Source: Halosimplex pelagicum
GTDB lineage: Archaea > Halobacteriota > Halobacteria > Halobacteriales > Haloarculaceae
Direction of reading: 5' to 3'
DNA: 64,000 nucleotides
Assembly (NCBI RefSeq): GCF_013415905.1
Contig: NZ_CP058909.1
Location: forward strand, 1,674,001-1,738,000
Made by a program: the position numbers and the translations under genes
In this document: positions 1 to 64,000 of the stretch, one piece after another
How the letters are laid out: the number at the start of each line of letters is the position of its first letter
How positions within the stretch are numbered: position 1 is the stretch's first letter
The notes under the pieces: generated by a model
Seen by the model: the letters and a program-made list of their open reading frames with translations, nothing else
Databases searched by the model: none
Told to the model about the DNA's origin: nothing

Positions 1-47
1 AGGGCGGTAGCAGCGTCCTCGCGATCGAGGAGATACGGCTCGAATAG
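1..47 (+). CDS. 3' end of a secreted protein with the CBM-like module (partial)
   Basis: The window opens inside a reading frame (codons start at base 3) that ends at the TAG at 45-47. The visible residues, GGSSVLAIEEIRLE, match the last residues of the GH5-like protein ending at 4552 (GGSSTLEIEEVRLE) almost exactly. An upstream gene, cut by the window edge, therefore also ends in the shared carbohydrate-binding-like module. Nothing can be said about its catalytic part. It lies 33 bases before the xylanase gene on the same strand and is probably the preceding member of the same cluster. Confidence 0.8.
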   Translation, partial: GGSSVLAIEEIRLE

Positions 48-80
48 CGCGCGAACCACACCACGGCACACACGGAACCT

Positions 81-2801
81 ATGACGAACGACACACACGA
101 GAGGGGAGAGACGGAACGAACAGACACCGCGGCCGCCGACGCGTCGGCCGACGGCGACGACATCGAGGTCGCGGACGCCGAGACGACCGGCGCGGAACGC
201 CTGGCCTCGGACGGGGGCGACGCTCCCGAGGTCCGCGACGACGAGGCCGCCGAGGCCCTGGCGTCGATGGACCGGCGGGACTACCTGAAGGCGTCGCTGG
301 CCGCGGCGGCGATGGCGGGTCTCGGTAGCGCGGCGAGCGGGACGGCGGCCGCCGAGACGGCCGACACCTCGAAGACCGTCGACGAGCGCATCCAGGAACA
401 CCGGGCCGGCGACCTCGAAGTGGTCGTCGAGAACCCCGACGGCTCGGCGGTCTCGGGCGCGGAGGTCTCGGTCTCCCAGCGGGAGCACGACTTCGGCTTC
501 GGGACGGCGGTCAACGCCGACACGCTGATCAACCAGTCCGGCGAGGGGGACAACTACCGGACGTACATCCCGGAGCTGTTCAACAAGGCGGTGATGGAGA
601 ACCGCCACAAGTGGGACTTCTTCGAGAACGAGCAGGGGCTGGCCGACGAGGCCACCGACTGGATCCTCGACCAGGGGCTGGACATGCGCGGGCACGTCTG
701 CCTGTGGGGTCGCGAGGACGTGGCCGCCATCCCGTCGGACATCAACACGGCCATCGACAACAACGACGCCGAGACGATCCGCGACCGGTCGATGGCCCAC
801 ATCGAGGAGATCATCACCCACTACGGCGACGACTTCACCGAGTGGGAGGTCGTCAACGAGGCGATGCACGCCTACCAGATGCAGATCGGCGTCTACGGCG
901 ACCAGATCGACACCGAGGAGCCCTGGACCGGCGAGGTCGTCCCGTGGACCTCGCAACTCCTGGCGGACTGGTACGACGAGGCCGAATCGGTCATCGACGA
1001 GAACGGCTACGACCTGGGCATCGCGGTCAACGACTTCAACCAGTTCCCCTACGCCTACACCGACAGCCGCTACGAGTCGGAGATCGACCACATCAACTCC
1101 AACGCCGTCCAGCTCGACACGGTCGGGCTGCAGGCCCACGTCGCCGCCCGGCAGGGCGAGTTCAACAGCAACGACGACCCGGACGGGCGCATCGACGCCG
1201 CCACCGTCGCCGACGAGATGAACAAGTGGGCCGACCACGGCGCGCGGCTGAAGATCACCGAGTTCGACACCTACAACGGCGACGACTGGGCGGACGACGA
1301 GGAGCGCGCTCAGATGCTGGAGAACTATCTCCGGGGCGCCTTCTCCCACCCCGGCTGCGACGACTTCATCATGTGGGGCTTCTGGGACGGCCGCCACTGG
1401 GAGAGCGAAGCGCCGCTGTTCTACGACGACTGGTCGCGGAAGCCGGCCTACGACGTGTGGACCGGGCTGGTCTACGACGAGTGGTGGACCGACGACAGCG
1501 GGACGACCGACGGCTCGGGCGCCTACGCGACGACCGCCTACCTCGGCGACCACGAGGTCACCGTCAGTACCGACAGCGCGGAGACGACCGAGACGGTCTC
1601 GGTGTCGAACGCCTCGGGCACGACGACGGTCACGGTCACCGTCGAGGGCGACGGCGGCGAGACGGGGGACACTCAGCCGCCGTCGGTCCCGGAGAACCTC
1701 TCGGTGTCGTCGACGACCGACTCGACGGTCACCGTCACCTGGGACGGCGTCTCCGACAACGGCTCCTCGGGGCTCTCGGAGTACGTCGTCTGGGTCGACG
1801 GCAGCGAAGACCAGACGGTCGGTGCGGGGATGACGACGGCGACGGTCGAGGGGCTGTCGGCGGAGACCTCCTACGAGATCGGCGTCACGGCGGTCGACGG
1901 CGCGGGCAACGAGTCCGACGCCGCGACGGTGTCGGCGACGACCGCCGCCGGCGACGACGGCGACGACGGGACCGACGAACCGGCCGGCGACGCGCTGGTC
2001 GTCCACGAGTTCGACGGCGGGGCGTATCCCGGCTCGAACGACCTGGGCAACTGGGCCGACGGCGGCAGTTTCGCCAACGGGGGCGGGAGCGGCGAGGTCG
2101 CCGACGGCGCGCTCCGGCTGGCGTACGACAACGCCGGCTGGATGGGCTCGAACGTCGCCCGGTCGGTCGCCGACCGACCGACGCTGCACCTCCGCGTCCG
2201 CGGCGACTCGGGCGGCGAGGAGAGCGACTTCACCGTCCAGGTCGGCGGCGCGAGCGACGTGCTCGCGAACGTCACCGACGACGCCATCGGCACGAGCTAC
2301 TCGACCGTCTCGGTCGACCTCGACGCGATGGGCGCCGACCTGGAGAACCCCCAGTCCGTCCGGCTGAACTTCTGGCAGGGCGCCTCGGGCGCCGTCGAGA
2401 TCGACCGCATCGCCTTCGGCGGCCCCGGCAGCGGCGACGACTCGGGTGACGGGTCCGACGACGATTCGGACGGGTCGGACGGTTCTGACGGTTCTGACGG
2501 CTCCGATGGCTCTGACGGCTCCGACGGCGACTCGGGTAGCGGCGGCGACCTGATCGCGGAGATCGACCCGAGCGCGACCGCGGCGTCGGTCGGCGAGCGG
2601 GTCACCTTCCGCGTCACGGACACCACCGACTCCGGGCACTGGATCGACTCGCTGTCCTGGAGTCTGGGCAACGGCGAGTCCGCCGGCGGCTGGTACGCCG
2701 AGACGACGTACGACTCGGCGGGCACCTACACGGTCGAACTGACCGCGACGAACAACGAGGGCGCGACGACCACCGACGCGGTCGAGATCACCGTCTCCTG
2801 A
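81..2801 (+). CDS. Secreted GH10 endo-1,4-beta-xylanase, multidomain
   Basis: 906 aa. Predicted secreted endo-beta-1,4-xylanase acting on xylan outside the cell. An acidic N-terminal stretch of about 63 residues precedes a twin-arginine signal (DRRDYLKASL, then an Ala-rich segment). The GH10 catalytic domain spans roughly residues 115-475. The expected acid/base is Glu260 (VVNEAM) and the nucleophile Glu394 (KITEFD), spaced normally for family 10. After it come a small beta-rich segment, a fibronectin type III domain (about 545-635), the CBM-like module shared by the cluster (637-780), a Ser-Asp-Gly linker and a PKD-like domain (823-906). Secretion of folded enzyme through Tat is normal in haloarchaea. 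The family call is strong; fine substrate specificity is inferred from the family. Confidence 0.93.
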   Translation: MTNDTHERGETERTDTAAADASADGDDIEVADAETTGAERLASDGGDAPEVRDDEAAEALASMDRRDYLKASLAAAAMAGLGSAASGTAAAETADTSKTVDERIQEHRAGDLEVVVENPDGSAVSGAEVSVSQREHDFGFGTAVNADTLINQSGEGDNYRTYIPELFNKAVMENRHKWDFFENEQGLADEATDWILDQGLDMRGHVCLWGREDVAAIPSDINTAIDNNDAETIRDRSMAHIEEIITHYGDDFTEWEVVNEAMHAYQMQIGVYGDQIDTEEPWTGEVVPWTSQLLADWYDEAESVIDENGYDLGIAVNDFNQFPYAYTDSRYESEIDHINSNAVQLDTVGLQAHVAARQGEFNSNDDPDGRIDAATVADEMNKWADHGARLKITEFDTYNGDDWADDEERAQMLENYLRGAFSHPGCDDFIMWGFWDGRHWESEAPLFYDDWSRKPAYDVWTGLVYDEWWTDDSGTTDGSGAYATTAYLGDHEVTVSTDSAETTETVSVSNASGTTTVTVTVEGDGGETGDTQPPSVPENLSVSSTTDSTVTVTWDGVSDNGSSGLSEYVVWVDGSEDQTVGAGMTTATVEGLSAETSYEIGVTAVDGAGNESDAATVSATTAAGDDGDDGTDEPAGDALVVHEFDGGAYPGSNDLGNWADGGSFANGGGSGEVADGALRLAYDNAGWMGSNVARSVADRPTLHLRVRGDSGGEESDFTVQVGGASDVLANVTDDAIGTSYSTVSVDLDAMGADLENPQSVRLNFWQGASGAVEIDRIAFGGPGSGDDSGDGSDDDSDGSDGSDGSDGSDGSDGSDGDSGSGGDLIAEIDPSATAASVGERVTFRVTDTTDSGHWIDSLSWSLGNGESAGGWYAETTYDSAGTYTVELTATNNEGATTTDAVEITVS

Positions 2802-2905
2802 CGGCCGCGACCGGCGGGGCCGGCTCGGCGTCTGGCCGGCCGACCTCGACACGGGCCGTCCGGTGACGCTCCACGCGGGACGCGACTCCAGACGAGACAC
2901 GACAC

Positions 2906-4552
2906 ATGCACTCCGACGACCCACCACGACAGGCACAGGACGGCGAACAGCGACGCGACTCCGCGGACGACCGCGGTCGGTCCGGCGGTAGCGGCGACGC
3001 CCCGAGCGGCGGGGCCGGCGGCACGCGGCGGCGGACGGTCCTGCGCGGCCTCGGTGGCGGGGTCGCGCTGGGCGCGGTCGGCACGCTCGGCGCGGCGGTG
3101 ACGACGGCCGCCGGCGCCTCCTTCGGCGACGGCGTCAACCTCCAGCCGTCCTATTTCTGCGACGGCGACCAGGACCTGGGCTACGACCTGATGAGCGAGT
3201 ACCCGGACATCGAGACGGTCCGGATCGAGATCGAACCGTTCTCCTTCGGCGAGGTCGCGACGACCGTCGAGGACGCCAAGCGCTGGATCGACGAGGCCGC
3301 CGCCCACGGCCTGAACGTGATCGCCACGTACCACCACTACCCCGACAACGGGTCGGCCGACGCCGCGGCGCTCCAGAACGCCGCCGAGTTCTGGGCCGAG
3401 CACTACGAGACGCTCTCGGCCGACACCGACATCACGGTCAACATGATGAACGAGTGGGGCAACCACCAGGTGACCGCCGACGAGTACGCGTCGGCGTACG
3501 ACGAGGCGATCGGCACCGTCCGCTCGGAGACGAGCTACTCGGGGCCGATCGTCTGCGACGCGCCCGGCTGGGGACAGGGCACCTATCGGCTGGCCGACGC
3601 CGTCGAGATGATCGACGACGACGACCTGATCCTCTCGGCGCACGTCTACCCCAGCGCCTGGAACGCGACGACCGGCCAGAACCTCGTCCCCGAGGATCTG
3701 GACGTGCTCGACGAGACGAGCTACCCCTGCATGATCGGGGAGTTCGGCAACTACGCCAACTCGACGGGCGCCGACTGGTCGGCCATCGTCGACTACGCGA
3801 GCGAGCTGGGCTGGCCGGTGATCGGCTGGGCCTGGAACGGCGACGGCTCGAACGACCCGATGAACATGGCCGACCCCTACTGGGGCGACGACTGCTCGGC
3901 CGACAGCTACGCGACGAGCGACTACTTCCCGGTCGTCTACGAGAAGCTCGGCGACGGCGGGACCGCGACGGACTCGCCCACAGACGAGCCGAACACGCCG
4001 ACCCCGACGGACGAACCGAGCACGCCCACAGACGAGCCGGAGACGCCCACTCCGACGGACGAGCCGGACACGCCGACCCCGACGGACGAGCCCGATACGC
4101 CGACGGACACGCCGGCGGCGGACGCGCTGGTCGTCGACGACTACGACGGCGATCCGGGCTGGGCCAGCCACCGCAACGACCTCGGGCAGTGGTGCGGCGC
4201 CGGCTCCTTCGAGAACGGCGGCGGCGAGGAGACGGGCGGCGCGCTGGTGCTGGAGTACGACGACGGCGGCTGGTTCCAGAGCCAGATCAACCGCGACGTG
4301 AGCGACTACGACGACCTCGTGATCCGCGTGAGCGGCGCCTCGGGCGGCGAGGAATCGGAGGTGCTGTTCGACATGGGCGGCGTGCGGACGATGCTCGCCG
4401 ACGTGACCGACGACTCGATCGGCACGAGCGCGACGGACGTACGCGTCGACATGGAAGCGGCCGGGATCGACCGGTCGTCGCCCTCGGTGCGACTGAACTT
4501 CTGGCAGGGCGGCAGTAGCACCCTCGAGATCGAGGAGGTGCGACTGGAGTAG
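2906..4552 (+). CDS. Secreted GH5-like glycoside hydrolase with C-terminal CBM-like module
   Basis: 548 aa. A twin-arginine signal (TRRRTVLRGLGG) is followed by a (beta/alpha)8-type glycoside hydrolase domain at about residues 75-350. Clan GH-A catalytic glutamates are visible at Glu183 (MMNEWG) and Glu279 (MIGEFG). This is a cellulase/mannanase-type enzyme; beta-mannanase is possible because the domain is short. A Thr-Pro-Asp-Glu linker (about 353-405) leads to the shared CBM-like module (406-548). It begins 104 bases after the xylanase gene on the same strand. Endoglucanase versus mannanase cannot be decided from sequence alone. Confidence 0.87.
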   Translation: MHSDDPPRQAQDGEQRRDSADDRGRSGGSGDAPSGGAGGTRRRTVLRGLGGGVALGAVGTLGAAVTTAAGASFGDGVNLQPSYFCDGDQDLGYDLMSEYPDIETVRIEIEPFSFGEVATTVEDAKRWIDEAAAHGLNVIATYHHYPDNGSADAAALQNAAEFWAEHYETLSADTDITVNMMNEWGNHQVTADEYASAYDEAIGTVRSETSYSGPIVCDAPGWGQGTYRLADAVEMIDDDDLILSAHVYPSAWNATTGQNLVPEDLDVLDETSYPCMIGEFGNYANSTGADWSAIVDYASELGWPVIGWAWNGDGSNDPMNMADPYWGDDCSADSYATSDYFPVVYEKLGDGGTATDSPTDEPNTPTPTDEPSTPTDEPETPTPTDEPDTPTPTDEPDTPTDTPAADALVVDDYDGDPGWASHRNDLGQWCGAGSFENGGGEETGGALVLEYDDGGWFQSQINRDVSDYDDLVIRVSGASGGEESEVLFDMGGVRTMLADVTDDSIGTSATDVRVDMEAAGIDRSSPSVRLNFWQGGSSTLEIEEVRLE

Positions 4553-4697
4553 GCGCGCTGTCCCCCGCTCCCGTTCCCCGGGGTTTCCACGCCCCAAATC
4601 CACGCGTTCCGGGTCGCGCCGCGCGGCGCGGCCCGCCCGCCGTCGGGTCCGTTCGACCCGGCACCGTTAGCGTTTTGCAAAAATTATTTCTCTATTC

Positions 4698-4709
4698 GTT
4701 AACTTTAAC
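4698..4709. promoter_or_regulatory. AT-rich promoter region with GTTAA-CT-TTAAC palindrome
   Basis: The 184-base gap before the gene at 4737 ends in a conspicuously AT-rich stretch (about 4674-4736) within G+C-rich surroundings. It holds a perfect inverted repeat GTTAA-CT-TTAAC 27 bases before the start codon. The position suits an archaeal promoter or operator close to a short leader. It suggests this gene has its own promoter rather than being read only from upstream. The regulator is unknown; a TrmB-type sugar regulator is a guess. Confidence 0.4.
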
Positions 4710-4736
4710 AACTATCGTTCCGATATGTAGTTTGCA

Positions 4737-6614
4737 ATGGTCGACAGACGAACCGTACTGAAGGGGGGTATCGCATTCGGAAGCCTGGGCCTGGCCTCGA
4801 CAGTGGTGGGCCAGGAGTCCGCGCTGGTCGTCCACGACTTCGACGGGGGGACCTATCCCGGGTCGAACGACCTGGGCAACTGGGCCGGCGCGGGGAGTTT
4901 CGCCAACGGCGACGGGAGCGGGGAGGTCGCCGACGGCGCGCTCCGGCTGGAGTACGACAACGCCGGCTGGTTCGCGAGCAACGTCCGCCAGTCGGTCGCC
5001 GACCGCGACCGGCTGACGATGCGAGTCCGGGGGGACTCCGGCGGCGAGGAGAGCGACTTCCTGGTCGACGTGGGGGGCGCCAGGGACCTGCTCTCGAACC
5101 TCACCGACGACGCCATCGGGACGGAGTGGTCGACGGTGTCGGTCGACCTCTCGGCGGCGGGCGGGGACCCGGAGAACCCGAAGGCCGTGCGGATGAACTT
5201 CTGGCAGGGCGCCTCGGGCGCCGTCGAGATCGACCGGATCGCGTTCACGAGCGACGGCGAGGCGCCGCCCTCGACCGCGACGGCGACGCCGACGCCGATG
5301 GACCCGACGCCGACGGACACGCCGGACGACGAGACGCCCACGCCGACCGATACGCCGGACGACGACACGCCTACCGACGAACCCGACGACGACACGCCGA
5401 CGGACGCCCCCGACGACGGCGGGAGTACCTGGGACGTGCCGTTCCCCGACCGGCCGCCCGAGCCCGACTCGCTGCCGGCGGCCTCGGAGATCACCGAGGA
5501 CACGACGGTCGCGGAGCTGTACGAGGGCTTCGACGACCCCTACTACGTGCCGCGTAGCTTCACCGACTACCTGCCCGGCGAGACGGGCTCGAAGCTCCAG
5601 GAGTGGACGGACACCGAGAAGGCCGAGGAGTTCGGCTACGACGTGAGCGCCGTCGAGAACAACGTCGGCGACGGCTCGCTGACGCTCGGCCAGCTCGGCA
5701 CGCAGGCGCTGCCGTACGTCAAACAGCTCGCCGAGAACGACTTCCCCGCGCACGCGACGGTGAAACTGCTGCCGCGGCTGGCGCTGCTGCCCGACGAGGA
5801 GGAGGACCCCGGCGTCCACGACGAGCCGTCGGCCGTCTGGGACGAGACCGCGGGGCCGACGGCCGCGACGAACGACCCCGACCAGTTCGTCCAGGACCGC
5901 TGGCCGACCGACGCCCGGACCTACCAGCCGATGGAGGTCCGCGTGCGCGACCGCGCTCACGACCAGCCCGAGTACGACGACAGCCGCGAGTGGGCGAGTT
6001 CCGGGAGCATCTCCGACTCCTTCTACAACGACGAGACGAACCCGGTGTTAGACGCCGCCGCCGAGAAGGTCCACCCGGTGACGGGCGAGTCCCTCGGCGG
6101 CGACGGCTTCACCGCCAACGCGCCGATGGAGGCGGAGATCCGCATCCACGAGACCGGCGGGGGCTACATGAACCAGTACATCAAGCTCACGAACACCAGC
6201 GAGGTGCCGTACTTCCAGGACGCCGCCGTCATCTGGTGGCTCGGCCCGTCGGGCGACGCCTCGAACCTCTCGGACGGCCACTGGAACAACCCGCACCGCC
6301 CGAGCGCGTCGCTGGGCCACCCCCAGCGCGACGTGATCGAGGTGAACCACCCCGACTACGACGAGCTGGCCGTCTACGCCGTCCGGCTGGCCAACCACGA
6401 CGAACCGTACCACATGCGGACGATCTACCCGGGCCAGAGCGTCGCCATGGAGATCGGGACGCCCCGCGACGGCAGCGCGTGGTCGAGCAGTAGCGATCGC
6501 CAGGACCTCGTCGACACGATGCTCGACTCGCTGCACGTCGAACTGGAGACGAACCTGAACCGCAACGACCCGATCATCGACGCCATCGACCTGACGTACC
6601 GCGTCCCGAACTGA
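4737..6614 (+). CDS. Secreted protein: N-terminal CBM-like module plus unrecognised C-terminal domain
   Basis: 625 aa. A short twin-arginine signal (DRRTVLKGGIAFG) is followed directly by the CBM-like module at about residues 28-175. This reverses the order seen in its neighbours. A Thr-Pro-Asp linker (about 180-225) leads to a domain of about 390 residues (235-625) that I do not recognise. That domain is rich in Trp, Tyr, His and Asp/Glu (for example GGGYMNQYIKLTNTSEVPYF, AVIWWLG and EPYHMRTIYPG), consistent with a beta-rich extracellular fold. Gene context and the attached module suggest a role on plant polysaccharide. No catalytic residues can be assigned. Confidence 0.85.
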   Translation: MVDRRTVLKGGIAFGSLGLASTVVGQESALVVHDFDGGTYPGSNDLGNWAGAGSFANGDGSGEVADGALRLEYDNAGWFASNVRQSVADRDRLTMRVRGDSGGEESDFLVDVGGARDLLSNLTDDAIGTEWSTVSVDLSAAGGDPENPKAVRMNFWQGASGAVEIDRIAFTSDGEAPPSTATATPTPMDPTPTDTPDDETPTPTDTPDDDTPTDEPDDDTPTDAPDDGGSTWDVPFPDRPPEPDSLPAASEITEDTTVAELYEGFDDPYYVPRSFTDYLPGETGSKLQEWTDTEKAEEFGYDVSAVENNVGDGSLTLGQLGTQALPYVKQLAENDFPAHATVKLLPRLALLPDEEEDPGVHDEPSAVWDETAGPTAATNDPDQFVQDRWPTDARTYQPMEVRVRDRAHDQPEYDDSREWASSGSISDSFYNDETNPVLDAAAEKVHPVTGESLGGDGFTANAPMEAEIRIHETGGGYMNQYIKLTNTSEVPYFQDAAVIWWLGPSGDASNLSDGHWNNPHRPSASLGHPQRDVIEVNHPDYDELAVYAVRLANHDEPYHMRTIYPGQSVAMEIGTPRDGSAWSSSSDRQDLVDTMLDSLHVELETNLNRNDPIIDAIDLTYRVPN

Positions 6615-6743
6615 CCGCGAACGCTCCGGAACCGATCGGGACCGTTCCCGAGTCGACCGCGACCGTTCCACGACCCCGCCCGCGACCGCGGCGTCGTCGC
6701 CCCTGACGGCGGCGCCGCGCCGCGGATCCCGCTCCGTCCTCAG

Positions 6744-8648
6744 ATGACACACGACCACACCAGCGAACGGACCGACGCATCGACAGCCGACCGAACCGAC
6801 GCAGCGACCGGCGACCAGACCGCCGAGGGCCGAACGGGCGACACCGCCGGTGACCGCGCTGGCGACTCCTCGGGCGGCCACGCCGACGGGATCGTCCGCC
6901 GGGTCGACGCCGTCTCCCGGCGGAACTTCCTGCGGGCGGCCGGGGGCGCGGGCGCCGCGACGGCGCTCGGGCTGGGCATCACCGGCAGCGCCGCCGCCGA
7001 CGGCATCCCGACGCCCTGGCTCCACCGCGACGGCAACCTGATCCGCGACCCCAGCGACAACGAGGTGATCCTGCGGGGGGTGAACGTCCCCGACGCCAAG
7101 CGGATGAACGCCAAGGAGTTCCGCCCGGACGCCGACGAGACCATCGCGCGCGCCACGAACGCCGACGAGGGGTGGTACTCGCGGATCGTGCGCCTCCCGA
7201 TCCAGCCCACCGACGTGGGCGGTCACGACACCGGCGGCATCCCGCCGGTCCCTGGATTCTCCCAATCTCAGCTGGAGAGCTACGTCGAGAACCACCTCCG
7301 CCCGGCCGTCGACACCTGCGCCGAGCGGAACGTCTACTGCATCGTCGACTACCACCGCCACCGCGGGCAGGACGACGAACACGCCTACGACAGCGAGGGC
7401 ATCGACGAGGAGCTCACGATGTTCTGGGAGACGGTGGCCCCGGAGTTCGCCGAGGACTCGAACGTCCTCTTCGAGGTGTACAACGAGCCGATCCACCCCT
7501 ATCAGGGCCACTACGAGCCCAACGTCGACGTAGCGCCGGACGACGACGAGGCCATCCAGACGTGGAACACCTGGAAGGAGGCGGCCCAGCCGTGGGTCGA
7601 CACCATCCGCGAGCACGCCCCGCAGAACCTGATCCTGATCGGGTCGCCCCGGTGGAGCCAGTGGACCTACCAGGCGCCGCGCAACGAGTTCGACGGCGAC
7701 AACCTCGCCTACACCGGGCACGTCTACGGTCACCAGAACCTCCGGCCGCTCTCGAAGTACTTCGGCGAACCGGCCGAGGAGGTGCCCGTGTTCGTGACCG
7801 AGTTCGGGTGGGGGGAGCACGGCGCCGACTACATCACCGGGACCGCCGACGACGAGGGTCAGGAGTTCGTCGAGTTCTTCGCGAACTACGACGTCCACTG
7901 GCAGGTCTGGTGTTTCGACAGCAAGTGGCGGCCAGCGATGCTCGACCACGACTGGTCGGTCAAGGCGTACGGCGAGTTCTGGAAGGACGAACTCGCCGTA
8001 CACCGCGACGACGACGTGCCCGCCGGCGAGGTGGATACCGGCACCGACGACGACACGCCGACGGACACGGCGACGCCGACCGCGACGCCGACGGCCACGC
8101 CGACCGCGACGCCGACGGCCACACCCACCGACACGCCGACGCCCAGCGGTCCCACGTCGACGCCGACACCGACAGACGCGCCGAGTACGCCCATCGACAC
8201 GCCGGCGAGCGATGCCCTCGTGGTCAACGACTACGACGGCGACCCCGCATGGTCGGCCAACCGCAACGACCTCGGCCAGTGGTGTGGCGCCGGCTCCTTC
8301 GCCAACGGGTCCGGCGAGGTCTCCGACGGCGCGCTCGTGCTGGAGTACGACGACGGCGGCTGGTACCAGGAGCAGATCAACCGGGACGTGTCGAGCTACG
8401 CGACGCTCGTCCTCTCGGTCGCCGGCGCGAACGGGGGCGAGGCGTCGGAGATCGGCTTCAGTATGGGCGGCGCGAGCGGGATGCTCGCCGACGTGACCGA
8501 CGACGCGATCGACACTTCGTTCTCCGAGGTGCGGGTCGACATGGAGTCGGCGGGCGTCGACCGGACTTCCTCGTCGCTGTCGCTGCGGCTCAACTTCTGG
8601 CAGGGCGGGAGTAGCACGCTGCGGATCGGCGGCCTCCGACTGGAGTAG
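6744..8648 (+). CDS. Secreted GH5 cellulase-like enzyme with C-terminal CBM-like module
   Basis: 634 aa. An acidic N-terminal stretch precedes a twin-arginine signal (VSRRNFLRAAGG). The GH5 domain covers about residues 88-415 and begins in a way typical of endoglucanases (LHRDGNLIRD, VILRGVNVPD). The acid/base is Glu248 (VYNEPIHP) and the nucleophile Glu353 (FVTEFGWG). A Thr-Pro-Ala linker (about 435-488) connects to the shared CBM-like module (490-634). It closely resembles the GH5 enzyme at 52.9-54.5 kb, which carries PKD domains instead. Predicted role: extracellular endo-beta-glucanase; the exact substrate is inferred. Confidence 0.9.
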   Translation: MTHDHTSERTDASTADRTDAATGDQTAEGRTGDTAGDRAGDSSGGHADGIVRRVDAVSRRNFLRAAGGAGAATALGLGITGSAAADGIPTPWLHRDGNLIRDPSDNEVILRGVNVPDAKRMNAKEFRPDADETIARATNADEGWYSRIVRLPIQPTDVGGHDTGGIPPVPGFSQSQLESYVENHLRPAVDTCAERNVYCIVDYHRHRGQDDEHAYDSEGIDEELTMFWETVAPEFAEDSNVLFEVYNEPIHPYQGHYEPNVDVAPDDDEAIQTWNTWKEAAQPWVDTIREHAPQNLILIGSPRWSQWTYQAPRNEFDGDNLAYTGHVYGHQNLRPLSKYFGEPAEEVPVFVTEFGWGEHGADYITGTADDEGQEFVEFFANYDVHWQVWCFDSKWRPAMLDHDWSVKAYGEFWKDELAVHRDDDVPAGEVDTGTDDDTPTDTATPTATPTATPTATPTATPTDTPTPSGPTSTPTPTDAPSTPIDTPASDALVVNDYDGDPAWSANRNDLGQWCGAGSFANGSGEVSDGALVLEYDDGGWYQEQINRDVSSYATLVLSVAGANGGEASEIGFSMGGASGMLADVTDDAIDTSFSEVRVDMESAGVDRTSSSLSLRLNFWQGGSSTLRIGGLRLE

Positions 8649-8760
8649 CGCCGCCGTCGCCCCGTCTCTCGTGCCCGGGGCGGACGAACCGTCCGTTTCG
8701 CGGGCGCAAGTTTCTCACTCGCCGGGAACGGTTCTCGGTCGGAGAGAACAGCCTGTCGGG

Positions 8761-8766
8761 TATATA
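8761..8766 (+). promoter_or_regulatory. TATA box for the DoxX-family gene at 8804
   Basis: TATATA lies about 40 bases before the start codon in a G+C-rich region. Archaeal transcription starts about 25 bases downstream of the TATA box, so the predicted transcript has a leader of only about 15 bases. Confidence 0.5.
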
Positions 8767-8803
8767 CTCCGAACCGGCGTCTCTACAGATAGAGGTCACC
8801 ACT

Positions 8804-9367
8804 ATGGCAACGACCACCCCCGGCGTCAACGAGTTCGAGAGCAGAATCGGCGGCATCACGGTCCACGGCAAGGCCCACAGCCTGTCGGCGTGGTTCGTGC
8901 TGGCGCTGCGGCTGATGATGGGCTACGCGTTCCTGTACTCGGGCGCGACGAAGGTGCTCGAAGGCGGGTTCTCCGCCCAGGGCTACCTGGTCCACGCGGC
9001 GGGGACGAACGGCAACCCGCTGGAAGCGATGTTCGTCTGGATGGGGACGACCGACTGGTTCGTCGCGTTCGCGAACGTCGCCGTCCCGTGGGGCGAGGTC
9101 CTCATCGGGCTGGGCCTGCTCGTCGGTGCGCTGGTCCGCCTCGCGGCCCTGTTCGGCGCGCTCATGATGCTCATGTTCTACTTCGGGAACTGGAGCGTCG
9201 AACACGGGCTCATCAACGGCGACTTCGCCTACATGCTCGTGTTCCTCGCCGTCGCCGCCTTCGGCGCCGGCCGCATCCTCGGGCTGGACGCGCTGATCGA
9301 ACGCTACGAGGTCGGCGGCGAGGCGCTGGTCGAGCGCTACCCCCGCCTGGAATACGTCCTCGGCTGA
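8804..9367 (+). CDS. DoxX family integral membrane protein
   Basis: 187 aa. Several hydrophobic segments and the pattern typical of DoxX/TQO-small-subunit proteins are visible: RLMMGYAFLYSGATKVLEGG, then GEVLIGLGLLVGALVRLAAL, then a long hydrophobic helix around MLMFYFGNW. DoxX relatives are small four-helix membrane proteins, some tied to quinone-linked thiosulfate oxidation; most haloarchaeal members are uncharacterised. It has its own TATA box and seems monocistronic. Family membership is well supported; function is not known. Confidence 0.85.
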   Translation: MATTTPGVNEFESRIGGITVHGKAHSLSAWFVLALRLMMGYAFLYSGATKVLEGGFSAQGYLVHAAGTNGNPLEAMFVWMGTTDWFVAFANVAVPWGEVLIGLGLLVGALVRLAALFGALMMLMFYFGNWSVEHGLINGDFAYMLVFLAVAAFGAGRILGLDALIERYEVGGEALVERYPRLEYVLG

Positions 9368-9491
9368 GGCCGGGACCGAGTCGGTCCGAGCGTTCGCGCC
9401 CATCTGTTTTCGCTCGCAAACCGAGATACCGTCCGAGAGGCTCCGTATCGTCGAATTCTGTGGGTTACCGGAGGCCACCGAGTGAGAATTT

Positions 9492-9513
9492 GATATCGCG
9501 ATATGTGATTTAT
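9492..9513 (+). repeat. 22-bp element, inverted partner of 10552-10573
   Basis: GATATCGCGATATGTGATTT plus AT matches 20 of 22 bases of the reverse complement of 10552-10573. The two lie on either side of the rio2 gene in opposite orientation. This copy contains the 12-bp palindrome ATATCGCGATAT. The rest of the 218-base gap 9368-9585 holds no gene that I can support. Confidence 0.5.
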
Positions 9514-9585
9514 GCGTTCGAGGTGCTAACGGGGTTCTGTCGGGATCTGTCGGACAGAAAACTACAGATCGGCCGAAAACGGGAC

Positions 9586-10494
9586 CTACTCGGCGAACTC
9601 GGCGACCGACTCGAACGAATCGTCGGCGAGCGCTCCGGCGAGGGCGGACACGTCGATCTCGTCGACGTGGCTGGGGTACTTGCGGGCGAAGTACCCCACC
9701 AGATTCTCTACGTCGCGTTCGAGGAGTTCGCGGGCGTTCTCGTGGTCGGTGGGGACGGCCTGGGGCCAGTCGAAGACGACGACGCCTTCCTCGGTGACGA
9801 AGACGTTGTACTCGCTCATGTCGGCGTGGACGTACCCCTCGGCGTAGGCGGTCGCCATCTCCGCGAGGATCAGTTCCATGACGGGGATCACCTGCGCGTC
9901 GGTGAGCTTCGTCCGGGAGAGCTCGACGCCGTCGACCTTCTCCATGACGAGGGCGTGACGGTTGTGATCGACCGGCTGGGGGACGGACACGTCGGGGTAC
10001 AGCGATTCGAGGGCGTCGTACTCGCGCTCGGCGGCCTTGCGCGCGGTGTACTGCCAGGAGACGTGGTCCCGGTCGGAGGTGTAGTCGCGCTCTTTCATCA
10101 CTTCGCGGAAGTTGGTGTAGCCCTCGCGGTGGTACTTCAGCGCGAGCGGGCGATAGGAGCGCACCTCGTACACGTCGCTCTCCTTGCCGACGCCCAGGGG
10201 CGCGCCGACGCCGTCGAAGGTCTCCCGCTCGGCGAAGGTGTGCAACGCGAGCGCGTCGTACCCCTCGAAGGTGAGCTTGAACCCCTCGTACTGGATGGTC
10301 TTGCGCTCGACCAGCCCGCGGTCCTCACAGCGGTCCAGCCGGTAGTCCACGTTCTCCGCGGAGAGGCGGGTGTACTCCGGGAGTTTCTCGCGGTCGACGT
10401 ACTCCGAGAAGCGCATCCCCTGTTCGACCCCCGAGAGCAGATAGAAGTCCTCGGGTTCGAGGTCGGCTATCACGGATGCCACGTTCTGGACCAT
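9586..10494 (-). CDS. rio2: Rio2-type serine/threonine protein kinase
   Basis: 302 aa from the ATG at 10494, where homology begins (MVQNVASVIADLEPEDFYLL); the longer upstream frame covers the promoter. An N-terminal winged-helix domain (about residues 1-85) characteristic of Rio2 is followed by the RIO kinase domain: a Gly loop in GVGKESDVYEV, the catalytic HADMSEYN motif, and the metal-binding Asp in VVFDWPQA. Archaeal and eukaryotic Rio2 proteins act in maturation of the small ribosomal subunit as ATP-dependent factors. It appears monocistronic. The identification is secure. Confidence 0.93.
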   Translation of the reverse strand: MVQNVASVIADLEPEDFYLLSGVEQGMRFSEYVDREKLPEYTRLSAENVDYRLDRCEDRGLVERKTIQYEGFKLTFEGYDALALHTFAERETFDGVGAPLGVGKESDVYEVRSYRPLALKYHREGYTNFREVMKERDYTSDRDHVSWQYTARKAAEREYDALESLYPDVSVPQPVDHNRHALVMEKVDGVELSRTKLTDAQVIPVMELILAEMATAYAEGYVHADMSEYNVFVTEEGVVVFDWPQAVPTDHENARELLERDVENLVGYFARKYPSHVDEIDVSALAGALADDSFESVAEFAE

Positions 10495-10551
10495 TACTCG
10501 CCCGTACTCCGTCGATAGGGAAAAGCCCGACGCGTCGGCCGCGACCGGCCA

Positions 10552-10573
10552 ATAAAGCACATACCGCGATATC
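10552..10573 (-). promoter_or_regulatory. Probable rio2 promoter, inverted copy of 9492-9513
   Basis: On the minus strand this reads GATATCGCGGTATGTGCTTT plus AT, 58-79 bases upstream of the rio2 start codon, with an AT-rich core suitable for a TATA element. The same sequence with two changes sits beyond the 3' end of rio2 in the opposite direction. Confidence 0.45.
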
Positions 10574-10783
10574 GAATCGCTCCCGGACTGTCGAACTGGT
10601 CGCCCCGAACGAACGGTCTCACGGGCCGCCGATCGCTCGTTCGCGATCGCCGTAGCCGAGACTCGGTGAGCGGAATCACCGTTTTACAGGCCCGAACGGC
10701 CGAACGAGCTGGCTGAAAATATAGTGAAGAAGTTTTTCCACCAGAAATTATTTCAAGGGGTGGGCCACAGTAGGGCACGGATC

Positions 10784-12952
10784 ATGGTAGTTAATCACGA
10801 GGGTAACGAGGCGGACGGCGAGTCGACGAGCGGGGTCTCGCGTCGTCGGTACGCGCAGGTGATCGCGGGGCTGGGTGCGGCGGGGCTGGCCGGCTGTCCG
10901 AGCGAGAGCGGGTCGACGGCGACACCGCTCGGGTCGAGCGACGACACGGTGGAACCGATCGAGTCCGAGAACACGGTGGCCGACGGGGCGGAGAACACGG
11001 CGGCGGCGACGGCGACCGACCGCGAGCCGGTCGTCGACACGATCGCCTACGCCCACGCGAACTCGCCGGACGTGTTCGACTGGAACCCGTGGACGCCCCA
11101 GGACAACACCGCCGGCGACCTGTGGATGTCGGACCTCCACGGGCTCCGGAACGTCCACACGACGAACCTCTCCTACAGCGGGACGACGATCCCCACGCCG
11201 CACAAGCCCGATCACGAGGAGATCGAGGTCATGACGTGGATCGAGGGGTGGGAGGTCGAGCCGCCCTACGACTGGTACGACCACCACGACGACCGCTCGG
11301 CGTACTGGTCGGGTGACGCCCACGACGCGGTCGCCCGCGAGAAACACAACCACGTCGAGTTCTTCCAGGCCGGGAACAAGTTCACCGAGGACGCGACGTT
11401 CAACCAGCGCGCCGAGGACCAGTGGACGCTCCACCAGTGGACCGACAAGGGGTCGGTCCCCGAGCAGGAGCCGGACCCGACGGCGCGGAACATCCTGGAG
11501 ACGAACGCGGGGCCGGTCGACGGCGACCCGCCGCTGCATCCGTCGTTCACGGAGCCGTATCTGGAGCAGTACCGCGACGCGGGCTCGCGCGACCGGGCGA
11601 CGTCGGTGACCGACGAGCTGAAGAGCGACCGCGTCTCGCTCGACCGCATCGCCCTGTCGGGCGGGACAGACGAGTACCTCGCCGGGTCCGGCCCCTACCG
11701 GCTGAAGTCGATGGACGACGTGGGCTCCGAGCGGATGATCCTCCGGCTCGACCCCGACCATCCCAACGCCGGCCACACCAACGTCGACAAGCTCGCCATC
11801 TACTGGGCGGAGGGCGACCGCGCCCAGACGCTGAAGACCGAGGGCGTACTGGACGTGAACGTCGGGGACGTCTCGCCCGGCGCGTCGCTGAACCGCGAGG
11901 TGCTGCCCGACTACATGCAGGAGTTCACGCGGTGGCTGCGCGCGACCGGCGGGGACATGTGGAAGTTCAACTGGAACAACCCGCACCTCCAGAACCTCTG
12001 GGTGCGGCGCGCGCTGGTCGAAGCGGTCGACTGGAACGCCGTCTCCGCCAACGGCTGGGGCCAGGGCGGCGCCCAGCCGCTCGCGAACGACACGTTCCTG
12101 CTGGACGCCCAGTCGGAAGCGGTCTTCTCCGAGGAGTTCCTCGACGGCCTGCACACCTACTCGCGGGACTCGAACACGGAGAGGGCCACCGAGTACATGA
12201 AGCGCGCGGGGTACAGCAAGCAGGGCGGCCAGTGGGTCGACCCGACGGGTAACTCCGCCGCGATCGACCTGTTCGCCACGTCGACGATCCCCGAACACAT
12301 CCAGGCCGCCCAGACGATCCGGGCGAACCTCGCCAACTGGGGCTTCGGCGTCAACCTCTCGACGCAGGGGTGGTCGACGTGGTCGAACAACCTCGACCCC
12401 AACGGCGGGCTGAACTACGAGTCGTCGCTGTACTGGCACGGCGACCCGTACGTCTTCCAGTACTACCACGACGTGGGCGCCTGGTGGGACGAGACGCTCG
12501 TCGCCGGCAGCCCCACCTCGCCCGACCCGATCGAGGCCAAGCCCGAGGACACCGTCGACACCCAGGGCAAACCGATCGTCCAGCAGGTGCCCGACGAGCC
12601 GGGCGCCTTCGAGGCGCCCGACGAGGCCGGGAAGGCCCCCGATCTGGACAACGCGAGCGAGGTCAACCTCGTCGAGACCGTCAACGCGATCCGCCAGCCG
12701 GGCAACAGCGAGGCCGAGCGCCAGCAGCTCTACCGCACCTGCGCGAAGTACTACAACTTCTACGTCCCCCATTTCCCGTTCCACCAGTACATGCAGGGGT
12801 CGTTCGGCAACGTCCGCGACTTCGACTGGCCGGGCCCCTCGGCGCGGGCGTTCGACTACGAGCATTCCTTCGGCATCGAGAACGTGCTCGTGCTCGGCGG
12901 GATCGCACAGGCCAGCTACGACACCGAGTTCGAACGGCCGGAGGAGGGATAG
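10784..12952 (+). CDS. ABC transporter family-5 solute-binding lipoprotein (orphan)
   Basis: 722 aa from the ATG at 10784; the upstream in-frame ATG adds an unlikely leader. A Tat signal (SRRRYAQVIAG) leads into a lipobox ending at Cys38 (GLAGC), so the protein is predicted to be lipid-anchored on the outside of the membrane. The rest resembles the oligopeptide/oligosaccharide-binding family SBP_bac_5, with typical segments such as NAGHTNVDKLAIYWAEGDRA and LWVRRALVEAVDWNAV. No permease or ATPase gene is adjacent. The next gene is a TrmB-type sugar regulator, so an oligosaccharide ligand is plausible; dipeptides cannot be excluded. Confidence 0.85.
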   Translation: MVVNHEGNEADGESTSGVSRRRYAQVIAGLGAAGLAGCPSESGSTATPLGSSDDTVEPIESENTVADGAENTAAATATDREPVVDTIAYAHANSPDVFDWNPWTPQDNTAGDLWMSDLHGLRNVHTTNLSYSGTTIPTPHKPDHEEIEVMTWIEGWEVEPPYDWYDHHDDRSAYWSGDAHDAVAREKHNHVEFFQAGNKFTEDATFNQRAEDQWTLHQWTDKGSVPEQEPDPTARNILETNAGPVDGDPPLHPSFTEPYLEQYRDAGSRDRATSVTDELKSDRVSLDRIALSGGTDEYLAGSGPYRLKSMDDVGSERMILRLDPDHPNAGHTNVDKLAIYWAEGDRAQTLKTEGVLDVNVGDVSPGASLNREVLPDYMQEFTRWLRATGGDMWKFNWNNPHLQNLWVRRALVEAVDWNAVSANGWGQGGAQPLANDTFLLDAQSEAVFSEEFLDGLHTYSRDSNTERATEYMKRAGYSKQGGQWVDPTGNSAAIDLFATSTIPEHIQAAQTIRANLANWGFGVNLSTQGWSTWSNNLDPNGGLNYESSLYWHGDPYVFQYYHDVGAWWDETLVAGSPTSPDPIEAKPEDTVDTQGKPIVQQVPDEPGAFEAPDEAGKAPDLDNASEVNLVETVNAIRQPGNSEAERQQLYRTCAKYYNFYVPHFPFHQYMQGSFGNVRDFDWPGPSARAFDYEHSFGIENVLVLGGIAQASYDTEFERPEEG

Positions 12953-13127
12953 ACATGTAACGGTCCCGTCGTCGCCGGGCCCGGCGTCCGGTCGGGCGAC
13001 CGGTCCGAAACTCCTTGTCACGAGGTTTCCGGCGGCCGCGACGCGGCGTCGCTCCCACCCTCGCGGTCGCCGGGGCGGCTTCCGCCGAACAACACACGGA
13101 TTACTCGCGAGTGAGAGGTCGATACAA

Positions 13128-14177
13128 ATGGACTCCGACGACGCGGCACTGCGCGAACAGTTGCGGGTGTTCGGGCTCTCGGACAACGAGATCAACACGT
13201 ACTTCGCGCTGCTGGAACTGGGCGAGGCGACGACCAGCGCCGTCGCCGACGAGGCGGGCGTCACCCAGCGGTCGGTGTACAACATCGTCGAGCGCCTCGA
13301 AGGGCGGGGGCTCGTCCGGGTCAACGACCACGTCTCGCCGACGACGATCCGCGCGCTCCCGCCGCGGGAGGCGATGGCCGACATCTCCGAGCGCATCGAC
13401 GCGATGACCCCCGCCCTGGAGGAGCGGTTCACCGAGACCCGGCCCCGGACCTCGGAGATCGAGATGGCGAAATCCCGGCGGAAGGCGCTCAAGAACCTGC
13501 GCGAGGACATCGAGAGCGCCGAGTCGGAGGTGCTGGTCTCGGTGCCGGCGGACGTGGTCCCGGAGATCGAGGACGAACTGCGCGCGGCCCGCGAGCGGGG
13601 GGCGCTCGTGCTCCTGCTGGTCGGCGAGGTCGAGAACATCGACGCGGCGGCCGAGCGCTACGCGGGGCTCGCGACGGTCGTGCGCTGCTGGGGCGACGAG
13701 ATGGCGTTCGCCTACGCCGTCGACGACGAGCGGGCGATGATCGGCAGCCCCGAGGTGTTCGACGGCGCGTACTTCGAAGAGGGCGTCGTCTGGGTGTCCG
13801 AGTGGGGACTGACCGGCGCGGTCATCGCCACGTTCCTCGGCGCCTACTGGCCGTTCCCCTGGGAGGTCCACGTCGCCGACCCGGTCGAGCTACCGGCGAC
13901 CTTCGAGTGGTTCCGCACGGCGACCTTCACCGCAGTCCGTCACCGACGGATGGGGACCGACCTGCGCGCAGCGGTCGAGACCGAATCCGGCGAGCGCGTC
14001 GTCGGGCGCGTCAACGACGTGCGCCAGGCGCTGGTCGACCCCGCGACCAACCAGTTCACGCTGGAGAACGGGTTCGTCCTCGACACCGACGAGGGAACCG
14101 TTAGCGTCGGCGCCTCGGGGGGCTACCTCGAGGACTACCGCGGCACGTCCGTCCGGCTCCGGCCGGTCGAGGACTGA
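13128..14177 (+). CDS. TrmB family transcriptional regulator, full length
   Basis: 349 aa, the usual length for TrmB with its C-terminal ligand domain. The N-terminal winged helix (about residues 8-75) is typical: FGLSDNEINTYFALLELGEA, then AGVTQRSVYNIVERLEGRGL. The middle (about 100-245) resembles the TrmB phospholipase-D-like regulatory domain, and the C-terminal ~100 residues match the sugar-binding beta domain. Known TrmB proteins bind sugars and activate or repress sugar-metabolism genes. It follows the solute-binding protein on the same strand after 175 bases, so that gene is an obvious candidate target. An ACTCGCGAGT palindrome lies about 20 bases before the start. Confidence 0.88.
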   Translation: MDSDDAALREQLRVFGLSDNEINTYFALLELGEATTSAVADEAGVTQRSVYNIVERLEGRGLVRVNDHVSPTTIRALPPREAMADISERIDAMTPALEERFTETRPRTSEIEMAKSRRKALKNLREDIESAESEVLVSVPADVVPEIEDELRAARERGALVLLLVGEVENIDAAAERYAGLATVVRCWGDEMAFAYAVDDERAMIGSPEVFDGAYFEEGVVWVSEWGLTGAVIATFLGAYWPFPWEVHVADPVELPATFEWFRTATFTAVRHRRMGTDLRAAVETESGERVVGRVNDVRQALVDPATNQFTLENGFVLDTDEGTVSVGASGGYLEDYRGTSVRLRPVED

Positions 14178-14208
14178 ACGCGGGACGACGCGGTTCGCGG
14201 TCGCGGCG

Positions 14209-14592
14209 TCACTCGCCGGCGACGGCCTCGACGGCCGCCATCGCCTCAGCCTCGTCGGCGTCCTCGCCGAGCCACTCGTCGGCCCACCCCTCGATGGCGT
14301 CGAAGACCGGACAGAGCGATTCGCCCTTCGCGGTCAGCGAGTAGAACGTCGCCACGGGGGCGTCCTCTTCGAGCCGGCGGTCGACCAGGTCGAGTTCCTG
14401 CAGGTCGTCGAGCACGCGCGAGAGCGTGCGCGAGCTCGCGCCGGTCGAGCGTTTGAGCTCGTTGAACCGCTTCTCGCCCTCCTGGAGGTCGTACAGCACG
14501 ACCAGCCGCCACTGCGAGCCGATCTGTTCGAGGGAGTCGACTACCGGACAGGCCTCGGGGTTCGCCGCTTCGGAGTTCGCGTCGGTCGCCAT
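14209..14592 (-). CDS. HxlR family winged-helix regulator
   Basis: 127 aa. Contains the HxlR pattern: a Cys near the N-terminus (CPVVDSLEQIGSQWRLVVLY), a helix-turn-helix (FNELKRSTGASSRTLSRVL), and a wing followed by YSLTAKGESLCPV. HxlR regulators often respond to redox or reactive electrophiles through the N-terminal Cys, present here. It is divergent from the DoxX gene at 14869, a frequent arrangement for this family, so it probably controls that gene and itself. Confidence 0.9.
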   Translation of the reverse strand: MATDANSEAANPEACPVVDSLEQIGSQWRLVVLYDLQEGEKRFNELKRSTGASSRTLSRVLDDLQELDLVDRRLEEDAPVATFYSLTAKGESLCPVFDAIEGWADEWLGEDADEAEAMAAVEAVAGE

Positions 14593-14613
14593 ATGTTCCC
14601 TCGTACTCCGCCC

Positions 14614-14625
14614 ACCTACTTAGGT
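14614..14625. promoter_or_regulatory. Candidate HxlR operator, ACCTA-CT-TAGGT
   Basis: A perfect palindrome ACCTA-CT-TAGGT sits 22 bases upstream of the HxlR start codon, in the divergent region between HxlR and the DoxX gene. Its position would overlap the HxlR promoter and initiation site, consistent with autoregulation. That HxlR binds here is inference. Confidence 0.45.
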
Positions 14626-14782
14626 AGTTCGTTCACGAACCCGGTATCACCGAGACACCTGATTTCCGGCTGCCGCCGCGGGCCGCTCGCGCCGACCTCG
14701 CTATCGCCCGGTAACACCGGCGTCTCCCGGTGACACCAATGTCAGATAACATATATTTGTGTGGGGGATCTACGTGCTGTCG

Positions 14783-14869
14783 ATGTCAGAGGCACGCGTT
14801 CACGACGACGGCACGGACGACAGCACAGACGACGACCACGCCGCGGCCCGAACCGGGGTGACTGCCTGA
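14783..14869 (+). CDS. 28-residue acidic small ORF overlapping the DoxX start
   Basis: A short frame from the ATG at 14783 encodes 28 residues (MSEARVHDDGTDDSTDDD, then AAARTGVTA) and ends in TGA. The last base of that stop is the first base of the DoxX ATG. The strongly acidic composition is typical of haloarchaeal proteins. It could be a leader peptide that couples translation to DoxX, or a non-coding leader. An AT-rich stretch at about 14747-14760 could serve as promoter. No homology is recognised. Confidence 0.4.
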   Translation: MSEARVHDDGTDDSTDDDHAAARTGVTA

Positions 14870-15288
14870 TGGTCGTCGAGTCGGCGGCGGGCGAGGCGGT
14901 CTTCCTGGTCGCTCGCCTGCTGTTCGGCGGCGTCCTCGCGTTCATGGGGATCAACCACTTCTCGGGCGTCGAGGGGATGGCCGGCTACGCCGAGATGAAG
15001 GGGATCCCGGCGCCGCGGTTCTCGGTGATCGCCTCGGGCGTGACGCTCGTCCTCGGCGGGGTCGGCGTCGCCCTCGGCGTCGCGCCCGTTCTCGCGGCCG
15101 GCGCCCTGGCGACCTTCCTGTTGGTCTCGGCCGTGACGATGCACGACTTCTGGGCGGTGCCCGAGGACCAGACCCAGGACGAGATGACCGGCTTCCTGAA
15201 GAACGTCGCGCTGGCGGGCGGCGCGCTCGGCTTCCTCGCGCTCGGCGGGCAGGCGTGGCCCTACGCGGTCGGCGTCGGGCTCTTCTAG
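14869..15288 (+). CDS. DoxX family membrane protein (small)
   Basis: 139 aa from the ATG at 14869. The longer GTG frame upstream is Arg-rich and out of character. Four hydrophobic helices and the DoxX pattern are visible: VARLLFGGVLAFMGINHFSG, then GVTLVLGGVGVALGV, then MHDFWAVPEDQTQDEMTGFL. Predicted integral membrane protein, possibly linked to quinone or redox balance by family analogy. It is divergent from the HxlR gene. It is shorter than, and only distantly similar to, the DoxX protein at 8804. Confidence 0.85.
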   Translation: MVVESAAGEAVFLVARLLFGGVLAFMGINHFSGVEGMAGYAEMKGIPAPRFSVIASGVTLVLGGVGVALGVAPVLAAGALATFLLVSAVTMHDFWAVPEDQTQDEMTGFLKNVALAGGALGFLALGGQAWPYAVGVGLF

Positions 15289-15292
15289 CGGC

Positions 15293-17209
15293 TCACTCGA
15301 CCCGTTCGCTCGCGCTCGCCCTGGACCGCCGCTTCTGGGAGATCCCGTAGGCAGCGACCGCGAGCGTCACGAGGAGGTTGACCGCTCCGAGCAGTGGCAG
15401 GTCGCCCTCGAAGCGTCCGAAGAGGCCAGCGTTCGAGGCGGACTCGCCGTCGTCGCGGGGGCCGCCCTCGTCCGCGAGGGCCGCGGTCGTACGGGAGTCG
15501 TCGGACTGTGACTCCGCGACCGTCGGCATCGGCGACGGGGTGGCGCGGTCGTCGGGGGCCGACGCTTCGTCCTCCTCACCGCGCTCCGCTCCGCCGTCGG
15601 CGGCCGCCAGCCGTTCGAGTATCGCCAGGTCCCGCTCCATGCGGTCGGCGCCCAGCGCCGCCTTCTCGGCGCGGAAGTGCTCGACGAAGCGGTCGAACCG
15701 GCGGTCGTACGGCGCGCTGACGGCGAGGTCGACCGACGACTGCTCCCACTGGTCGTCGTGGTCCCGGTACTCGATGGCCGCGTCGGCGGAGTCGGCACCG
15801 GCGTCGCCGCCGGCGCGCTCGTGAGCCATCCAGTTGCGCACCAGGCTCCCGTACTCGGCGAGCGCGACGGCCTTTCGGACCCCGCTGGACTCGTAGTACG
15901 GCGCCGTTCGCGACTCGAAGCCCACGTTTCTCGTCACCGTCCGGGCGCCGCCGCCGGGGTCCTCGTAGCTCGCGACGAGGTCGAGCGTCGGGTCGCTACC
16001 GGTCTTCGCCACTTCCAGCAGGACGACGCCGCCCTCCGTCTTGTTGCCCTCGCGTCTGGAGGGGAACAGCGTCGTGACCTCCATGAGTTCGGCGCTGGCG
16101 GCGTCGGCCTGGGGCGACCCGTAGACGTTCTCGATCCGGTAGCCGTCGCCGGCGACTTCCAGCGAGAGGTTGTACACCAGCGGCGTCACCATGTAGGCGA
16201 AGCCCTCGTCCATGCGCTCGTCGAATCCCGCCGGCGAGTCGACGGTGTAGTAGTTCGCCCCCCGCACCGTCGAGACGGTCTCGGTCAGCCGGGAGTTGAA
16301 GTCGACGCCGACGCCGACGAACGTGGTGTGGATGCCCCGGTTCGCGTACGAGCGCATCCGCGACTCCAGGGCCGCGCCGTCGGTCTCGCCGAGGTTCGGC
16401 ATCGTGTCGGTGACGTAGACCACGCGGGTCTCCCGCTCGCTGTTCCCGGCGTGCGCCGAGAGCATCTCCTCGGCGCGGCCCATGCCGGCGTCTAAGTTCG
16501 TGCCGCCGTCGGCCCGCAGCGACCGCATCTCGCTCCGGAGGTCGCCCCTGTCGGTCTCGCCGACCTGCTGGAGCCCCTGGACGGTGCGGGCGGTGTTGTC
16601 GTAGGCGACGACGCCGACCCGGTCGCTCGCGTTCAGCCGGCCCAGCATCGAGACGACGGCGTCGCCCGCGGCGTCGATCTTCGGCTGGTTCTCCTCGACC
16701 TGACGCTCCTCGCCGCCGTCGTGGTAGTACTCGCTGAACTGGTCGCTCATCGACCCCGAGGTGTCGATGACGACCACGAGGTTCAGCGGCTTGCGCTCGA
16801 AGTCGGCCTTCGAGACCCCGGAGTTGAGCCCGACGGTGACGAACCGCTCGGTGTCGTTGGCGAGCGGGTCGCGGGTCACCGCGGCGCTGTAGGAGGGACA
16901 GAAGAGCGCCTCGCACGGCCGAGACTGGCCGGTGTCGAAGTAGTAGTCGTGGAACAGTCCCTCGTAGGTCAGATCGGTCGGCTGGGGGACGTACCCCTCC
17001 TCGACGTTGCTCCGGAAGGCGTTGGCGTCGGCGGCGCCGCCGGCGCTGACGCCGATGTTGTTGCTCCCGCCGCTGGACCCGTCGCCGGCCATCGCGCCGC
17101 TGCCCCCGTCGCCGCCGCCCACGGGACCGCCCGAGCTGTTCGACGCGCCTCCACAGCCGGCGAGGACCACCAGCGCGACCACCGCCACCGCGAGTAGTGC
17201 CTGACGCAT
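15293..17209 (-). CDS. von Willebrand factor A domain lipoprotein with C-terminal membrane helix
   Basis: 638 aa. Begins with a Sec-type lipoprotein signal (MRQALLAVAVVALVVLAGCG; Cys19 would be lipidated), then a Gly/Ser-rich spacer. The VWA domain has its metal-ion site DTSGSMS at residues 149-155 and continues to about 330, followed by a beta-rich region like that in YfbK-type proteins (VWA plus DUF3520). Near the C-terminus a hydrophobic helix (LLGAVNLLVTLAVAAYGIS) and a basic tail (QKRRSR) suggest a second membrane anchor. Likely an extracellular binding or assembly protein; the ligand is unknown. A TATA-like TTTTATCC lies about 45 bases upstream on this strand. Confidence 0.85.
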   Translation of the reverse strand: MRQALLAVAVVALVVLAGCGGASNSSGGPVGGGDGGSGAMAGDGSSGGSNNIGVSAGGAADANAFRSNVEEGYVPQPTDLTYEGLFHDYYFDTGQSRPCEALFCPSYSAAVTRDPLANDTERFVTVGLNSGVSKADFERKPLNLVVVIDTSGSMSDQFSEYYHDGGEERQVEENQPKIDAAGDAVVSMLGRLNASDRVGVVAYDNTARTVQGLQQVGETDRGDLRSEMRSLRADGGTNLDAGMGRAEEMLSAHAGNSERETRVVYVTDTMPNLGETDGAALESRMRSYANRGIHTTFVGVGVDFNSRLTETVSTVRGANYYTVDSPAGFDERMDEGFAYMVTPLVYNLSLEVAGDGYRIENVYGSPQADAASAELMEVTTLFPSRREGNKTEGGVVLLEVAKTGSDPTLDLVASYEDPGGGARTVTRNVGFESRTAPYYESSGVRKAVALAEYGSLVRNWMAHERAGGDAGADSADAAIEYRDHDDQWEQSSVDLAVSAPYDRRFDRFVEHFRAEKAALGADRMERDLAILERLAAADGGAERGEEDEASAPDDRATPSPMPTVAESQSDDSRTTAALADEGGPRDDGESASNAGLFGRFEGDLPLLGAVNLLVTLAVAAYGISQKRRSRASASERVE

Positions 17210-17358
17210 GCACCACGATCGTTCACGTCAGGTAATAGGTCGGCCGGTGGATAAAAGACGCGTTTCACCGTTCAAAACCGCTCTGTCGACAGATCTCGTG
17301 GTTCGGTTCGTCGATCGTGGTGTTTGGTACCGAATAGCTCAGATCTGTCCCTCCGCGG

Positions 17359-19050
17359 TCACCGGTCCACGTCGCCCATGATCGGGTCGAGGCTGCCGAT
17401 GGTGGCGATGAGGTCGGCGACGAACTCGCCGCGAGCGGCCGCCTCCAGTGCGGAGAGATTCGAGAAGGAGGGGCCGCGGATCTTGAAGCGAGCGGGTTTG
17501 TCCGTGCCGTCGCTCCGGATGTAGATGCCGAGTTCGCCCTTGGCGGACTCGACGGCGCGGTAGATCTCCGTGTCTGGGTCGGGCCGCAGCGTCCGGGGGA
17601 CGTTCGCCTGGACGGTGCGGTCGCTCTCGGGCCACTCCTCCAGCACGTCGACGCACTGTTCGACGATGCGGGCTGACTGCTCTATCTCGCGCAGGCGCAC
17701 GAGCACGCGCGCGTAGTTGTCGCCCCCGTCCTCGGTGACCACGTCCCAGTCGAGTTCGGGGTAGTAGCCGTAGGGGTCGTCCCGGCGCAGGTCGTAGTCG
17801 ACGCCCGACCCGCGGGCCACCGGGCCGGTACAGCCGTACTCCCTGACCGTCTCGGCGGACAGCTCGCCGGTCTCGACCGTGCGGATCTGGAAGATCTCGT
17901 TGCTGGTCAACAGATCGTGGCACTCGGCGAGCCGGTCGGGCAGGTCGTCGACGAACTCGCGGATCTCGGCGAAAAAGTCGGCGCGGGGGTCGGGAAGGTC
18001 CCACGCGACGCCGCCCAGGCGGAAGTAGTTGAACATCAGCCGCTGGCCGGTCAGGTCTTCGAGGATCGACTGGATCCGTTCGCGCTCCTTGATGGCGTAC
18101 ATGAACGAGGCGGTGAACTCGCCGATCACGTCCAGCGCGTAGGTGCCGACGGCGAGGAAGTGCCCGAGCAGCCGCGACAGCTCGGCGCTCATCGTCCGTA
18201 TCACCTGCGCGTACTCGGGCACGTCGATGTCGGCGAGATCCTCGCCGACGCGGGCGTAGGCCCACTCGTTGCAGAGGCCGGCGCCCGACCAGTCCCAGCG
18301 GTCGGGGTAGGGCATGATCTGGTGGCGGTAGGTGCCCTGCTGGCACATCTGTTCCTCGCAGCGGTGGATGTAGCCGATGTCGGGGGTCACCTCCGCGACG
18401 TTTTCGCCGTCGAGCGTGGCGCCGACGCGGAGCACGCCGTGAGTCGCGGGGTGGTGGGGCCCGAGGTTGAGGTACATCGTGTCGCCGTCGCGGTGGTCGT
18501 CGGCCAGCGGGTTCTCGTGCTCGCGGAAGGGCACGATCTGCGGTTCCTCGCCGCTGAAATCCGGGTCGAGGGGGTGGCCCTGCCACGTATCGGGCAGGAG
18601 GATCCGGCGCAGGTCGGGGTGGTCGTCGTACTCGATGCCGACGAGGTCGTAGGCCTCGCGCTCGTGCCAGTCGGCGGTCGGGTACACCGACGCCGCGCTC
18701 TCCTGTTGAGGGTCGGCGGTGGGGGTCGGGACGACCACGGAGAGTTCGCGGGTCGGGTCGTCGTAGCTGCGGAGGTGATAGATCGACTCGTAGCGGTCGC
18801 CGTAGGCCTGGCCGGTGACGCAGGCGCAGTGGTCGAACCCCGCCCGCTCGCGCAGCGCCGACAGCGCCGCCTGTACGCGGTCGGCACGGACGACCAGCGC
18901 CGGAGCGTTCAGATGCTGTTCGGTGTCAGTGACGGCGTCGTCGGGGACGACCGCCAGCGCCGTGTCGATCGGCGAGTCGGCGTCGGCCGGTGCGACCGCC
19001 GCGGAGGCGGTTCCCCCGGTCTCGCCCACCTGTCGCTGCCGTTGGTCCAT
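17359..19050 (-). CDS. nuoCD: NADH-quinone oxidoreductase-like NuoC-NuoD fusion (stand-alone)
   Basis: 563 aa from the ATG at 19050 ([10 protein letters not shown]). The NuoC part (about 45-165) has its signature [20 protein letters not shown]. The NuoD part (about 192-563) has [12 protein letters not shown] at its start and ends [11 protein letters not shown] as usual. These subunits form the quinone-reducing arm of complex I. No other nuo/fpo genes are adjacent, so this may be an extra copy or a subunit separated from the main operon. The position corresponding to the quinone-binding Tyr87 of Thermus Nqo4 appears to be Trp254 (RWDWSGAG) by eye. Its own promoter region is shared with the divergent HTH-10 gene. 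Confidence 0.9.
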
Positions 19051-19135
19051 ACGCGCCGTTGGTGCGGTCGGACAATCGCCGTTGGCCCTCACGAGTGGGC
19101 GGGGTTTAAGTCGGCCCGCCGAATTCGATCGCGCG

Positions 19136-19801
19136 ATGCGGTACCTGCGCGTCGCGGTCCACCAGGAACCGGCCGTGCGACACCCGATGCACCAGTTCGT
19201 CGTCGAGCAGGAGGGGTACAGCGTCTCGCGGTTGCTCCAGTACAACACGTCGCTGGCGGAGGAACCGGCCTTCCTGTTCCACGTCGACGGCGACCCCGCC
19301 CCCTACGAGCCGGCGTTGCGGGAGACCGACAGCGTGTCGACCTACGAGATCTCCCGGTGTCCCGACGACACGTTCTACCTCTACGTCCGCGAGACGATTC
19401 CGGAACACAGCCGGGACTTCGTCGGGGCGCTCACCCAGCCCGGGCTGGTCAGGCTGATGCCGGTCGAGTACCGCGCCGACGGGACCGTCCGGCTGACTGC
19501 GGTGGGACCGGCCGAGATGCTCCAGACCGCCGTCGACGAGATGCCCGACGGGATGGACGCCGAGGTGCTGGAGGTCGGGGAGTACGACGCCCGGCGGCTG
19601 GACGCCGGCAGCGACCTGACCGACCGGCAGTTCGAGGCCGTCCTCGCGGCGGTCGACTGCGGCTACTACGAGACCCCCAGCGAGGGCAGCGTCGAGGACG
19701 TGGGCGACCGGCTGGACTGCGCGCCCGGCACCGCCGCCGAACTGCTCCGGCGTGCGGAGCGGTCGGTCATGCGAAACGTCGCCTCGACGGGGCCGTTCTG
19801 A
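19136..19801 (+). CDS. HTH-10 (bacterio-opsin activator-like) regulator
   Basis: 221 aa from the ATG at 19136, since homology starts with [20 protein letters not shown]. The N-terminal ~150 residues look like the beta-rich sensory region found in many haloarchaeal Bat-like regulators. The C-terminal segment [20 protein letters not shown] and [17 protein letters not shown] is the HTH-10 DNA-binding domain. It is divergent from nuoCD across 85 bases, which suggests it controls that gene. Family assignment is secure; the signal sensed is unknown. Confidence 0.88.
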
Positions 19802-19883
19802 GTCGTGGTCTGTCGTTCGATCCGATGTGTTTGTTTATCGGTTGTTTCTGTTGGATAGGTTGTGAAAGCAAGTCGAACGACAG

Positions 19884-20190
19884 CGACCGCAGTCGACGGT
19901 GAGCGATGAACGCCCTCGCCGCGCTCGCGGTCGCTGAGGCGGGATATCCGCGCTCTCCGCACGGCCCGCGCGGATAGGGCCCGCTCAGGCGACTACACAA
20001 GCGCGAGCGCGCCTCGCCCGTTCAGTCCGCCAGGGACAGCAACTGCACCGCGACCGCAACAGCAACCGAGACGGCCTCGAACCTCCCCAGCCTCTTGCGC
20101 TCCGCGCGCCTACGGCGTGCGGTGCTCATCCCTCGCGCGACTGTTTCGAGCGGCCCGCCAAGCGGCGGGCACGCTCGACAGCGCACGCCG
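19884..20190 (+). repeat. Dispersed structured repeat, copy A
   Basis: Copy A of the four-member family in this window. In order it contains one 57-bp-type unit (CGCCCTCGCCGCGCTCGCGG), a hairpin with stem TATCCGCGC/GCGCGGATA (19945-19953 with 19968-19976), a GCGCGAGCGCGCCTCGCCC block followed by TTCAGTCC, a block GAGACGGCCTCGAACCTCCC, and the terminal block with CATCCCTCGCGCG, GCCCGCCAAGCGGCGGGC and GCTCGACAGCGCACGCC. It has the same orientation as copy C and the opposite of copies B and D. No protein gene is supported in 19802-20489. Confidence 0.75.
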
Positions 20191-20359
20191 ACAGCACAAC
20201 ACCACCGCTACCTACATCACCTGCAGATAGCATCCGGCGCCTGCGGCGCCGGTTCACCGGACGCGAGGGAGCGCAGCGACCGAGTCGTCCGGTCTGTGTC
20301 GTGAGAGTAGCGAACGACACCTCGTCAGAACTCGTCTCTGACGGTGTTTTCACCCATGT

Positions 20360-20415
20360 TTTTCCCGGGGGTCGAGGCGCGAGCCCACCGGCTCGCGCCG
20401 ACGCTCCCGGGAAAA
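20360..20415. other. Strong two-tier hairpin
   Basis: Two nested perfect inverted repeats occur. The outer stem TTTTCCCGGG (20360-20369) pairs with CCCGGGAAAA (20406-20415). The inner stem GGCGCGAGCC (20376-20385) pairs with GGCTCGCGCC (20390-20399) across a four-base loop. Both stems are ten base pairs. It lies between repeat copy A and the small membrane protein gene at 20490. It could be a terminator, a structured RNA or a cruciform-forming site; no known RNA family was recognised. Confidence 0.55.
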
Positions 20416-20489
20416 CAGATGGCTGTACTGACCACTCCCGTCTCGGTGACTGACATTTATCAACTTCGACTGTCAACTCCCGGCCACCG

Positions 20490-20831
20490 ATGAACCGAGC
20501 GACACCGATCGAGGCCCGTGGTCGGCGCAACTGGGTGGTCCGCGCGTACGGGCGCGCGCTCGGCGGGCTGTTCGCGGCGCTGGTGGCGACGTTCCTGTTG
20601 TACCTGCCCTTCAGCACGCGGTTGTTGCCGGCCGTCCGGCCGGTGGCACCGCTGGAACCGGGGTTCCGAGCGGAGTGGGCGCGCCTGTTCGGCTTCGACG
20701 TGGTCCAGCCGTACGCCTTCCAGTTCGTCGACTTCCTCGTCTCGCGGCTGACGAGTCCGCTGATATCCGGCCCGTTCGTCGTCGCCGGGGCCCTCACGCT
20801 GGCACTGGTCGTCCGCAACCGCCGAGCCTGA
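20490..20831 (+). CDS. Hypothetical small membrane protein
   Basis: 113 aa. Two hydrophobic segments are evident (about residues 23-43, ALGGLFAALVATFLLYLPFS; and about 90-107, GPFVVAGALTLALVV), with a basic C-terminus (RNRRA). A TATA-like TTTATCAA lies about 30 bases upstream, so it appears to have its own promoter. It ends 40 bases before the lipoate ligase-like gene on the same strand. No family recognised. Confidence 0.65.
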   Translation: MNRATPIEARGRRNWVVRAYGRALGGLFAALVATFLLYLPFSTRLLPAVRPVAPLEPGFRAEWARLFGFDVVQPYAFQFVDFLVSRLTSPLISGPFVVAGALTLALVVRNRRA

Positions 20832-20871
20832 CGAACGCAACCGATTTGCGCGCACCCTGCCAATTCGACGT

Positions 20872-21681
20872 ATGAGCCTGGCCGACCGGGAGTGGCGGCT
20901 GATCGCCGAGGAGTCCCGACCGGGGCCGCTGAACATGGCGCTGGACGAGACGGCCGCCGAGTCGGCCGCCGCGGAGGGGGTCCGAACGCTGCGCGTCTAC
21001 CGCTGGGAGCCCAGTACGCTCTCGCTGGGGTACCACCAGGACCCCGAAACTATCGACTGGGACTACTGCGAGCGCGAGGGGGTCACGGTCACCCGCCGCC
21101 CCACCGGCGGCGGCGCCATCTACCACGACGACTACGGCGACATCTCCTACTCCGTCGTCGCGCCGGCCGAGGAACTCCCCGGCGATCTCATGGAGTCGTA
21201 CGAGCTGCTCTGCGAGCCACTGCTCGACGCCTTCGACGGAATGGGGGTCGACGCCCAGTTCGCCGACGAGGAGCGGCCGGCGGTGTACGAGCCGGCGTGT
21301 TACCTGCGGGCGCTCCACCCCGCGCACGACGTGGTCGCCGGCGACGGCCGGAAGATCTCCGGCAACGCCCAGTACCGCCAGAAGGACGCCGTCGTCCAGC
21401 ACGGCTCGATCACCTTCGCGCCGAGGACCGAGCGCCATCTCGACTGCTTCGCCGACCCCGACGCGACCGCCGAGGCGTTCGACGACCGCGTGACGAGCGT
21501 CCACGAGCAGTCCGGGATCGATCGGAGCGGGGCCGTCGCGGAACTCGAAGCCGCGCTCCGGTCGTGGGGAGATGCTCACGAGGGAAATTGGTCTGAATCG
21601 GAACTGTCACGGGCGCGTGAGCGGGCGCGAGAGAAGTACGAGAGTCGGGAGTGGACGCGCGAGGGCGACGACCCGCTGTGA
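20872..21681 (+). CDS. Lipoate-protein ligase / octanoyltransferase family protein
   Basis: 269 aa. Has the BPL/LplA catalytic-fold motifs: RRPTGGGAIYHD (residues about 75-86) for the lipoyl/octanoyl pocket, and GDGRKISGNAQYR with the catalytic Lys. A Cys in YEPACYL lies where LipM-type octanoyltransferases carry their catalytic Cys, so it could transfer octanoate from acyl carrier rather than activate free lipoate. The likely role is lipoylation of 2-oxoacid dehydrogenase or glycine-cleavage H proteins. The C-terminal ~40 residues are charged and helical. The family is secure; ligase versus transferase is open. Confidence 0.87.
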   Translation: MSLADREWRLIAEESRPGPLNMALDETAAESAAAEGVRTLRVYRWEPSTLSLGYHQDPETIDWDYCEREGVTVTRRPTGGGAIYHDDYGDISYSVVAPAEELPGDLMESYELLCEPLLDAFDGMGVDAQFADEERPAVYEPACYLRALHPAHDVVAGDGRKISGNAQYRQKDAVVQHGSITFAPRTERHLDCFADPDATAEAFDDRVTSVHEQSGIDRSGAVAELEAALRSWGDAHEGNWSESELSRARERAREKYESREWTREGDDPL

Positions 21682-21709
21682 GGAAGGGGCCGGCGTCGCG
21701 TTCTCCCGC

Positions 21710-22810
21710 TCAGGCGTCGAAGCCGTCTTCGAACCGGAAGGTGCCGTCGCGCTGGACGACCTCGCCGTCGACCTCGATGAACGAGTCTTCGCTCATGTCG
21801 ACGATCATGTCCATGTGCATCGCCGAGTCGTTGCCCTCCACGTCGCCGTCGTCGGGGACGTTCTCGTCGATGGTTCGGCCCAGCGCCATGTGGACGGTGT
21901 CGCCCATCTTCTCGTCGAACAGCATGTTGTAGGTGAACCGGTCGATGTCGCGGTTCATGCCGATCCCGAGTTCGCCCAGGCGCCGGGCGCCGGGGTCGGT
22001 GTCGAGGACGGCGGCGAGCACGTCCTCGTTTTTCCCGGCCGAGGAGTCGACGACCTCGCCGCCCTCGAAGATGAGGCGCACGTCCTCGACCTCGCGTCCC
22101 TGGGCCATCAGCGGCATGTCGAACAGCACCTCGCCCTCGACGCTGTCGGGGACGGGCGCGGTGAACACCTCGCCGCCGGGGAGGTTCTTCTCGGCGTAGT
22201 CGTTGACGGGGTTCATCCCCGCGACCGACATGGTCACGTCGGTGGTGTCGCCCGAGACGATCCGGACCTCCTCGGCGCCGTCCAGGATCTCGACCATGTT
22301 GGCCTGGAACTCGCGCTGTTCGTCCCAGTCTTTCGTGACGGCGTCGTAGACGAAGTCGGCGTACGCCTCTGTACTCATCTCGGCGGCCTGGGCGTTCCCG
22401 GTCGCGGGGTACTGCGTGCCGACCCAGCGTTTGCCCATCACCTCGTCCTGGATCGGTTTCATGATCTTCCCGTAGGCGGCGTTTTTCTCCGGCGGTACGT
22501 CGCCCGTCTCGTGGGTGTTGCTCGACGCGCGGATCGAGACGGCCACGTCGATCTCCTCGATCATCGCCTGGAGCGCGGCCGGCGGTTCGTCGTAGTCTTC
22601 GGGGTCCATCGCGCGCATGAACGCCCGCTGGACGCGGCTGCTCTGGATGCGCGTGACGCTGTTGGCGCCGCGCTCGCCGATCCGTTCCTGGAGGGCGACG
22701 ACCAGGTCCTCGGCCTCGGGCGACGCCGTGATCAGCACCTCGTCGCCGGCTTCGATCCCGACCGAGTGGTCGACGATAACGTCCGCGTGGTCTTCGACTC
22801 GCGGGTCCAT
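21710..22810 (-). CDS. M29-family aminopeptidase
   Basis: 366 aa, close to the family norm. It matches thermophilic aminopeptidase (M29; AmpS/PepS type) along its length: the N-terminal DPRVEDHADVIVDHSVGIEA, a middle segment GTQYPATGNAQAAEM, RLIFEGGEVVDSSAGKNE with metal-ligand Glu, ELGIGMN, and near the C-terminus GNDSAMHMDMIVDM with His and Asp ligands. These are cobalt- or zinc-dependent cytoplasmic exopeptidases in peptide turnover. It is divergent from cysK across 157 bases. Confident family call. Confidence 0.92.
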   Translation of the reverse strand: MDPRVEDHADVIVDHSVGIEAGDEVLITASPEAEDLVVALQERIGERGANSVTRIQSSRVQRAFMRAMDPEDYDEPPAALQAMIEEIDVAVSIRASSNTHETGDVPPEKNAAYGKIMKPIQDEVMGKRWVGTQYPATGNAQAAEMSTEAYADFVYDAVTKDWDEQREFQANMVEILDGAEEVRIVSGDTTDVTMSVAGMNPVNDYAEKNLPGGEVFTAPVPDSVEGEVLFDMPLMAQGREVEDVRLIFEGGEVVDSSAGKNEDVLAAVLDTDPGARRLGELGIGMNRDIDRFTYNMLFDEKMGDTVHMALGRTIDENVPDDGDVEGNDSAMHMDMIVDMSEDSFIEVDGEVVQRDGTFRFEDGFDA

Positions 22811-22967
22811 ACCGGGGGGTCGTCCGGCAGCCCGTTAACGGTTCCCCGACCGAACGCTCCGTGAGTGGGCGGAGCGTCTGGCCGAGGCGGGGACGGGACG
22901 CCACCGGGTCGTTGTCCCCGATGTTGAGGGCGGCGACCCAACCGTCGCGAGGGCCTACGGCGAGACG

Positions 22968-23930
22968 ATGGATATCGCAGCCGACATCGCCGACGAGATC
23001 GGCGACACGCCGCTCGTCAGACTGGACTCGTTCGCCGACAACCTCGCGGGCAAGGTCGAGTCGTTCAACCCCGCGAGTTCGGTGAAAGACCGCATCGGCG
23101 CCGCCATGCTCGACCGCGCCGAGCGCATGGGACACCTCGACGACGACCCGGTCGTGGTCGAAGCGACCTCCGGCAACACCGGTATCGGACTGGCGATGGC
23201 CTGCGCCGCCCGCGGCTACGACCTCGTGTTGACGATGCCCGAGTCGATGAGCGAGGAGCGCCGGGCGCTCCTGTCGGCGCTGGGCGCCGAGGTGGTGCTC
23301 ACCCCCGCCGACGGCGGCATGGACGGCGCCATCGAGGCCGCCGAGGCCATCGCCGAGGAACGCGGGGGCGTCGTCGCCAGCCAGTTCGAGAACATCGCCA
23401 ACCCGGAGGCCCACCGCGGGTCGACCGGCCCCGAGATCTGGGAGGACACGGACGGCGAAGTGGACGTGTTCGTCGCCGGCGTCGGGACGGGTGGCACGAT
23501 CACCGGCGTCTCGGAGTACCTCAAGGAGGAGCAGGGCGCCGACGTGGAGAGCGTCGCCGTCGAACCGGCCGACTCGCCGGTTCTCTCGGGCGGCGACGCC
23601 GGCTCGCACTCCATCCAGGGCATCGGCGCCGGGTTCGTCCCCGAGATCCTCCGCACCGAGCTCGTCGACGAGGTCCGAACCGTCGACCACGAGCGGTCGG
23701 TCGAGACGACCCGCAAGCTCGCCCGCGAGGAGGGGATCCTGACCGGCGTCTCCGCCGGCGCCGCCCTGGCCGCTGCGAGCGAGGTCGCCCGCGAACGCCC
23801 CGACGACCTGGTGGTCGTCGTCCTCCCCGACACCGGCGAGCGCTACCTCTCGACGGATCTGTTCGAACCGGCGACCGTCACTCACTGGGAAGCCGGCGAG
23901 TCCGGCGAACCCGCCCCCGCCGACGACTAG
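22968..23930 (+). CDS. cysK: Cysteine synthase (O-acetylserine sulfhydrylase family)
   Basis: 320 aa, typical length. A PLP fold-type II enzyme with the Schiff-base Lys40 in ASSVKDR, the phosphate-binding SGNTGIG loop, the GTGGTITG loop and a C-terminal [11 protein letters not shown]. It forms cysteine from O-acetylserine and sulfide; O-phosphoserine or cystathionine-synthase-type activity cannot be excluded from sequence alone. It is followed by repeat copy B. Confidence 0.92.
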
Positions 23931-23980
23931 ACGCCCCGACTTTCTTCTCGGCGCGCGCTGGAGCGCGCTCTCGTGCGCGC

Positions 23981-24290
23981 GACCGTAGCCGCGCGAGGGA
24001 TGAGAGAGTGAGTGCAACGAACGAGCGAATCGGCTGGGGAGGCTCGTGGCCGTCTGCGGTGCCGTGCGGTGACGGTTACGGTCCCGGTGGACTGCACGGG
24101 CGAGGCGCGCTCGCGCCGTAAGTCGCCTGAGCGACCCCTATCCGAAGCGGCCGCAGGCCGCGAGGATATGTCGCCCAGCGACCGCGAGCGGGCCGAGGGC
24201 GTTCATCGACTGTTGTCTCAAGCGGCCGCAGTCACTGCTAGCGAGCGCGGCGAGGGCGTCCATCGCGTGTCGTCACCCGCGCCCGAAGCC
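23981..24290 (-). repeat. Dispersed structured repeat, copy B
   Basis: Reverse orientation relative to copies A and C. From left to right: GCCGCGCGAGGGATG, a GGCTGGGGAGG block, CGGTGGACTGCACGGGCGAG with GCGCGCTCGCGCC, the small hairpin GTCGC-CTGA-GCGAC, and the main hairpin. In that hairpin TATCC/GGATA is retained but the inner stem has changed to GCGGCC/GGCCGC. Two tandem 57-bp units follow, with their GAGCGSG cores at 24186 and 24243. It fills the gap between cysK and the methyltransferase stop at 24341. Confidence 0.75.
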
Positions 24291-24340
24291 ACTCGATCCG
24301 GGCCGGCAACTGCGGGACAGCGAACTCGCGTGAACACCGC

Positions 24341-25153
24341 TCATACGCGGCCGACGGTCACGAAGAAGGGGACCGTCTCGGTGCGGACGTATTCCTCCGC
24401 GCCCATCTGGTCGACCACGTCGCGGCCCATCGCGCGCCAGGCCGAGCGCAGGTTGTCGTACTCCCGCTGGGAGGTCTCACCGGAGAGGATAGTCTCGCGG
24501 TCGTCGGCCAGTCCCTCCCCGGTCACCTTCCGGCGGGCGGCCTCGACGGCGGCCTCGGAGTAGGGCGGCGCCACCACGCGCTCGTGGTCGTACCGCCGGG
24601 TCGAGACGACGTCGAGCCCGGCCGCCTCGAACACCTCGCGGGCGCCGGCGCCGAGGGTCACGTCCGTCTCGACGCCGTCGAGGAATCGCTCCCGGGCCCG
24701 GCGGGCCAGCCGCGACTCCGAATCGACGGTCGAATCGACCGTGACCGCGCCGTTGTCCGGCTCGACCGCGGCCACCAGATCCGAGGAGACGCGGGCGAAC
24801 TCCTCGACCGCCCCGACGGGGTCGGGCAGGTTGATGAGCAGCGCCTGGCAGACCACCAGGTCGACGGCGCCGGCGACGAAGGGGAGCCGAGTCGCGTCGG
24901 CGCGGACGACGGGTCCGACCTCGCTCGCGGCGGCGAGCAGCCGCGGGTCGGCGTCGGCGCCGACCACCTCGGCGCCGCTCTCCTCGGCGAGGACGCGGGT
25001 GAGTTCGCCCGTCCCACAGCCCACGTCGAGGACCCGCTCGCGGGTCGCGAGGTCGAGATCTGCGAGCGCCTCGCGGGAGTCGGCCCACATCCCCTCGCGG
25101 GTCGTCTCTAGGTAGTCGGCGCTGAACTCTCGCACTGAGCGTTCGTTCGACAC
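24341..25153 (-). CDS. Class I SAM-dependent methyltransferase
   Basis: 270 aa. Contains motif I VLDVGCGTGELTRVLAEES (about residues 41-59), an acidic motif II VVGADADPRLLAAA, and VDLVVCQALLINLPDP as motif IV. The C-terminal part has no features that reveal a substrate. The gene is bracketed by repeat copies B (3' side) and C (5' side) in opposite orientation, an arrangement reminiscent of a mobile cassette. It is not closely similar to the other methyltransferase at 47433. Confidence 0.85.
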   Translation of the reverse strand: MSNERSVREFSADYLETTREGMWADSREALADLDLATRERVLDVGCGTGELTRVLAEESGAEVVGADADPRLLAAASEVGPVVRADATRLPFVAGAVDLVVCQALLINLPDPVGAVEEFARVSSDLVAAVEPDNGAVTVDSTVDSESRLARRARERFLDGVETDVTLGAGAREVFEAAGLDVVSTRRYDHERVVAPPYSEAAVEAARRKVTGEGLADDRETILSGETSQREYDNLRSAWRAMGRDVVDQMGAEEYVRTETVPFFVTVGRV

Positions 25154-25195
25154 CGCGGCCGCATAGGCGCGTCGGTCGACGGCGTTCGTGTACCG

Positions 25196-25580
25196 ACCGC
25201 ACTCGGCGGCACGCGGTGAACGCCCTCGCCGCGCTCGCCAGCAGTAATCAGCACCGCACTCGACGGCACGCGATGGACGCCCTCGACCCGCTCGCGGTCG
25301 TTGCGCTGGATATCCGCGCTCTCCGCACGGCCCGCGCGGATAGTGCCCGCGCAGACGACTGAACGAGCGCGAGCGCGCCTCGCCCGTTCAGTCCACCAGG
25401 ACCGCAACTGCACAGCACCGCGACCGCGACCACCCCGCACAGCACCGCAGACGGCCTCACACCTCCCCAACCTCTTGCGCTCCGCGCGCCTGCGGCGTGC
25501 GGTGCTCATCCCTCGCGCGGCTATTTCGAGCGGCCCGCCACGAGGCGGGCACGCTCGACAGCGCACGCCAACTGCACCGC
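25196..25580 (+). repeat. Dispersed structured repeat, copy C
   Basis: Same orientation as copy A. Two tandem 57-bp units (reverse-complement cores ending at 25236 and 25293) are followed by the hairpin TATCCGCGC/GCGCGGATA (25311-25319 with 25334-25342). Next come GCGCGAGCGCGCCTCGCCC with TTCAGTCCACCAGGACCGC, an AGACGGCCTCACACCTCCCC block, and the terminal block GTGCTCATCCCTCGCGCGGC with hairpin GCCCGCC-ACGAG-GGCGGGC and GCTCGACAGCGCACGCC. It lies between the 5' end of the methyltransferase gene and the membrane-protein gene ending at 25694. No gene is supported here. Confidence 0.78.
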
Positions 25581-25693
25581 TCACCGCGACCACACCGCCC
25601 ACCGCAACCGCAACAGCGCTCATCAACAGGAGTCGAAACGTTCCAAAAGAAGCGAACGGGCGGTTCTTCGAGACGAATCGGACCGAAGACGGC

Positions 25694-26968
25694 TCAGTCC
25701 GCAGCGGTCGCCTGTTCGACGTCGCGCTCGTAGAGCCAGCCGACGCCGAGCGCGTCGGCGATGGCCTTCGGGTCGTCGACGTGAGGGGCCAGCAGCGACC
25801 CGGGCGTGTCGTCGTGTTCGACCTCGTCGGGGTCGGGGACGGTGAACTGCAGCTCCGGGGTCTGGTCGCCGCGGTCGAACTCGACGCTGGCGGTATCGAA
25901 CAGCCGGTCGACGCGGTCGGTCTCGACGACGAGGCGCCGCACCTCGTCGCGCTCGATCCGCTGCTGGGGCTCGTCGAACAGCGTGTCGTAGGCGACGAGG
26001 ACGCCGTCGTAAGAGCGGTACTCCAGCGGGCCGTACCGGAGGTAGCGAGTCGCGGCCCGAAGCGCCCCGAACGCGAAGACGAGGGCGAGGGGAACCAGCG
26101 CGAGTCGAAGGGCGAAGGCGGCGAGGAACGCGGCGACGAGGTAGAAGACGACGACGGTGCTGGTCAGGGTGTAGACGACCCCGCGGTAGAGCGCGTCGGC
26201 GACGGCGACCGCCCGGGAGGGGCGAGCGCGGACGACCGGCTCGCCGTCGGGCTCGACGACCGGTTCGGGTTCGATCTCGGTCTCCTTGCTGCCGTAGAGT
26301 CGGTAGAAGACGCCCCGCCTGTCGGGGTCGCGTTCGACCTGAATCGCCCGGAGGTCGTAGACGAGTTTGCCGGCGACGACCAGCCCGAGCACCGCGCCGC
26401 TGTCGAGGCCGAACGGACCGACGACGAACAGGAGCGTCCCGACACCGAAGACGTACTTGAACGGGGCCAGCACCACCGACCGGGGGGAGTGGTCGCGGTA
26501 GCCGCCGTCGCGGAAGTAGTCCGCCGCGGTCTCGACGCCGCGAGCGGCGAAGACGCCGACGCCGCCGAGCAGCATCTGCCCGGTGGTCTCGGCGGTGATC
26601 GTCGGGTCGGCGAGGGCGAACAGGAGGAACGCCGCGCCGAGCTCTATCGGCGCGAGGAGGACGACGAGCGTGACGAGCGTCGGCAGGTTCCGGAGGTAGA
26701 CGGGCGGGAGCGGTCCGGGGAGGTCGATCCCGCCGCGTTTGGCCTGGAGCGCGCCCAGCAGCCGGTGGTCGTCGATCGCGTTGTTCGGCCGCTTTGCGGC
26801 GAAGGGGACCTTCACCGCCGCCCAGAACAGCACGGCCGCGAGTTCGAAGACGAACACGCCGAGGAGGACGGTGGCCGACCACCCCAGGGCCAGGACGCCC
26901 ACGGGGGCCACCGCGTTCGAGGCGACCACCGCGAGCGGCCCCGGCCGGTCGAGGGAGGGGACTCGCAT
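25694..26968 (-). CDS. Haloarchaeal multi-pass membrane protein (DUF6498-like)
   Basis: 424 aa from the ATG at 26968 (MRVPSLDRPGPLAVV); the upstream extension runs into the divergent gene. About eight to nine hydrophobic segments are spread over residues 10-310, followed by a soluble C-terminal region of about 110 residues with PDPDEVEHDD. The N-terminal pattern, including PVGVLALGWSATVLLGVFVF and a later DYFRDGGYRD, resembles haloarchaeal proteins annotated as DUF6498-containing. Function unknown. It is divergent from the FAD-dependent oxidoreductase gene. Confidence 0.8.
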   Translation of the reverse strand: MRVPSLDRPGPLAVVASNAVAPVGVLALGWSATVLLGVFVFELAAVLFWAAVKVPFAAKRPNNAIDDHRLLGALQAKRGGIDLPGPLPPVYLRNLPTLVTLVVLLAPIELGAAFLLFALADPTITAETTGQMLLGGVGVFAARGVETAADYFRDGGYRDHSPRSVVLAPFKYVFGVGTLLFVVGPFGLDSGAVLGLVVAGKLVYDLRAIQVERDPDRRGVFYRLYGSKETEIEPEPVVEPDGEPVVRARPSRAVAVADALYRGVVYTLTSTVVVFYLVAAFLAAFALRLALVPLALVFAFGALRAATRYLRYGPLEYRSYDGVLVAYDTLFDEPQQRIERDEVRRLVVETDRVDRLFDTASVEFDRGDQTPELQFTVPDPDEVEHDDTPGSLLAPHVDDPKAIADALGVGWLYERDVEQATAAD

Positions 26969-27080
26969 AGCCGAGTGTCGACGGTCGCTCAATTGAGGGT
27001 CACGGTTCGTCGACGGGCCGGTCGCCGAGCGGGACGGGGAGTCAGACATATGGTGGCCGGGCGAAAAGGGCGGACAACGA

Positions 27081-28484
27081 ATGGGAGCGGACGAGCCGGA
27101 GTTCGACCGCGGGGTGACGCTGTGGGAGCAGGCTCGGGAGTACTTCGGGTGGTACCCGACCGCCGACGTGGACGCGCTGGTCGTCGGCGGCGGCGTCCAG
27201 GGCCTCCTCGTTCTAGACGAACTCGTCGACCGGGGGTACGCCGCCGCGCTCGTCTCGAACACGCCGCTGGGCGCCGGCCAGACCTTCGACTGGCCAGGGG
27301 TGCTGTCGAAGGGGTACCTGAACCCGGACCGCGCCCGCCGCGAGGCCGTCGACGAGCGGTGGCTGCCGTTCGCCGAGGACGCCCGCGTCCCCGTCGAGGG
27401 CGGCGAGTGGCACGTCGCCTCGACGGACTACCCGTACCGGCACCTACTCGACCAGTGGGACGAGGCCGGCTACGAGTACGACGAACGGGAGGCCGCGGAC
27501 CTCCACGAGATCTATCGCGAGGGGACCGTCTTCGCGAAGGGCAGCGGCGAACACGTCGCCGCGATCGACGAGTACGTGATCGACCGCGAGGCGCTCGTCC
27601 GCGCGCTCGCGGCGGACCACGAGGAACGCATCGTCGTCGGCGATATCACTGATGAGTCGTTCGCGCCGGGCGGCTCGTCCCTTCCGGCGCTCGACCGGCT
27701 CACCGTCGAGACCCACCAGGACCTGACCCTGCAGGTCGAACCCGACTGCGTCGTCGCCGCGACCGGCACCGGCACCCATCGGTTCGTCGACTCGCTGGTC
27801 GGGGGCGAGTCGTTCCGCGAGGCCGGTGGCGACGCCGACGCGGTCCGGGCGTCGCTCGACCCGGTGACCTACCGCAACCAGCTCGTCCTCGCGGTGCGCG
27901 GGCCGGCCGAGGTCCTCCCGGCGGTCGGCGCGTACCTCCCGCACAAGGGGATGTCGGTCGTCCCGCGCCGCCACCGCTACCGCGAGGAGAACTACGTCAC
28001 CTGGTACGTCACCAACGACTCCGCCGCCGAGGACGTCGACCCCGGGGACACCACCGACGAGGCGATGGGCACGCTCGACCCCGAGAAGGTCGAGGTCGGC
28101 TACAACAAACTGTTCGAACTCGTCCCCGCGGTCAAGAACCGCGCCGCCGGCGAGGCCGACCTGGAGTTCTACGCCTACGCGACGCTCCAGCAGCGCGTCG
28201 AGGGCGAGGCCGTCCCCCACGCCGAACCGCTGGCGGGGGTCGAAAACGTCGGCGTCGCGCTGCCGTCCTGCGCCGCGGGCGTCTGGCGGGCGACCGACGA
28301 CGCCGCCGAGTTCGTCGCCGACGCCGTCGACCCCAGCGGTCCGGTCGAAGAGATTCCGACCGGCGGCGACCCGCCCTACGGGCAACTGGCCGACGACCGC
28401 CCCGGCGCGCGCTGGCTGGACTGGAAGGCGCTGGGCGTGCGGTACCCGCGCGTGCAGAATCGGCCCGACGCGGTCGAGAAGTAG
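27081..28484 (+). CDS. FAD-dependent oxidoreductase (DAO family)
   Basis: 467 aa. The dinucleotide-binding motif VDALVVGGGVQGLLVLDELV (about residues 33-52) and a second nucleotide-contact segment CVVAATGTGTHRFVDSL mark a flavoprotein of the glycine oxidase/DAO type. The end (ENVGVALPSCAAGVWRATDD) is consistent with the FAD-contacting C-terminus of that family. Substrate not predictable. It has no signal peptide and is probably cytoplasmic. Confidence 0.8.
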   Translation: MGADEPEFDRGVTLWEQAREYFGWYPTADVDALVVGGGVQGLLVLDELVDRGYAAALVSNTPLGAGQTFDWPGVLSKGYLNPDRARREAVDERWLPFAEDARVPVEGGEWHVASTDYPYRHLLDQWDEAGYEYDEREAADLHEIYREGTVFAKGSGEHVAAIDEYVIDREALVRALAADHEERIVVGDITDESFAPGGSSLPALDRLTVETHQDLTLQVEPDCVVAATGTGTHRFVDSLVGGESFREAGGDADAVRASLDPVTYRNQLVLAVRGPAEVLPAVGAYLPHKGMSVVPRRHRYREENYVTWYVTNDSAAEDVDPGDTTDEAMGTLDPEKVEVGYNKLFELVPAVKNRAAGEADLEFYAYATLQQRVEGEAVPHAEPLAGVENVGVALPSCAAGVWRATDDAAEFVADAVDPSGPVEEIPTGGDPPYGQLADDRPGARWLDWKALGVRYPRVQNRPDAVEK

Positions 28485-28532
28485 GCTCGCCGTACTCAGT
28501 CGGCCCGCGGTCTCTCGATCGCTCTCCCGCTC

Positions 28533-29366
28533 TCAGTCCTCGCGCAGTTCGCGGACCCGCTCGACGTTCCACGCGAAGCTCTTGCCGTCCTCGGTCGGCG
28601 TCTCCAGGACGAGCGGCACGTCCAAAAGATCCTCGTGGTTCAGGAACGCGCGCATGCCGTCTTCGCCGATCTCGCCCTCGCCGACGTGGGCGTGTTCGTC
28701 CTTGTTCGTCCCGCAGGCGTGTTTCGAGTCGTTGAGGTGGATGCACTCCAGGTGTTCCAGGCCGACCACGTCGTCGAACTCGGCGACGGTGTCGGCGACC
28801 CCTTCGGGCGTCGAGAGGTCGTAGCCCGCGGCGAAGGCGTGGGCGGTGTCGAGACACACGTCCAGATCCTGGGCCGAGCGGTCGAGCACTTCCGCGAGGT
28901 GTTCGAAGTCGCCGCCGAGTTTCGTGCCCGAGCCGGCGTCGGACTCGACGAGGACGGTGACGCCGTCGGGGATCGACAGCTCGTCCAGCGCGCTGGCGGC
29001 GTTGTCGAGACCGCCGTCGACGCCCGCGCCGGTGTGGGCGCCCAGGTGGACGTTGACGTACGGGATGTCGAGCTTGTCGGCGGCGTCGACCTCCTTCTGC
29101 ATGGAGTCGACGGACTTCTCGCGCAGGTCGTCTTTCGGGGTGCAGAGGTTGACGAGATACGAGGAGTGGATGACCCACGGGCCGAGGTCGTGCTCCTCGT
29201 TCAGCTCGCGGAACTCGGCGGCTTCGTCGTCGCCGACCGACGGGTCCTGCCAGACCTGCGGCGAGTGGGAGAAGATCTGGCCGCAGTTGCCGCCGATCTC
29301 CAGCTGTTCGTCGACGGCGTTGGGGACGCCGCCAGCGATCGATGTGTGTGCGCCGACACGGGTCAT
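28533..29366 (-). CDS. nfo: Endonuclease IV (AP endonuclease)
   Basis: 277 aa from the ATG at 29366 ([17 protein letters not shown]), the normal start and length of the family. Zinc-ligand regions are visible: GAHTS near the N-terminus, [63 protein letters not shown] and the terminal LETPTEDG. It cleaves DNA 5' to abasic sites during base-excision repair. Secure identification. Confidence 0.94.
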
Positions 29367-29415
29367 GGCCGACCGCAGGGAGTCGACCGGCAAAGTCGTA
29401 TCGGACCGCCGCCGG

Positions 29416-29529
29416 TCACGCGCCCGTCCGACGGTCGCGGCCGTCGCCGTACGCGTACACCAGCGCCAGGAAAAACAGCGTGACGAGCGCCCAGGCGAAG
29501 ACGCCGAGGAGGATCGCCCACAGGAGCAT
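29416..29529 (-). CDS. 37-residue single-pass membrane protein
   Basis: A short frame from the ATG at 29529 encodes 37 residues. One hydrophobic helix begins at the N-terminus ([20 protein letters not shown]), then [17 protein letters not shown] with a basic tail. The composition (one strong membrane helix, then positive charges) is unlikely by chance in such G+C-rich DNA and resembles many small haloarchaeal membrane proteins. It lies between the gene at 29629 and nfo, all on the same strand. Function unknown. Confidence 0.6.
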
Positions 29530-29628
29530 ACCGCGACGGACGCGGCCGCGGCCGATAGTTATGCGCCGCTTGAACGAGTCAGGCAGTCATTTCGGGGTGA
29601 CCGGCGGGCCAGTCGAGGGGGGCGGGCT

Positions 29629-30282
29629 CTAGACCACGTCGCCGCGGACGGTCGCGCCCTCCTGGCGCTCGCGGTAGGCGCGCAGCGCGTCGGCGGCCTC
29701 CTCGGCCACGTCGGGCTCGGCGCCGAGCATCTCCAGGGCGCCCGACAGCGTCGGGAGGACGAAGTCGCCGTCGCGCAGTTTCCGGAAGGCCTCCTCGCTG
29801 CGCTGCCCGTCGACCCACAGGCAGGCGCCGCGGGGGTCGAGGATGTTCTCGTAGTCGCCGGTGGCCAGGGCCCCTTCCAGGCGCTGGGTGACGTTGTCGT
29901 CGAACGACGCGTTGCACACTTCGAGGTGGACGGGCTCGTCGTCGTCGACGAGGTGGGCGGCCAGACACTTTTCGGGGGCGGCGTAGCCGTTGGCGTTGGT
30001 GCGGACGTGTTCGGTGTGCTCGGCGGCCCAGTCGGCCCGGACCGTCTCGCCGATGCCGTCGACGCCCAGCGTCAGCTCGTCGGGTTCGGTGTCGCTGTCG
30101 TCGCCGCCGACGAGGATGTCTTTCGTGAGATAGATGTCGAGGCGCTCGACGGGGTCGAGGCCGAGGGCGGCGTCGCCGAACACCCAGATCTCCCTGACGG
30201 GGACGGGCATGGGCTCCTCGTCGACGCGGGCGACGAGGTCCTCGACGCGGGCGACGGCCTCCTCGCGCGAGAGGTCGGTCAT
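29629..30282 (-). CDS. Conserved hypothetical protein
   Basis: 217 aa from the ATG at 30282 (MTDLSREEAVARVEDLVARV). It is acidic and soluble, with no signal or membrane segment. The segment EIWVFGDAALGLDPVERLDIYLTKD, split here as EIWVFGDAALGLDP and VERLDIYLTKD, resembles a nucleotidyltransferase-like beta-strand/helix pattern with Gly-Asp, but no catalytic motif is clear. I do not recognise the family with confidence. It is divergent from the histidine kinase gene across 163 bases. Confidence 0.75.
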   Translation of the reverse strand: MTDLSREEAVARVEDLVARVDEEPMPVPVREIWVFGDAALGLDPVERLDIYLTKDILVGGDDSDTEPDELTLGVDGIGETVRADWAAEHTEHVRTNANGYAAPEKCLAAHLVDDDEPVHLEVCNASFDDNVTQRLEGALATGDYENILDPRGACLWVDGQRSEEAFRKLRDGDFVLPTLSGALEMLGAEPDVAEEAADALRAYRERQEGATVRGDVV

Positions 30283-30445
30283 CGACGCGAGGTAGCCGCC
30301 CGAGGGGGAAAACGGTTTCTCGACGCCGGCGCGGCGCCGTCGGTTCGGCGCCGCCACCGTCTCGTGTCGGACGGACGACCGCAGCTATCAGCGACCGATC
30401 TCGGAGGCGCGCGGTTTTATGCGGCTCGTCGGAAAAGGGTAAGCG

Positions 30446-32119
30446 ATGCGACTCCGGACGCGGTTCGTCCTGGCGCTGGCGCTGGTGGCGCTGGTGCTGT
30501 CGGCCACGTCGCTGGTCGGGTTCGTCCTCTACCGGGACGCGGTCGTCGCCCAGGAGCGGACCGAGCTGGCCCACTCGGCGGAGTCCGTGGCGACCCAGCT
30601 CGACGCCGTGCTCACCGAGCGGGAGCGACAGGTCGAGCTGTGGGGGTCGGCGCCGTCGCTGGTCGACCACGGCTCGCAACCGCAGGCGGCGCGGCTGCGG
30701 TCGTTCGTGCGGACCACGGAGTTCAGCGGCGCCTCCGTGATCGCGGCCAACGGGACGATGACGGGGCTGTACTCGGAGGGGCTCACGCCGGCCGCCCGCG
30801 ACCGGGTCGTCGGCCAGCAGTTCGGCGACCGGACGTACTTCGAGCGGGCGATGGCGGGCGAGACCTACGTCAGCGACCCCGTCAGGGCCGAGACGGGGAA
30901 CCTCATCGTGACGGTGAGCACGCCGCTGCGCCGCTCGGGCGAGACGGTCGGGACGTTCAACGGCGCGTTCCACCTCGACCGGGGCGACCTGTCGGCGATC
31001 GTCCGGGCCAACTCCGGACCGACCCAGGGGATCCGGATCGGCGCGAACGGGACGACGCTGTACGCGGCCGGACCGGTCACCGAAGAGGGCGCGGACGCCG
31101 ACCTGATCGGCGCCGACGAGACGGTCGCCGGGACGGGCTGGACGGTCTCGGCGACGACGACGCGGGCGGCCTTCGAGTCCCAGCTGTGGGCCGCCACGGC
31201 CGCTCAGGCCGGCGCGTTCGGGCTGGTGTTGCTGTCGATCGCCGCGCTGGGCGCCTGGCTCTACCGGGAGTTCGTCGGCAACATCGAGCGGCTCCACGGC
31301 GGGTTCGGCGCCCTGGTCGACGGCGACTACGGGTCGACCGTCTCGCTGACGGGCGCGACCGAGTGGGCCGAACTCGAAGCGGGATTCAACGACCTGAGCG
31401 AGGTGCTCGCCCAGCGCCGCTCGGAGGTGATCGTCCTCAACCGGGTGCTGCGACACAACCTCCGCAACGCGATGACGGTCGTCGTCGGCAACGCCGACCG
31501 CATCGCCGAGCGCAGCGACGACGAGACGACCCGGACCGAGGCCGACCGCATCCGACGGCGCGGCGAGTCGCTGCTCGATCTGGCCGACCACGCGCGGGCC
31601 ATCGAGTCATCGCTGGGCGCCCGCCCGACGGAGACGGCCGCTCGGCCGGCCGACGCCATCCTCGAAGACGTGGCGACGACGCTCCGCGAGGAGTTCCCCG
31701 ACGCGGACGTGCGGGCGGCGGGGCCCGAACAACCGGTCGCGGTCCCCGACGGCGACCTGTTGCTCGTGGCGCTGGACGAGCTCGCGCGCAACGCGATCGC
31801 GCACAACGACGCGCCGACGCCGACGGTCGCGATCGGCGCGGCGGTCAAGGACGGGACGGTGACGTTCACCGTCGCGGACGACGGCCCCGGGATGCCGGCG
31901 GTCGAGCGCCGCGTCCTTACCGACAGTTTCGTCGAGACCCCAACCCAGCACGGAGCGGGGCTGGGCCTCTGGCTGGTCACCTGGCTGGTCCACTGGGCCG
32001 ACGGCGAGATCGCGGTCGCGGTCGACGACGGCACGACCGTCACCGTCGCGGTCCCCTGCGAACCGGCCGAACCGGCCGAGCCCGCCGAGGGGACGGACGA
32101 CAAGTCGGCCGGGGAGTGA
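30446..32119 (+). CDS. Membrane sensor histidine kinase
   Basis: 557 aa. An N-terminal membrane helix (about 5-28) is followed by an extracellular Cache-like sensing domain (about 30-245, with GDRTYFERAMAGETYVSDPV as in dCache domains). A second helix (about 250-275), a HAMP-like segment and the kinase core follow. The haloarchaeal H-box is RHNLRNAMTVVVGNADRI with phosphoacceptor His337; the N-box is ELARNAIAHND, the G1-box DDGPGMP and the G2-box GAGLGLWLV. No response regulator is adjacent. The sensed ligand is unknown, but the Cache fold usually binds small organic molecules. Confidence 0.9.
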   Translation: MRLRTRFVLALALVALVLSATSLVGFVLYRDAVVAQERTELAHSAESVATQLDAVLTERERQVELWGSAPSLVDHGSQPQAARLRSFVRTTEFSGASVIAANGTMTGLYSEGLTPAARDRVVGQQFGDRTYFERAMAGETYVSDPVRAETGNLIVTVSTPLRRSGETVGTFNGAFHLDRGDLSAIVRANSGPTQGIRIGANGTTLYAAGPVTEEGADADLIGADETVAGTGWTVSATTTRAAFESQLWAATAAQAGAFGLVLLSIAALGAWLYREFVGNIERLHGGFGALVDGDYGSTVSLTGATEWAELEAGFNDLSEVLAQRRSEVIVLNRVLRHNLRNAMTVVVGNADRIAERSDDETTRTEADRIRRRGESLLDLADHARAIESSLGARPTETAARPADAILEDVATTLREEFPDADVRAAGPEQPVAVPDGDLLLVALDELARNAIAHNDAPTPTVAIGAAVKDGTVTFTVADDGPGMPAVERRVLTDSFVETPTQHGAGLGLWLVTWLVHWADGEIAVAVDDGTTVTVAVPCEPAEPAEPAEGTDDKSAGE

Positions 32120-32241
32120 CGGCCAGTCGACCGCCCGGCCGGCGAGCGGGTCGCGTCGTCGGCGCCGAGGGCCGGGGCCGACTGGCGCCGGGCGAGCAGG
32201 GAACGAAACCCTGAGGGCCGTCGCCCCGGTAGGTCGGGGCG

Positions 32242-33261
32242 ATGGACTGCGACAAGTGCGGCGAGTCGGCGGTAATGGGCGCCGCCTACTCCGGGCTGCA
32301 CCTCTGCGAGGAGCACTTCTGTCGGACCGTCGAGACCCGCGTCCGCCGGCGCGTCCGCGAGGACAACCTGGTCCCGCGATCGGCGACGCCCGAGGACCCC
32401 GAGACGTGGGTGATCGGGCTCTCCGGCGGGAAGGACTCGGTCGTCCTCACCGAGATCCTCCACGACACCTTCCGCGAGGACCCGCGGATCGAACTCGTCG
32501 CGCTGTCGATCCACGAGGGGATCGAGGGCTACCGCGACGAGTCGATCGACGCCTGCGAGGAACTCACCGCCGACCTGGAGCTGCGCCACGAGGTCGTCTC
32601 CTACGCCGAGGAGTTCGGCGTGCAGATGGACGACGTGGTCGAGGACGACCCCGAGGGGATGGCCGCCTGCGCCTACTGCGGCGTCTTCCGCCGGGACGTG
32701 CTGGAGCGGTACGCCGAGAAGCTCGACGCGGACAAACTGCTGACGGGCCACAACTTAGACGACGAGGCCCAGACCGCGCTGATGAACGTCTTCGAGGGCG
32801 ACGTGGGACAGATGGCCAGCCACTACGACGCGTCGCTCGGTCCCTTCCCCGAGGAGGACCGCCACGGCGACCCGGTCGACCCGCCGAGCGACCCGACCGA
32901 GCGGCCGCGCCACGCTCAGGACCACCACGTCCCGCGGGCCAAGCCGCTGCGGGACGTGCCCGAGAAGGAGGTGGCGCTGTACGCCCACCTCCGGGACCTG
33001 CCCGCGCACATCACGGAGTGTCCCCACGCCGAGGAGGCGTATCGGGGCGAGGTCCAGCAGTTGCTGCTCGACATGGAGGAGAACCACCCGGGGACGCGCC
33101 ACTCGATCATGGCCGGCTACGAGCAGTTCGCGGCGCTCGCCGCGTCGGCGTTCGGCGGGACGGAAGCGCCCGACTACGGCGAGTGCGACGAGTGTGGCGC
33201 GCCGACCGGCCGCGAAGTCTGCCGGAAGTGCGACCTGCTCGACGCGCTGGAAGCGGTCTGA
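32242..33261 (+). CDS. ncsA: tRNA 2-thiolation protein NcsA/TtuA family
   Basis: 339 aa. An N-terminal zinc-ribbon (MDCDKCGESAVM, then LHLCEEHFC) precedes an ATP-pyrophosphatase domain with PP-loop VIGLSGGKDSVVL. The central Cys pair CAYCGVFRRDVL and LLTGHNLDDEAQT are family hallmarks. A C-terminal zinc-ribbon (CDECGAPTGREVCRKC) completes the TIGR00269/TtuA architecture. It adenylates tRNA for 2-thiolation of wobble uridine, with sulfur supplied via ubiquitin-like SAMP proteins in haloarchaea. Confident call. Confidence 0.92.
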   Translation: MDCDKCGESAVMGAAYSGLHLCEEHFCRTVETRVRRRVREDNLVPRSATPEDPETWVIGLSGGKDSVVLTEILHDTFREDPRIELVALSIHEGIEGYRDESIDACEELTADLELRHEVVSYAEEFGVQMDDVVEDDPEGMAACAYCGVFRRDVLERYAEKLDADKLLTGHNLDDEAQTALMNVFEGDVGQMASHYDASLGPFPEEDRHGDPVDPPSDPTERPRHAQDHHVPRAKPLRDVPEKEVALYAHLRDLPAHITECPHAEEAYRGEVQQLLLDMEENHPGTRHSIMAGYEQFAALAASAFGGTEAPDYGECDECGAPTGREVCRKCDLLDALEAV

Positions 33262-33471
33262 ACGGTCGGGTTCGCCGCTGGCTCGCTCCGAGCGCGTCGT
33301 CACTGTCTCCGGTGTCGGACACTGTGTGACGAGCCGCGGCGCTCCGGTGTCGGACGGGTACCCGCGAGTCACTCGGCGTCGTCACTGGCCGGTCGAAAAC
33401 GGAAAGAGAGAGTGGGTCGAGCGGTCCCTGGAACCGGTGGAGGGGTCTCCAGTGGGACCGACCCGGGAGCC

Positions 33472-34716
33472 TTAATCCGGGCGGATGACGTCCAGCCCGT
33501 TGTTCTTCTCTAAGTTGTCGCGGCCGCCGTCGGTGTGGCCGTAGTCGGGCTCGCCGCCCGAGTTCCCGCCTGCGCCGTGGCCGCCGCCCATGCCGCCGGA
33601 GTCGCCGAACTCGGTGTCGACGTTCTCGCTGGCGTCGAAGGTCGAGTCGTCCACGTCGTCGAGCGCCTGACGGGACTTGTCGGCCTGCTTCTGGGTCGTC
33701 GGACCGAGGACCTGCGCGGACTTGACGCCGGTCATGATGGCCATGACCCGCACCTTGCCCTTGTACTCCTCTTCGATGCGCGCGCCCCAGATGACGTTGG
33801 CGCTCGCGTCGAGGCGCTCGGTGATGTTCTGCGCGATGCCCTCGGCCTCCTTCAGCGCGAGGTCGGGGCCGCCGGTGATGTGGACGAGGCCGCCGGTCGC
33901 CCCGCGGTAGTCCACGTCCAGCAGCGGGTGGTTCATCGCGTCTTTCACCACTTCCTCGGTCTTGTTCTTGTCCTGGGTCTCGCCGACGAGCATGACTGCG
34001 ACGCCACCCTGATTCATGATGGCGGTCATGTCGGCGTAGTCCAGGTTGATGAGCGAGGGCTGGGTGATCGTCTCCGAGATGCCCTTGACCGTCTCCGCGA
34101 TGATCTGGTCCATCACGGAGAAGGCCTTGCCGATGGGCAGGTTCGGGACGTAGTCCAGCAGGCGGTTGTTGTCCAGCACGATGATGGAGTCGGCCTCGCT
34201 GCGGAGGGTCTCGAGACCCTTCTCGGCCTTGACCGTGCGGGCGCGCTCGACGTTGAACGGCGTCGAGACCATCCCGACGACGATGGCGCCCTGGTCTTTG
34301 GCGATGTTCGAGACGACCGGCGCGGCGCCGGTCCCCGTCCCGCCGCCCATGCCGGCGGTGACGAAGACGAGGTCGGCGTCACCCAGGACTTCCTCGATGG
34401 TACCCTGGGCCATCTCGGTGGCGCGCTTGCCCATCTCGGGGTCGCCACCGGCGCCGAGTCCGTTGGTCAGCGACTTGCCGACCAGGATCTTCGTGTCCGC
34501 CTCGATCATCTGCAGGTGCTGCTTGTCGGTGTTGATGGCGACGGTGTCGGCACCGTCGACGCCGATGTTGTACAGGCGGTTGACGGTGTTGTTCCCGGCG
34601 CCACCGCAGCCGACGATGACGATCCGGGGGTCGCCGAAGCCGTCGCCCTCCTGCTCGTCCATCTGCTTCTGCTCGGCCTCGTCCCGTTCGAGGGCCTCCT
34701 TGACGATATCCTGCAT
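33472..34716 (-). CDS. ftsZ2: Cell division GTPase FtsZ2
   Basis: 414 aa. A tubulin-superfamily GTPase with [16 protein letters not shown], the signature [12 protein letters not shown] and the T7-loop region INLDYADM. It starts [16 protein letters not shown] and ends with a Gly-rich linker and a conserved [10 protein letters not shown] tail, which fit haloarchaeal FtsZ2 rather than FtsZ1. FtsZ2 drives septal constriction together with FtsZ1 in Haloferax. The gene begins 3 bases after the cdrS stop, so the two are almost certainly co-transcribed, as in other haloarchaea. Confidence 0.94.
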
Positions 34717-34719
34717 CGT

Positions 34720-34908
34720 TCAGGCCCTCTGGAAGCTGCGCCGCTTGCGCTTTTCGGAGGGGCGCTCCTTGCTCCCGTCCTGCTCGTTTAGTTTCTCGCG
34801 GACGGCCGCCCGGATGGCTTCGCTCCGGTTGGGGTACTCCCCCGTTTCGACCATTCGCTCGACCTCTTCGATCTGCTGCTTCGGAATCCGTAGTGTCACA
34901 CGCTCCAT
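34720..34908 (-). CDS. cdrS: CdrS ribbon-helix-helix cell-division regulator
   Basis: 62 aa from the ATG at 34908; the longer frame above it is Arg-rich and lies in the promoter region. The protein is an RHH/MetJ-Arc type regulator: strand [19 protein letters not shown], then [19 protein letters not shown], then a basic tail ending [10 protein letters not shown]. Its size, sequence type and position directly before ftsZ2 match CdrS, reported as a transcription factor of cell division in Halobacterium and Haloferax. Palindromic GTAAGACG sites lie upstream. Confidence 0.92.
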
Positions 34909-34927
34909 GTTTGATGTTCCCCTTTGG

Positions 34928-34968
34928 GTAAGACGGCAGCCGTGGACGCGGTCGCCCGTTCGTCTTAC
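34928..34968. promoter_or_regulatory. Spaced inverted GTAAGACG pair upstream of cdrS
   Basis: GTAAGACG (34928-34935) and its reverse complement CGTCTTAC (34961-34968) lie 25 bases apart in the cdrS leader, 20-60 bases before the start codon. They repeat the half-sites of the compact palindrome at 35040-35057, so the region holds four half-sites in all. Probably a secondary operator; binding by CdrS or CdrL is inferred. Confidence 0.5.
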
Positions 34969-35039
34969 ACGGCGACTTCGAACTCCCATCCGACGTAATC
35001 GCACGAAGGCGCGGGTCACACGTCCGCGCCGCGGCCCGT

Positions 35040-35057
35040 GTAAGACGACCGTCTTAC
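35040..35057. promoter_or_regulatory. Palindrome GTAAGACG-AC-CGTCTTAC, candidate CdrS/CdrL operator
   Basis: A perfect 8+8 inverted repeat with a 2-base spacer. On the minus strand it begins about 26 bases after the TATA box TTTATAA (35089-35083), so it would cover the transcription start of the cdrS-ftsZ2 operon. That is the usual position for an archaeal repressor. RHH proteins bind such short palindromes as dimers of dimers. Confidence 0.6.
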
Positions 35058-35082
35058 GCAGGAATTACATCTGGGTGTAGGG

Positions 35083-35089
35083 TTATAAA
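35083..35089 (-). promoter_or_regulatory. TATA box of the cdrS-ftsZ2 operon
   Basis: TTTATAA on the minus strand, in the gap between cdrL and cdrS. The start site is expected about 25 bases downstream, near 35060. This implies an unusually long leader of about 150 bases before cdrS, containing the operator half-sites. Confidence 0.5.
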
Positions 35090-35159
35090 GGTAACGGCGA
35101 GCGTCATACACTCGGTCGTTTACGGCGTTTAATCCGCTCTGTGTAGCGTTTGCGGCGTT

Positions 35160-35762
35160 TCAGGATTGGTCGAGCACGTCGGCCGCCGGGGTGCGGCGGC
35201 CGCAGCTGGGGCAGAAGGCCCAGTCCGACCGGAGTTCGTCCCCGCAGTCACAGAAGACGCGGTGGGACGCCTTCTCCCCACAGTTCGGGCAGTAAACGTG
35301 CCCAGAGGAGACGTTTTCGCCACATTTTCCGCACGACCGTTCCGCGTCGTCGGGCGCGTTTTCGCCCGCGTCCGCGCCTGTCTTACGACCGGGATCGACG
35401 CCCGACGCTTCGGCCGCCGGGGCCGGTGACGCGTCGGCCTCCGAGCGGCTGGACGGGGCGTTTTCGCCGTCGAGAGCGATGTTTACGTTGATGTCCTGGG
35501 GTTGGCTCGGCGTAAACGCACCGTCCAGGCGGTCGGCGACGATGGCGTCGACGCGCTCGGCGATGAGGTCGTCGATGGACTCGCTCGCGTCCGACGCCTC
35601 GGCGGTCGGCGTCGACCCCGTCGCCGTCGCGCTCGGTCGCGTGTCCGTCCCCTCGCCGAGATACTCCCGCAGGGCCTCCCGCATGATCTCGCTCTTCGAG
35701 GCGTCGAACCCCTCGAGTCGCTCGATGAGATCGTCGTCCGCGCGGAAGGTAATCTTGCTCAT
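35160..35762 (-). CDS. cdrL: CdrL-type regulator: ribbon-helix-helix plus zinc ribbons
   Basis: 200 aa. An N-terminal RHH domain (MSKITFRADDDLIERLEGFD, then SKSEIMREALREYLGEG) is followed by a disordered acidic linker. Two C-terminal zinc-ribbon units follow: CGKCGENVSSGHVYCPNCGE, and CDCGDELRSDWAFCPSCG. RHH plus zinc ribbon and location just upstream of cdrS-ftsZ2 match CdrL, described as a regulator of that operon. It is on the same strand as cdrS but separated by 251 bases with a promoter. Confidence 0.88.
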   Translation of the reverse strand: MSKITFRADDDLIERLEGFDASKSEIMREALREYLGEGTDTRPSATATGSTPTAEASDASESIDDLIAERVDAIVADRLDGAFTPSQPQDINVNIALDGENAPSSRSEADASPAPAAEASGVDPGRKTGADAGENAPDDAERSCGKCGENVSSGHVYCPNCGEKASHRVFCDCGDELRSDWAFCPSCGRRTPAADVLDQS

Positions 35763-35914
35763 CCGACTCGTGAGATCCGTCGTCGCCCGGGTATTTCAAT
35801 CTTCCCGCAGTGTCTGACGCGTGTCTGTCGCCGTCGGTATGGCTGGGTCACTCTCCCACTCCCGCCGCGAGTCAAAACGGTTAAGTCCGACACGGCGGCT
35901 ACCTGCAAGTGCGC

Positions 35915-35988
35915 CCGCCCTTAGCTCAGACTGGTAGAGCAGTCGACTGTAGATCGACTTGCCCCCCGTTCAAATCGGGGAGGGCGGA
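35915..35988 (+). tRNA. tRNA-Tyr (GTA)
   Basis: 74 bases, no intron. The acceptor stem CCGCCCT pairs perfectly with AGGGCGG, with discriminator A. The D-stem is GCTC/GAGC and the anticodon stem GTCGA/TCGAC around the loop CTGTAGA gives anticodon GTA. The T-stem is CCCCG/CGGGG with loop TTCAAAT. The 3' CCA is not encoded. The 232 bases after it, up to 36220, contain nothing that I can identify. Confidence 0.96.
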
Positions 35989-36220
35989 CTTGGTTTTCGG
36001 CCGAACCGTAGTCGACCGCCGAGCGCCATCACCCCTCCGGGAGCGTGTCCGACGGGTCGACGACGTGGTGCGAAGGACTAACACGGACGAGTCCTGAGCG
36101 CCGTGGGGCTGGTGGCTGCCAGTCCACGGTGGTGTCCCGGCGTCGGCGCACGTCCGACCCCAACCCCTCCCACACGCGCGCCGGCGGACGCCGGTCGTTC
36201 ACGGACCGGGACACACCGTC

Positions 36221-37006
36221 TTACTCCTCGGACTCGTCGGTTCCCATCGCCTGCGTGACGTGGGTGACGGTGACGAGGCCGAGCCCGCCCACGAGGTTGC
36301 CGGCGGTGACGACGGCGGTCATCGCGGCGAGCCGTTCCGGGCCGACCGTCGCGCCCAGCAGCGTCCCGAGGACGACGTGAAGGATGGAAACGACGACGTG
36401 GTCGAACGGGCCGAGCGCGAGCATGAAGCCGACGGCGTAGGCGAGCCAGAGCCGGCTCCCGTCGCTCCGGACGGAGACCACGAGGAAGGAGAGCAGACTC
36501 ACGAGCGCGCCGCCGGCGATGCCGCGGGTGAACCACGTGCGCGCGGGCCGGTGTGCGGTCTCCTCGGCGAAGCGCTGGAGCGCGTCGGCCCCGGCTGGTG
36601 GGATCGCGCCGTCGACGGCGAACACGAGGGCCAGCAGGCCGCCGCCGAGGAGGTTGAAGACGAACGTGAGCGTCCACAGGCGCAGCAGCGACGGGACGGC
36701 GGAGACGCCGCGCTCGACCGCGGCGGCGGCGGGGTCGGAGAAGTTCTCGTTGAACAGTTCCGTCTGCCCGGCGACGAGGAAGACGACCCCGGGCGCGAAG
36801 GCCAGCGCGCCGGCGACCCGGGCGGCGTGGCCGGCGGTCGGTCGGACGAGCCCCTCGACGATGCCCAGCGCGACGACGCCGAACAGGACGGTGAAGCCGG
36901 CGATGAAGCTCGTCGAGGCGAGTTCGAGGAGCGACTGGTCGAGTCGGCGCTCGCCCTCCTCGACGGCCCGGTCGAATATCTCGCCGGGTGTCAACTGCTG
37001 GGTCAC
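36221..37006 (-). CDS. Formate/nitrite transporter (FNT) family protein
   Basis: 261 aa from the GTG at 37006 (VTQQLTPGEIFDRAVEEGER), where family similarity starts; a longer ATG frame runs back almost to the divergent gene's start. Six or more membrane helices are visible, with FNT-like segments FIAGFTVLFGVVALGIV, FLVAGQTELFNENF, NLLGGGLLALVFAV, WFTRGIAGGALVSLLSFL and TAGNLVGGLGLVTVTHV. FNT channels carry formate, nitrite or hydrosulfide; the ligand is not predictable here. It is divergent from the gene at 37110. Confidence 0.85.
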   Translation of the reverse strand: MTQQLTPGEIFDRAVEEGERRLDQSLLELASTSFIAGFTVLFGVVALGIVEGLVRPTAGHAARVAGALAFAPGVVFLVAGQTELFNENFSDPAAAAVERGVSAVPSLLRLWTLTFVFNLLGGGLLALVFAVDGAIPPAGADALQRFAEETAHRPARTWFTRGIAGGALVSLLSFLVVSVRSDGSRLWLAYAVGFMLALGPFDHVVVSILHVVLGTLLGATVGPERLAAMTAVVTAGNLVGGLGLVTVTHVTQAMGTDESEE

Positions 37007-37109
37007 GTGACCGGTTGGATCGCCGGCGACAAAAGCCGCTGGCCGGCCATCGAATGTAGTCGGCGTTCGTCGCCGCCGAGTGTAAACCCCTGGGGCCACA
37101 AGTCGGGGT

Positions 37110-37496
37110 ATGGACGAAATCGAACTCGGCCAGGCGACGATCGTCTACGACGACCCCGAGGAGGGGACGACCGAGGTCACCGTCGACAACGAGGAGGTCG
37201 TCTACGCGCGCGACCACTGGATGCTCAAGTCGGGGACCGACGACGACGGCAACGACCTGATGAAACAGATCCCGCGGGACCGGGTCCACGCCGTCGAGCG
37301 CAACGTCGAGCGCTTCGAGGACGAGGCTTCGACGGTCCGCAACCGCGTCGAATCGTTTGCCAGCGAGATGCGCGAGAAACTCCCGGTCGGCGGCGACGGC
37401 GAGCGCCGCCCCGGCGACGGCCGCGGGAGCGACGGCGGGCCGACGCGCGTCCCCGTCACCGAGGCGGACGACCGCGACGACTCCGGCGGGGAGTGA
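37110..37496 (+). CDS. Hypothetical acidic protein
   Basis: 128 aa. An ordered N-terminal region (MDEIELGQATIVYDDPEEGT, then a beta-strand-rich part with EVVYARDHWMLK) is followed by an amphipathic helix (VHAVERNVERFEDEASTVRN) and a disordered Gly/Asp/Arg tail. No signal or membrane segment. The start is the first ATG after the divergent promoter region. Family not recognised; its regular haloarchaeal composition supports a real gene. Confidence 0.7.
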   Translation: MDEIELGQATIVYDDPEEGTTEVTVDNEEVVYARDHWMLKSGTDDDGNDLMKQIPRDRVHAVERNVERFEDEASTVRNRVESFASEMREKLPVGGDGERRPGDGRGSDGGPTRVPVTEADDRDDSGGE

Positions 37497-37678
37497 GCGG
37501 CGAGTCGCCGCCGCGCCCCGCTCGTTCGGTGCGCGTCAGGGGGTTGAGCGGACGCCGGTGCCCTGGAGACGAGAACACGGCTTAACGCGGGCGTAGGCCC
37601 GGACGGGAGCGTTTTCGCCGGGTGTAAACTATCCTCGCTCTTTTTAGTAGGAGCGGTTCTGGTACGGATGTGGTCACG

Positions 37679-37855
37679 ATGGGCGTCTTGGAACGGGCCA
37701 AACGCGCTTCAGGGCTGTCGGAGCCCGAGGCGTTACCGTATCTGTGTCTCGGGTGCGAGACGCAGTTCGACATCCAGTATCACACCTGCCCGGTCTGTGG
37801 GAAGTACGATATCCGACGGGCCAAGTGGGTGAACGCGGACGGCGAGTCTCGCTGA
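37679..37855 (+). CDS. Small zinc-finger protein
   Basis: 58 aa from the ATG at 37679 (MGVLERAKRASGLSEPEALP); an alternative GTG lies 9 bases upstream. Two Cys pairs, CLGC and CPVCG, separated by 12 residues form a single four-Cys zinc site. The C-terminus is basic and polar (RRAKWVNADGESR). Small zinc-finger proteins are abundant in haloarchaea, and some affect motility or biofilm formation; the role here is unknown. Confidence 0.75.
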   Translation: MGVLERAKRASGLSEPEALPYLCLGCETQFDIQYHTCPVCGKYDIRRAKWVNADGESR

Positions 37856-37967
37856 CGACGGCCGTCCGGACGCCTCGCCGACAGCTCAGGCCTGCCCGAA
37901 GCCGAGCGCGCGGCCCACGACCCATGTGACCCGGGGCCGAACCGGCCCGCACACCCCTTTATTTATC

Positions 37968-37976
37968 GCGACGCCT
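37968..37976 (+). promoter_or_regulatory. TATA element of the cobamide operon
   Basis: TTTATTTAT in the 230-base gap before the HAD phosphatase gene is the only strongly AT-rich stretch there. Transcription would start near 38000 and leave a leader of about 60-90 bases, depending on the start codon of the first gene. Confidence 0.45.
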
Positions 37977-38087
37977 CGCCGAGCGGCGCCGCCGACGGTC
38001 GGTCGCTCTCACAGTTCCCCGTCTCGGGGCGGTCCCGGTGCTGAACAGTCCGTATCGTTCAAGGTGCGGCGGTTCGACGGGGGGTGC

Positions 38088-38717
38088 GTGGCAGTCTCGT
38101 TCGACCTGTTCGGCACGCTCGTCGCCGTCTCCCGGCCCGCCGAGCCCGCCGAGGCGGTCGCCCGGCAGCTCCGCGAACGCGGGGTCGCGGTCCCCGACGG
38201 CTGGGCGACGGCCTACCGCGAGCCGCAGGTCACCGTCGAGTCGGGCGCGGAACTCGCGCTGTCGGACCACGTCGGACACGCGCTCGCGAGCCGCGGCGTC
38301 GACGCCGACGCGGGGACGGTCGCGGCGGCCGTCCGCGCGGCGTTCGACGGACCGGTCGACACCCGCGAGGGCGCCGGGGCGGCCGTCGCGGCCGCCGCCG
38401 AGCGCGGTCCCGTCGGGGTCCTCTCGAACTGCAGCGTCAACGGGCTCGTCGAGCGGACGCTCGACCGGTCGGCACTCGACGCCGACCGCTTCGACGCGGT
38501 CGTCGCGAGCGTCGACTGCGGGTGGCGCAAGCCCGACCGCCGCGCGTTCGAGGCGGTCGCCGAGGCATTCGGCGTCCCGCTCGCGGACCTGATCCACGTC
38601 GGCGACGACCCCGAGACCGACGGCGGCGCCGAGGCGGCCGGGGCGCGGAGCGTCCTCCTGGACGACACCCACCTGGCGGATCTGCCGGCGCGACTGGAGG
38701 GGAGGGAGTGTCGCTGA
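38088..38717 (+). CDS. HAD superfamily hydrolase, first gene of the cobamide operon
   Basis: 209 aa from the GTG at 38088 (VAVSFDLFGTLV); another GTG at 38064 is possible. HAD motifs: nucleophile Asp in SFDLFGTL, motif II Ser in VLSNCS, Lys in WRKPDRRAF, and acidic motif IV GDDPETDGG. The fold is that of phosphoglycolate-phosphatase-like enzymes. The gene overlaps cbiB by 10 bases, so translation is coupled to cobamide assembly. A phosphatase for a cobamide intermediate such as adenosylcobalamin 5'-phosphate is an attractive but unproven role. Confidence 0.82.
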   Translation: MAVSFDLFGTLVAVSRPAEPAEAVARQLRERGVAVPDGWATAYREPQVTVESGAELALSDHVGHALASRGVDADAGTVAAAVRAAFDGPVDTREGAGAAVAAAAERGPVGVLSNCSVNGLVERTLDRSALDADRFDAVVASVDCGWRKPDRRAFEAVAEAFGVPLADLIHVGDDPETDGGAEAAGARSVLLDDTHLADLPARLEGRECR

Positions 38718-39727
38718 GCACCGTCGCGGTCGGGCTGGCGCTCGCGCTCGACGCGGCCGTCGGCGAGCCGCCGACGCGCGCCCACCCCGTCGCCTGGTTC
38801 GGCCGGCTGGTCGCGCCGCTGGACCGGTCGTGGACCCGGTCGCGAGTCGTCGGCGCGCTCGCGACCGTCGCGCTCCCGCTGGCCGCGGCGCTGGCCGTCG
38901 GCGGAGTCGTCGCCGCGGCCGGCGCCTGGCGGCCGCTCGCGGGCGCCGTCGCCGGCGGTGTCGCCCTGTTCCTGACGACGAGTCTCCGGCGGTTGCTGTC
39001 GGTCGGACTGGAGGTCGCGACGCTGACCGAGACGGACATCGACGGTGCCCGCGCCGAGCTGCGCGCGCTCGCCGGCCGGGACGCGGCGGCGCTGTCGCCC
39101 GGCGAGGTGCGGAGCGCGGTCGTCGAGAGCGTCGCCGAGAACCTCGCCGACGGGCTGGTCGCGCCGCTGGGCGCGTTCGCCGCGGTCGCGGTCGCAGCCG
39201 GCGTGGTCCTGCCTCCGGGACCCCTCCCGGTCGGTGTCGGCCCGGCCGCCCTCGACCCGGCCGTCGCGGCGGTCGCGCTGGGCGCGGCCGGTGCGGCGTG
39301 GGTCAAGGCGGTGAACACGATGGACTCGATGCTCGGTTACCGGAGCAAGCCCGTCGGGTGGGCGCCGGCGCGGCTGGACGACGCGGTCATGTGGGCGCCC
39401 GCGCGGGCGAGCGCCGTCCTGATCGCCGCGGCGTCGCTGTCGCCCGGTTCGGCGCTCGTCGCGCGGCGCTGGCTCGACCGCGTCCCCTCGCCGAACTCCG
39501 GGTGGCCGATGGGGACGGTCGCCGCCGCGCTGGGCGTCCGACTCGTCAAACCCGGCGCGTACGACATCAACGCCGACGCGCGGCTGCCGACGGTCGAGGA
39601 CGCCCAGCGGGCGGTCCGCCGAGTGGGGCTGGCCGGCGGGCTGGTGTATCTGGGTGCGGCCGCGGTGACGTACGCGGGCGCTGGAGCGGTGACGGACGTG
39701 GGTGCGGGGGTGTTCACGTGGGCCTGA
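38708..39727 (+). CDS. cbiB: Adenosylcobinamide-phosphate synthase CbiB
   Basis: 339 aa from the GTG at 38708 (VSLSTVAVGLALALDAAVGE). An integral membrane protein with the family motifs GEPPTRAHPVAWFGRL near the N-terminus, ESVAENLADGLVAPL, the signature VKAVNTMDSMLGYRS and PSPNSGWPMG. CbiB attaches aminopropanol phosphate (or aminopropanol) to adenosylcobyric acid. It overlaps the HAD gene upstream and cobS downstream by 10 bases each. Confidence 0.94.
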   Translation: MSLSTVAVGLALALDAAVGEPPTRAHPVAWFGRLVAPLDRSWTRSRVVGALATVALPLAAALAVGGVVAAAGAWRPLAGAVAGGVALFLTTSLRRLLSVGLEVATLTETDIDGARAELRALAGRDAAALSPGEVRSAVVESVAENLADGLVAPLGAFAAVAVAAGVVLPPGPLPVGVGPAALDPAVAAVALGAAGAAWVKAVNTMDSMLGYRSKPVGWAPARLDDAVMWAPARASAVLIAAASLSPGSALVARRWLDRVPSPNSGWPMGTVAAALGVRLVKPGAYDINADARLPTVEDAQRAVRRVGLAGGLVYLGAAAVTYAGAGAVTDVGAGVFTWA

Positions 39728-40554
39728 AGGAGGCTCCGACGGCGATCCGCGGCGCGCTGGGATTTCTCTCGCGGCTCCCGGTGGGACGCGACGAGCGGGC
39801 CTGGGAGGCGTTCCGACGGGCGCCGTGGACGCTGCCCGTCGCGGGCTATCTGCTGGGCGGGCTCGCCGCCGTGCCGGTCGCGGTGGGCGTCCTCGCACCC
39901 GTTCCCGCGGTGACGGTCGGGCTCGCGTATCTCGTCGCCGTGGTCGCGCTGACGGGGATCAACCACTTCGACGGCGTCGCGGACCTGGGCGACGCGGCCG
40001 TCGTCCACGGCGACGCCGAGCGCCGCCGGGAGGTGATGGGCGACACCACGCTGGGCGTCGGCGGGACGCTGGCGCTCGCCGCGGTGGTCGTCGGGCTGGC
40101 GCTGGCCGGGGCGGGGCTCGCGGCGCTGCCGGTCGCGGCGGCCGTCGGGCTGGTCGTCGCCGCGGAGGTCGCGGCGAAGGCGGCGATGGCGACGCTGGTC
40201 GCGCTCGGCTCGGCGGCCCACGACGGCTTCGGCGCGGCGGTCGCCGACGAGACGCCGCCGCGCGGGCTCGTCACTCCGCTCGTCCTCACCGCGCCGGCCG
40301 TTGCGCTGACCCTCCCGTCACTGGCGGCCCTCGCGGCGCTCGCGAGCGGTGTGACGGTCGCGCTCGCGTTGCTGTGGTGGGCCCGCGGACGGCTTGACGG
40401 CGTGACCGGCGACGTGGTGGGCGGGGCGAACGAGCTCGCGCGGGTGGCCGCGCTCCACGCCGGCCTCGTCGCCTGGCGCGCGGATGTCGCCGTGCCGGTC
40501 GGTCCCTGGGAGTCGGTGGGTCTCGGGGAGGTGGTCGCGTGGACGCCCTGGTGA
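39718..40554 (+). CDS. cobS: Cobalamin synthase (adenosylcobinamide-GDP ribazoletransferase) CobS
   Basis: 278 aa from the GTG at 39718 (VGLKEAPTAIRGALGFLSRL). The catalytic motif GINHFDGVADLGDA is followed by GDAERRREVMGDTTLGVGG, both hallmarks of CobS, and about six hydrophobic helices fill the rest. It joins alpha-ribazole (phosphate) to GDP-cobinamide in the membrane. It overlaps cbiB by 10 and cobY by 16 bases. Confidence 0.94.
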   Translation: MGLKEAPTAIRGALGFLSRLPVGRDERAWEAFRRAPWTLPVAGYLLGGLAAVPVAVGVLAPVPAVTVGLAYLVAVVALTGINHFDGVADLGDAAVVHGDAERRREVMGDTTLGVGGTLALAAVVVGLALAGAGLAALPVAAAVGLVVAAEVAAKAAMATLVALGSAAHDGFGAAVADETPPRGLVTPLVLTAPAVALTLPSLAALAALASGVTVALALLWWARGRLDGVTGDVVGGANELARVAALHAGLVAWRADVAVPVGPWESVGLGEVVAWTPW

Positions 40555-41096
40555 TCTGCGGCGGGAAGGGCACGCGGCTCGACTCCGACGGCGAGAAGCC
40601 CCTGTTTCCCGTCGACGGCGAGCCGATGGTCGACCGGGTGCTGGCGGCGCTGGCGGACAGCCGCGTCGACCGCGTGTACGCCGTCGTCTCGCCCCACGCC
40701 CCGGAGACCGCCGCCCACGTCGACTGTCCGACCATCGAGACGCCCGGCGAGGGGTACGTCGCGGACCTCCAGCACGCGCTGGCCGACGAGTGGGTCGACG
40801 GGCCGGTGCTGACGGTCGCCGCGGACCTGCCGCTGCTGGACGCCGAGGCGGTCGATAGCGTGCTCGCCGCTCACGACTCGGGATCGCTGACCGTCGCGGC
40901 GCCGACCTTCCTCAAGAGCGCGTTGGGCGTGAGCGTCGACACGACGTTCGTCCACGACGGCGAGGAACTCGCGCCGGCGGGCGTCAACGTCGTCGGCGAC
41001 GGCCCCGACCGGACGCTCGTCCGCGACGACGCCCGACTGGCGGTCAACGTCAACCGCCGCGAGGACGCCGAAGTGGCCGAGCGACTGCTGCTCTGA
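40539..41096 (+). CDS. cobY: GTP:adenosylcobinamide-phosphate guanylyltransferase CobY
   Basis: 185 aa, GTG start (VDALVICGGKGTRLDSDGEK). The nucleotidyltransferase signature GGKGTRL and a downstream EKPLFPVDGEPMVDRV place it in the CobY/MobA-like family; AADLPLLDAE carries the metal-binding Asp. CobY is the archaeal replacement for bacterial CobU and activates cobinamide phosphate with GTP for CobS. Confidence 0.92.
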   Translation: MDALVICGGKGTRLDSDGEKPLFPVDGEPMVDRVLAALADSRVDRVYAVVSPHAPETAAHVDCPTIETPGEGYVADLQHALADEWVDGPVLTVAADLPLLDAEAVDSVLAAHDSGSLTVAAPTFLKSALGVSVDTTFVHDGEELAPAGVNVVGDGPDRTLVRDDARLAVNVNRREDAEVAERLLL

Positions 41097-41178
41097 GGCG
41101 GCGCCGCGCGGACTCGTCCCGTCTCGCGGTCGGTCCTCCGTGGGAAACCCTCAATGCACCGACCGCCGAAGGGGGAGT

Positions 41179-41631
41179 ATGTCATTCGACCCCGATGTGC
41201 CGAACCCGCCGAGACTCGACGCCGCCGAGGACCCGGGCGACTACGACGCGGTCGAGGAACCGGAGACCAGGACCGGCGAGGAGGGACGCCGCGAGGCGCT
41301 CGCGGAGTTCCTCGCGGAGGGCGCCTGGGAGGACGCCTTCCTCGAGTGGGTCGACAACAGCTACCTCGACGACGAGCAGTTCGAGGCCGCACGTGAGCTG
41401 GGGATGATCGCCGCGCTCGATTTCTACTGGAACGAGACGGCCGGCGACGTGGGCTATCTCGCGCCCGAACTCGCCGACGAGCTGCCCGACCCCTGGGACG
41501 ACCGGCTCGACCGGGCCGACCGCGCGGACATCGACGAGGCCATCGACGAACTCGGCCGGACCGTCAGCGAGGTGCTCGAAAATCGCTATATCGACCGGAG
41601 TTCCGAGGAGTTCGGCTACACCTGGGAGTAG
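41179..41631 (+). CDS. Hypothetical acidic protein within the cobamide operon
   Basis: 150 aa from the ATG at 41179 (MSFDPDVPNPPRLDAAEDPG). It is acidic and mostly helical, with WEDAFLEWVDNSYLDDEQFE, then LGMIAALDFYWNETAGDVG, then IDELGRTVSEVLENRYIDRS. No metal or nucleotide motif. It begins 82 bases after cobY and ends 122 bases before cobD, so it is less tightly packed than the cobamide genes. Function unknown; an unrelated passenger is possible. Confidence 0.72.
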   Translation: MSFDPDVPNPPRLDAAEDPGDYDAVEEPETRTGEEGRREALAEFLAEGAWEDAFLEWVDNSYLDDEQFEAARELGMIAALDFYWNETAGDVGYLAPELADELPDPWDDRLDRADRADIDEAIDELGRTVSEVLENRYIDRSSEEFGYTWE

Positions 41632-41753
41632 CCGAGACGGCGGTGGGAGTCGAACCGCCGCTCGCGGGCGTCGCGAGCGGCTGTCTGGGCGATCCGTCGG
41701 GACGGACGTGTTCGGAGCGGGAGCTTCATGTCGCCGCTGGCCGACCCCTCGGT

Positions 41754-42803
41754 ATGGACAACGAGGCGGTCGCGCGGCTCGCGGGGTCGGCAGTGGCCCA
41801 CGGCAGCAGCGACGACCCCGACGCCCTCGACTTCAGCGCGAACGTCAACCCCGAGGTGCCCGACGGCGTCGCCCAGGTGTACGCGGGCGCGCTCGACGGC
41901 TCGCGAACCTACCCGCCCGAGGACTACCTCGACTACCGGCGGGCCGCCGCCGGCTACGTCGACTGCGACGCCGACGCGGTGATCCCGACGGCGGGCGGGC
42001 TGGCCGCGATCCGTCTGGCCGTCGCGGTCACCGTCGACCCGGGCGACCGGGTCCTCGTGCCCGAACCGAGCTTCGGCGAGTACGCTCGCGAGGTCGAACT
42101 GCAGGGGGGCGAGCCCGTGGCGGTCGCCCACGATGCGGTGCTGTCCGCGGACCCGAGCGAGTTCGCGCTCGCTATCGTCTGCAACCCGAACAACCCGACC
42201 GGCGACGCCTACGAACCGTCGGCGCTGGCCGACTTCGCCGACCGCTGTCGCGCGGCAGGGACGGTGCTGCTCGTCGACGAGGCGTTCCTGGGATTCACGG
42301 ATCGGCCGTCGCTGGCCGGCGAGCCGGGCGTGGTCGTCGCGCGGTCGCTGACGAAACTGTTCGGGCTGCCGGGGCTGCGGGCGGGCTTCGCCGTCGCGAC
42401 GGGCGACCTCGGTGAGCGGGTCCGGACGGCCGCGATCACCTGGGGGCTCGGGTGGCCGGCCGCCGCGGTCGGGGCTCACTGCATGGACAGCCCAGCGTTC
42501 GTCGCGGAGACGCGCGACCGCGTGGCGAGCGAGCGCGAGCGCCTGCGGGCGGCCTTCGACGCCGACCCGCGGTTCTCGGTGCATCGGCCCGACTCGCCCA
42601 CGGAGGACGCGACCGCTCCCTTCCTCCTGCTCGACTGCGGGAGCGACGAGGGGGTCGAGGAGTTGCTCTCGCGGGCGCGGGCGGCCGGCATCGAACTCCG
42701 GGACGCCCGGTCGTTCGCGGGGCTCGATACGCACGTCCGCGTCGCGGTTCGGACGCCCGCCGAGCACGACCGGCTGCTGGGAGCGCTGGATGTTCGAGAG
42801 TAG
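41754..42803 (+). CDS. cobD: L-threonine-O-3-phosphate decarboxylase-like aminotransferase CobD
   Basis: 349 aa from the ATG at 41754 (MDNEAVARLAGSAVAHGSSD). A PLP fold-type I enzyme: LDFSANVNPEVPD at the N-terminus is typical of CobD, followed by NPNNPTGDAY, LLVDEAFLGF and the PLP-Lys motif SLTKLFGLPGLRAGF. CobD makes (R)-1-amino-2-propanol phosphate for CbiB. HisC is the near relative; the surrounding cob genes decide for CobD. It overlaps cbiZ by 14 bases. Confidence 0.9.
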   Translation: MDNEAVARLAGSAVAHGSSDDPDALDFSANVNPEVPDGVAQVYAGALDGSRTYPPEDYLDYRRAAAGYVDCDADAVIPTAGGLAAIRLAVAVTVDPGDRVLVPEPSFGEYAREVELQGGEPVAVAHDAVLSADPSEFALAIVCNPNNPTGDAYEPSALADFADRCRAAGTVLLVDEAFLGFTDRPSLAGEPGVVVARSLTKLFGLPGLRAGFAVATGDLGERVRTAAITWGLGWPAAAVGAHCMDSPAFVAETRDRVASERERLRAAFDADPRFSVHRPDSPTEDATAPFLLLDCGSDEGVEELLSRARAAGIELRDARSFAGLDTHVRVAVRTPAEHDRLLGALDVRE

Positions 42804-43536
42804 GGTCTCGGCGGGCGTGCTGTGCGTGCGCAGTCCGGACACGCGCTGGCTCTCGACGGGATTTTCGGGCGGGTACCAGCGGGCGGACGCCGCGTACAAC
42901 TGCACGGTCCCCGAGGGGTTCGACCGGACGGATCTGTCCGCCTACGTCGCCGAGCGCCGGGAGCGAGCCGGGTTCTCCGAGGCGGGGCCGGCGATGCTGA
43001 CCGGCGTCGACCTGCGACACGCGCGACGCGCCCGGCTGGACGGCGTCGAGGTCGTGGCGACCGCGGGCGTCTCGAACCCGGCACGCCTCTCGATGGACGA
43101 CCGGCGGGCGACTGCCGGTTCGGATTCGGCGGGCGCTCCGGCCGAGGACGCCGACGGTGACGAGCCGCCGCGGCCGGGGACGGTGAACCTCGTCGTCGGG
43201 ACGACGCGGGCGCTAGAGGAGGGCGTGCTCGCGACGCTGCTGGCGACGGCCGTCGAGGCCAAGACCGCGACGCTGCTGGCCGAGACGGGCTTCACGGGAA
43301 CCACGTCGGACGCCGTGGTCGTGGGGTCGGACCCGTCGGGCGAGCCCGCGGCGTTCGCCGGCAGCGCGACGCCCGTGGGACGGGCCGCGCGAGTCTGCGT
43401 CCGTGACGCCGTCCGGGCGAGTCTCGCCGCGCGGTACGGCGGCGAGGGTGGCGACGCGATCCCCGACTCGGTCGCGGCGGCCGAGTACGGCGTCCGCTCG
43501 GGCGGTCGCGCGACCGTCTCGGGGATCGGCGAGTAG
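42790..43536 (+). CDS. cbiZ: Adenosylcobinamide amidohydrolase CbiZ
   Basis: 248 aa from the ATG at 42790 (MFESRVSAGVLCVRSPDTRW). Family features: LSTGFSGGYQRADAAYNCTV, TAGVSNPARL, and GTVNLVVGTTRALEEGVLAT with a C-terminal GSATPVGRAARVCVRDAV. CbiZ removes the aminopropanol side arm of salvaged cobinamide to give adenosylcobyric acid, which re-enters via CbiB. This indicates cobinamide salvage as well as assembly. Confidence 0.92.
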   Translation: MFESRVSAGVLCVRSPDTRWLSTGFSGGYQRADAAYNCTVPEGFDRTDLSAYVAERRERAGFSEAGPAMLTGVDLRHARRARLDGVEVVATAGVSNPARLSMDDRRATAGSDSAGAPAEDADGDEPPRPGTVNLVVGTTRALEEGVLATLLATAVEAKTATLLAETGFTGTTSDAVVVGSDPSGEPAAFAGSATPVGRAARVCVRDAVRASLAARYGGEGGDAIPDSVAAAEYGVRSGGRATVSGIGE

Positions 43537-43584
43537 CGCGGGCCGGTCGAAGCGGCTACGGGGCTGGGGGGCGACGCCACCGAC

Positions 43585-44262
43585 ATGAGCGACGACGCGA
43601 CCACAGACGACGATCTCCGAGGCGCCGACCCGCTGGAACCGCGACCGATCGAGCCGGCGGCGCCCGAGGAGTTCGGACTCGTCCAGGTCTGGTGGGGCGA
43701 CGGCAAGGGCAAGACGACCGCGGCGATGGGGATGGGGATGCGCGCGGCCGGCCACGGCTACCGCGTCCACATGCTCCAGTTCATGAAGGGCGGGACCAGC
43801 ACGGTCGAGGACGTGCGCGGCGAGTACAACGCCATCCACGCCCTGCCGGGGTACTCCTACGAGAACAGCGGCCACTACGGCTGGCACCGCTTCCACGACG
43901 GCACCGACGACGACGAGCACGCCGCCCGCGCGAAGGGCGGCTTCGAGCGAGCGACGGAGATCGTCGCGGCCGCCGGGGAGGCGGACCTGTCCTCGCCCCT
44001 GCCGCTCGACGGCCCCGCCGACGACGGCGTCCACATGCTGATCCTCGACGAGATCTGCTACGCGGGCAACCGCGGGCTCGTCGACCCCGACGACGTGCGG
44101 GAACTGGTCGAGTCGAAGCCGGAGAACCTGGAACTCGTCCTGACTGGGGGCCACGAGCGCCCGGAGTTCGTGACCGAGACCGCCGATCTGGTGACGAACG
44201 TCCGCAAGGAGTCTCACCCGATCGAGTCGGGCCACAGCGCCCGCAAAGGCACCGAGTACTGA
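43585..44262 (+). CDS. cobA: Cob(I)alamin adenosyltransferase (CobA/CobO type)
   Basis: 225 aa. P-loop variant WWGDGKGKTTAAMGMGMRAA at about residues 36-55, then VHMLQFMKGGTS, LILDEICYAGNRGLVD, and the terminal ELVLTGGHERPEF characteristic of the CobA/CobO family. It transfers the 5'-deoxyadenosyl group of ATP to cobalt. It follows cbiZ after 48 bases and is the last gene of the cluster. Confidence 0.94.
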   Translation: MSDDATTDDDLRGADPLEPRPIEPAAPEEFGLVQVWWGDGKGKTTAAMGMGMRAAGHGYRVHMLQFMKGGTSTVEDVRGEYNAIHALPGYSYENSGHYGWHRFHDGTDDDEHAARAKGGFERATEIVAAAGEADLSSPLPLDGPADDGVHMLILDEICYAGNRGLVDPDDVRELVESKPENLELVLTGGHERPEFVTETADLVTNVRKESHPIESGHSARKGTEY

Positions 44263-44316
44263 GGGGGCGGCGCGGGCGACCGGGTCGGGGCCTGTTACCC
44301 GTCGGTCGGCCGTCGT

Positions 44317-46032
44317 TCAGGCGAGTTCGTAGCGGTCGAAGGTGCGGACGGCGTAGCGGTAGGAGAGGGCGGGCAGCAACAGGAGGACGACCAGCGCGAC
44401 GGCGCTGACGGTGTAGAGCGTGCTCGGCGCCAGCGACACCTGCGTCGAGAGGACGATCGAGGCGATCCCGCCGATCAGCGTCGCGCCGAGTTCGCGCGCG
44501 CCTTCGAGGCCGGTGAAGACGGCGGCGACGGCCGTCAGGACGACGTGGGCGCTGAAGAGGACGAACGCCCACGGGCTGGGGACGACGGCCTCCATCGAGC
44601 GGGTAACGTTCGTCGCCTCGAAGCGGGGGAAGGCGGTGCCGATGCCGACCGAGAGGCCGGCGGCGACGACCATCGCCACGGGCGAGAGGCCGACGAGGAT
44701 CGCCGTCTTTCCGGCACCGACCGGGCTCAGCGCGGCGACGACGCCGACGAGGACCGTCCCGACGGGGACGGCGACGACCAGGCCCGCCAGCACGTGCGCG
44801 AGGACGAACTTCCGGCCGGTCACCTCGCTCAGGATGGTGGGCGCGAGCACCGACCCCTGGTCGCCCAGCGGGTTGAGCGTGAAGACGACGCCGCCCGCCC
44901 AGGCGACGAACACGAGCAGGGCGTAGGGCAGGTACACCGGGATCTCGCCGGTCTGGAGGATCTCGACGAACGCGCCGGTCCCGAAGAAGAGGGGGTAGGC
45001 GGCGTACATCAACTTGAGCGGCGCGCGGGCGGCCCGGCGCCAGGCGAGGACGGCCAGCGCCGCGGTCGGCCGGTCGACGACGGCTTCGAGTCTGCGGGCG
45101 AGCCAGTCGTCGTCGGTGGTCGCCGCGGCGGTCGCGCTCGTCGCTCCGGCGGTGTCGGATTCGACGGGGTCGTCCTCGTCCTCGCCGGCGAGGGCGGGGT
45201 CGGCGAACCAGTGGCGCCTGGCGACCCAGGTGCCCGCGGCCGCCGCGACGGCGGCGAAGCCGACCGAGCCGGCGACGACCGCGCCCGCTCGCGTCGCGTC
45301 GGCGGCGACGTTCGGCAGGCCGAGGAGTCCGAGGTCGGCGTACCAGCCGACGGGCGAGGCGGCCATCGGCTCGAAGAGAACACCGGCGGCCTGGTTGAGC
45401 GACCCGCTGACGATGGCGGCCATGTAGAGGACGAACACGAGGGCGATCAGGCCGGTCTTGTGGCGGGCGACGAACGGAAAGCGGGTGACGACGTGGCGGA
45501 CGCCGAGCCCGAGCGCGAACGCGGCGGCGACGACGGTCGCGCCACCGAGGGCGAGCGCCAGCGGGACGCCCGCGGCCGGCCAGAGCGTCCCGGTGCCGAG
45601 CGCGAGGCCGACGCCGGCGCCGGCGGCGGGCAGCAGCGTCCAGATCAGCAGGTAGACGAACTCGCTCGCGACGAGACCGAGGTAGGCCTCGACGGTGGGG
45701 ACGACCGTCAGGACCCCCTCGGCGTTGGTGAGCGTGCCGCGCTGGCCGACGGCGCGGACGGCGAAGACCACGACGCCGATGATCCACATGACGCCGACGA
45801 ACCCGCGGGCGGCTTCGGCCGTCGCCGCCGGGACGAAATCGAGCGACCCCGACGCGAGCGCGCGGCCCAGCGCGCGGCCGCCGTAGACGCCACCGGCGGT
45901 GAGCCCGAGCGTCAGCAGCGCGAACAGGCCCACCGAGACGACCGAGGTCGCCCAGCTGTCGGGGTCGGTCCGCTTGCGGACCATCCGCCGCACGTCGATG
46001 CGGGTCAGCCGGAGGCTGTGGCCGACGTTCAT
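44317..46032 (-). CDS. ABC-2-type transporter permease
   Basis: 571 aa with about 12 hydrophobic helices and no soluble catalytic motif. An acidic cytoplasmic loop of about 60 residues lies mid-protein (GEDEDDPVESDTAG). The start ATG overlaps the stop of the ATPase gene (ATGA), so the two form one export system. Substrate unknown; such pairs often export drugs, lipids or peptides. Confidence 0.85.
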   Translation of the reverse strand: MNVGHSLRLTRIDVRRMVRKRTDPDSWATSVVSVGLFALLTLGLTAGGVYGGRALGRALASGSLDFVPAATAEAARGFVGVMWIIGVVVFAVRAVGQRGTLTNAEGVLTVVPTVEAYLGLVASEFVYLLIWTLLPAAGAGVGLALGTGTLWPAAGVPLALALGGATVVAAAFALGLGVRHVVTRFPFVARHKTGLIALVFVLYMAAIVSGSLNQAAGVLFEPMAASPVGWYADLGLLGLPNVAADATRAGAVVAGSVGFAAVAAAAGTWVARRHWFADPALAGEDEDDPVESDTAGATSATAAATTDDDWLARRLEAVVDRPTAALAVLAWRRAARAPLKLMYAAYPLFFGTGAFVEILQTGEIPVYLPYALLVFVAWAGGVVFTLNPLGDQGSVLAPTILSEVTGRKFVLAHVLAGLVVAVPVGTVLVGVVAALSPVGAGKTAILVGLSPVAMVVAAGLSVGIGTAFPRFEATNVTRSMEAVVPSPWAFVLFSAHVVLTAVAAVFTGLEGARELGATLIGGIASIVLSTQVSLAPSTLYTVSAVALVVLLLLPALSYRYAVRTFDRYELA

Positions 46033-46838
46033 GACTGGCCGTCCGGCGCCGTCGCGCTCGCCTCGGCGGCGGTCGCCTCCTCGGCGTGGTCGGTGGTCAC
46101 TTCGAGGAACACGTCCTCCAGCGACCCCGCCTCGCCGTGTTCGGCGCGCTGTTTGAGCCGGTCGGGCGGCCCCTCGGCGACGAGGTCGCCGCGGTGGAGC
46201 ACGCCGACGCGGTCGGCCAGCTCGTCGACGACCGGCAGGATGTGCGTCGACAGGAACACGGTCGTCTCACCGCCGGAGAGCTCGGCGACGAGGTCCTTGA
46301 CCGTCCGGGCGGCCCGCGGGTCCAGCCCGCTGGTCGGCTCGTCGAGGAACAGGACGGGCGGCTCGTGCAGCACCGTCGCGATCAGCCCCACCTTCTTGCG
46401 CATCCCCGTCGAGAAGCCTTCGAGCCGGCGGTCGGCCTCGTCGGCCAGCGAGAAGCGGTCGAGGTAGCGGTCGATGCGGTCGTGGGCCGTCTCGCGTGGG
46501 ATGTCGTGGAGGGCGGCGACGTGGCGCAGTTGCTCGCGCGCGGTCAGCTCGTCGAACAGCGGCGGCTCCTCGGGGAGATACCCCACCACGGAGATCAGTT
46601 CCCGACGGTCGGTCACGTCGACGCCCATCACGCGGGCCGACCCGCTGGTCGGTCGGGTGAGCGTCGTCAGCATCCGCATCGTCGTCGTCTTCCCGGAGCC
46701 GTTCGGCCCGAGGAAGCCGTACACCTCGCCCTGCTCGATCGACAGGTCGAGGCCGTCGACCGCCAGCACGTCACCGAACCGCTTCGTCAACTCGTTCGTC
46801 TCGATCGCGAGGCCGTCTGGAGGGCGTTCGGAGGCCAT
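46029..46838 (-). CDS. ABC transporter ATP-binding protein
   Basis: 269 aa. Walker A GPNGSGKTT, Q-loop region VVGYLPEEPPLFDELT, a divergent signature FSTGMRKKVGL, Walker B VLFLDEPTSGLD and a switch His in LSTHIL. This is the CcmA/DrrA-like exporter subfamily. It overlaps the permease by 4 bases and probably forms a two-gene operon with it. Confidence 0.94.
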   Translation of the reverse strand: MASERPPDGLAIETNELTKRFGDVLAVDGLDLSIEQGEVYGFLGPNGSGKTTTMRMLTTLTRPTSGSARVMGVDVTDRRELISVVGYLPEEPPLFDELTAREQLRHVAALHDIPRETAHDRIDRYLDRFSLADEADRRLEGFSTGMRKKVGLIATVLHEPPVLFLDEPTSGLDPRAARTVKDLVAELSGGETTVFLSTHILPVVDELADRVGVLHRGDLVAEGPPDRLKQRAEHGEAGSLEDVFLEVTTDHAEEATAAEASATAPDGQS

Positions 46839-46988
46839 ACCGGCCCTTTCACGCGTCTGACTCTTATGTGATCGGTCGCCGGAACGGGCGTCGGGGACCG
46901 TCGAACCGGCTGGAGCGGGCCGCGACCGACCGATGGGCCGTGCGGTGAGCGGTACGGTCGGTGTACGCTGTTGTGGATTCGGAAAACG

Positions 46989-47435
46989 GTGCGGTTGGCG
47001 TGCGCTGTCGAGCGGTGCGAGGCGCGCAGCGCCTCGATGCGAACGGCTCTGCCGTGAGCGTGCCCGCCTCGTGGCGGGCCGCTCGAAATAGCCGCGCGAG
47101 GGATGAGAGAGCCGAAGGCGAGCGAATCGGCTGGGGTGGTGTGAGGCCGTCTACGGTGCTGTGCGGGGCAGTCGCGGTGCTGTGCGGTCCTGGTGGACTG
47201 AAAGGGCGAAGCGCGCTCGCGCCGGTAGTCGCCTGAGCGACCCCTATCCGCGCGGGCGGTGCCGAGAGCGCGGATATGTCGCTCAGCGACCGCGAGCGGG
47301 TCGAGGGCTTTCACCGCCTGCGGTTTCCTGCGGAAGCAACAGCAGCTAGCGAGCGGGTCGAGGGCTTTCACCGCCTACCGGCGAGTGCGGTGGAATCGAC
47401 AGCTAGCGAGCGGGTCGAGGACTCTCGCACCGTCA
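46989..47435 (-). repeat. Dispersed structured repeat, copy D (longest)
   Basis: Same orientation as copy B. Left to right: GGCGTGCGCTGTCGAGC, a copy-specific hairpin GCGAGGCGC/GCGCCTCG, GCCCGCCTCGTGGCGGGC with CGCGCGAGGGATGAGAGAG, GGCTGGGGTGGTGTGAGGCC, GGTCCTGGTGGACTGAAAGG with GCGCGCTCGCGCC, the hairpin GTCGC-CTGA-GCGAC, and the main hairpin TATCCGCGC/GCGCGGATA (47245-47253 with 47268-47276). Three tandem 57-bp units end it (GAGCGGG cores at 47294, 47351 and 47408). The last unit runs into the stop of the methyltransferase gene. The ~150-base gap 46839-46988 shows only the ABC promoter region. Confidence 0.8.
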
Positions 47436-48233
47436 CTCGGTCAGTTCGGCGCGCAGGCAGATCGACCGGGGCGGTCGGTCGAGCAGTGTGGACACGTCCT
47501 CGGCCAACTCGTCGTCCAGCCGCTCCGAGAGGTCGGGCTCGCGCAGGCCGGTGAGGGCGAAGCCGGCGTCGAACAGCGGGTCGGTGAGCGCGTCCAGCGG
47601 CCGGCGATGGAAGGTCGTAGGGTCGGCCTCGTCGCCGCCGTCCGACCCCTCCTCGGGCGCCTCACCGCTCCAGTAGAGGTCGTAGCGCTCGGCGTCGGCG
47701 TACGTGGGGGAGTCGGCGTCGACGGCGGGCCGCGCGTCGAGCCCGTCGATGGCCCGGGTGTCGGGATACGATCCGTCGCGGACGACGAGGAACTCGTGGA
47801 ACGGGTGGTGGGTCGACAGGACGACCGAGCCGCCCGGGCGGACCAGGCGGGCGAACGCCGCGGCGACCGGTCCGAGGTCGGCGACGTGCGAGCAGACGTG
47901 CTGGCAGAGGACGAGGTCGAACCTGTCGTCGGCGAGGGAGTCGAGGCCCTCGGTGAGGTCGGCGTGGCGGAACGCGACGCGGTCGCGGTCGCCGTAGTGC
48001 TCGCGTGCGGTGGCGACCATCCCCTCGCTGGCGTCGACGCCGACCACGTCGGCGCCGCGGTCGGCGAGTGCGGCGGCGTGGGTGCCGTCGCCACAGCCCG
48101 CGTCGAGGACGCGTTTCCCGTCGAGGTCGGGGAGCAGTTCGTCGAGGGTCGGCCAGAGCACCTGCGCGCGCCACGGCACCGCGGCGTAGTCGCGCCAGTC
48201 GTCGGCGAGGGCGTCGTAGTGGTCGTCGGGCAT
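47433..48233 (-). CDS. Class I SAM-dependent methyltransferase
   Basis: 266 aa. Motif I VLDAGCGDGTHAAALADRGA (about residues 41-60), then VVGVDASEGMVATAREHY, DLVLCQHVCSHVADLG and LVRPGGSVVLSTHHPFHEF as post-motifs, in the UbiE/BioC-like group. The C-terminus contains TFHRRPLDALTDPLFDAGFA, typical of small-molecule methyltransferases. Substrate unknown. Its 3' end meets repeat copy D, as the methyltransferase at 24341 meets copy B, although the two enzymes are not close relatives. Confidence 0.87.
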   Translation of the reverse strand: MPDDHYDALADDWRDYAAVPWRAQVLWPTLDELLPDLDGKRVLDAGCGDGTHAAALADRGADVVGVDASEGMVATAREHYGDRDRVAFRHADLTEGLDSLADDRFDLVLCQHVCSHVADLGPVAAAFARLVRPGGSVVLSTHHPFHEFLVVRDGSYPDTRAIDGLDARPAVDADSPTYADAERYDLYWSGEAPEEGSDGGDEADPTTFHRRPLDALTDPLFDAGFALTGLREPDLSERLDDELAEDVSTLLDRPPRSICLRAELTE

Positions 48234-48490
48234 GGAGTCGGTGTCCGCGCTCGGATGGGCGGCGTCGTCACTTCAGTCGTTCGACCGCTCCGGACGCGTG
48301 CGGACGAAGCGACCGACCTATCAGCTGCCGCACGTTTGAGGCGTTTCCTAAACACGGGGTTATTCACGGCTACCGGAACACCACCACACGGAGGCCGCTG
48401 ACAACTCCACCGCGAGCGACAGCTCGTGAGTCACGGTCTCTCCCCCCTCTCAGAACCGAACAGTCCCATCCGTCCGCAGATCGAACGGCT

Positions 48491-48661
48491 GTCGCGCACT
48501 TACTGCGACACGTCCACCTGCCGAAACTGGCCGAGTACGGCCCCGTCGACTGGAACCGAACGAGTCACGAAGTGACCAAAGGTCCGGCCTTCGACGAGAT
48601 CGAACCCGTACTGGATCTGCTGGACGACAACGAGGCCGAACTCCCCGCCGACTGGCCGTAG
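48491..48661 (+). pseudogene. C-terminal remnant of a small winged-helix regulator (DUF7344-like)
   Basis: The frame reads VAHLLRHVHLPKLAEYGPVD, then GPAFDEIEPVLDLLDDNEAE, ending before the stop at 48661. It strongly resembles the C-terminal half of small haloarchaeal ArsR-like regulators, compare LQHVHLPKLADAGVL in the intact gene at 57150. No start codon with homologous N-terminal helices is found upstream, where the frame is unrelated. It is probably the decayed end of a regulator gene. The rest of the gap 48234-48763 holds only promoters. Confidence 0.65.
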
Positions 48662-48763
48662 CTCGCCGGCTCGACGGTCGCCGGCCGACCCGTACGGCGG
48701 GGACGGCCGGGGGTCTCCGCCCCGTATTTACCGCTCGGCGTCGAATCGACGAGCGACCGCTGG

Positions 48764-50407
48764 ATGGCACGCACGATCTTGATCGCCGGAACGGCCAGCC
48801 ACGTCGGCAAGAGCACCGTCGCCGCCGGGCTCTGTCGGCTGCTCGCCGACCGGGGCGTCGACGTGGCGCCGTTCAAGGCGCAAAATATGAGCAACAACGC
48901 CCGCGCGGTGCCGAGAGCCGAGGCCGTCACCGGGGACGACACCGAAGGGAACACCGAGGCGGACACCGCGGCGTTCGGCGAGATCGGCGTCTCCCAGTAC
49001 GTCCAGGCCCGCGCCGCCCGAGTCGAGCCCACCACGGACCACAACCCGGTCCTACTCAAACCCCGCGGCGAGGGCGAGTCCCAGCTCGTCCTCGACGGCG
49101 AGGCCGTGGCCCACTACGAGGCCGGGGAGTACTACGAGGACCACTGGGAGCGCGCCCGCGAAACCGCCCGCCGCGCCCACGAACGGCTCGCCGCCGACCA
49201 CGAGGTGGTCGTCGCCGAGGGCGCGGGGTCGATCGCCGAGCCGAACCTGCGCGACCGGGATCTGGCCAATATCGAGACCGCGCGCTTCGGCGACGCCGAC
49301 GTGCTCCTCGTGGCGGACATCGAGCGCGGGGGCGCGTTCGCCAGCCTCGTCGGCACCGTCGAGTTGCTCCCCGACGACGTGCGCGAGCGGGTCGCGGGCG
49401 CGGTCCTCACGAAGTTCCGCGGCGACGAGTCGCTGCTCGACCCCGCCATCGACGAGGTCGAGGAGCGCACGGGCGTCCCAATTTTGGGCGTGATCCCCCA
49501 CGACGACCCGGGTCTGCCCGCCGAGGACAGCGTCGACCTCCCCGCCGAGGGCGAGCGGGCGGTGCGCGGACGCGACGACGGCGTCCCCGACGACCGGGCG
49601 GTCACCGCCGCCGTCCCGCGCCTGCCCCGGATCTCGAACTTCACCGACCTGGCGCCGCTGGCCCGCGAGCCGGGGGTCCGCGTGGCCTACCTGCCGCTGG
49701 ACGCCGAGTTCGCCGACCCCGAGGCGGTCGGGACGGGGACCGGCCGCGGCGCCGACGCCGTTGTGATCCCGGGCACGAAGAACACGGTCGACGACCTGCG
49801 GGCGCTGCGGGCGGCGGGATTCCCCGAGCGACTCCGGGCGTTCGACGGGCCGGTCGTCGGCCTCTGTGGCGGCTACCAGATACTCGGCGAGCGCATCACT
49901 GCGGCCGATATCGAGAGCACCGACGACCTCGACACCGTCGACGGTATCGGACTCCTGCCGGTCGAGACGCGCTTCTCGACGGACAAACGGGTCGAGCGAG
50001 CCACCCGCCGGCTCGACGGGGTCGGCCCGCTCGCGGGCGCCGCGGGGCCGGTCTCCGGCTACGAGATCCACATGGGCGAGACGCGCGTGCTCGACCGGGG
50101 AGGCGCCGCCGCCGTCGACCGGCCGTTCCCCGACGCCGGAGCCGGCGCGGCGACCGACCGGGTGCTGGGGACATATCTGCACGGGCTGTTCGAGAACGAG
50201 CGTGCCCGCGAGGCGTTCGTCGATAGTGTCTTTGCCCACGTAGGTACCGACCGCCCCGACGGTTGTTCGGCCGCGGGGTCGCCGTACGACCGGGCCGCCG
50301 ACCTGGTCGCGGGACTCGGACGGGAGGCGCTCGTCGACGGGCTCGGCCTGGGCGTACTCAACGATGGCCTCGGTCCGGATGCGCTCGCCGACGAGGCCGG
50401 CCGGTAG
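48764..50407 (+). CDS. cbiP: Cobyric acid synthase
   Basis: 547 aa. The N-terminal dethiobiotin-synthetase-like ATPase domain has [20 protein letters not shown] and [12 protein letters not shown]. The C-terminal type 1 glutamine amidotransferase domain carries the catalytic Cys368 in [13 protein letters not shown] and a His in [11 protein letters not shown]. It amidates four side chains of adenosylcobyrinic a,c-diamide using glutamine, just before the CbiB step encoded near 38.7 kb. A TATA-like GTATTTA lies about 40 bases upstream. It is separate from the main cobamide operon. Confidence 0.94.
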
Positions 50408-50437
50408 ACTGACGCGGCCGGCGGCCGTGGGTCGACC

Positions 50438-51295
50438 ATGTCGCTCCCCACCGTCGACGACGCCCGCGCGTGGATCGACGCCCGGTCGGCGCGGGGGATC
50501 GCGGTCCGGATCGCCGCGGCGGTCGCCGTCCTCGCGCTCGCGGGCGGGCTGGTCTTTTACGCGTACTTCGGCGTCTTCGCACACCACGCTCCCGCGGAGG
50601 TCCGCGAGTCGGTCCTCGCCGACGGGAACGTGACCGTGACCGAGGCCTACGGCGGGTTCGTCGTCTCGGACGCCGACCCCGGCGTCGAGCGCCTCGGCGT
50701 GGTGTTCTACCCCGGCGGTCGGGTGGCGCCCGACGCGTACCTCCCGACGGCGGCCCGACTGGCCGAGCGCGCGAACGTCACCGTCGTCGTCCCGAAGATG
50801 CGGGCGAACCTCGCCGTGTTCTCGGCGGGTCGGGCCGACGCGGTCATCGCGGGCGAGCGGAACGTCTCGCGGTGGGTCGTCGGCGGGCACTCGCTCGGCG
50901 GGGCGATGGCGTGTCGGTACGCCGGGGACCACCCCGACGCCGTCGACGGCCTGCTGCTCGTCGGCGCCTACTGCGACCGGCCGATCCGTGAGATGCCCGC
51001 GCTGGCGGTCCTCGGGACGCGCGATTCGGTACTCGACCGGGAGCAGTTCGCCGACAGCCGGGCGAACCTGCCCGCCGCCGCCACCGTCGAGCGCATCGAG
51101 GGGATGAACCACTCCCAGGCGGGGTCCTACGGCGGCCAGCGCGGCGACAGTCCCGCGCGGATCGGGACCGAGGCGGCCCACCGTCGACTCGCGGCGGTCG
51201 TCGCCGACTGGCTCTGCGGCGAGTTCGACCACTGCGCGGGCGGCGCCTCGTCGCGCGACCGAGCGGGCGCGAGCGCGCGGTGGCCTCCACAGTAG
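50438..51295 (+). CDS. Membrane-anchored alpha/beta hydrolase
   Basis: 285 aa. A single N-terminal membrane helix (about residues 23-45) is followed by an alpha/beta-hydrolase domain facing outwards. The nucleophile elbow GGHSLGGA contains Ser152, with an acidic residue region LAVLGTRDSVLDRE and a late His in GMNHSQAG. The family resembles dienelactone-hydrolase-like esterases. It begins 30 bases after cbiP on the same strand, perhaps co-transcribed. Substrate unknown. Confidence 0.84.
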   Translation: MSLPTVDDARAWIDARSARGIAVRIAAAVAVLALAGGLVFYAYFGVFAHHAPAEVRESVLADGNVTVTEAYGGFVVSDADPGVERLGVVFYPGGRVAPDAYLPTAARLAERANVTVVVPKMRANLAVFSAGRADAVIAGERNVSRWVVGGHSLGGAMACRYAGDHPDAVDGLLLVGAYCDRPIREMPALAVLGTRDSVLDREQFADSRANLPAAATVERIEGMNHSQAGSYGGQRGDSPARIGTEAAHRRLAAVVADWLCGEFDHCAGGASSRDRAGASARWPPQ

Positions 51296-51465
51296 GGATG
51301 ACGCTCGGGCCACCGCCGTCGCGTGGACAGACGCGGACAGATCGAACGACGTTCGATCGATAGTCGGTTAGAAAATCAACCGAACGTCTCGAAACAGTCT
51401 AGAGTGGTGCAGTATTTGCGAGAGAGATCGGAACAACATTACGGGCGTACTATTTTCGACCCAGT

Positions 51466-52779
51466 ATGAGTGTGCATCGGATACGCGGGAGTTCGCGCCG
51501 GGGGCTGGCGTCGGCGACGCTCGGCTTCTTCGTGGGCTTCGCCGGCGTGGTGTTGTACGGGCCGGTCGCGACGGAGTTCGAGTCGGCGATGGGGCTGTCC
51601 GGGCTGGCGCTCGGGCTGCTCGTCGGGGCGCCCCAGCTGACGGGGTCGCTGCTGCGGATCCCCTTCGGCGCGTGGGTCGACGAGGTCGGCCCGCGCAAGC
51701 CGTTTCTGGTCCTCCTGAGCCTGTCGATCGTCGGGATGGCGGGGCTGTCGGTGTTGCTGGTGACGGCCTACCCCGAGGGCCTGTCGATGGAGCTGTACCC
51801 GCTGGTGTTCTTCTGCGGTGCCCTGAGCGGCTGCGGGATCGCCACCTTCTCCGTGGGCACCACCCAGACCTCCTACTGGTACCCGAAGGACCGCCAGGGG
51901 ACGGTGCTGGCGGTGTACGCGGGACTGGGCAACAGCTCGCCGGGGCTGTTCACGCTCCTGTTGCCGATCGCGCTGTCGGCGCTGGGGCTAACGACCTCGT
52001 ATCTCGTCTGGTTCGCGTTCCTCGTTCTCGGGACGGTCGCCTACGCCGCGCTGGCGGTCGACCCGCCCTCGTTTCAGCTGCGCGAGCAGGGCCTCGATAC
52101 CGACGAGGCCCGCCAGCGAGCCGAGGCGTACGGTCAGGAGCTGTTCCCGGGGGGTGACGCCTTCGCCTCGGTCCGCGAGGCCGCGGCGATCCCGCGGACC
52201 TGGGGGCTGGTGGCGCTGTTTTTCACCTCCTTCGGCGGGTTCCTGGCGCTGACGGTGTGGCTGCCCTCCTACTGGACGGCGATCCACGGGATGGGCGTCC
52301 AGGCGGCCGGGGCGCTGACGGCGATCGCCTTCACCCTGCCCGCGGCGGTCCTGCGGGTGCCGGGTGGGTATCTCAGCGACCGCATCGGCGGCGAGGTGAC
52401 CGCGGTCGGGAGCTTCGTCGTCGTCGGCATCGCGGCGCTGGGGCTCGTCGTCACGCGCACCTACGGGACCGCGCTGGGGGCGACGGTCTGTCTGGCGGTC
52501 GGGATCGGCGTCGCCAACGCCGCCGTCTTCCAGCTGGTGCCGAAGTACGTCCCGGAGGCCGTCGGCGGCGCCTCGGGTCTGGTCGGCGGGCTCGGCGCGT
52601 TCGGCGGGTTCGTCGTCCCGCCGGTGCTGGGGCTGTTCGTCGATAGCTTCGGCGAGTCGGGCTACGCCAGCGGGTTCGTCGTCTTCGTCGCGCTCGCGCT
52701 GGTCTCGGTCGCGCTCTCCGAGCGGCTCTACCGCACCCGCGCGAGCGTCGGCGTCGACGCCGCGGCGGCGGGGGAGTGA
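51466..52779 (+). CDS. MFS transporter of the nitrate/nitrite porter (NarK) family
   Basis: 437 aa with 12 predicted helices. NNP-type sequence features: GAPQLTGSLLRIPFGAWVDE near helix 2, GTTQTSYWYPKDRQGTVLAV, a Gly-rich AGLGNSSPGLFTLL and a second GGLGAFGGFVVPPVLG in the C-terminal half. NarK-type carriers move nitrate in and/or nitrite out. No nitrate reductase genes are nearby. A roughly 100-base AT-rich promoter region precedes it. Confidence 0.87.
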   Translation: MSVHRIRGSSRRGLASATLGFFVGFAGVVLYGPVATEFESAMGLSGLALGLLVGAPQLTGSLLRIPFGAWVDEVGPRKPFLVLLSLSIVGMAGLSVLLVTAYPEGLSMELYPLVFFCGALSGCGIATFSVGTTQTSYWYPKDRQGTVLAVYAGLGNSSPGLFTLLLPIALSALGLTTSYLVWFAFLVLGTVAYAALAVDPPSFQLREQGLDTDEARQRAEAYGQELFPGGDAFASVREAAAIPRTWGLVALFFTSFGGFLALTVWLPSYWTAIHGMGVQAAGALTAIAFTLPAAVLRVPGGYLSDRIGGEVTAVGSFVVVGIAALGLVVTRTYGTALGATVCLAVGIGVANAAVFQLVPKYVPEAVGGASGLVGGLGAFGGFVVPPVLGLFVDSFGESGYASGFVVFVALALVSVALSERLYRTRASVGVDAAAAGE

Positions 52780-52880
52780 CCGCCGGGCGTCGACGACCCG
52801 TCCTGCGTCGCCGCCGGCCACCGAGTCGGCGCCGTTCGTCGGTCACCGAGCCGGCGTCACCCGTCGGTCACCCGTTCGAG

Positions 52881-54548
52881 TCACTCGACGACGATTTCGA
52901 CCGTATCGGTCGTCGTCTGCCCGGCGTTGTCGGTCGCGGTCAGCTCGACGGTGTAGGTGCCCGCCGAGTCGTAGCTGTGGGACGCCCACCAGCCCTCGGC
53001 GGTCGTCCCGTCGCCGAAGTCCCAGGCCAGCGCGTCGATCCAGCGGTCGTCGCCGGACGTGTCGCGGGCCTCGAACTTGACGGTGTCGCCGACGGCCGGC
53101 TCGGTCGTGCTCGGTTCGGCCGTCGCGACGGCCTCGGTCTGCTCGGTGACGGTGATCGCCAGCCCGTGAGTCGTCGACTCGCCGGCGTCGTTCGTCGCGG
53201 TGAGTTCGACCTCGTACTGGCCGGGGTCGTCGTACTGGGCGTCGGCCCACCAGCCGTCGCCGGTGGTGCCGTTCCCCAGGTCCCACTCCAGGGTCGAGAC
53301 GTGGCGGTCCGCGCCCGAGGCGTCGCTGGCCTCGAAGTGGACCCAGTCGCCCGCGGTGGCCTGGGTCCGGTCCGGGACCAGCCGCGCGATCGGTTCCGCC
53401 GAACTCTCGGCGAGCCACTGGCGGATGAACCCGCCGTGTTCCTCGGGGGCCGAGCGCAGCGTCCAGTCGTCGGCGCCGCCCTCGCCGGGGGAGTCGAACA
53501 TCGTCGGGGCCCACGAGTCGTCGAAACACCAGGCCGCCCACCCCATGTTGTCGTAGCTCTCGACCCACTCGCGGAAGGGCTGGCCCCAGTCGGTGTTGGT
53601 GCCGTAGTCGAGGTCTTCGCTGTAGGGGTCCCAGCCGAACTCGGTGACGAACACGGGCACGTCCTCGGCGGGCGCGCCGTAGGTGTCGTCGAACTCGTCG
53701 GGCTGGCCGTTGTCCGGGTAGATGTGGGCGGCGTAGACCAGGTTCTCCCCCTCGAAGGGGTACTCCGGGGCGAAGTTCGTCCGGGAGGTCCAGCTCGGCG
53801 ACCCGAGGACGATGGGGGTCTCCGGGGCCTCCTCGCGGACCATGTCCACCCACGGCTGGGCCGTGTCGCGCCACAGCAGCCACTCGTCCTCGGGGCTCTC
53901 GACGCTCTCGCCGTTGTCGCTCCAGAAGATCGGGTACGTCGGTTCGTTGAACAGCTCGTAGATGACGTGCTCGTCGTCGGCGAACGCCGGCGCGACGCCG
54001 CCCCAGAAGTTCCGGACGAGTTCGTCCGGGCTGGTGCCGTAGTCGGCGTCGTCGGCGGCCGCCTCGGTGTAGGGGTGGATGAGGTGGAAGTCGATCATCG
54101 CGTAGGTCCCCCGCTCGCCGAGCAGGTCGACGACCGGGCGGAGCACGTCCGAGACCAGCGCGTCGACGCCCAGCTGGTCCACGTCCCACTTCGTGACCGG
54201 CAGCCGGACGACGTTGGGGTACCAGCCCCGGGCGGGGTCGCTCGCCCAGTCGACGACCTCCGTCGGCGTCTTCGGGTGGTTCCCCTCGACCTCGTAGAAG
54301 CCCATCGACGCCGTCGCGAGGCCGCGCAGCCTGACGGCCTCGCCGTCGGCGTCCCTGACCCACTTGCCGTCGGTGTGCAGTCGAGACGGTACCCCCTCGT
54401 CGGCCGCCGCGGTCCCCGCGACCCCGCCGAGGGCGACGCCGGCCACGCCCGCGCCGGTCGCCCGGAGGACGCCCCGCCGCGTCGCCGTCCGTTCCCGTGT
54501 ACCCGTTCGCCGCTCGCCTGATCCGTTCCGATTGGCATCCGGTGTCAT
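52881..54548 (-). CDS. Secreted GH5 cellulase-like enzyme with two PKD domains
   Basis: 555 aa. A Tat signal (ATRRGVLRATGAGVAGVALG) precedes a GH5 domain (about 52-385) with LHTDGKWVRDADGEAVRLRG, acid/base Glu202 (YELFNEPTYP) and nucleophile Glu303 (FVTEFGWD). Two PKD domains follow (about 390-470 and 475-555), each with a WDLGNGTT or WDFGDGTT core and EVELTATNDAG-type ending. Catalytic-domain similarity to the GH5 protein at 6744 is clear, but the CBM-like module is absent. The adjacent TrmB-type regulators probably control it. Confidence 0.9.
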   Translation of the reverse strand: MTPDANRNGSGERRTGTRERTATRRGVLRATGAGVAGVALGGVAGTAAADEGVPSRLHTDGKWVRDADGEAVRLRGLATASMGFYEVEGNHPKTPTEVVDWASDPARGWYPNVVRLPVTKWDVDQLGVDALVSDVLRPVVDLLGERGTYAMIDFHLIHPYTEAAADDADYGTSPDELVRNFWGGVAPAFADDEHVIYELFNEPTYPIFWSDNGESVESPEDEWLLWRDTAQPWVDMVREEAPETPIVLGSPSWTSRTNFAPEYPFEGENLVYAAHIYPDNGQPDEFDDTYGAPAEDVPVFVTEFGWDPYSEDLDYGTNTDWGQPFREWVESYDNMGWAAWCFDDSWAPTMFDSPGEGGADDWTLRSAPEEHGGFIRQWLAESSAEPIARLVPDRTQATAGDWVHFEASDASGADRHVSTLEWDLGNGTTGDGWWADAQYDDPGQYEVELTATNDAGESTTHGLAITVTEQTEAVATAEPSTTEPAVGDTVKFEARDTSGDDRWIDALAWDFGDGTTAEGWWASHSYDSAGTYTVELTATDNAGQTTTDTVEIVVE

Positions 54549-54659
54549 GCGGGACGGTCATCGCGACGACACGATGTAATTCCACAGGTGAGTGAAACGT
54601 CTCGGAGCCGACAGCGGCGATCTTTCACAGTGTGGAACGAGTGTGCCGAGCGGCGCCGG

Positions 54660-55475
54660 TCACTCGACTCCGGGGTCTTCGACCGGGAGCAGGCCGGTGG
54701 CCATCAGGCGGCGGACGATCGTGACGAGCCCGTTGTCGAACCCGCGGCCGAAGACGGCCTGTTCCTCGGACCCTGGGGCCGTCTCGTGGGCCGTGCTCAC
54801 GAGGATCGTCGACCGGTCGACCAGCAGGATGCGCGTGATCTCCGTGTCGTCGTCGGGGGTCGCCCCCTGGAGCCACTCCAGGCCGGAGACGAAGACCTCC
54901 GCTCCCGGGAGCGCGGTCTCGACCTCCGAGCGGAGCGACTCCGTCACGGTGCCGACGACGACCGATACTCCCCGTTCGGCGGCCTCGTCGAGCGCCGCCA
55001 GCACCGAATCGGTGACCACCGACTCGGTGCCGAAGATCATGACGATCTCCCCGTCCCCTTCCTCGATCAGTTGCTTCGTCCGACTGTGGGTCGCCGCGTG
55101 GCCGGACAGCGCCCAGACCTCGTGGGTCGCGTCGGGATCGGTCGGCTCGCTCGCGGGTTCGAGCCCCTCGAGGGTCTCCCTGAGCGTGTCGGTCTTGGCC
55201 TCGTACTCGGCCCGCAGGGTCGCCGTCGCCTCGTCGATGCCGACGGCGCGGAACTGCTGGGGGTTGGCGTGCTGGATCTCCACCAGCCCCTTCGACTCCA
55301 GCACCCGCACCGCGTCGTAGACGCGGGTCCGGGGCACCTCCGAGATGTCGCTTATCTCCTTGGCCGTCGCCTTCGGGAGCCGCGTCAGCGCCACGAAGGC
55401 CTTGGCCTCGTACTCCTTGAGTCCGAGCCCCTGCAGGAGTTCGATCGCCTGGTCTGTGTTCGTGATGTCGTTCAT
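54660..55475 (-). CDS. Short TrmB-family regulator
   Basis: 271 aa. The N-terminal winged helix is classic TrmB (GLKEYEAKAFVALTRLPKAT, SEVPRTRVYDAVRVLESKGL), followed by the phospholipase-D-like regulatory domain (GEIVMIFGTESVVTDSVLAA, then RGVSVVVGTV). It lacks the ~80-residue C-terminal sugar domain of the full-length TrmB at 13128, so it may sense a ligand differently. It lies directly upstream of the GH5 gene on the same strand, with 111 bases between. It is divergent from a paralogue at 55843. Confidence 0.87.
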   Translation of the reverse strand: MNDITNTDQAIELLQGLGLKEYEAKAFVALTRLPKATAKEISDISEVPRTRVYDAVRVLESKGLVEIQHANPQQFRAVGIDEATATLRAEYEAKTDTLRETLEGLEPASEPTDPDATHEVWALSGHAATHSRTKQLIEEGDGEIVMIFGTESVVTDSVLAALDEAAERGVSVVVGTVTESLRSEVETALPGAEVFVSGLEWLQGATPDDDTEITRILLVDRSTILVSTAHETAPGSEEQAVFGRGFDNGLVTIVRRLMATGLLPVEDPGVE

Positions 55476-55787
55476 AGGGTCCCAACCTAGCCACCGGTCG
55501 CCCGGTCACTACGGCCGTGTAACCGCTCCACGTGAAAGACACTTCCCCTCCGCGGACGCTCCCCTCCCCGTCGGGACCGCCGTCGTCGAGCCGAGATCGG
55601 CGGAGTAAATCCCTCTATGTCCGGTCTATCGCCCCCCCCCCCACCTCGCGAGTCCGCGCCGCCCTCGGCTACTCTCGGCGGTCGTTCCCGCTGGCCGACC
55701 AGACGTTCACCCAGATAATCACAATACTACTTTAGGGCTCTGCAACCAAGCGATCGATGGCCCGCGGCCACCAGTAGGGTCCCAACC
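55474..55787. promoter_or_regulatory. Divergent regulatory region with two TAGGGTCCCAACC repeats and a C11 run
   Basis: The 367 bases between the two TrmB-like genes hold no gene. The 13-base sequence TAGGGTCCCAACC occurs at 55475-55487, overlapping the start codon of the left gene, and at 55775-55787, 55 bases before the right gene. Its core GGGTCCC is palindromic-like. A homopolymer of 11 C residues lies at 55632-55642. An AT-rich stretch around 55707-55735 (AATCACAATACTACTTTAGG) is a likely promoter for the right gene. Confidence 0.5.
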
Positions 55788-55842
55788 GCGCTGTCGGCCG
55801 CGGGTCGTCTCGACGAGCGGCCCCGCCGTCGAACGTGATTCG

Positions 55843-56637
55843 ATGTCCGAGGAACTACCCGAATCGGCCAGGTCGGTGGCGGTCGAACAGCTCGCGGAAC
55901 TCGGCCTGAGTACCTACGCCGCGCGGACGTACGTGGCGCTGGCGAGCCTCGGCGACGGCACCGCCCAGGACGTGAGCGAGGTGGCCGACGTTCCGCGGAC
56001 GCGCGTCTACGACGCGGTCGGGGAACTGGAGGACCACGGCCTGGTCGACGTGCGCCAGTCGACGCCCAAGCGCTTCTGGCCGGTGTCGGCCGAGACGACC
56101 GGACGCCACTTCGAGCGCCAGTACCGCGACCGCGTCGACCGCCTGACGGACGCGCTCGGTAACCTCGAACACGCCGACCGCGTCGACGAGCAGCGGGGCG
56201 TCTGGACGGTCACCGGGCGGGCGACCGTCACCGACCGCATCGTCGAGTTCGTCGACGACGCCGACGACGAGATCGTCTTCATGACCGTCGAGGACCTCCT
56301 CACCGACGAGATCGTCGCCAGCCTCGCGGCCGCGAGCGACCGCGGCGTCTCGATCAGGGTGGCCGGACTCTCCGACGACGTCGGGGACGTACTCAGCGAA
56401 CACGTTCCCGACGTCGAGACGTTCGACTCCATCTGGGTCTGGTCGGACACGCCCACGGGTCGACTGGTCATGGTCGACGGCCGGAAGACGCTCGTGAGCG
56501 TCCTCGTCCGGGAGGGCGAGGCGTCGGACCCCCCGAGCCGCGACGAGACGGCGATCTGGGGGTCCGGCGAGACCAACAGTCTCGTCGTCATCCTGCGGGC
56601 GATGTTCACCTGGCAGCTCGACGGCGACCGCGCATAA
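55843..56637 (+). CDS. Short TrmB-family regulator, paralogue
   Basis: 264 aa. Closely follows the layout of the regulator at 54660: a winged helix (GLSTYAARTYVALASLGDGT, ADVPRTRVYDAVGELEDHGL) and a PLD-like domain (DDEIVFMTVEDLLTDEIVAS, RGVSIRVAGL). The turn PRTRVYDAV, part of the recognition helix, is identical in both paralogues, so they may recognise similar DNA. Ends NSLVVILRAMFTWQL, matching NGLVTIVRRLM in the paralogue. Target genes unknown. Confidence 0.86.
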   Translation: MSEELPESARSVAVEQLAELGLSTYAARTYVALASLGDGTAQDVSEVADVPRTRVYDAVGELEDHGLVDVRQSTPKRFWPVSAETTGRHFERQYRDRVDRLTDALGNLEHADRVDEQRGVWTVTGRATVTDRIVEFVDDADDEIVFMTVEDLLTDEIVASLAAASDRGVSIRVAGLSDDVGDVLSEHVPDVETFDSIWVWSDTPTGRLVMVDGRKTLVSVLVREGEASDPPSRDETAIWGSGETNSLVVILRAMFTWQLDGDRA

Positions 56638-56715
56638 CCGGTCGTGTTACCCACATCCTCACAACAGACTCTTGGCTGTTGATACTGAACAGTACAGTGT
56701 GTTCCGAGCATATCG

Positions 56716-57114
56716 GTGCTGTCGGTTTCCGAGGTCGGAACCGCAGCCAGACCAAAGGCGGGGTGTGTGAGAGTGGCGACCGACGAGTGGCCGGGGGACC
56801 GGCCGGCGACCGACGAGGGGCCAGGGGACCGGCCGGCGAACGACACGGCCGGGGACGAGGCGGTCGTCCGTGGCGACTGGACGGGCTGGAGAAACGTAGG
56901 CGCCGCCGTCGCCACCGCCGTCGCGGCCGCGACCGGCAGCGAGGTGACCGACATGGAACCGCTCGCCTACTCCGTCGACACCGACGCGCTGGACGCCCTG
57001 CTGACCGACAGTCGCGGCGAGGGTTCCGTCACCGTGTCGTTCCGATACGAGGGCGTCGACGTTCGCGTCACGTCCGACGGCGAGATACGCGTCCGCCTCC
57101 CGGCGGACGAGTAG
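56716..57114 (+). CDS. HalOD1 output-domain protein
   Basis: 132 aa if the GTG at 56716 is used; in-frame GTGs at 56767 and 56773 are equally possible. The C-terminal ~75 residues match the HalOD1 domain: AVATAVAAATGSEVTDMEPL, then SVDTDALDALLTDS and GSVTVSFRYEGVDVRVTSDG. HalOD1 is a small haloarchaeal domain found alone or at the end of signalling proteins; its function is unproven. The N-terminal part, with a repeated ATDEGPGDRPA-like motif, is low-complexity. Confidence 0.75.
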   Translation: MLSVSEVGTAARPKAGCVRVATDEWPGDRPATDEGPGDRPANDTAGDEAVVRGDWTGWRNVGAAVATAVAAATGSEVTDMEPLAYSVDTDALDALLTDSRGEGSVTVSFRYEGVDVRVTSDGEIRVRLPADE

Positions 57115-57149
57115 CGTCTCGGCCGGGGAGCCGAGCGTGGTGACCGGGA

Positions 57150-57467
57150 CTACTCCAGTTCCGTTTCGACGAACTCCAGCAGCGCCGCGACCCGCTCGTC
57201 GCCGGTGTCGCGAACGGTCGAGGACCGCGCGTCGAACGTCAGGACGCCCGCATCCGCCAGTTTCGGCAGGTGAACGTGCTGGAGAGCGACACGGAGCTGT
57301 TCGCGCTCGTCGGCGTCGTCGCCGTTCGCGACCGCGGCCGTCAACTCCGGGACGGATATCACTTCGCCGTCGGTCTCCCGCAGATGTCGGAGCAGTTCGC
57401 GCCGCTGCGGATCGGCGGCGGCCGTGAGTAATTCCTCGGTCGTGGTGGCTACACTGTCGGTTTGCAT
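57150..57467 (-). CDS. Small winged-helix regulator (DUF7344-like)
   Basis: 105 aa from the ATG at 57467 (MQTDSVATTTEELLTAAADP). Contains QRRELLRHLRETDGEVISVP, a helix-turn-helix, and the characteristic VALQHVHLPKLADAGVLTFD, as in ArsR-like haloarchaeal regulators. The same family is represented by the fragment at 48491. It is divergent from the MinD-like gene, so it may act there. Confidence 0.82.
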   Translation of the reverse strand: MQTDSVATTTEELLTAAADPQRRELLRHLRETDGEVISVPELTAAVANGDDADEREQLRVALQHVHLPKLADAGVLTFDARSSTVRDTGDERVAALLEFVETELE

Positions 57468-57673
57468 TTGCTGTTCCTCCACATTCGCTGTAACTGCTGA
57501 CGAAGACGAACCTGGATGTAAGATTCGGGGTTCGCGACGGAAGACGATGCCGTTGACCCGCATCCTCACACCACGACCGTGGCGGAATCGAAGTCTCCGA
57601 GGCGGTCCCGGCCGCCGCCCGGACCTGTCGCTCACACGAACGTTTTTAAGCCAGGGGGAACCACCCCGACGTG

Positions 57674-58444
57674 ATGGTCGAGGCGTTCGCGGTCGCCAGC
57701 GGGAAAGGGGGGACCGGCAAGACCACGAGCACGCTCGCGCTGGGGATGGCGCTGGCCGAGGAGCACGACGTGACGGTCGTCGACGCCGACATGGGGATGG
57801 CGAACCTGCTCTTTCACGCCGGCCTCGCCGAAGTGGAGACGACGCTGCACGACGTGCTCGTCGACGGGGGCGCCCCGGTCGACGCCGCCGTCTACGAGCG
57901 CCACGGCATGCGCGTGGTCCCCTGCGGGACGAACCTCGCGGACTTCGAGGCGGCCGACCCCGCGCGCCTGCGCGAGGTCGTCGCGACGCTGGCCGCCGAC
58001 ACCGACGTGCTCCTGCTCGACTCGGCGGCCACCCTCTCCTCTCGCGCCGCGGTCCTCCCGGTCGTGCTCGCCGACCGGGTCGTCGTCGTCCTCGAACCCA
58101 CGATCCCTGCGCTGTCAGACGGGCTGAAGGTCCAGGAGTACGCCACCTCCTACGGGACCGAGACGGCGGGGATCCTGTTCAACAAGGTCAGGGACGCGGA
58201 CGCCATCGAGCGCATCGCGCCGAAGGCCGAGCGCTACTTCGAGGGGCCGACGCTGGCGACGGTGCCGGCCAGCGAGCGGGTGCGGGCGGCCCGCCGGAAC
58301 GGCCGGCCGCTGCTCGCCCACGCCCCCGACAGCGAGCCCGCCGGCGCGTACCGCGAGGCCGCGGCGACGCTGTCGGTCCGCGACGGCGACTCGGGGGCGG
58401 TCGCGGACCGGTTCCGCAGCGCGGTCCTCCCCGAGTCACCATGA
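57674..58444 (+). CDS. MinD/ParA-like P-loop ATPase
   Basis: 256 aa from the ATG at 57674, preceded by a TATA-like TTTTTAAG about 25-30 bases upstream, which implies a leaderless transcript. The deviant Walker A is SGKGGTGKTTSTLALG; VVDADMGMANLLFHAG and LLLDSAATLSSRA are the following motifs. MinD homologues in haloarchaea influence the placement of chemoreceptor arrays and archaella, and others remain unassigned. The ATG of the next gene overlaps its stop (ATGA). Confidence 0.88.
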   Translation: MVEAFAVASGKGGTGKTTSTLALGMALAEEHDVTVVDADMGMANLLFHAGLAEVETTLHDVLVDGGAPVDAAVYERHGMRVVPCGTNLADFEAADPARLREVVATLAADTDVLLLDSAATLSSRAAVLPVVLADRVVVVLEPTIPALSDGLKVQEYATSYGTETAGILFNKVRDADAIERIAPKAERYFEGPTLATVPASERVRAARRNGRPLLAHAPDSEPAGAYREAAATLSVRDGDSGAVADRFRSAVLPESP

Positions 58445-59037
58445 AGTTGCCCGAGGGCCGACTTCTCCGGTCGCGCGTCGTCGAAGACCCGCGGACGGTC
58501 CTCGTCGACGCGCTCGACCGCGAGCTCACGGGCTACGCGGTCTTCGAACCGCAGGACGCGCTCCTGCTCGAAGCGAGCGGCCGCGGCGTCGTCACCTTCC
58601 GCGCGGGCGTGCCGGTCGTCGCCTACCACACGGACACCGACCGCGCGGGGCCGCCGGCGCTCGCGGACCTGGCCGCGGAGGGACCGTATCGCCTGCGGCT
58701 GTTCGCGCTCGCGCCCGCCGACCTCGAAGCCGTCCACGACCGGCCGACGTTCCGGATCCCGCCCGGCATGGCCGCCGAACGGCTCGCCGGTGACCCGGCC
58801 CTGGCCGACCGGACTCGCGCGGCCGCGCCGCCCGACCGCCGGTCCGAGACGGCGGGGTCGCCGGGCGACCCCACCGACGCCGCGGCCGGCGACGACGATG
58901 TCGACAGCGACGAGCGCCAGCCGGGGGCGGTCGAGGCGTTCCTCGACGACGCCGAGAAGATCGAGGCGATCCGCGAGCAGGCCCGCGCGGAAGCCGCCGA
59001 GCGGGCCGACGAGTGGGGCTTCGACGACGTGGCCTGA
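58441..59037 (+). CDS. Hypothetical protein coupled to the MinD-like ATPase
   Basis: 198 aa. An ordered N-terminal region (about 1-110; MKLPEGRLLRSRVVEDPRTV, GYAVFEPQDALLLEASGRGV) is followed by FRIPPGMAAERLAGDPALAD, an acidic disordered linker and a C-terminal helix (AVEAFLDDAEKIEAIREQAR). It overlaps the MinD-like gene by four bases, implying translational coupling and probably a physical partner or regulator. Family not recognised with confidence. Confidence 0.8.
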   Translation: MKLPEGRLLRSRVVEDPRTVLVDALDRELTGYAVFEPQDALLLEASGRGVVTFRAGVPVVAYHTDTDRAGPPALADLAAEGPYRLRLFALAPADLEAVHDRPTFRIPPGMAAERLAGDPALADRTRAAAPPDRRSETAGSPGDPTDAAAGDDDVDSDERQPGAVEAFLDDAEKIEAIREQARAEAAERADEWGFDDVA

Positions 59038-59331
59038 TCACTCGACGGCGGGCGCTTCCTCGTCGGGCCGGCCGGGGAGCTCCAGTTCGATCTCCAGTTC
59101 GGGGTCGTCGACGCCGTCGAAGTCGACCTCCAGCTCGACGGGCTCGCCGAACGCGAACGGCAGCTCCCACTCGTCGGTCGCGATCGTCAGTTCGTCGCCG
59201 TCCTGCAACTGTTCGCCGAGGTCGACCAGAAACGCGCCGGCCTCGCTCGCGTCGAGGCGGTAGGTCTGTTCGAACTCGCGCCCGTTCCTGATCGTCGTCC
59301 GTTCCGCGTCGGATTCGTCCGTGTCAGACAT
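59038..59331 (-). CDS. Amphi-Trp domain protein
   Basis: 97 aa. The central motif TIATDEWELPFAFGEPVELE and the preceding EQLQDGDELTI match the amphi-Trp domain, a small beta-rich haloarchaeal and bacterial domain of unknown function. The tail is acidic. Its promoter contains the iron-box-like palindrome described separately, which suggests regulation by metal supply. Confidence 0.85.
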   Translation of the reverse strand: MSDTDESDAERTTIRNGREFEQTYRLDASEAGAFLVDLGEQLQDGDELTIATDEWELPFAFGEPVELEVDFDGVDDPELEIELELPGRPDEEAPAVE

Positions 59332-59382
59332 GATTGGTGACTTCGACCGCGTGTGTCTCCGTACCGGTACTCATCGAAGCCG

Positions 59383-59398
59383 TTTAGGCAAGCCTAAA
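59383..59398. promoter_or_regulatory. Iron-box-like palindrome TTTAGGC-AA-GCCTAAA
   Basis: A perfect 7+7 inverted repeat with a 2-base spacer, 52 bases before the amphi-Trp start codon. It resembles DtxR-family operators (TTAGGnnnnCCTAA), known at iron-uptake genes of bacteria and in haloarchaeal Idr/SirR targets. On the minus strand it follows an AT-rich CTTTTTGCTTTA stretch that could be the TATA element, placing it where a repressor would block initiation. Binding protein inferred, not shown. Confidence 0.6.
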
Positions 59399-59459
59399 GC
59401 AAAAAGGGTGCGGTTCCGCCCGGCCGGTGGTCGGGCGAGCGGCGGCCGCGGCTGGCCGG

Positions 59460-60356
59460 TCACGCCCGCCGGACGAGGTGGTCCCGGACCGCTCGCCGGC
59501 AGGACCGGCAGGTCTCGACGAGCCGGGCGACCGTCGACAGCACCGGGTAGTCGACCGGCAGCCCGTCGTAACAGAACGCGACGAGGTCGCGGTGGCGTAC
59601 GCCGGCGTCTGGCGTCTGGTTCGTGGTCGCCGCCAGCGTCGACTGGCGCTCGCTCGCGAGTTCGTCGCACCGGTCCTCGAACCCCGCCAGCCGCCGGTGG
59701 CGCCGGGCCAGCGGGTCGAACCCGACCTCGCTCAGCGGCGTCTCGTCGGCCGCGGCGATCCACGCGGTCGCCGCCTCGACGAGCGCGACCGCCGACGAGA
59801 GCCCGTCGGCCTCCCGGTCGAGCGCCGCGAGCACGGTTTCGGTCTCGCCCGTCCGCGCCTCGACCGCGCCGAGGACGCCCCGTTTCACCGCCGGCGAGAA
59901 CGTCGCCTCCGACGCCGGCGCGAGCGCCGCCGCGACCGTCTCGGGCAGCTCGGCGCGGAGCGTCGCCGTCAGCGGCTCCGGCTCGTCGACGTCCGCGACG
60001 CTGTGGGGGCGGACCGTCTCCGCGAAGGCGGTCCGGACCCGGCGACAGCGGTCGGGCGTCGAGGGCGCCCCGGCCCGCCCGACCCCGCCGGAGACCGCGA
60101 CCCCCGGAGCGGCCGTCGGCCTCTCCGTCCCGATCTCGGCGACGCGGTCGGCGAACGCCTCGTAGGCGTCGGCCTTCGCGACGAAGGCGTCCCGTTCCGC
60201 CCGGACGCGCTCGCGGGCGCGATGGAGGTGGGTGTCACCCGTCGTGACTCGGTCCGGGTCGACCGGCTCGATCGGTCGCCACCCCGGCGAGTCGGGGTCG
60301 TCAGGCGAGTCGGCGCTGTCGGACGACTCGGGGTCGTCGCGCGAGTCAGATCTCAC
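59460..60356 (-). CDS. Conserved hypothetical protein coupled to solute-binding gene
   Basis: 298 aa with a GTG start that overlaps the end of the upstream solute-binding gene by 11 bases, pointing to translational coupling. An acidic Asp/Ser-rich N-terminus, helical segments (ARERVRAERDAFVAKADAYE; VEARTGETETVLAALDREAD) and a C-terminal CYDGLPVDYPVLSTVARLVE with a CRSC pair are visible. It may belong to haloarchaeal DUF7260, but I am not sure. No membrane helix or signal is seen, so it is unlikely to be the transporter's permease. Confidence 0.7.
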   Translation of the reverse strand: MRSDSRDDPESSDSADSPDDPDSPGWRPIEPVDPDRVTTGDTHLHRARERVRAERDAFVAKADAYEAFADRVAEIGTERPTAAPGVAVSGGVGRAGAPSTPDRCRRVRTAFAETVRPHSVADVDEPEPLTATLRAELPETVAAALAPASEATFSPAVKRGVLGAVEARTGETETVLAALDREADGLSSAVALVEAATAWIAAADETPLSEVGFDPLARRHRRLAGFEDRCDELASERQSTLAATTNQTPDAGVRHRDLVAFCYDGLPVDYPVLSTVARLVETCRSCRRAVRDHLVRRA

Positions 60357-61608
60357 CGTCGACGATATCGCGGACGCGCTGGCGGTCGAACAGCCGGTGC
60401 TCGGCGGGCACGTCGGGGAACTGCTCGGCGTCGAACGCGCCGAACTCCTCGGGGTAGAGCTGCTGGGCTACCATCTCGGTCTGGAGGAGGTTCACCAGCG
60501 GCCCCTGCGATCCGAACGCGCCGGGGTAGACGTTGCCCTCCTCGACGGCGGTGAGTCGACTCGCGACCGAGTCCGATTCGAGGGGTTCGACGTACTGCTC
60601 GCGGAACGCCTCGGGGGAGAACCCCTCGCCGTCGCCGGTCGTCCCGATGCCCCAGTGGAAGACGAGGATCTCGGGGTCGACCTCCAAGAGTTGCTCGTAG
60701 TCGATGGTGCCGGCCTCGACAAGGTCCGCGGGGAACGCGCTGTCGACTCCGAGGTCCCGATACGGCTTCATCTCGACGCCCTCGACCCGCGTGTGCATCG
60801 GGTAGAACGTCCCTTCGTTCGGGTTCGACGCGCTGTTGACGAGCCCGACCTCGGGGCGGTCCTCGGCGGGCGGCAGCCGCGAGTCGATCTCCGCCTGCAG
60901 AGCGTCGTGGGTCGCGGCGAGCGCCTCGTAGCGCTCGCGCTCCCGAAAGAGATCGGCGAGTCGCTCCAGAGCCTCGTACAGCGAGTAGAGCCTGTAGTCG
61001 TGGAACTCCCGACGCCGGAGGATGTTGTTGCCGAAAAAGGGCGCGACGTTCTCGCGGATCTCCGCGGTGTCATCGCGGTCCCAGGCGTCGTCCCACCCCG
61101 TCTTGTGCATGTAGTTGGGGTCCATGAGGACCACGTCCGGGTCCCGGTCGTAGAACACCTCCTTGTCCCAGTCGGTCGCCGAGAGGCCCGTCGTCTCGGA
61201 CTCGGGCGGCACGTCGAGCCCGAACGGCTCGAACAGGAACCCGGGGATCATGTTCGTCGCCGTCAGGAACCCGTCGCGCTGGCCGAGCGCGAACGCCATG
61301 TCCGCCCACTCGCCGTTGTTGACGATGTACGTTTCCGGGACCTTCTCGAACGACAGACAGCCGACGGGCTCGATGCAGGCCTCGTAACTGCCGGTCGCGG
61401 TCGACGGGCGCTCGGTCTCCGGCGACGCCGCCACCGTGTCGGATTCCGAATCCGGCGTCGGCGTGGCGGAGGCGCTCTCCGTGCCGTCGGTCGGCGTCGC
61501 ATCACCGCCCGAACACCCCGCGAGCAGACCGCTCGCGAGGAGCGCCCCGCCGTACTGCAGACACGTTCGTCGCGTCGATGCGTCGGTCGGATCGGTGTCG
61601 TCGTTCAT
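60346..61608 (-). CDS. Iron/cobalamin-type ABC solute-binding lipoprotein, paralogue 1
   Basis: 420 aa from the ATG at 61608. Tat/lipoprotein signal STRRTCLQYGGALLASGLLA with a lipobox ending at Cys (LLAGCSG), then a Thr/Ser-rich spacer and a periplasmic-binding fold of the FepB/BtuF type. Features common to all three paralogues: RLPPAEDRPEVGLVNSASNP, a late FGSQGPLVNLLQTEMVAQQL, YPEEFG, and the end FDRQRVRDIVDGEI. Ligand is probably a ferric siderophore, haem or corrinoid; sequence does not decide. It begins 2 bases after the end of the next paralogue. Confidence 0.85.
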   Translation of the reverse strand: MNDDTDPTDASTRRTCLQYGGALLASGLLAGCSGGDATPTDGTESASATPTPDSESDTVAASPETERPSTATGSYEACIEPVGCLSFEKVPETYIVNNGEWADMAFALGQRDGFLTATNMIPGFLFEPFGLDVPPESETTGLSATDWDKEVFYDRDPDVVLMDPNYMHKTGWDDAWDRDDTAEIRENVAPFFGNNILRRREFHDYRLYSLYEALERLADLFRERERYEALAATHDALQAEIDSRLPPAEDRPEVGLVNSASNPNEGTFYPMHTRVEGVEMKPYRDLGVDSAFPADLVEAGTIDYEQLLEVDPEILVFHWGIGTTGDGEGFSPEAFREQYVEPLESDSVASRLTAVEEGNVYPGAFGSQGPLVNLLQTEMVAQQLYPEEFGAFDAEQFPDVPAEHRLFDRQRVRDIVDGEI

Positions 61609-61610
61609 AC

Positions 61611-62936
61611 TCAGATGTCTCCGTTGACGATGTCCGCAACGCGCTGGCGGTCGAACAGCTGCTCGTCGGTCGGCGTCTCGCCGAAGCCGTGCCACTCGCC
61701 GAACTCCTCCGGGTAGAGCTGTTTGGCGAGCATCTCCGTCTGAAAGAGATTGACGATCGGGCCCTGCGACCCCGTCCCGCCGGGGTAGAGCCGGCCGTCT
61801 TCGACCGCCGAGAGCTGCCGGCCGATATCGTCGTTCCGGAGCAGGTCGAGCGTCCCCTCGTAGGCCTCGGTGTTGCCGTAGACGTTCTGGCCGCCCAGCG
61901 CGTTGACCGCCTCCTGGAAGACGAGCACGTCGGGGTCGGCCTCGAGCAGCCCTTCGAAGCCGGTCTTCAGGTCGTAGTGACCCCCTTCGTCGGGATACAT
62001 CCCGTCGAAGGCGTCGACGACGCCGAGGTCGCCGTACTGCTTGAGCTCGTGGGTCACGTCCAGCGCCGGGTTCGGGTCGGTGACGGCGAAGAAGCCGCGG
62101 CTCTCCGGGTTCGCGAACGCGTTCAACAGCCCGACCGTGGGCCGGTCCCCCTCGGGCGGCACCCGCGAGGTGACGTCCTCGATCGTCGTCTCGTAGAGGT
62201 CGACCATCGCCGCCGCGCGCTCCGCCTCCCCGAACAGGCGGCCGTACCGCTCGACGAACTCGGGGATCGAGTAGTAGTCGTAGGCCTCCCCGTCCGGCCA
62301 GTTAGGCCACCCCGAGGAGCGCTTCGACCGGCTCTCGTTCCCGAAGAAAGGTGCGACCTCCTCGCCGAGCGTCCGGACCGTCCCGGCGTCGAGCCCGTAC
62401 CAGCCGATGTACCGGTTCGGGTCGGTTGCCAGCAGGTCGGGGTCGAGTTCGTAGAGCAACTCCTCGTCGACGCTGTATCCCTTCGAGACCGTGGCCGGGA
62501 TCTCGGTCGTGTCGCGCATCGACACCTCCGGGAGCAGCTCGTAGAACCCCTGGTACCAGAATCCCGGCCGGGACATCCCGACGACGCTGTCGGCGTGGCC
62601 CAGCGCCGTCAGCACGTCGCCGACGAAGCCCCACCCGCTCACGACCGTCTCGGGCGGGTCGTCCAAGGCGATTTCGCCGACCGGCTCGATCGACGCGGCG
62701 TAGCTGGTCGGCGTCGCCGTCTCGGTGGCCGTCTCCGTCGGCGTGGGTTCGGGGGTCGGCGACGCTGTCGGCGTGTCGGTCACTCGGCCGTCGGGCCCAT
62801 CGGTCGCCCCTTCGGTCCCGCCGCCGGTCGTACACCCGGCGACCACTCCGCTCGCTGCCAGCGCTCCCACGCGGCCGAGATATCCTCTGCGCGTCGTCGG
62901 TGTCCGTACGTCCGTCGAATCGGTGTCGTCGTTCAT
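61611..62936 (-). CDS. Iron/cobalamin-type ABC solute-binding lipoprotein, paralogue 2
   Basis: 441 aa. Tat/lipoprotein signal TTRRGYLGRVGALAASGVVA followed by lipobox GVVAGC and a Thr-Pro spacer. The binding domain contains PPEGDRPTVGLLNAFANPES, GSQGPIVNLFQTEMLAKQLY and the shared C-terminus FDRQRVADIVNGDI. The start region MNDDTDSTD is nearly identical to that of paralogue 1, and the gene-junction DNA is almost the same as at the next junction. Both point to tandem duplication. Confidence 0.85.
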   Translation of the reverse strand: MNDDTDSTDVRTPTTRRGYLGRVGALAASGVVAGCTTGGGTEGATDGPDGRVTDTPTASPTPEPTPTETATETATPTSYAASIEPVGEIALDDPPETVVSGWGFVGDVLTALGHADSVVGMSRPGFWYQGFYELLPEVSMRDTTEIPATVSKGYSVDEELLYELDPDLLATDPNRYIGWYGLDAGTVRTLGEEVAPFFGNESRSKRSSGWPNWPDGEAYDYYSIPEFVERYGRLFGEAERAAAMVDLYETTIEDVTSRVPPEGDRPTVGLLNAFANPESRGFFAVTDPNPALDVTHELKQYGDLGVVDAFDGMYPDEGGHYDLKTGFEGLLEADPDVLVFQEAVNALGGQNVYGNTEAYEGTLDLLRNDDIGRQLSAVEDGRLYPGGTGSQGPIVNLFQTEMLAKQLYPEEFGEWHGFGETPTDEQLFDRQRVADIVNGDI

Positions 62937-62938
62937 AC

Positions 62939-64000
62939 TCAGATGTCTCCGTTGACGATGTCGGCGACGCGCTGGCGGTCGAACAGCTGTTCGTCACTCG
63001 TCACGTCGCCGAACTCCTCGGGGAACAGCTGTTTCGCCGCCCGCTCGGTGAGGAACAGGTTGTGGATCGGTCCCTGGTGGAGGTAGCCGCCGCGGTAGAC
63101 GCGGCCGTTCTGCACCGCCGTCAGCTCGCTCCCGACGGGGTGGTCCGCCATGTACGCGAGGACGGTGTCGCGGAACTCGGCGGCGGACTTGCGCTCGTGG
63201 CCGCGGATCAGGAGCACGTCCGGGTCCACGGTGAGCAGGTTCTCGTAGTCGAGTTCGCCCCGGTTCTCCGTGCTGAGGTTCTCGATGCCGGTGCCGGCGA
63301 GCGCGTCGCCGACGCCCAGGTCGCGCCACTGCTTCTTGCTCGTCCCCTTGTCGGTCAGCCGGTACGGCGAGAACGTCTCGGGCTCCGTCGTGCCCTCGAA
63401 GGTAAGCATCACGCTCGGGCGCTCGCCGGCCGGCGGGAGCCGGGTCTGGACCCGGGTCAGGAAGTCGTCGTGCAGGGATTTCATCGCCTCGTAGCGCTCG
63501 CGCTCGTCGAACACCGTCGCGACCGTCTCGAAGGCCTCGTACAGCGAGTAGTAGCGGTAGTCGTGCCAGGCGTCCGACCGGCGGAAGATCAGGTTGCCGA
63601 CGAACGGCCCGACGTTGTCTGCGACCTCCTCGATATCTCCCTGGTCCCAGTCGAACCAGTTCTTCAGCATCCCCGGGTCGTAGAGGTGGACGTCGCTGTC
63701 GAGTTCGTAGAACGCCTCTTTGGTCCGAACTTCGGGGTACTGCTCGATCGGCGTCGCGTCGACGCTCACGCCGGGTAACTCGTCGTAGACGTGCGTGTAG
63801 TAGCGGTCGGCGCCGCCGATGCCGGCCATCCCGTCCGCTCGCCCGAGCGCGACGCCCATGTCGGCGTACTCGCCGCAGTAGGCGATCCACCGCTCGGGCA
63901 CCGCGTCGAAGGTCACCTCGCCGACCGGCGCCATCGTCACCGAGTACGACTCGCCGCCCATCGCGGTCGCCGTCCCGTTCGCGGTCGACTCGCGCCCGGT
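62939..64000 (-). CDS. Iron/cobalamin-type ABC solute-binding protein, paralogue 3 (partial, 5' end outside window)
   Basis: The frame is open to the window edge, so the signal peptide and true start lie beyond 64000; the ATG at 63961 is internal. The visible 353 residues include AMGGESYSVTMAPVGEVTFD, RLPPAGERPSVMLTFEGTTE, GPIHNLFLTERAAKQLF and the shared ending FDRQRVADIVNGDI. Permease and ATPase genes are not in the window and may follow further right. Confidence 0.83.
   Translation of the reverse strand, partial: TGRESTANGTATAMGGESYSVTMAPVGEVTFDAVPERWIAYCGEYADMGVALGRADGMAGIGGADRYYTHVYDELPGVSVDATPIEQYPEVRTKEAFYELDSDVHLYDPGMLKNWFDWDQGDIEEVADNVGPFVGNLIFRRSDAWHDYRYYSLYEAFETVATVFDERERYEAMKSLHDDFLTRVQTRLPPAGERPSVMLTFEGTTEPETFSPYRLTDKGTSKKQWRDLGVGDALAGTGIENLSTENRGELDYENLLTVDPDVLLIRGHERKSAAEFRDTVLAYMADHPVGSELTAVQNGRVYRGGYLHQGPIHNLFLTERAAKQLFPEEFGDVTSDEQLFDRQRVADIVNGDI

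Follow-up and report, generated by a model that had tools for sequence, protein, structure and literature searches.

A conserved accessory domain associated with haloarchaeal clusters for chitin and cellulose/xylan degradation

The window analyzed here, a stretch of 64,000 nucleotides from the 5.2-Mb genome of the haloarchaeon Halosimplex pelagicum, for which Halosimplex carlsbadense and H. salinum are the nearest named relatives found, begins with a cluster of four genes on the forward strand. According to Pfam and module maps, three of them encode a GH10-fn3-CBM-PKD protein (81..2801; GH10, 7e-32) and two GH5-CBM proteins (2906..4552 and 6744..8648; Cellulase, 2e-15 and 1e-30, respectively). 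Between the latter two lies an intact ORF with an ATG start (4737-6614, plus strand), which codes for a protein of 625 amino acyl residues. Downstream of the cluster, on the same strand, a family-5 solute-binding protein is followed by a TrmB-type sugar regulator (10724-14177), and a possible role of this pair is the uptake and control of oligosaccharides. Another GH5-PKD-PKD protein is encoded on the opposite strand (52881-54548), about 45 kb from the cluster.

The protein encoded by 4737-6614 consists of a Tat-type signal peptide (residues 1-26; 4737..4814), a carbohydrate-binding module (CBM, residues 28-172; 4818..5252), a linker that reads as rich in Thr, Pro, and Asp in the translation (residues 173-229; 5253..5423), and a novel C-terminal domain of 396 residues (residues 230-625; 5424..6611), hereafter called the C-domain. 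In comparisons with four close relatives, the C-domain displays dN/dS values of 0.11-0.21, and the ORF is therefore a real gene under constraint. The N-terminus, MVDRRTVLK...VVGQ, is compatible with a Tat signal, as it presents a twin-arginine motif (RRTVLK) and a hydrophobic stretch (MVDRRTVLKGGIAFGSLGLASTVVGQ), and twin-arginine signals can be read in most homologues as well. The first-pass annotation had proposed that the protein is exported by Tat, and the motif and its recurrence in most relatives point in this direction, although the Pfam TAT model gives no score on this protein.

The region preceding the gene (4667..4736) has a G+C content of 30%, which is below that of all 70-base stretches taken across the window in 10-base steps (mean 71%). 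The corresponding regions of the GH10 and GH5 neighbours contain 63-84% G+C, and 4737-6614 is the only one of the four cluster genes preceded by AT-rich DNA. Part of this stretch (TTCGTTAA...) is kept in Halosimplex relatives and, judging from base composition and conservation, it is probably the gene's own promoter. A palindrome, TTTTGCAAAA (4673-4682), is perfect in the window, and a second one, GTTAAC (4698), comprises only 6 bp. Of the AT-rich promoter with a palindrome that had been suggested earlier, the AT-rich stretch is real and conserved, whereas the palindrome is the weaker part, as TTTTGCAAAA is not kept in the Halosimplex relatives.

Residues 28-172 are 78% identical to the module of the GH10 neighbour (1989-2423) and 54 and 48% identical to those of the GH5 neighbours (4121-4549 and 8211-8639, respectively). 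The same CBM-like module is thus common to the four proteins, as had been claimed, and the reversed module order is borne out too, the CBM being N-terminal in the 4737-6614 protein and C-terminal in its GH neighbours. An AF2 model of the CBM, built from the 19 copies present in the window and in loci L001-L004, reaches a pLDDT of 85 and a pTM of 0.81, and its best Foldseek matches are members of CBM30 (2c24; E 2.4e-6, TM 0.67), CBM11 (6r3m and 1v0a), CBM8, and CBM29. Weak Pfam matches to CBM60, CBM30, and CBM_11 stay under the family thresholds, the best E-values with the 19 copies being 0.12 for CBM30 and 0.0042 for CBM_11. The likeness to CBM30 and CBM11, which concerns the N-terminal module and not the C-domain, therefore consists in the same β-sandwich fold, whereas identity is at most 18% and scores remain below the family cut-offs. 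Residues 28-172 are very likely a genuine CBM outside current Pfam coverage and, going by the model, the copies in the four cluster proteins look like a new CBM family with a CBM30/CBM11 fold.

For the C-domain, no acceptable match exists in Pfam, NCBIfam, or PHROGs, and neither a single query nor a 44-row profile finds a match among PDB sequences, in agreement with the earlier statement that this part of the protein belongs to no recognized family. Profiles for GH5, GH10, and GH18 do not match the C-domain either; the neighbours match clearly. Matches to BtrH_N, DUF1830, the metallo-β-lactamase CVI, and the maltose-binding protein GacH are weak and at chance level, and an AF2 model of the C-domain from five sequences has a pLDDT of 37.7. 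In a comparative analysis of how haloarchaea metabolize cellulose (PMC10267330), Halosimplex is listed among the cellulose degraders, and the words 'hypothetical', 'uncharacterized', and 'unknown function' are absent. No description of the C-domain was found in the literature searched, and it constitutes a real, previously undescribed protein family.

Members of this family are encoded in 40 of 392 Halobacteria genomes, distributed over 20 of 86 genera, and in 25 of the 146 genomes of the window's own family. A profile search of a phylum-wide sample finds members in no order other than that of the window. Among plasmids, which are mostly bacterial, the C-domain is encountered only in Halocatena, also when a query from a distant clade is used, and the copy on a Halocatena salina plasmid (WP_247995073.1; 62% identical) is annotated as 'hypothetical protein'. 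Viral contigs contain no relative. As far as tested, which for bacterial chromosomes means a near-exact scan, the family is limited to Halobacteria.

Although identity among homologues drops to 35%, a large set of residues is invariant in all 48 distinct homologues, comprising histidine and acidic residues (H528, H554, H600, E602, D405, and D532), arginines (R521, R531, R550, R561, and R622), aromatic residues (W389, W419, Y558, and Y564), and amides (Q386, Q410, Q530, Q567, N379, N486, N518, and N610). Many of them are concentrated in a GHPQRD motif (residues 527-532; 6315..6332), in a block R550..H554..P557-Y558..R561..Y564-P565..Q567 (6384..6437), and in an H600-x-E602 motif (6534..6542). 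The last residue, Asn625 (6609..6611), with an arginine at position -3, is Asn in 48/48 homologues, which is unusual for a C-terminus. Persistence of acidic and aromatic positions among homologues had been chosen beforehand as a point on which the proposal of a polysaccharide-active protein should stand or fall, and such positions are kept. The high number of invariant polar residues speaks for catalysis, and the C-domain is probably catalytic. Judging from the sequence, the three histidines together with the HxE motif could serve as metal ligands; polar residues of an acidic, halophilic protein may also be conserved for structural reasons.

The genomic distribution connects the C-domain to polysaccharide breakdown. 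Genes for GH18 or GH5 enzymes occur in 40/40 genomes with the C-domain and in 50/352 without it (Fisher p 7e-30, a value inflated by the shared ancestry of the genomes); this class-wide table is used instead of an earlier count in which 32 negatives from the top of the list gave 0/32. In 31 of the 40 genomes, a GH18 or GH5 gene starts at most 10 kb from the C-domain gene. In chitinase clusters (L039-L045, L058, and L060-L063), the C-domain follows CBM5/12 and PKD modules resembling those of the adjacent GH18 enzymes, whereas in GH5/GH10 clusters (the window, L001-L004, L047, L049, L050, L052, L055, L056, L059, and L064) it follows a CBM of the window's type. In a phylogenetic tree with an arbitrary root, the group with the window-type CBM is nested inside the CBM5 groups, with one switch, on a branch supported at 100/100. 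The domain thus stays constant and its binding module is exchanged in accordance with the polymer, a behaviour also known from LPMOs and other auxiliary enzymes. The first-pass annotation had seen a candidate polysaccharide-active protein of a xylanase/cellulase cluster; co-occurrence and substrate-matched CBMs speak for the candidate, but that scope was too narrow, as chitinase clusters harbour the other branches of this family. It is almost certain that the family forms part of polysaccharide degradation.

A small protein of 239-296 residues, combining a window-type CBM with a dockerin-like EF-hand repeat, is encoded upstream of the C-domain gene in loci of the GH5 type (L052:6281-7000, L049:6031-6789, and L048:9518-10285; also L050, L051, and L059), and directly adjoins it in most of them. 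With such a protein nearby in several clusters, with a binding module always in the C-domain protein itself or beside it, and with no catalytic family recognized, one might think of a non-catalytic role, in which the C-domain loosens the polymer like an expansin, promotes adhesion, or acts as a scaffold bringing cells or enzymes to the polymer. This seems rather unlikely, since dozens of invariant polar residues at 35% identity exceed what is usual for a binding domain and since a small clade (L013-L015), situated in GH5/GH10 clusters, has no CBM of its own and nevertheless keeps the C-domain.

Another protein that recurs in the chitinase clusters has a GH18 domain of low score (22-32 bits; L039:7425-8975 (+), L044:2214-3584 (+), and L040:7984-9201 (-)). 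In the chitin cluster of Haloferax mediterranei, four active chitinases (HFX_5036-5039) were reportedly described by Hou and colleagues in 2014. The weak-GH18 protein is probably the 'ambiguous chitinase' of a published study (PMC12343721). Published proteins from clusters with GH18, CBM5, PKD, and an S8 peptidase share this setting with the CBM5 branch of the C-domain family and very likely represent this branch; the passages on them in the respective paper neither delineate a domain nor suggest a function. In several chitinase clusters (L044, L045, L058, and L061), the C-domain gene is adjoined by genes for S8 proteases that carry PKD or CBM5 modules. Their presence would fit a target other than the polysaccharide backbone, for example proteins attached to chitin or lignocellulose, or the sugars released. 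Such a target is improbable, as the C-domain matches no protease or sugar-oxidase family and occurs just as readily in GH5/GH10 clusters, in which S8 genes were not encountered.

If the C-domain is an enzyme acting on the polymer, it might be a non-oxidative one, i.e., a member of a new family of glycoside hydrolases, esterases, or lyases directed at a feature common to chitin and cellulose/xylan, in which acid/base catalysis would fall to conserved Asp, Glu, and His. It shares clusters and CBMs with hydrolases, D405, D532, and E602 are invariant, and new CAZyme families are still being found through their cluster context. However, its GH18 and GH5/GH10 partners already hydrolyze the bonds in question and differ in substrate, and there is no similarity to any hydrolase family, which makes this alternative unlikely.

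Some observations hint at redox chemistry. In L035-L038, a plastocyanin/azurin-type domain is inserted between the PKD modules of the C-domain proteins; all four show the type-1 copper ligand pattern PH...C(T/S)(V/I)HPxxM, and Pfam Copper-bind (PF00127; cut-off 21.2 bits) scores 23.9 bits in L036 and below the cut-off in L035. Three of these genomes belong to one genus and one to another family, and the fusion has one origin on the tree. Among the 40 genomes with the C-domain, 36 lack AA10, and the four genomes possessing it all fall into the most divergent C-domain clade. Fusion and AA10 absence together are no more than suggestive of a redox role, as halocyanins are common in haloarchaea and AA10 is present in three of the four genomes with the fusion. 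Metal or redox chemistry of the C-domain is a tentative assignment, held at somewhat less than even odds. In L057, a halocyanin-like copper protein (13666-14241 (+); Pfam Copper-bind 1.9e-12) is encoded about 4.6 kb downstream of the C-domain gene. This proximity may be due to chance.

As the best explanation, to which we assign a probability of roughly 0.4, the sequence features suggest that C-domain proteins are CBM-targeted, metal-dependent oxidative auxiliary enzymes for insoluble β-1,4 glycans. The protein would be exported by Tat and anchored by its CBM on the polymer attacked by the neighbouring GH enzymes, presumably chitin in most lineages and cellulose, xylan, or mannan in the lineage of the window. 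Its conserved His/Glu/Asp/Arg core would then carry out a chemistry independent of the N-acetyl group, which most likely would be metal-dependent, possibly with copper, and oxidative. A bolder version, which we consider doubtful, is that the family represents new copper or other-metal oxidases, unrelated in sequence to LPMOs, that cleave crystalline chitin and cellulose; they would serve haloarchaea mostly devoid of AA10 and, in one lineage, a cupredoxin fused to them would act as their own electron carrier. The C-domain bears on how haloarchaea, mostly lacking LPMOs, attack crystalline chitin and cellulose. Being one family, found exclusively where GH18 or GH5 is encoded and exchanging its binding module according to the polymer, it offers a single gene to probe. 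If it is an enzyme, it would establish a new CAZy family and supply biomass conversion with a salt-stable tool; otherwise, it would be a new kind of helper domain. The analysis confirms the earlier observation and sharpens its interpretation to that of a conserved, undescribed domain with an accessory part in the degradation of chitin and cellulose/xylan by haloarchaea.

Plastocyanin/azurin domains (PF00127) occur as a separate fused domain in L035-L038 and are absent from the window's protein. Membership in the AA10 LPMOs was considered and rejected: none of 44 family members has a Pfam match to AA10 (PF03067), and hhalign against four haloarchaeal AA10 domains gives a probability of 0.3 and an E-value of 0.22. 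Haloarchaeal AA10 domains begin with His, whereas the 4737-6614 protein reads QESALVV after the Tat signal, and the C-domain begins near residue 230, so that the mature protein has no N-terminal His for a histidine brace. The C-domain further differs from AA10 LPMOs by the absence of sequence or profile similarity, by its C-terminal placement, and by having no Cys in the window's domain. In contrast, proteins with the C-domain resemble AA10 LPMOs in being presumably secreted, in their linkage to CBMs, in their company of chitinases and cellulases, and in their conserved His residues. By this analogy, the C-domain is best read as LPMO-like in its putative role, while not being a member of the LPMOs.

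Follow-up and report, generated by a model that had tools for sequence, protein, structure and literature searches.

A class-wide array of GTAWGAC half-sites in front of cdrS-ftsZ2 in Halobacteria, a candidate operator for CdrL

Operators of RHH proteins such as NikR, Arc, MetJ and CopG are built from short half-sites arranged in pairs, on which the proteins bind as dimers. Two proteins of this type have been described at division genes of salt-loving archaea, and the array reported here bears on the question of how much division ring archaea build, and when. Among the closest described systems is the CdrL region of Halobacterium salinarum, which shares with our locus the gene order, the intergenic region, the RHH/zinc-ribbon regulator and a single reproducible target. 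ChIP-seq of CdrL in this organism gave one reproducible site, upstream of cdrS-ftsZ2; in the available text of that study, cdrL is called present in all sequenced Halobacteria and no motif is named for CdrL (PMC7439475). In Haloferax volcanii, CdrS was shown by ChIP-seq to target ftsZ1 at a site at -50 of its start. The reported motif is symmetric and lies upstream of promoters, further targets are dacZ, panA and psmB, and the site list, in the available part of the paper, contains neither the promoter of cdrS itself nor cdrL (PMC8406309).

The window analysed here, a 64-kb stretch of the Halosimplex pelagicum genome, carries the genes in the order cdrL, cdrS and ftsZ2, and cdrL and cdrS flank the array, as a previous interpretation made from the letters alone (the sequence-only reading) had stated (Table 1). 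The same reading had noticed four GTAAGACG half-sites between the two genes, and all four are exact and in place, at 34928-34935 (+), 34961-34968 (-), 35040-35047 (+) and 35050-35057 (-). The only further copy in the window is found at 36217-36224; 1.12 copies are expected compared with the five observed, a number that none of 100 shuffles reached. Two of the half-sites form the compact palindrome P (GTAAGACGACCGTCTTAC), which has no second exact copy in the 5.2-Mb genome, where two other places resemble it with 2 mismatches, and P indeed follows right after a TATA box on the coding strand. The observation was right but understated: a fifth site, D, exists upstream of BRE/TATA, and conservation is that of the GTAWGAC heptamer, not of the whole octamer. 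The remaining half-sites, S4 and S3, had been described as a second spaced pair; both are present, but they are not supported as one operator and were rejected as a fixed unit, since S3 is degenerate in many loci and the spacing varies (mostly 26-35). CdrS matches RHH_1 with 38.3 bits, above the cut-off, and two named Halosimplex genomes encode it with 100% identity; CdrL reaches 18.9 bits, just below the cut-off of 20.5, and its CdrL_M and zinc-ribbon matches lie above theirs. The array thus has an RHH regulator encoded beside it, as expected of an RHH-protein operator. Upstream of cdrL, the other strand carries a tRNA gene (35915-35988; Rfam RF00005, 60.8 bits).

Table 1. Features of the cdrS-ftsZ2 control region and its surroundings (positions within the window)
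Feature	Position	Strand	Basis
ftsZ2, second gene of the controlled operon	33472..34716	-	ORF; tubulin family match at this genome place
cdrS, 62-aa RHH protein	34720..34908	-	RHH_1 match
GGGGAA, conserved purines ahead of the cdrS start codon, possible ribosome-binding site	34917..34922	-	ATG-anchored profile
Site S4, CGTCTTAC on coding strand, nearly invariant	34928..34935	-	heptamer exact in 198/207 loci, either orientation
Site S3, GTAAGACG on coding strand, variable	34961..34968	-	exact in 116/207 loci
Compact palindrome P of two heptamers that start 11 bp apart	35040..35057	.	sequence and conservation
Predicted transcription start region of cdrS-ftsZ2	35057..35061	-	TATA spacing
TATA box TTTATAA	35083..35089	-	sequence and profile
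BRE-like stretch CGCCGTTACC	35090..35099	-	sequence and profile
Site D, GTATGAC, 52 bp upstream of P start	35103..35109	-	sequence and conservation
cdrL, RHH and zinc-ribbon protein, candidate reader of the array	35160..35762	-	domain matches; published ChIP-seq
CdrS-type pair GTCTGAC-N4-GTCTGTC in front of cdrL, one mismatch	35812..35829	.	pattern search

Conservation of the half-site before cdrS in related haloarchaea had been named as a check on the sequence-only reading, and it holds class-wide. Among 292 genomes of the class Halobacteria, the exact pattern GTAAGAC-N2-6-GTCTTAC is present in 286 (once in 285, twice in one, whose second copy lies away from cdrS, and absent in six), compared with matches in 5 for a reversed-pattern control; the 18-mer of P is found with up to 2 mismatches in 260 and CdrS at E <= 1e-12 in 291. 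Genomes without the exact palindrome include one that is also without a cdrS match, two with one mismatch and two with GTCATAC as the second arm, the last four being represented among the loci studied. These loci comprised 80 named ones, others derived from the searches and 60 stretches picked to cover missing families and genera. DNA before cdrS was taken from 234 of 239 sequences with a usable CdrS match, which gave 207 distinct upstream regions after removal of duplicates; two loci were left out because their upstream DNA was too short. P precedes cdrS with at most two mismatches in all 206 readable distinct loci (200 exact, five with one mismatch, one with two), the 207th being masked, and GTAAGAC lies within 210 bp before cdrS in 207/207 loci, compared with 9/205 control stretches further upstream. 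The heptamers of P start 11 bp apart in 164 of the 207 loci and 9, 10, 12 or 13 bp apart in most others, so that short half-sites are paired about one helical turn apart, as in RHH operators. Site D reads GTAWGAC, 36-80 bp upstream of P, in 177 of 197 loci with adjacent cdrL. The array is real, strongly conserved and nearly always single-copy, a predicted operator array present throughout the salt-loving archaea.

The promoter layout is conserved as well. In a profile anchored on P (164 loci with the commonest spacing), D lies about 52 bp upstream and is followed by a BRE-like stretch, a TATA box starting at -32 and P, so that about 32 bp separate the start of the TATA box from that of P. This is the usual distance between TATA box and transcription start in archaea, and the start is therefore predicted at the edge of P. 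The long leader that had been proposed fits this layout, with about 150 nt from the start of P to the ATG here and mostly 90-150 nt in relatives; S4 is located about 20-30 nt before the ATG. By eye, the GC-rich leader between P and S3 (34909-35039 here) looks rich in hairpins in many species. Looping, which had been proposed too, is not supported: distances between D and P cluster at 51-54, 61-66, 71-75 and 84-85 bp and leave gaps at 55-60, 67-70 and 76-83 bp, but this phasing is a hint only, because relatedness and the fixed position of the TATA box could produce it.

A sister heptamer, GTCWGAC, is found at other promoters of the same genomes. FtsZ1 was found in 50/50 genomes searched, and 28 of 30 ftsZ1 loci had readable upstream DNA; within 110 bp, 24 of these 28 promoters carry GTCWGAC and none carries GTAAGAC, and the pair GTCWGAC-N4-GTCWGAC (up to 2 mismatches) is present in 25, next to BRE/TATA and 63-67 bp upstream of the ATG. 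We infer that the CdrS logo, as far as the available text describes it (PMC8406309), is GTCWGAC. Upstream of cdrS, GTCWGAC occurs in 25/207 regions, with a total of 30 copies, of which 18 are placed 20-21 bp before S4; a CdrS-type GTCTGAC about 20 bp before S4 was seen in some lineages (e.g., loci L114, L155 and L163). In the window, GTC does not stand in both heptamer halves at any site of the array, P, S3 and S4 being GTAAGAC and D being GTATGAC. Since the control stretches upstream of cdrS contained GTCWGAC in 84/205 cases, the cdrL promoter was examined, and the pair (up to 2 mismatches) was found in 124 of 201 distinct cdrL upstream regions versus 5 of 200 control stretches; the pair of Haloferax marisrubri is weak, with 3 mismatches. 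Genome-wide, 15 of 18 genomes hold 1 to 6 matches to the pattern GTCWGAC-N4-GTCWGAC. CdrS may thus control cdrL through the pair in front of cdrL, and the one-base GTC/GTA difference suggests how the sister regulators keep their targets apart. The strand positions 3, 5 and 7, which we take to be the DNA-reading ones in both proteins, are R3-T5-R7 in CdrS (MERVTLRIP in 207/207) and K3-T5-R7 in CdrL (10/10 rows), and the exchange of R3 for K3 is a plausible basis for the one-base change of the site.

We assign a probability of roughly 60% to the reading that the array is the operator of cdrS-ftsZ2 and is read mainly by the neighbouring CdrL. The presence of one palindrome in 285/292 genomes agrees with the single published CdrL site, the ChIP peak being a region that is not base-resolved. 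The sequence-only reading had proposed an RHH-type operator flanked by cdrL and cdrS, and class-wide conservation and the published CdrL ChIP-seq favour the operator. Equal roles of CdrL and CdrS as binders are not supported, since CdrS-type sites, GTCWGAC, differ by one base and the Hfx. volcanii CdrS sites do not include the promoter of cdrS. Ten of the 207 loci, from about seven lineages by genus label, do not have cdrL beside cdrS, and a CdrL profile search of these ten genomes gave no convincing copy (best E 6e-6 to 5e-4, or none), compared with E values of 2e-33 to 1e-83 where cdrL is present; a few of the weak matches in the CdrL-less genomes touch the RHH part. Several of these loci have a tRNA-like stretch upstream in the place of cdrL. 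P and S4 are exact in 10/10 of them, whereas D as GTAWGAC is found in 4/10 versus 177/197 loci with cdrL (Fisher p 0.0003, not corrected for phylogeny) and S3 is kept in 1/10 versus 116/197 (Fisher p 0.003, likewise not corrected for phylogeny). As exact GTAAGAC, D is found in 1/10 versus 121/197; it was recounted with GTAWGAC because many D sites are GTATGAC. Some of the erosion of D and S3 is shared by sister genera that have CdrL: in genus g5, GTCATAC at D and one mismatch in S3 are already seen in members with CdrL, and a further locus with cdrL (L198, family f10) is without S3. The constancy of P and S4 in the CdrL-less genomes means that CdrL cannot be the only reason for keeping them, which weakens the idea of CdrL as sole reader, and another reader than CdrL, perhaps CdrS, or a further role is thus implied for both. 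The asymmetry of GTAAGAC also counts against reading by CdrL, because a homodimer is expected to prefer a symmetric heptamer; with GTA on one side and GAC on the other, the heptamer would perhaps suit a heterodimer of CdrS and CdrL.

Outside the class, cdrS is preceded by the sister heptamer instead. Of 148 genomes sampled across the phylum, 72 gave a CdrS match at E <= 1e-5, 48 of these lying outside Halobacteria; CdrL matches there are weak and fall in the zinc-ribbon part. None of 39 genomes outside the class has the exact palindrome at cdrS, the one copy detected lying far from its cdrS. Of the 48 cdrS upstream regions, 26 were examined, and GTCWGAC is found within 200 bp before cdrS in 24 of these. 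The last 130 bp contain 49 exact GTCWGAC sites versus 0 in control stretches, and GTAAGAC is found in 1 of the 26 regions. Near-matches that lie at least 8 bp apart give 144 distances, and 11 bp or a multiple of it accounts for 129 of them, which 0/2000 random placements reached. This lattice suggests that the DNA there can be covered by a row of CdrS dimers, with one dimer every 11 bp. The comparison further suggests that the GTAWGAC form at cdrS is peculiar to Halobacteria, where it is new and goes together with CdrL; a single base (GTC to GTA) seems to have been exchanged in the cdrS promoter of this class. It is a tentative scenario, to which we give somewhat less than even odds, that an ancestral lattice for CdrS self-control was rewired in this way and split in two, with CdrS acting on ftsZ1 and cdrL via GTCWGAC pairs beside BRE/TATA and CdrL acting on cdrS-ftsZ2 via the GTAWGAC array at the start site. 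If true, CdrS and CdrL would control each other in a loop, and this loop would set the dose of the division ring.

The same lattice hints at ancestral autoregulation, and CdrS, an RHH protein that is always encoded beside the array, might itself be the main reader, with GTAAGAC as a tolerated or deliberately weakened GTCWGAC; the retention of P and S4 in all ten CdrL-less genomes would suit this autoregulatory array. However, GTCWGAC is rare at cdrS and is used at ftsZ1, the available Hfx. volcanii site list does not include the promoter of CdrS itself (PMC8406309), and ftsZ2 is lowered rather than raised on loss of cdrS, which makes CdrS an unlikely main reader. That P and S4 behave unlike D and S3 where CdrL is missing could also point to a third protein, conserved and DNA-binding, as the reader of P and S4, CdrL having been added at D and S3 or being recruited through that protein. 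We regard this as still less probable, since no candidate was identified, the restriction of the element to Halobacteria coincides with CdrL, and CdrL is the sole occupant named in the available text (PMC7439475). As for similarity arising by chance or locally, without function, the half-sites are indeed short, but class-wide conservation, the shuffles and the upstream controls refute it and leave it with a negligible probability.

It is also conceivable that the repeats act in the leader RNA, where a 5'-end hairpin at P, or pairing of P with S3 and S4 near the start codon, would control stability or translation of the mRNA. In the window, the computed fold of the leader pairs P with S3 and S4 (-64.7 kcal/mol, z -1.69; 10/200 shuffles fold as well), P and S4 vary least within the array, and Ribo-seq, in the available text, suggests post-transcriptional control of the operon (PMC8303175). 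However, for pairing of S3 with S4 in 148 loci, 34 of 1036 cells are broken, 17 one-sided and 1 compensated, and for the arms of P, 6 of 1442 are broken, 1 one-sided and 0 compensated; with almost no compensation, the exact sequence seems to be kept rather than the pairing. The consensus fold of 17 leaders, chosen for diversity from the 207 and poorly aligned in the mid-leader part, shows only a near-invariant P:S4 helix with a covariation term of -0.02, and no covarying structure was seen in that poorly aligned part. The leader gave no convincing Rfam match, the tRNA gene being the one strong match of that search, so that neither compensatory changes nor a known RNA family mark it as a structured RNA, and the same heptamer occurs as D upstream of the TATA box, outside the transcript. 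Control through the RNA is thus highly improbable.

If CdrL is the main reader, each GTAWGAC heptamer would be bound by one RHH dimer, and two dimers 11 bp apart on P would cover about +1 to +18, thereby hindering loading or escape of the polymerase. A dimer at D, upstream of BRE/TATA, and others at S3 and S4 in the leader would strengthen or modulate this hindrance. GTAWGAC would derive from GTCWGAC, the presumed CdrS heptamer, by a single base change (GTC to GTA), which would insulate the cdrS promoter from CdrS and hand it to CdrL. We infer GTAWGAC as the recognition sequence of CdrL, as well as repression at P and cooperativity. The direct repression proposed by the sequence-only reading fits the position of P over the predicted start, from which repression is predicted, but published ftsZ2 data do not fit simple autorepression by CdrS: ftsZ2 falls 1.3- to 2.2-fold without cdrS, and cdrL is weakly positively co-expressed with cdrS, unlike what simple repression would give. 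Second-site mutations have been reported in the cdrL deletion strain, and together with the fall of ftsZ2 these genetic data are compatible with either sign of control. D, which lies beside BRE/TATA like the ftsZ1 pair, could activate.

The operator array, the one-base sister site and the 11-bp lattice narrow the question to a few base changes that can be tested directly, and they allow one to read how the operators of two related regulators have diverged. In the literature that was searched, with preprints, most subscription journals, figures and supplements outside its coverage, no paper describing the cdrS operator was found; new here are the heptamer and its arrangement in five sites, the nearly always single copy across the class, and the link to the CdrS-type site. 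The array resembles the CdrS motif of Hfx. volcanii (PMC8406309), which is symmetric and is found upstream of promoters, that of ftsZ1 among them, and differs in having GTAAGAC at cdrS, whereas relatives carry GTCWGAC pairs at ftsZ1. In the Sulfolobales, aCcr1 and SegB are likewise RHH proteins acting on division or segregation genes, and SegB has imperfect palindromes in front of its own genes; according to the available texts, protein families, sites and division machinery are different (PMC12284271, PMC7617429). Compared with the operators of NikR, Arc, MetJ and CopG, the cdrS array has another sequence, belongs to other organisms and is not known to involve an effector. Taken together, the array is new in its sequence, its architecture and its evolutionary relation to the CdrS-type site, and the kind of regulation is already known.
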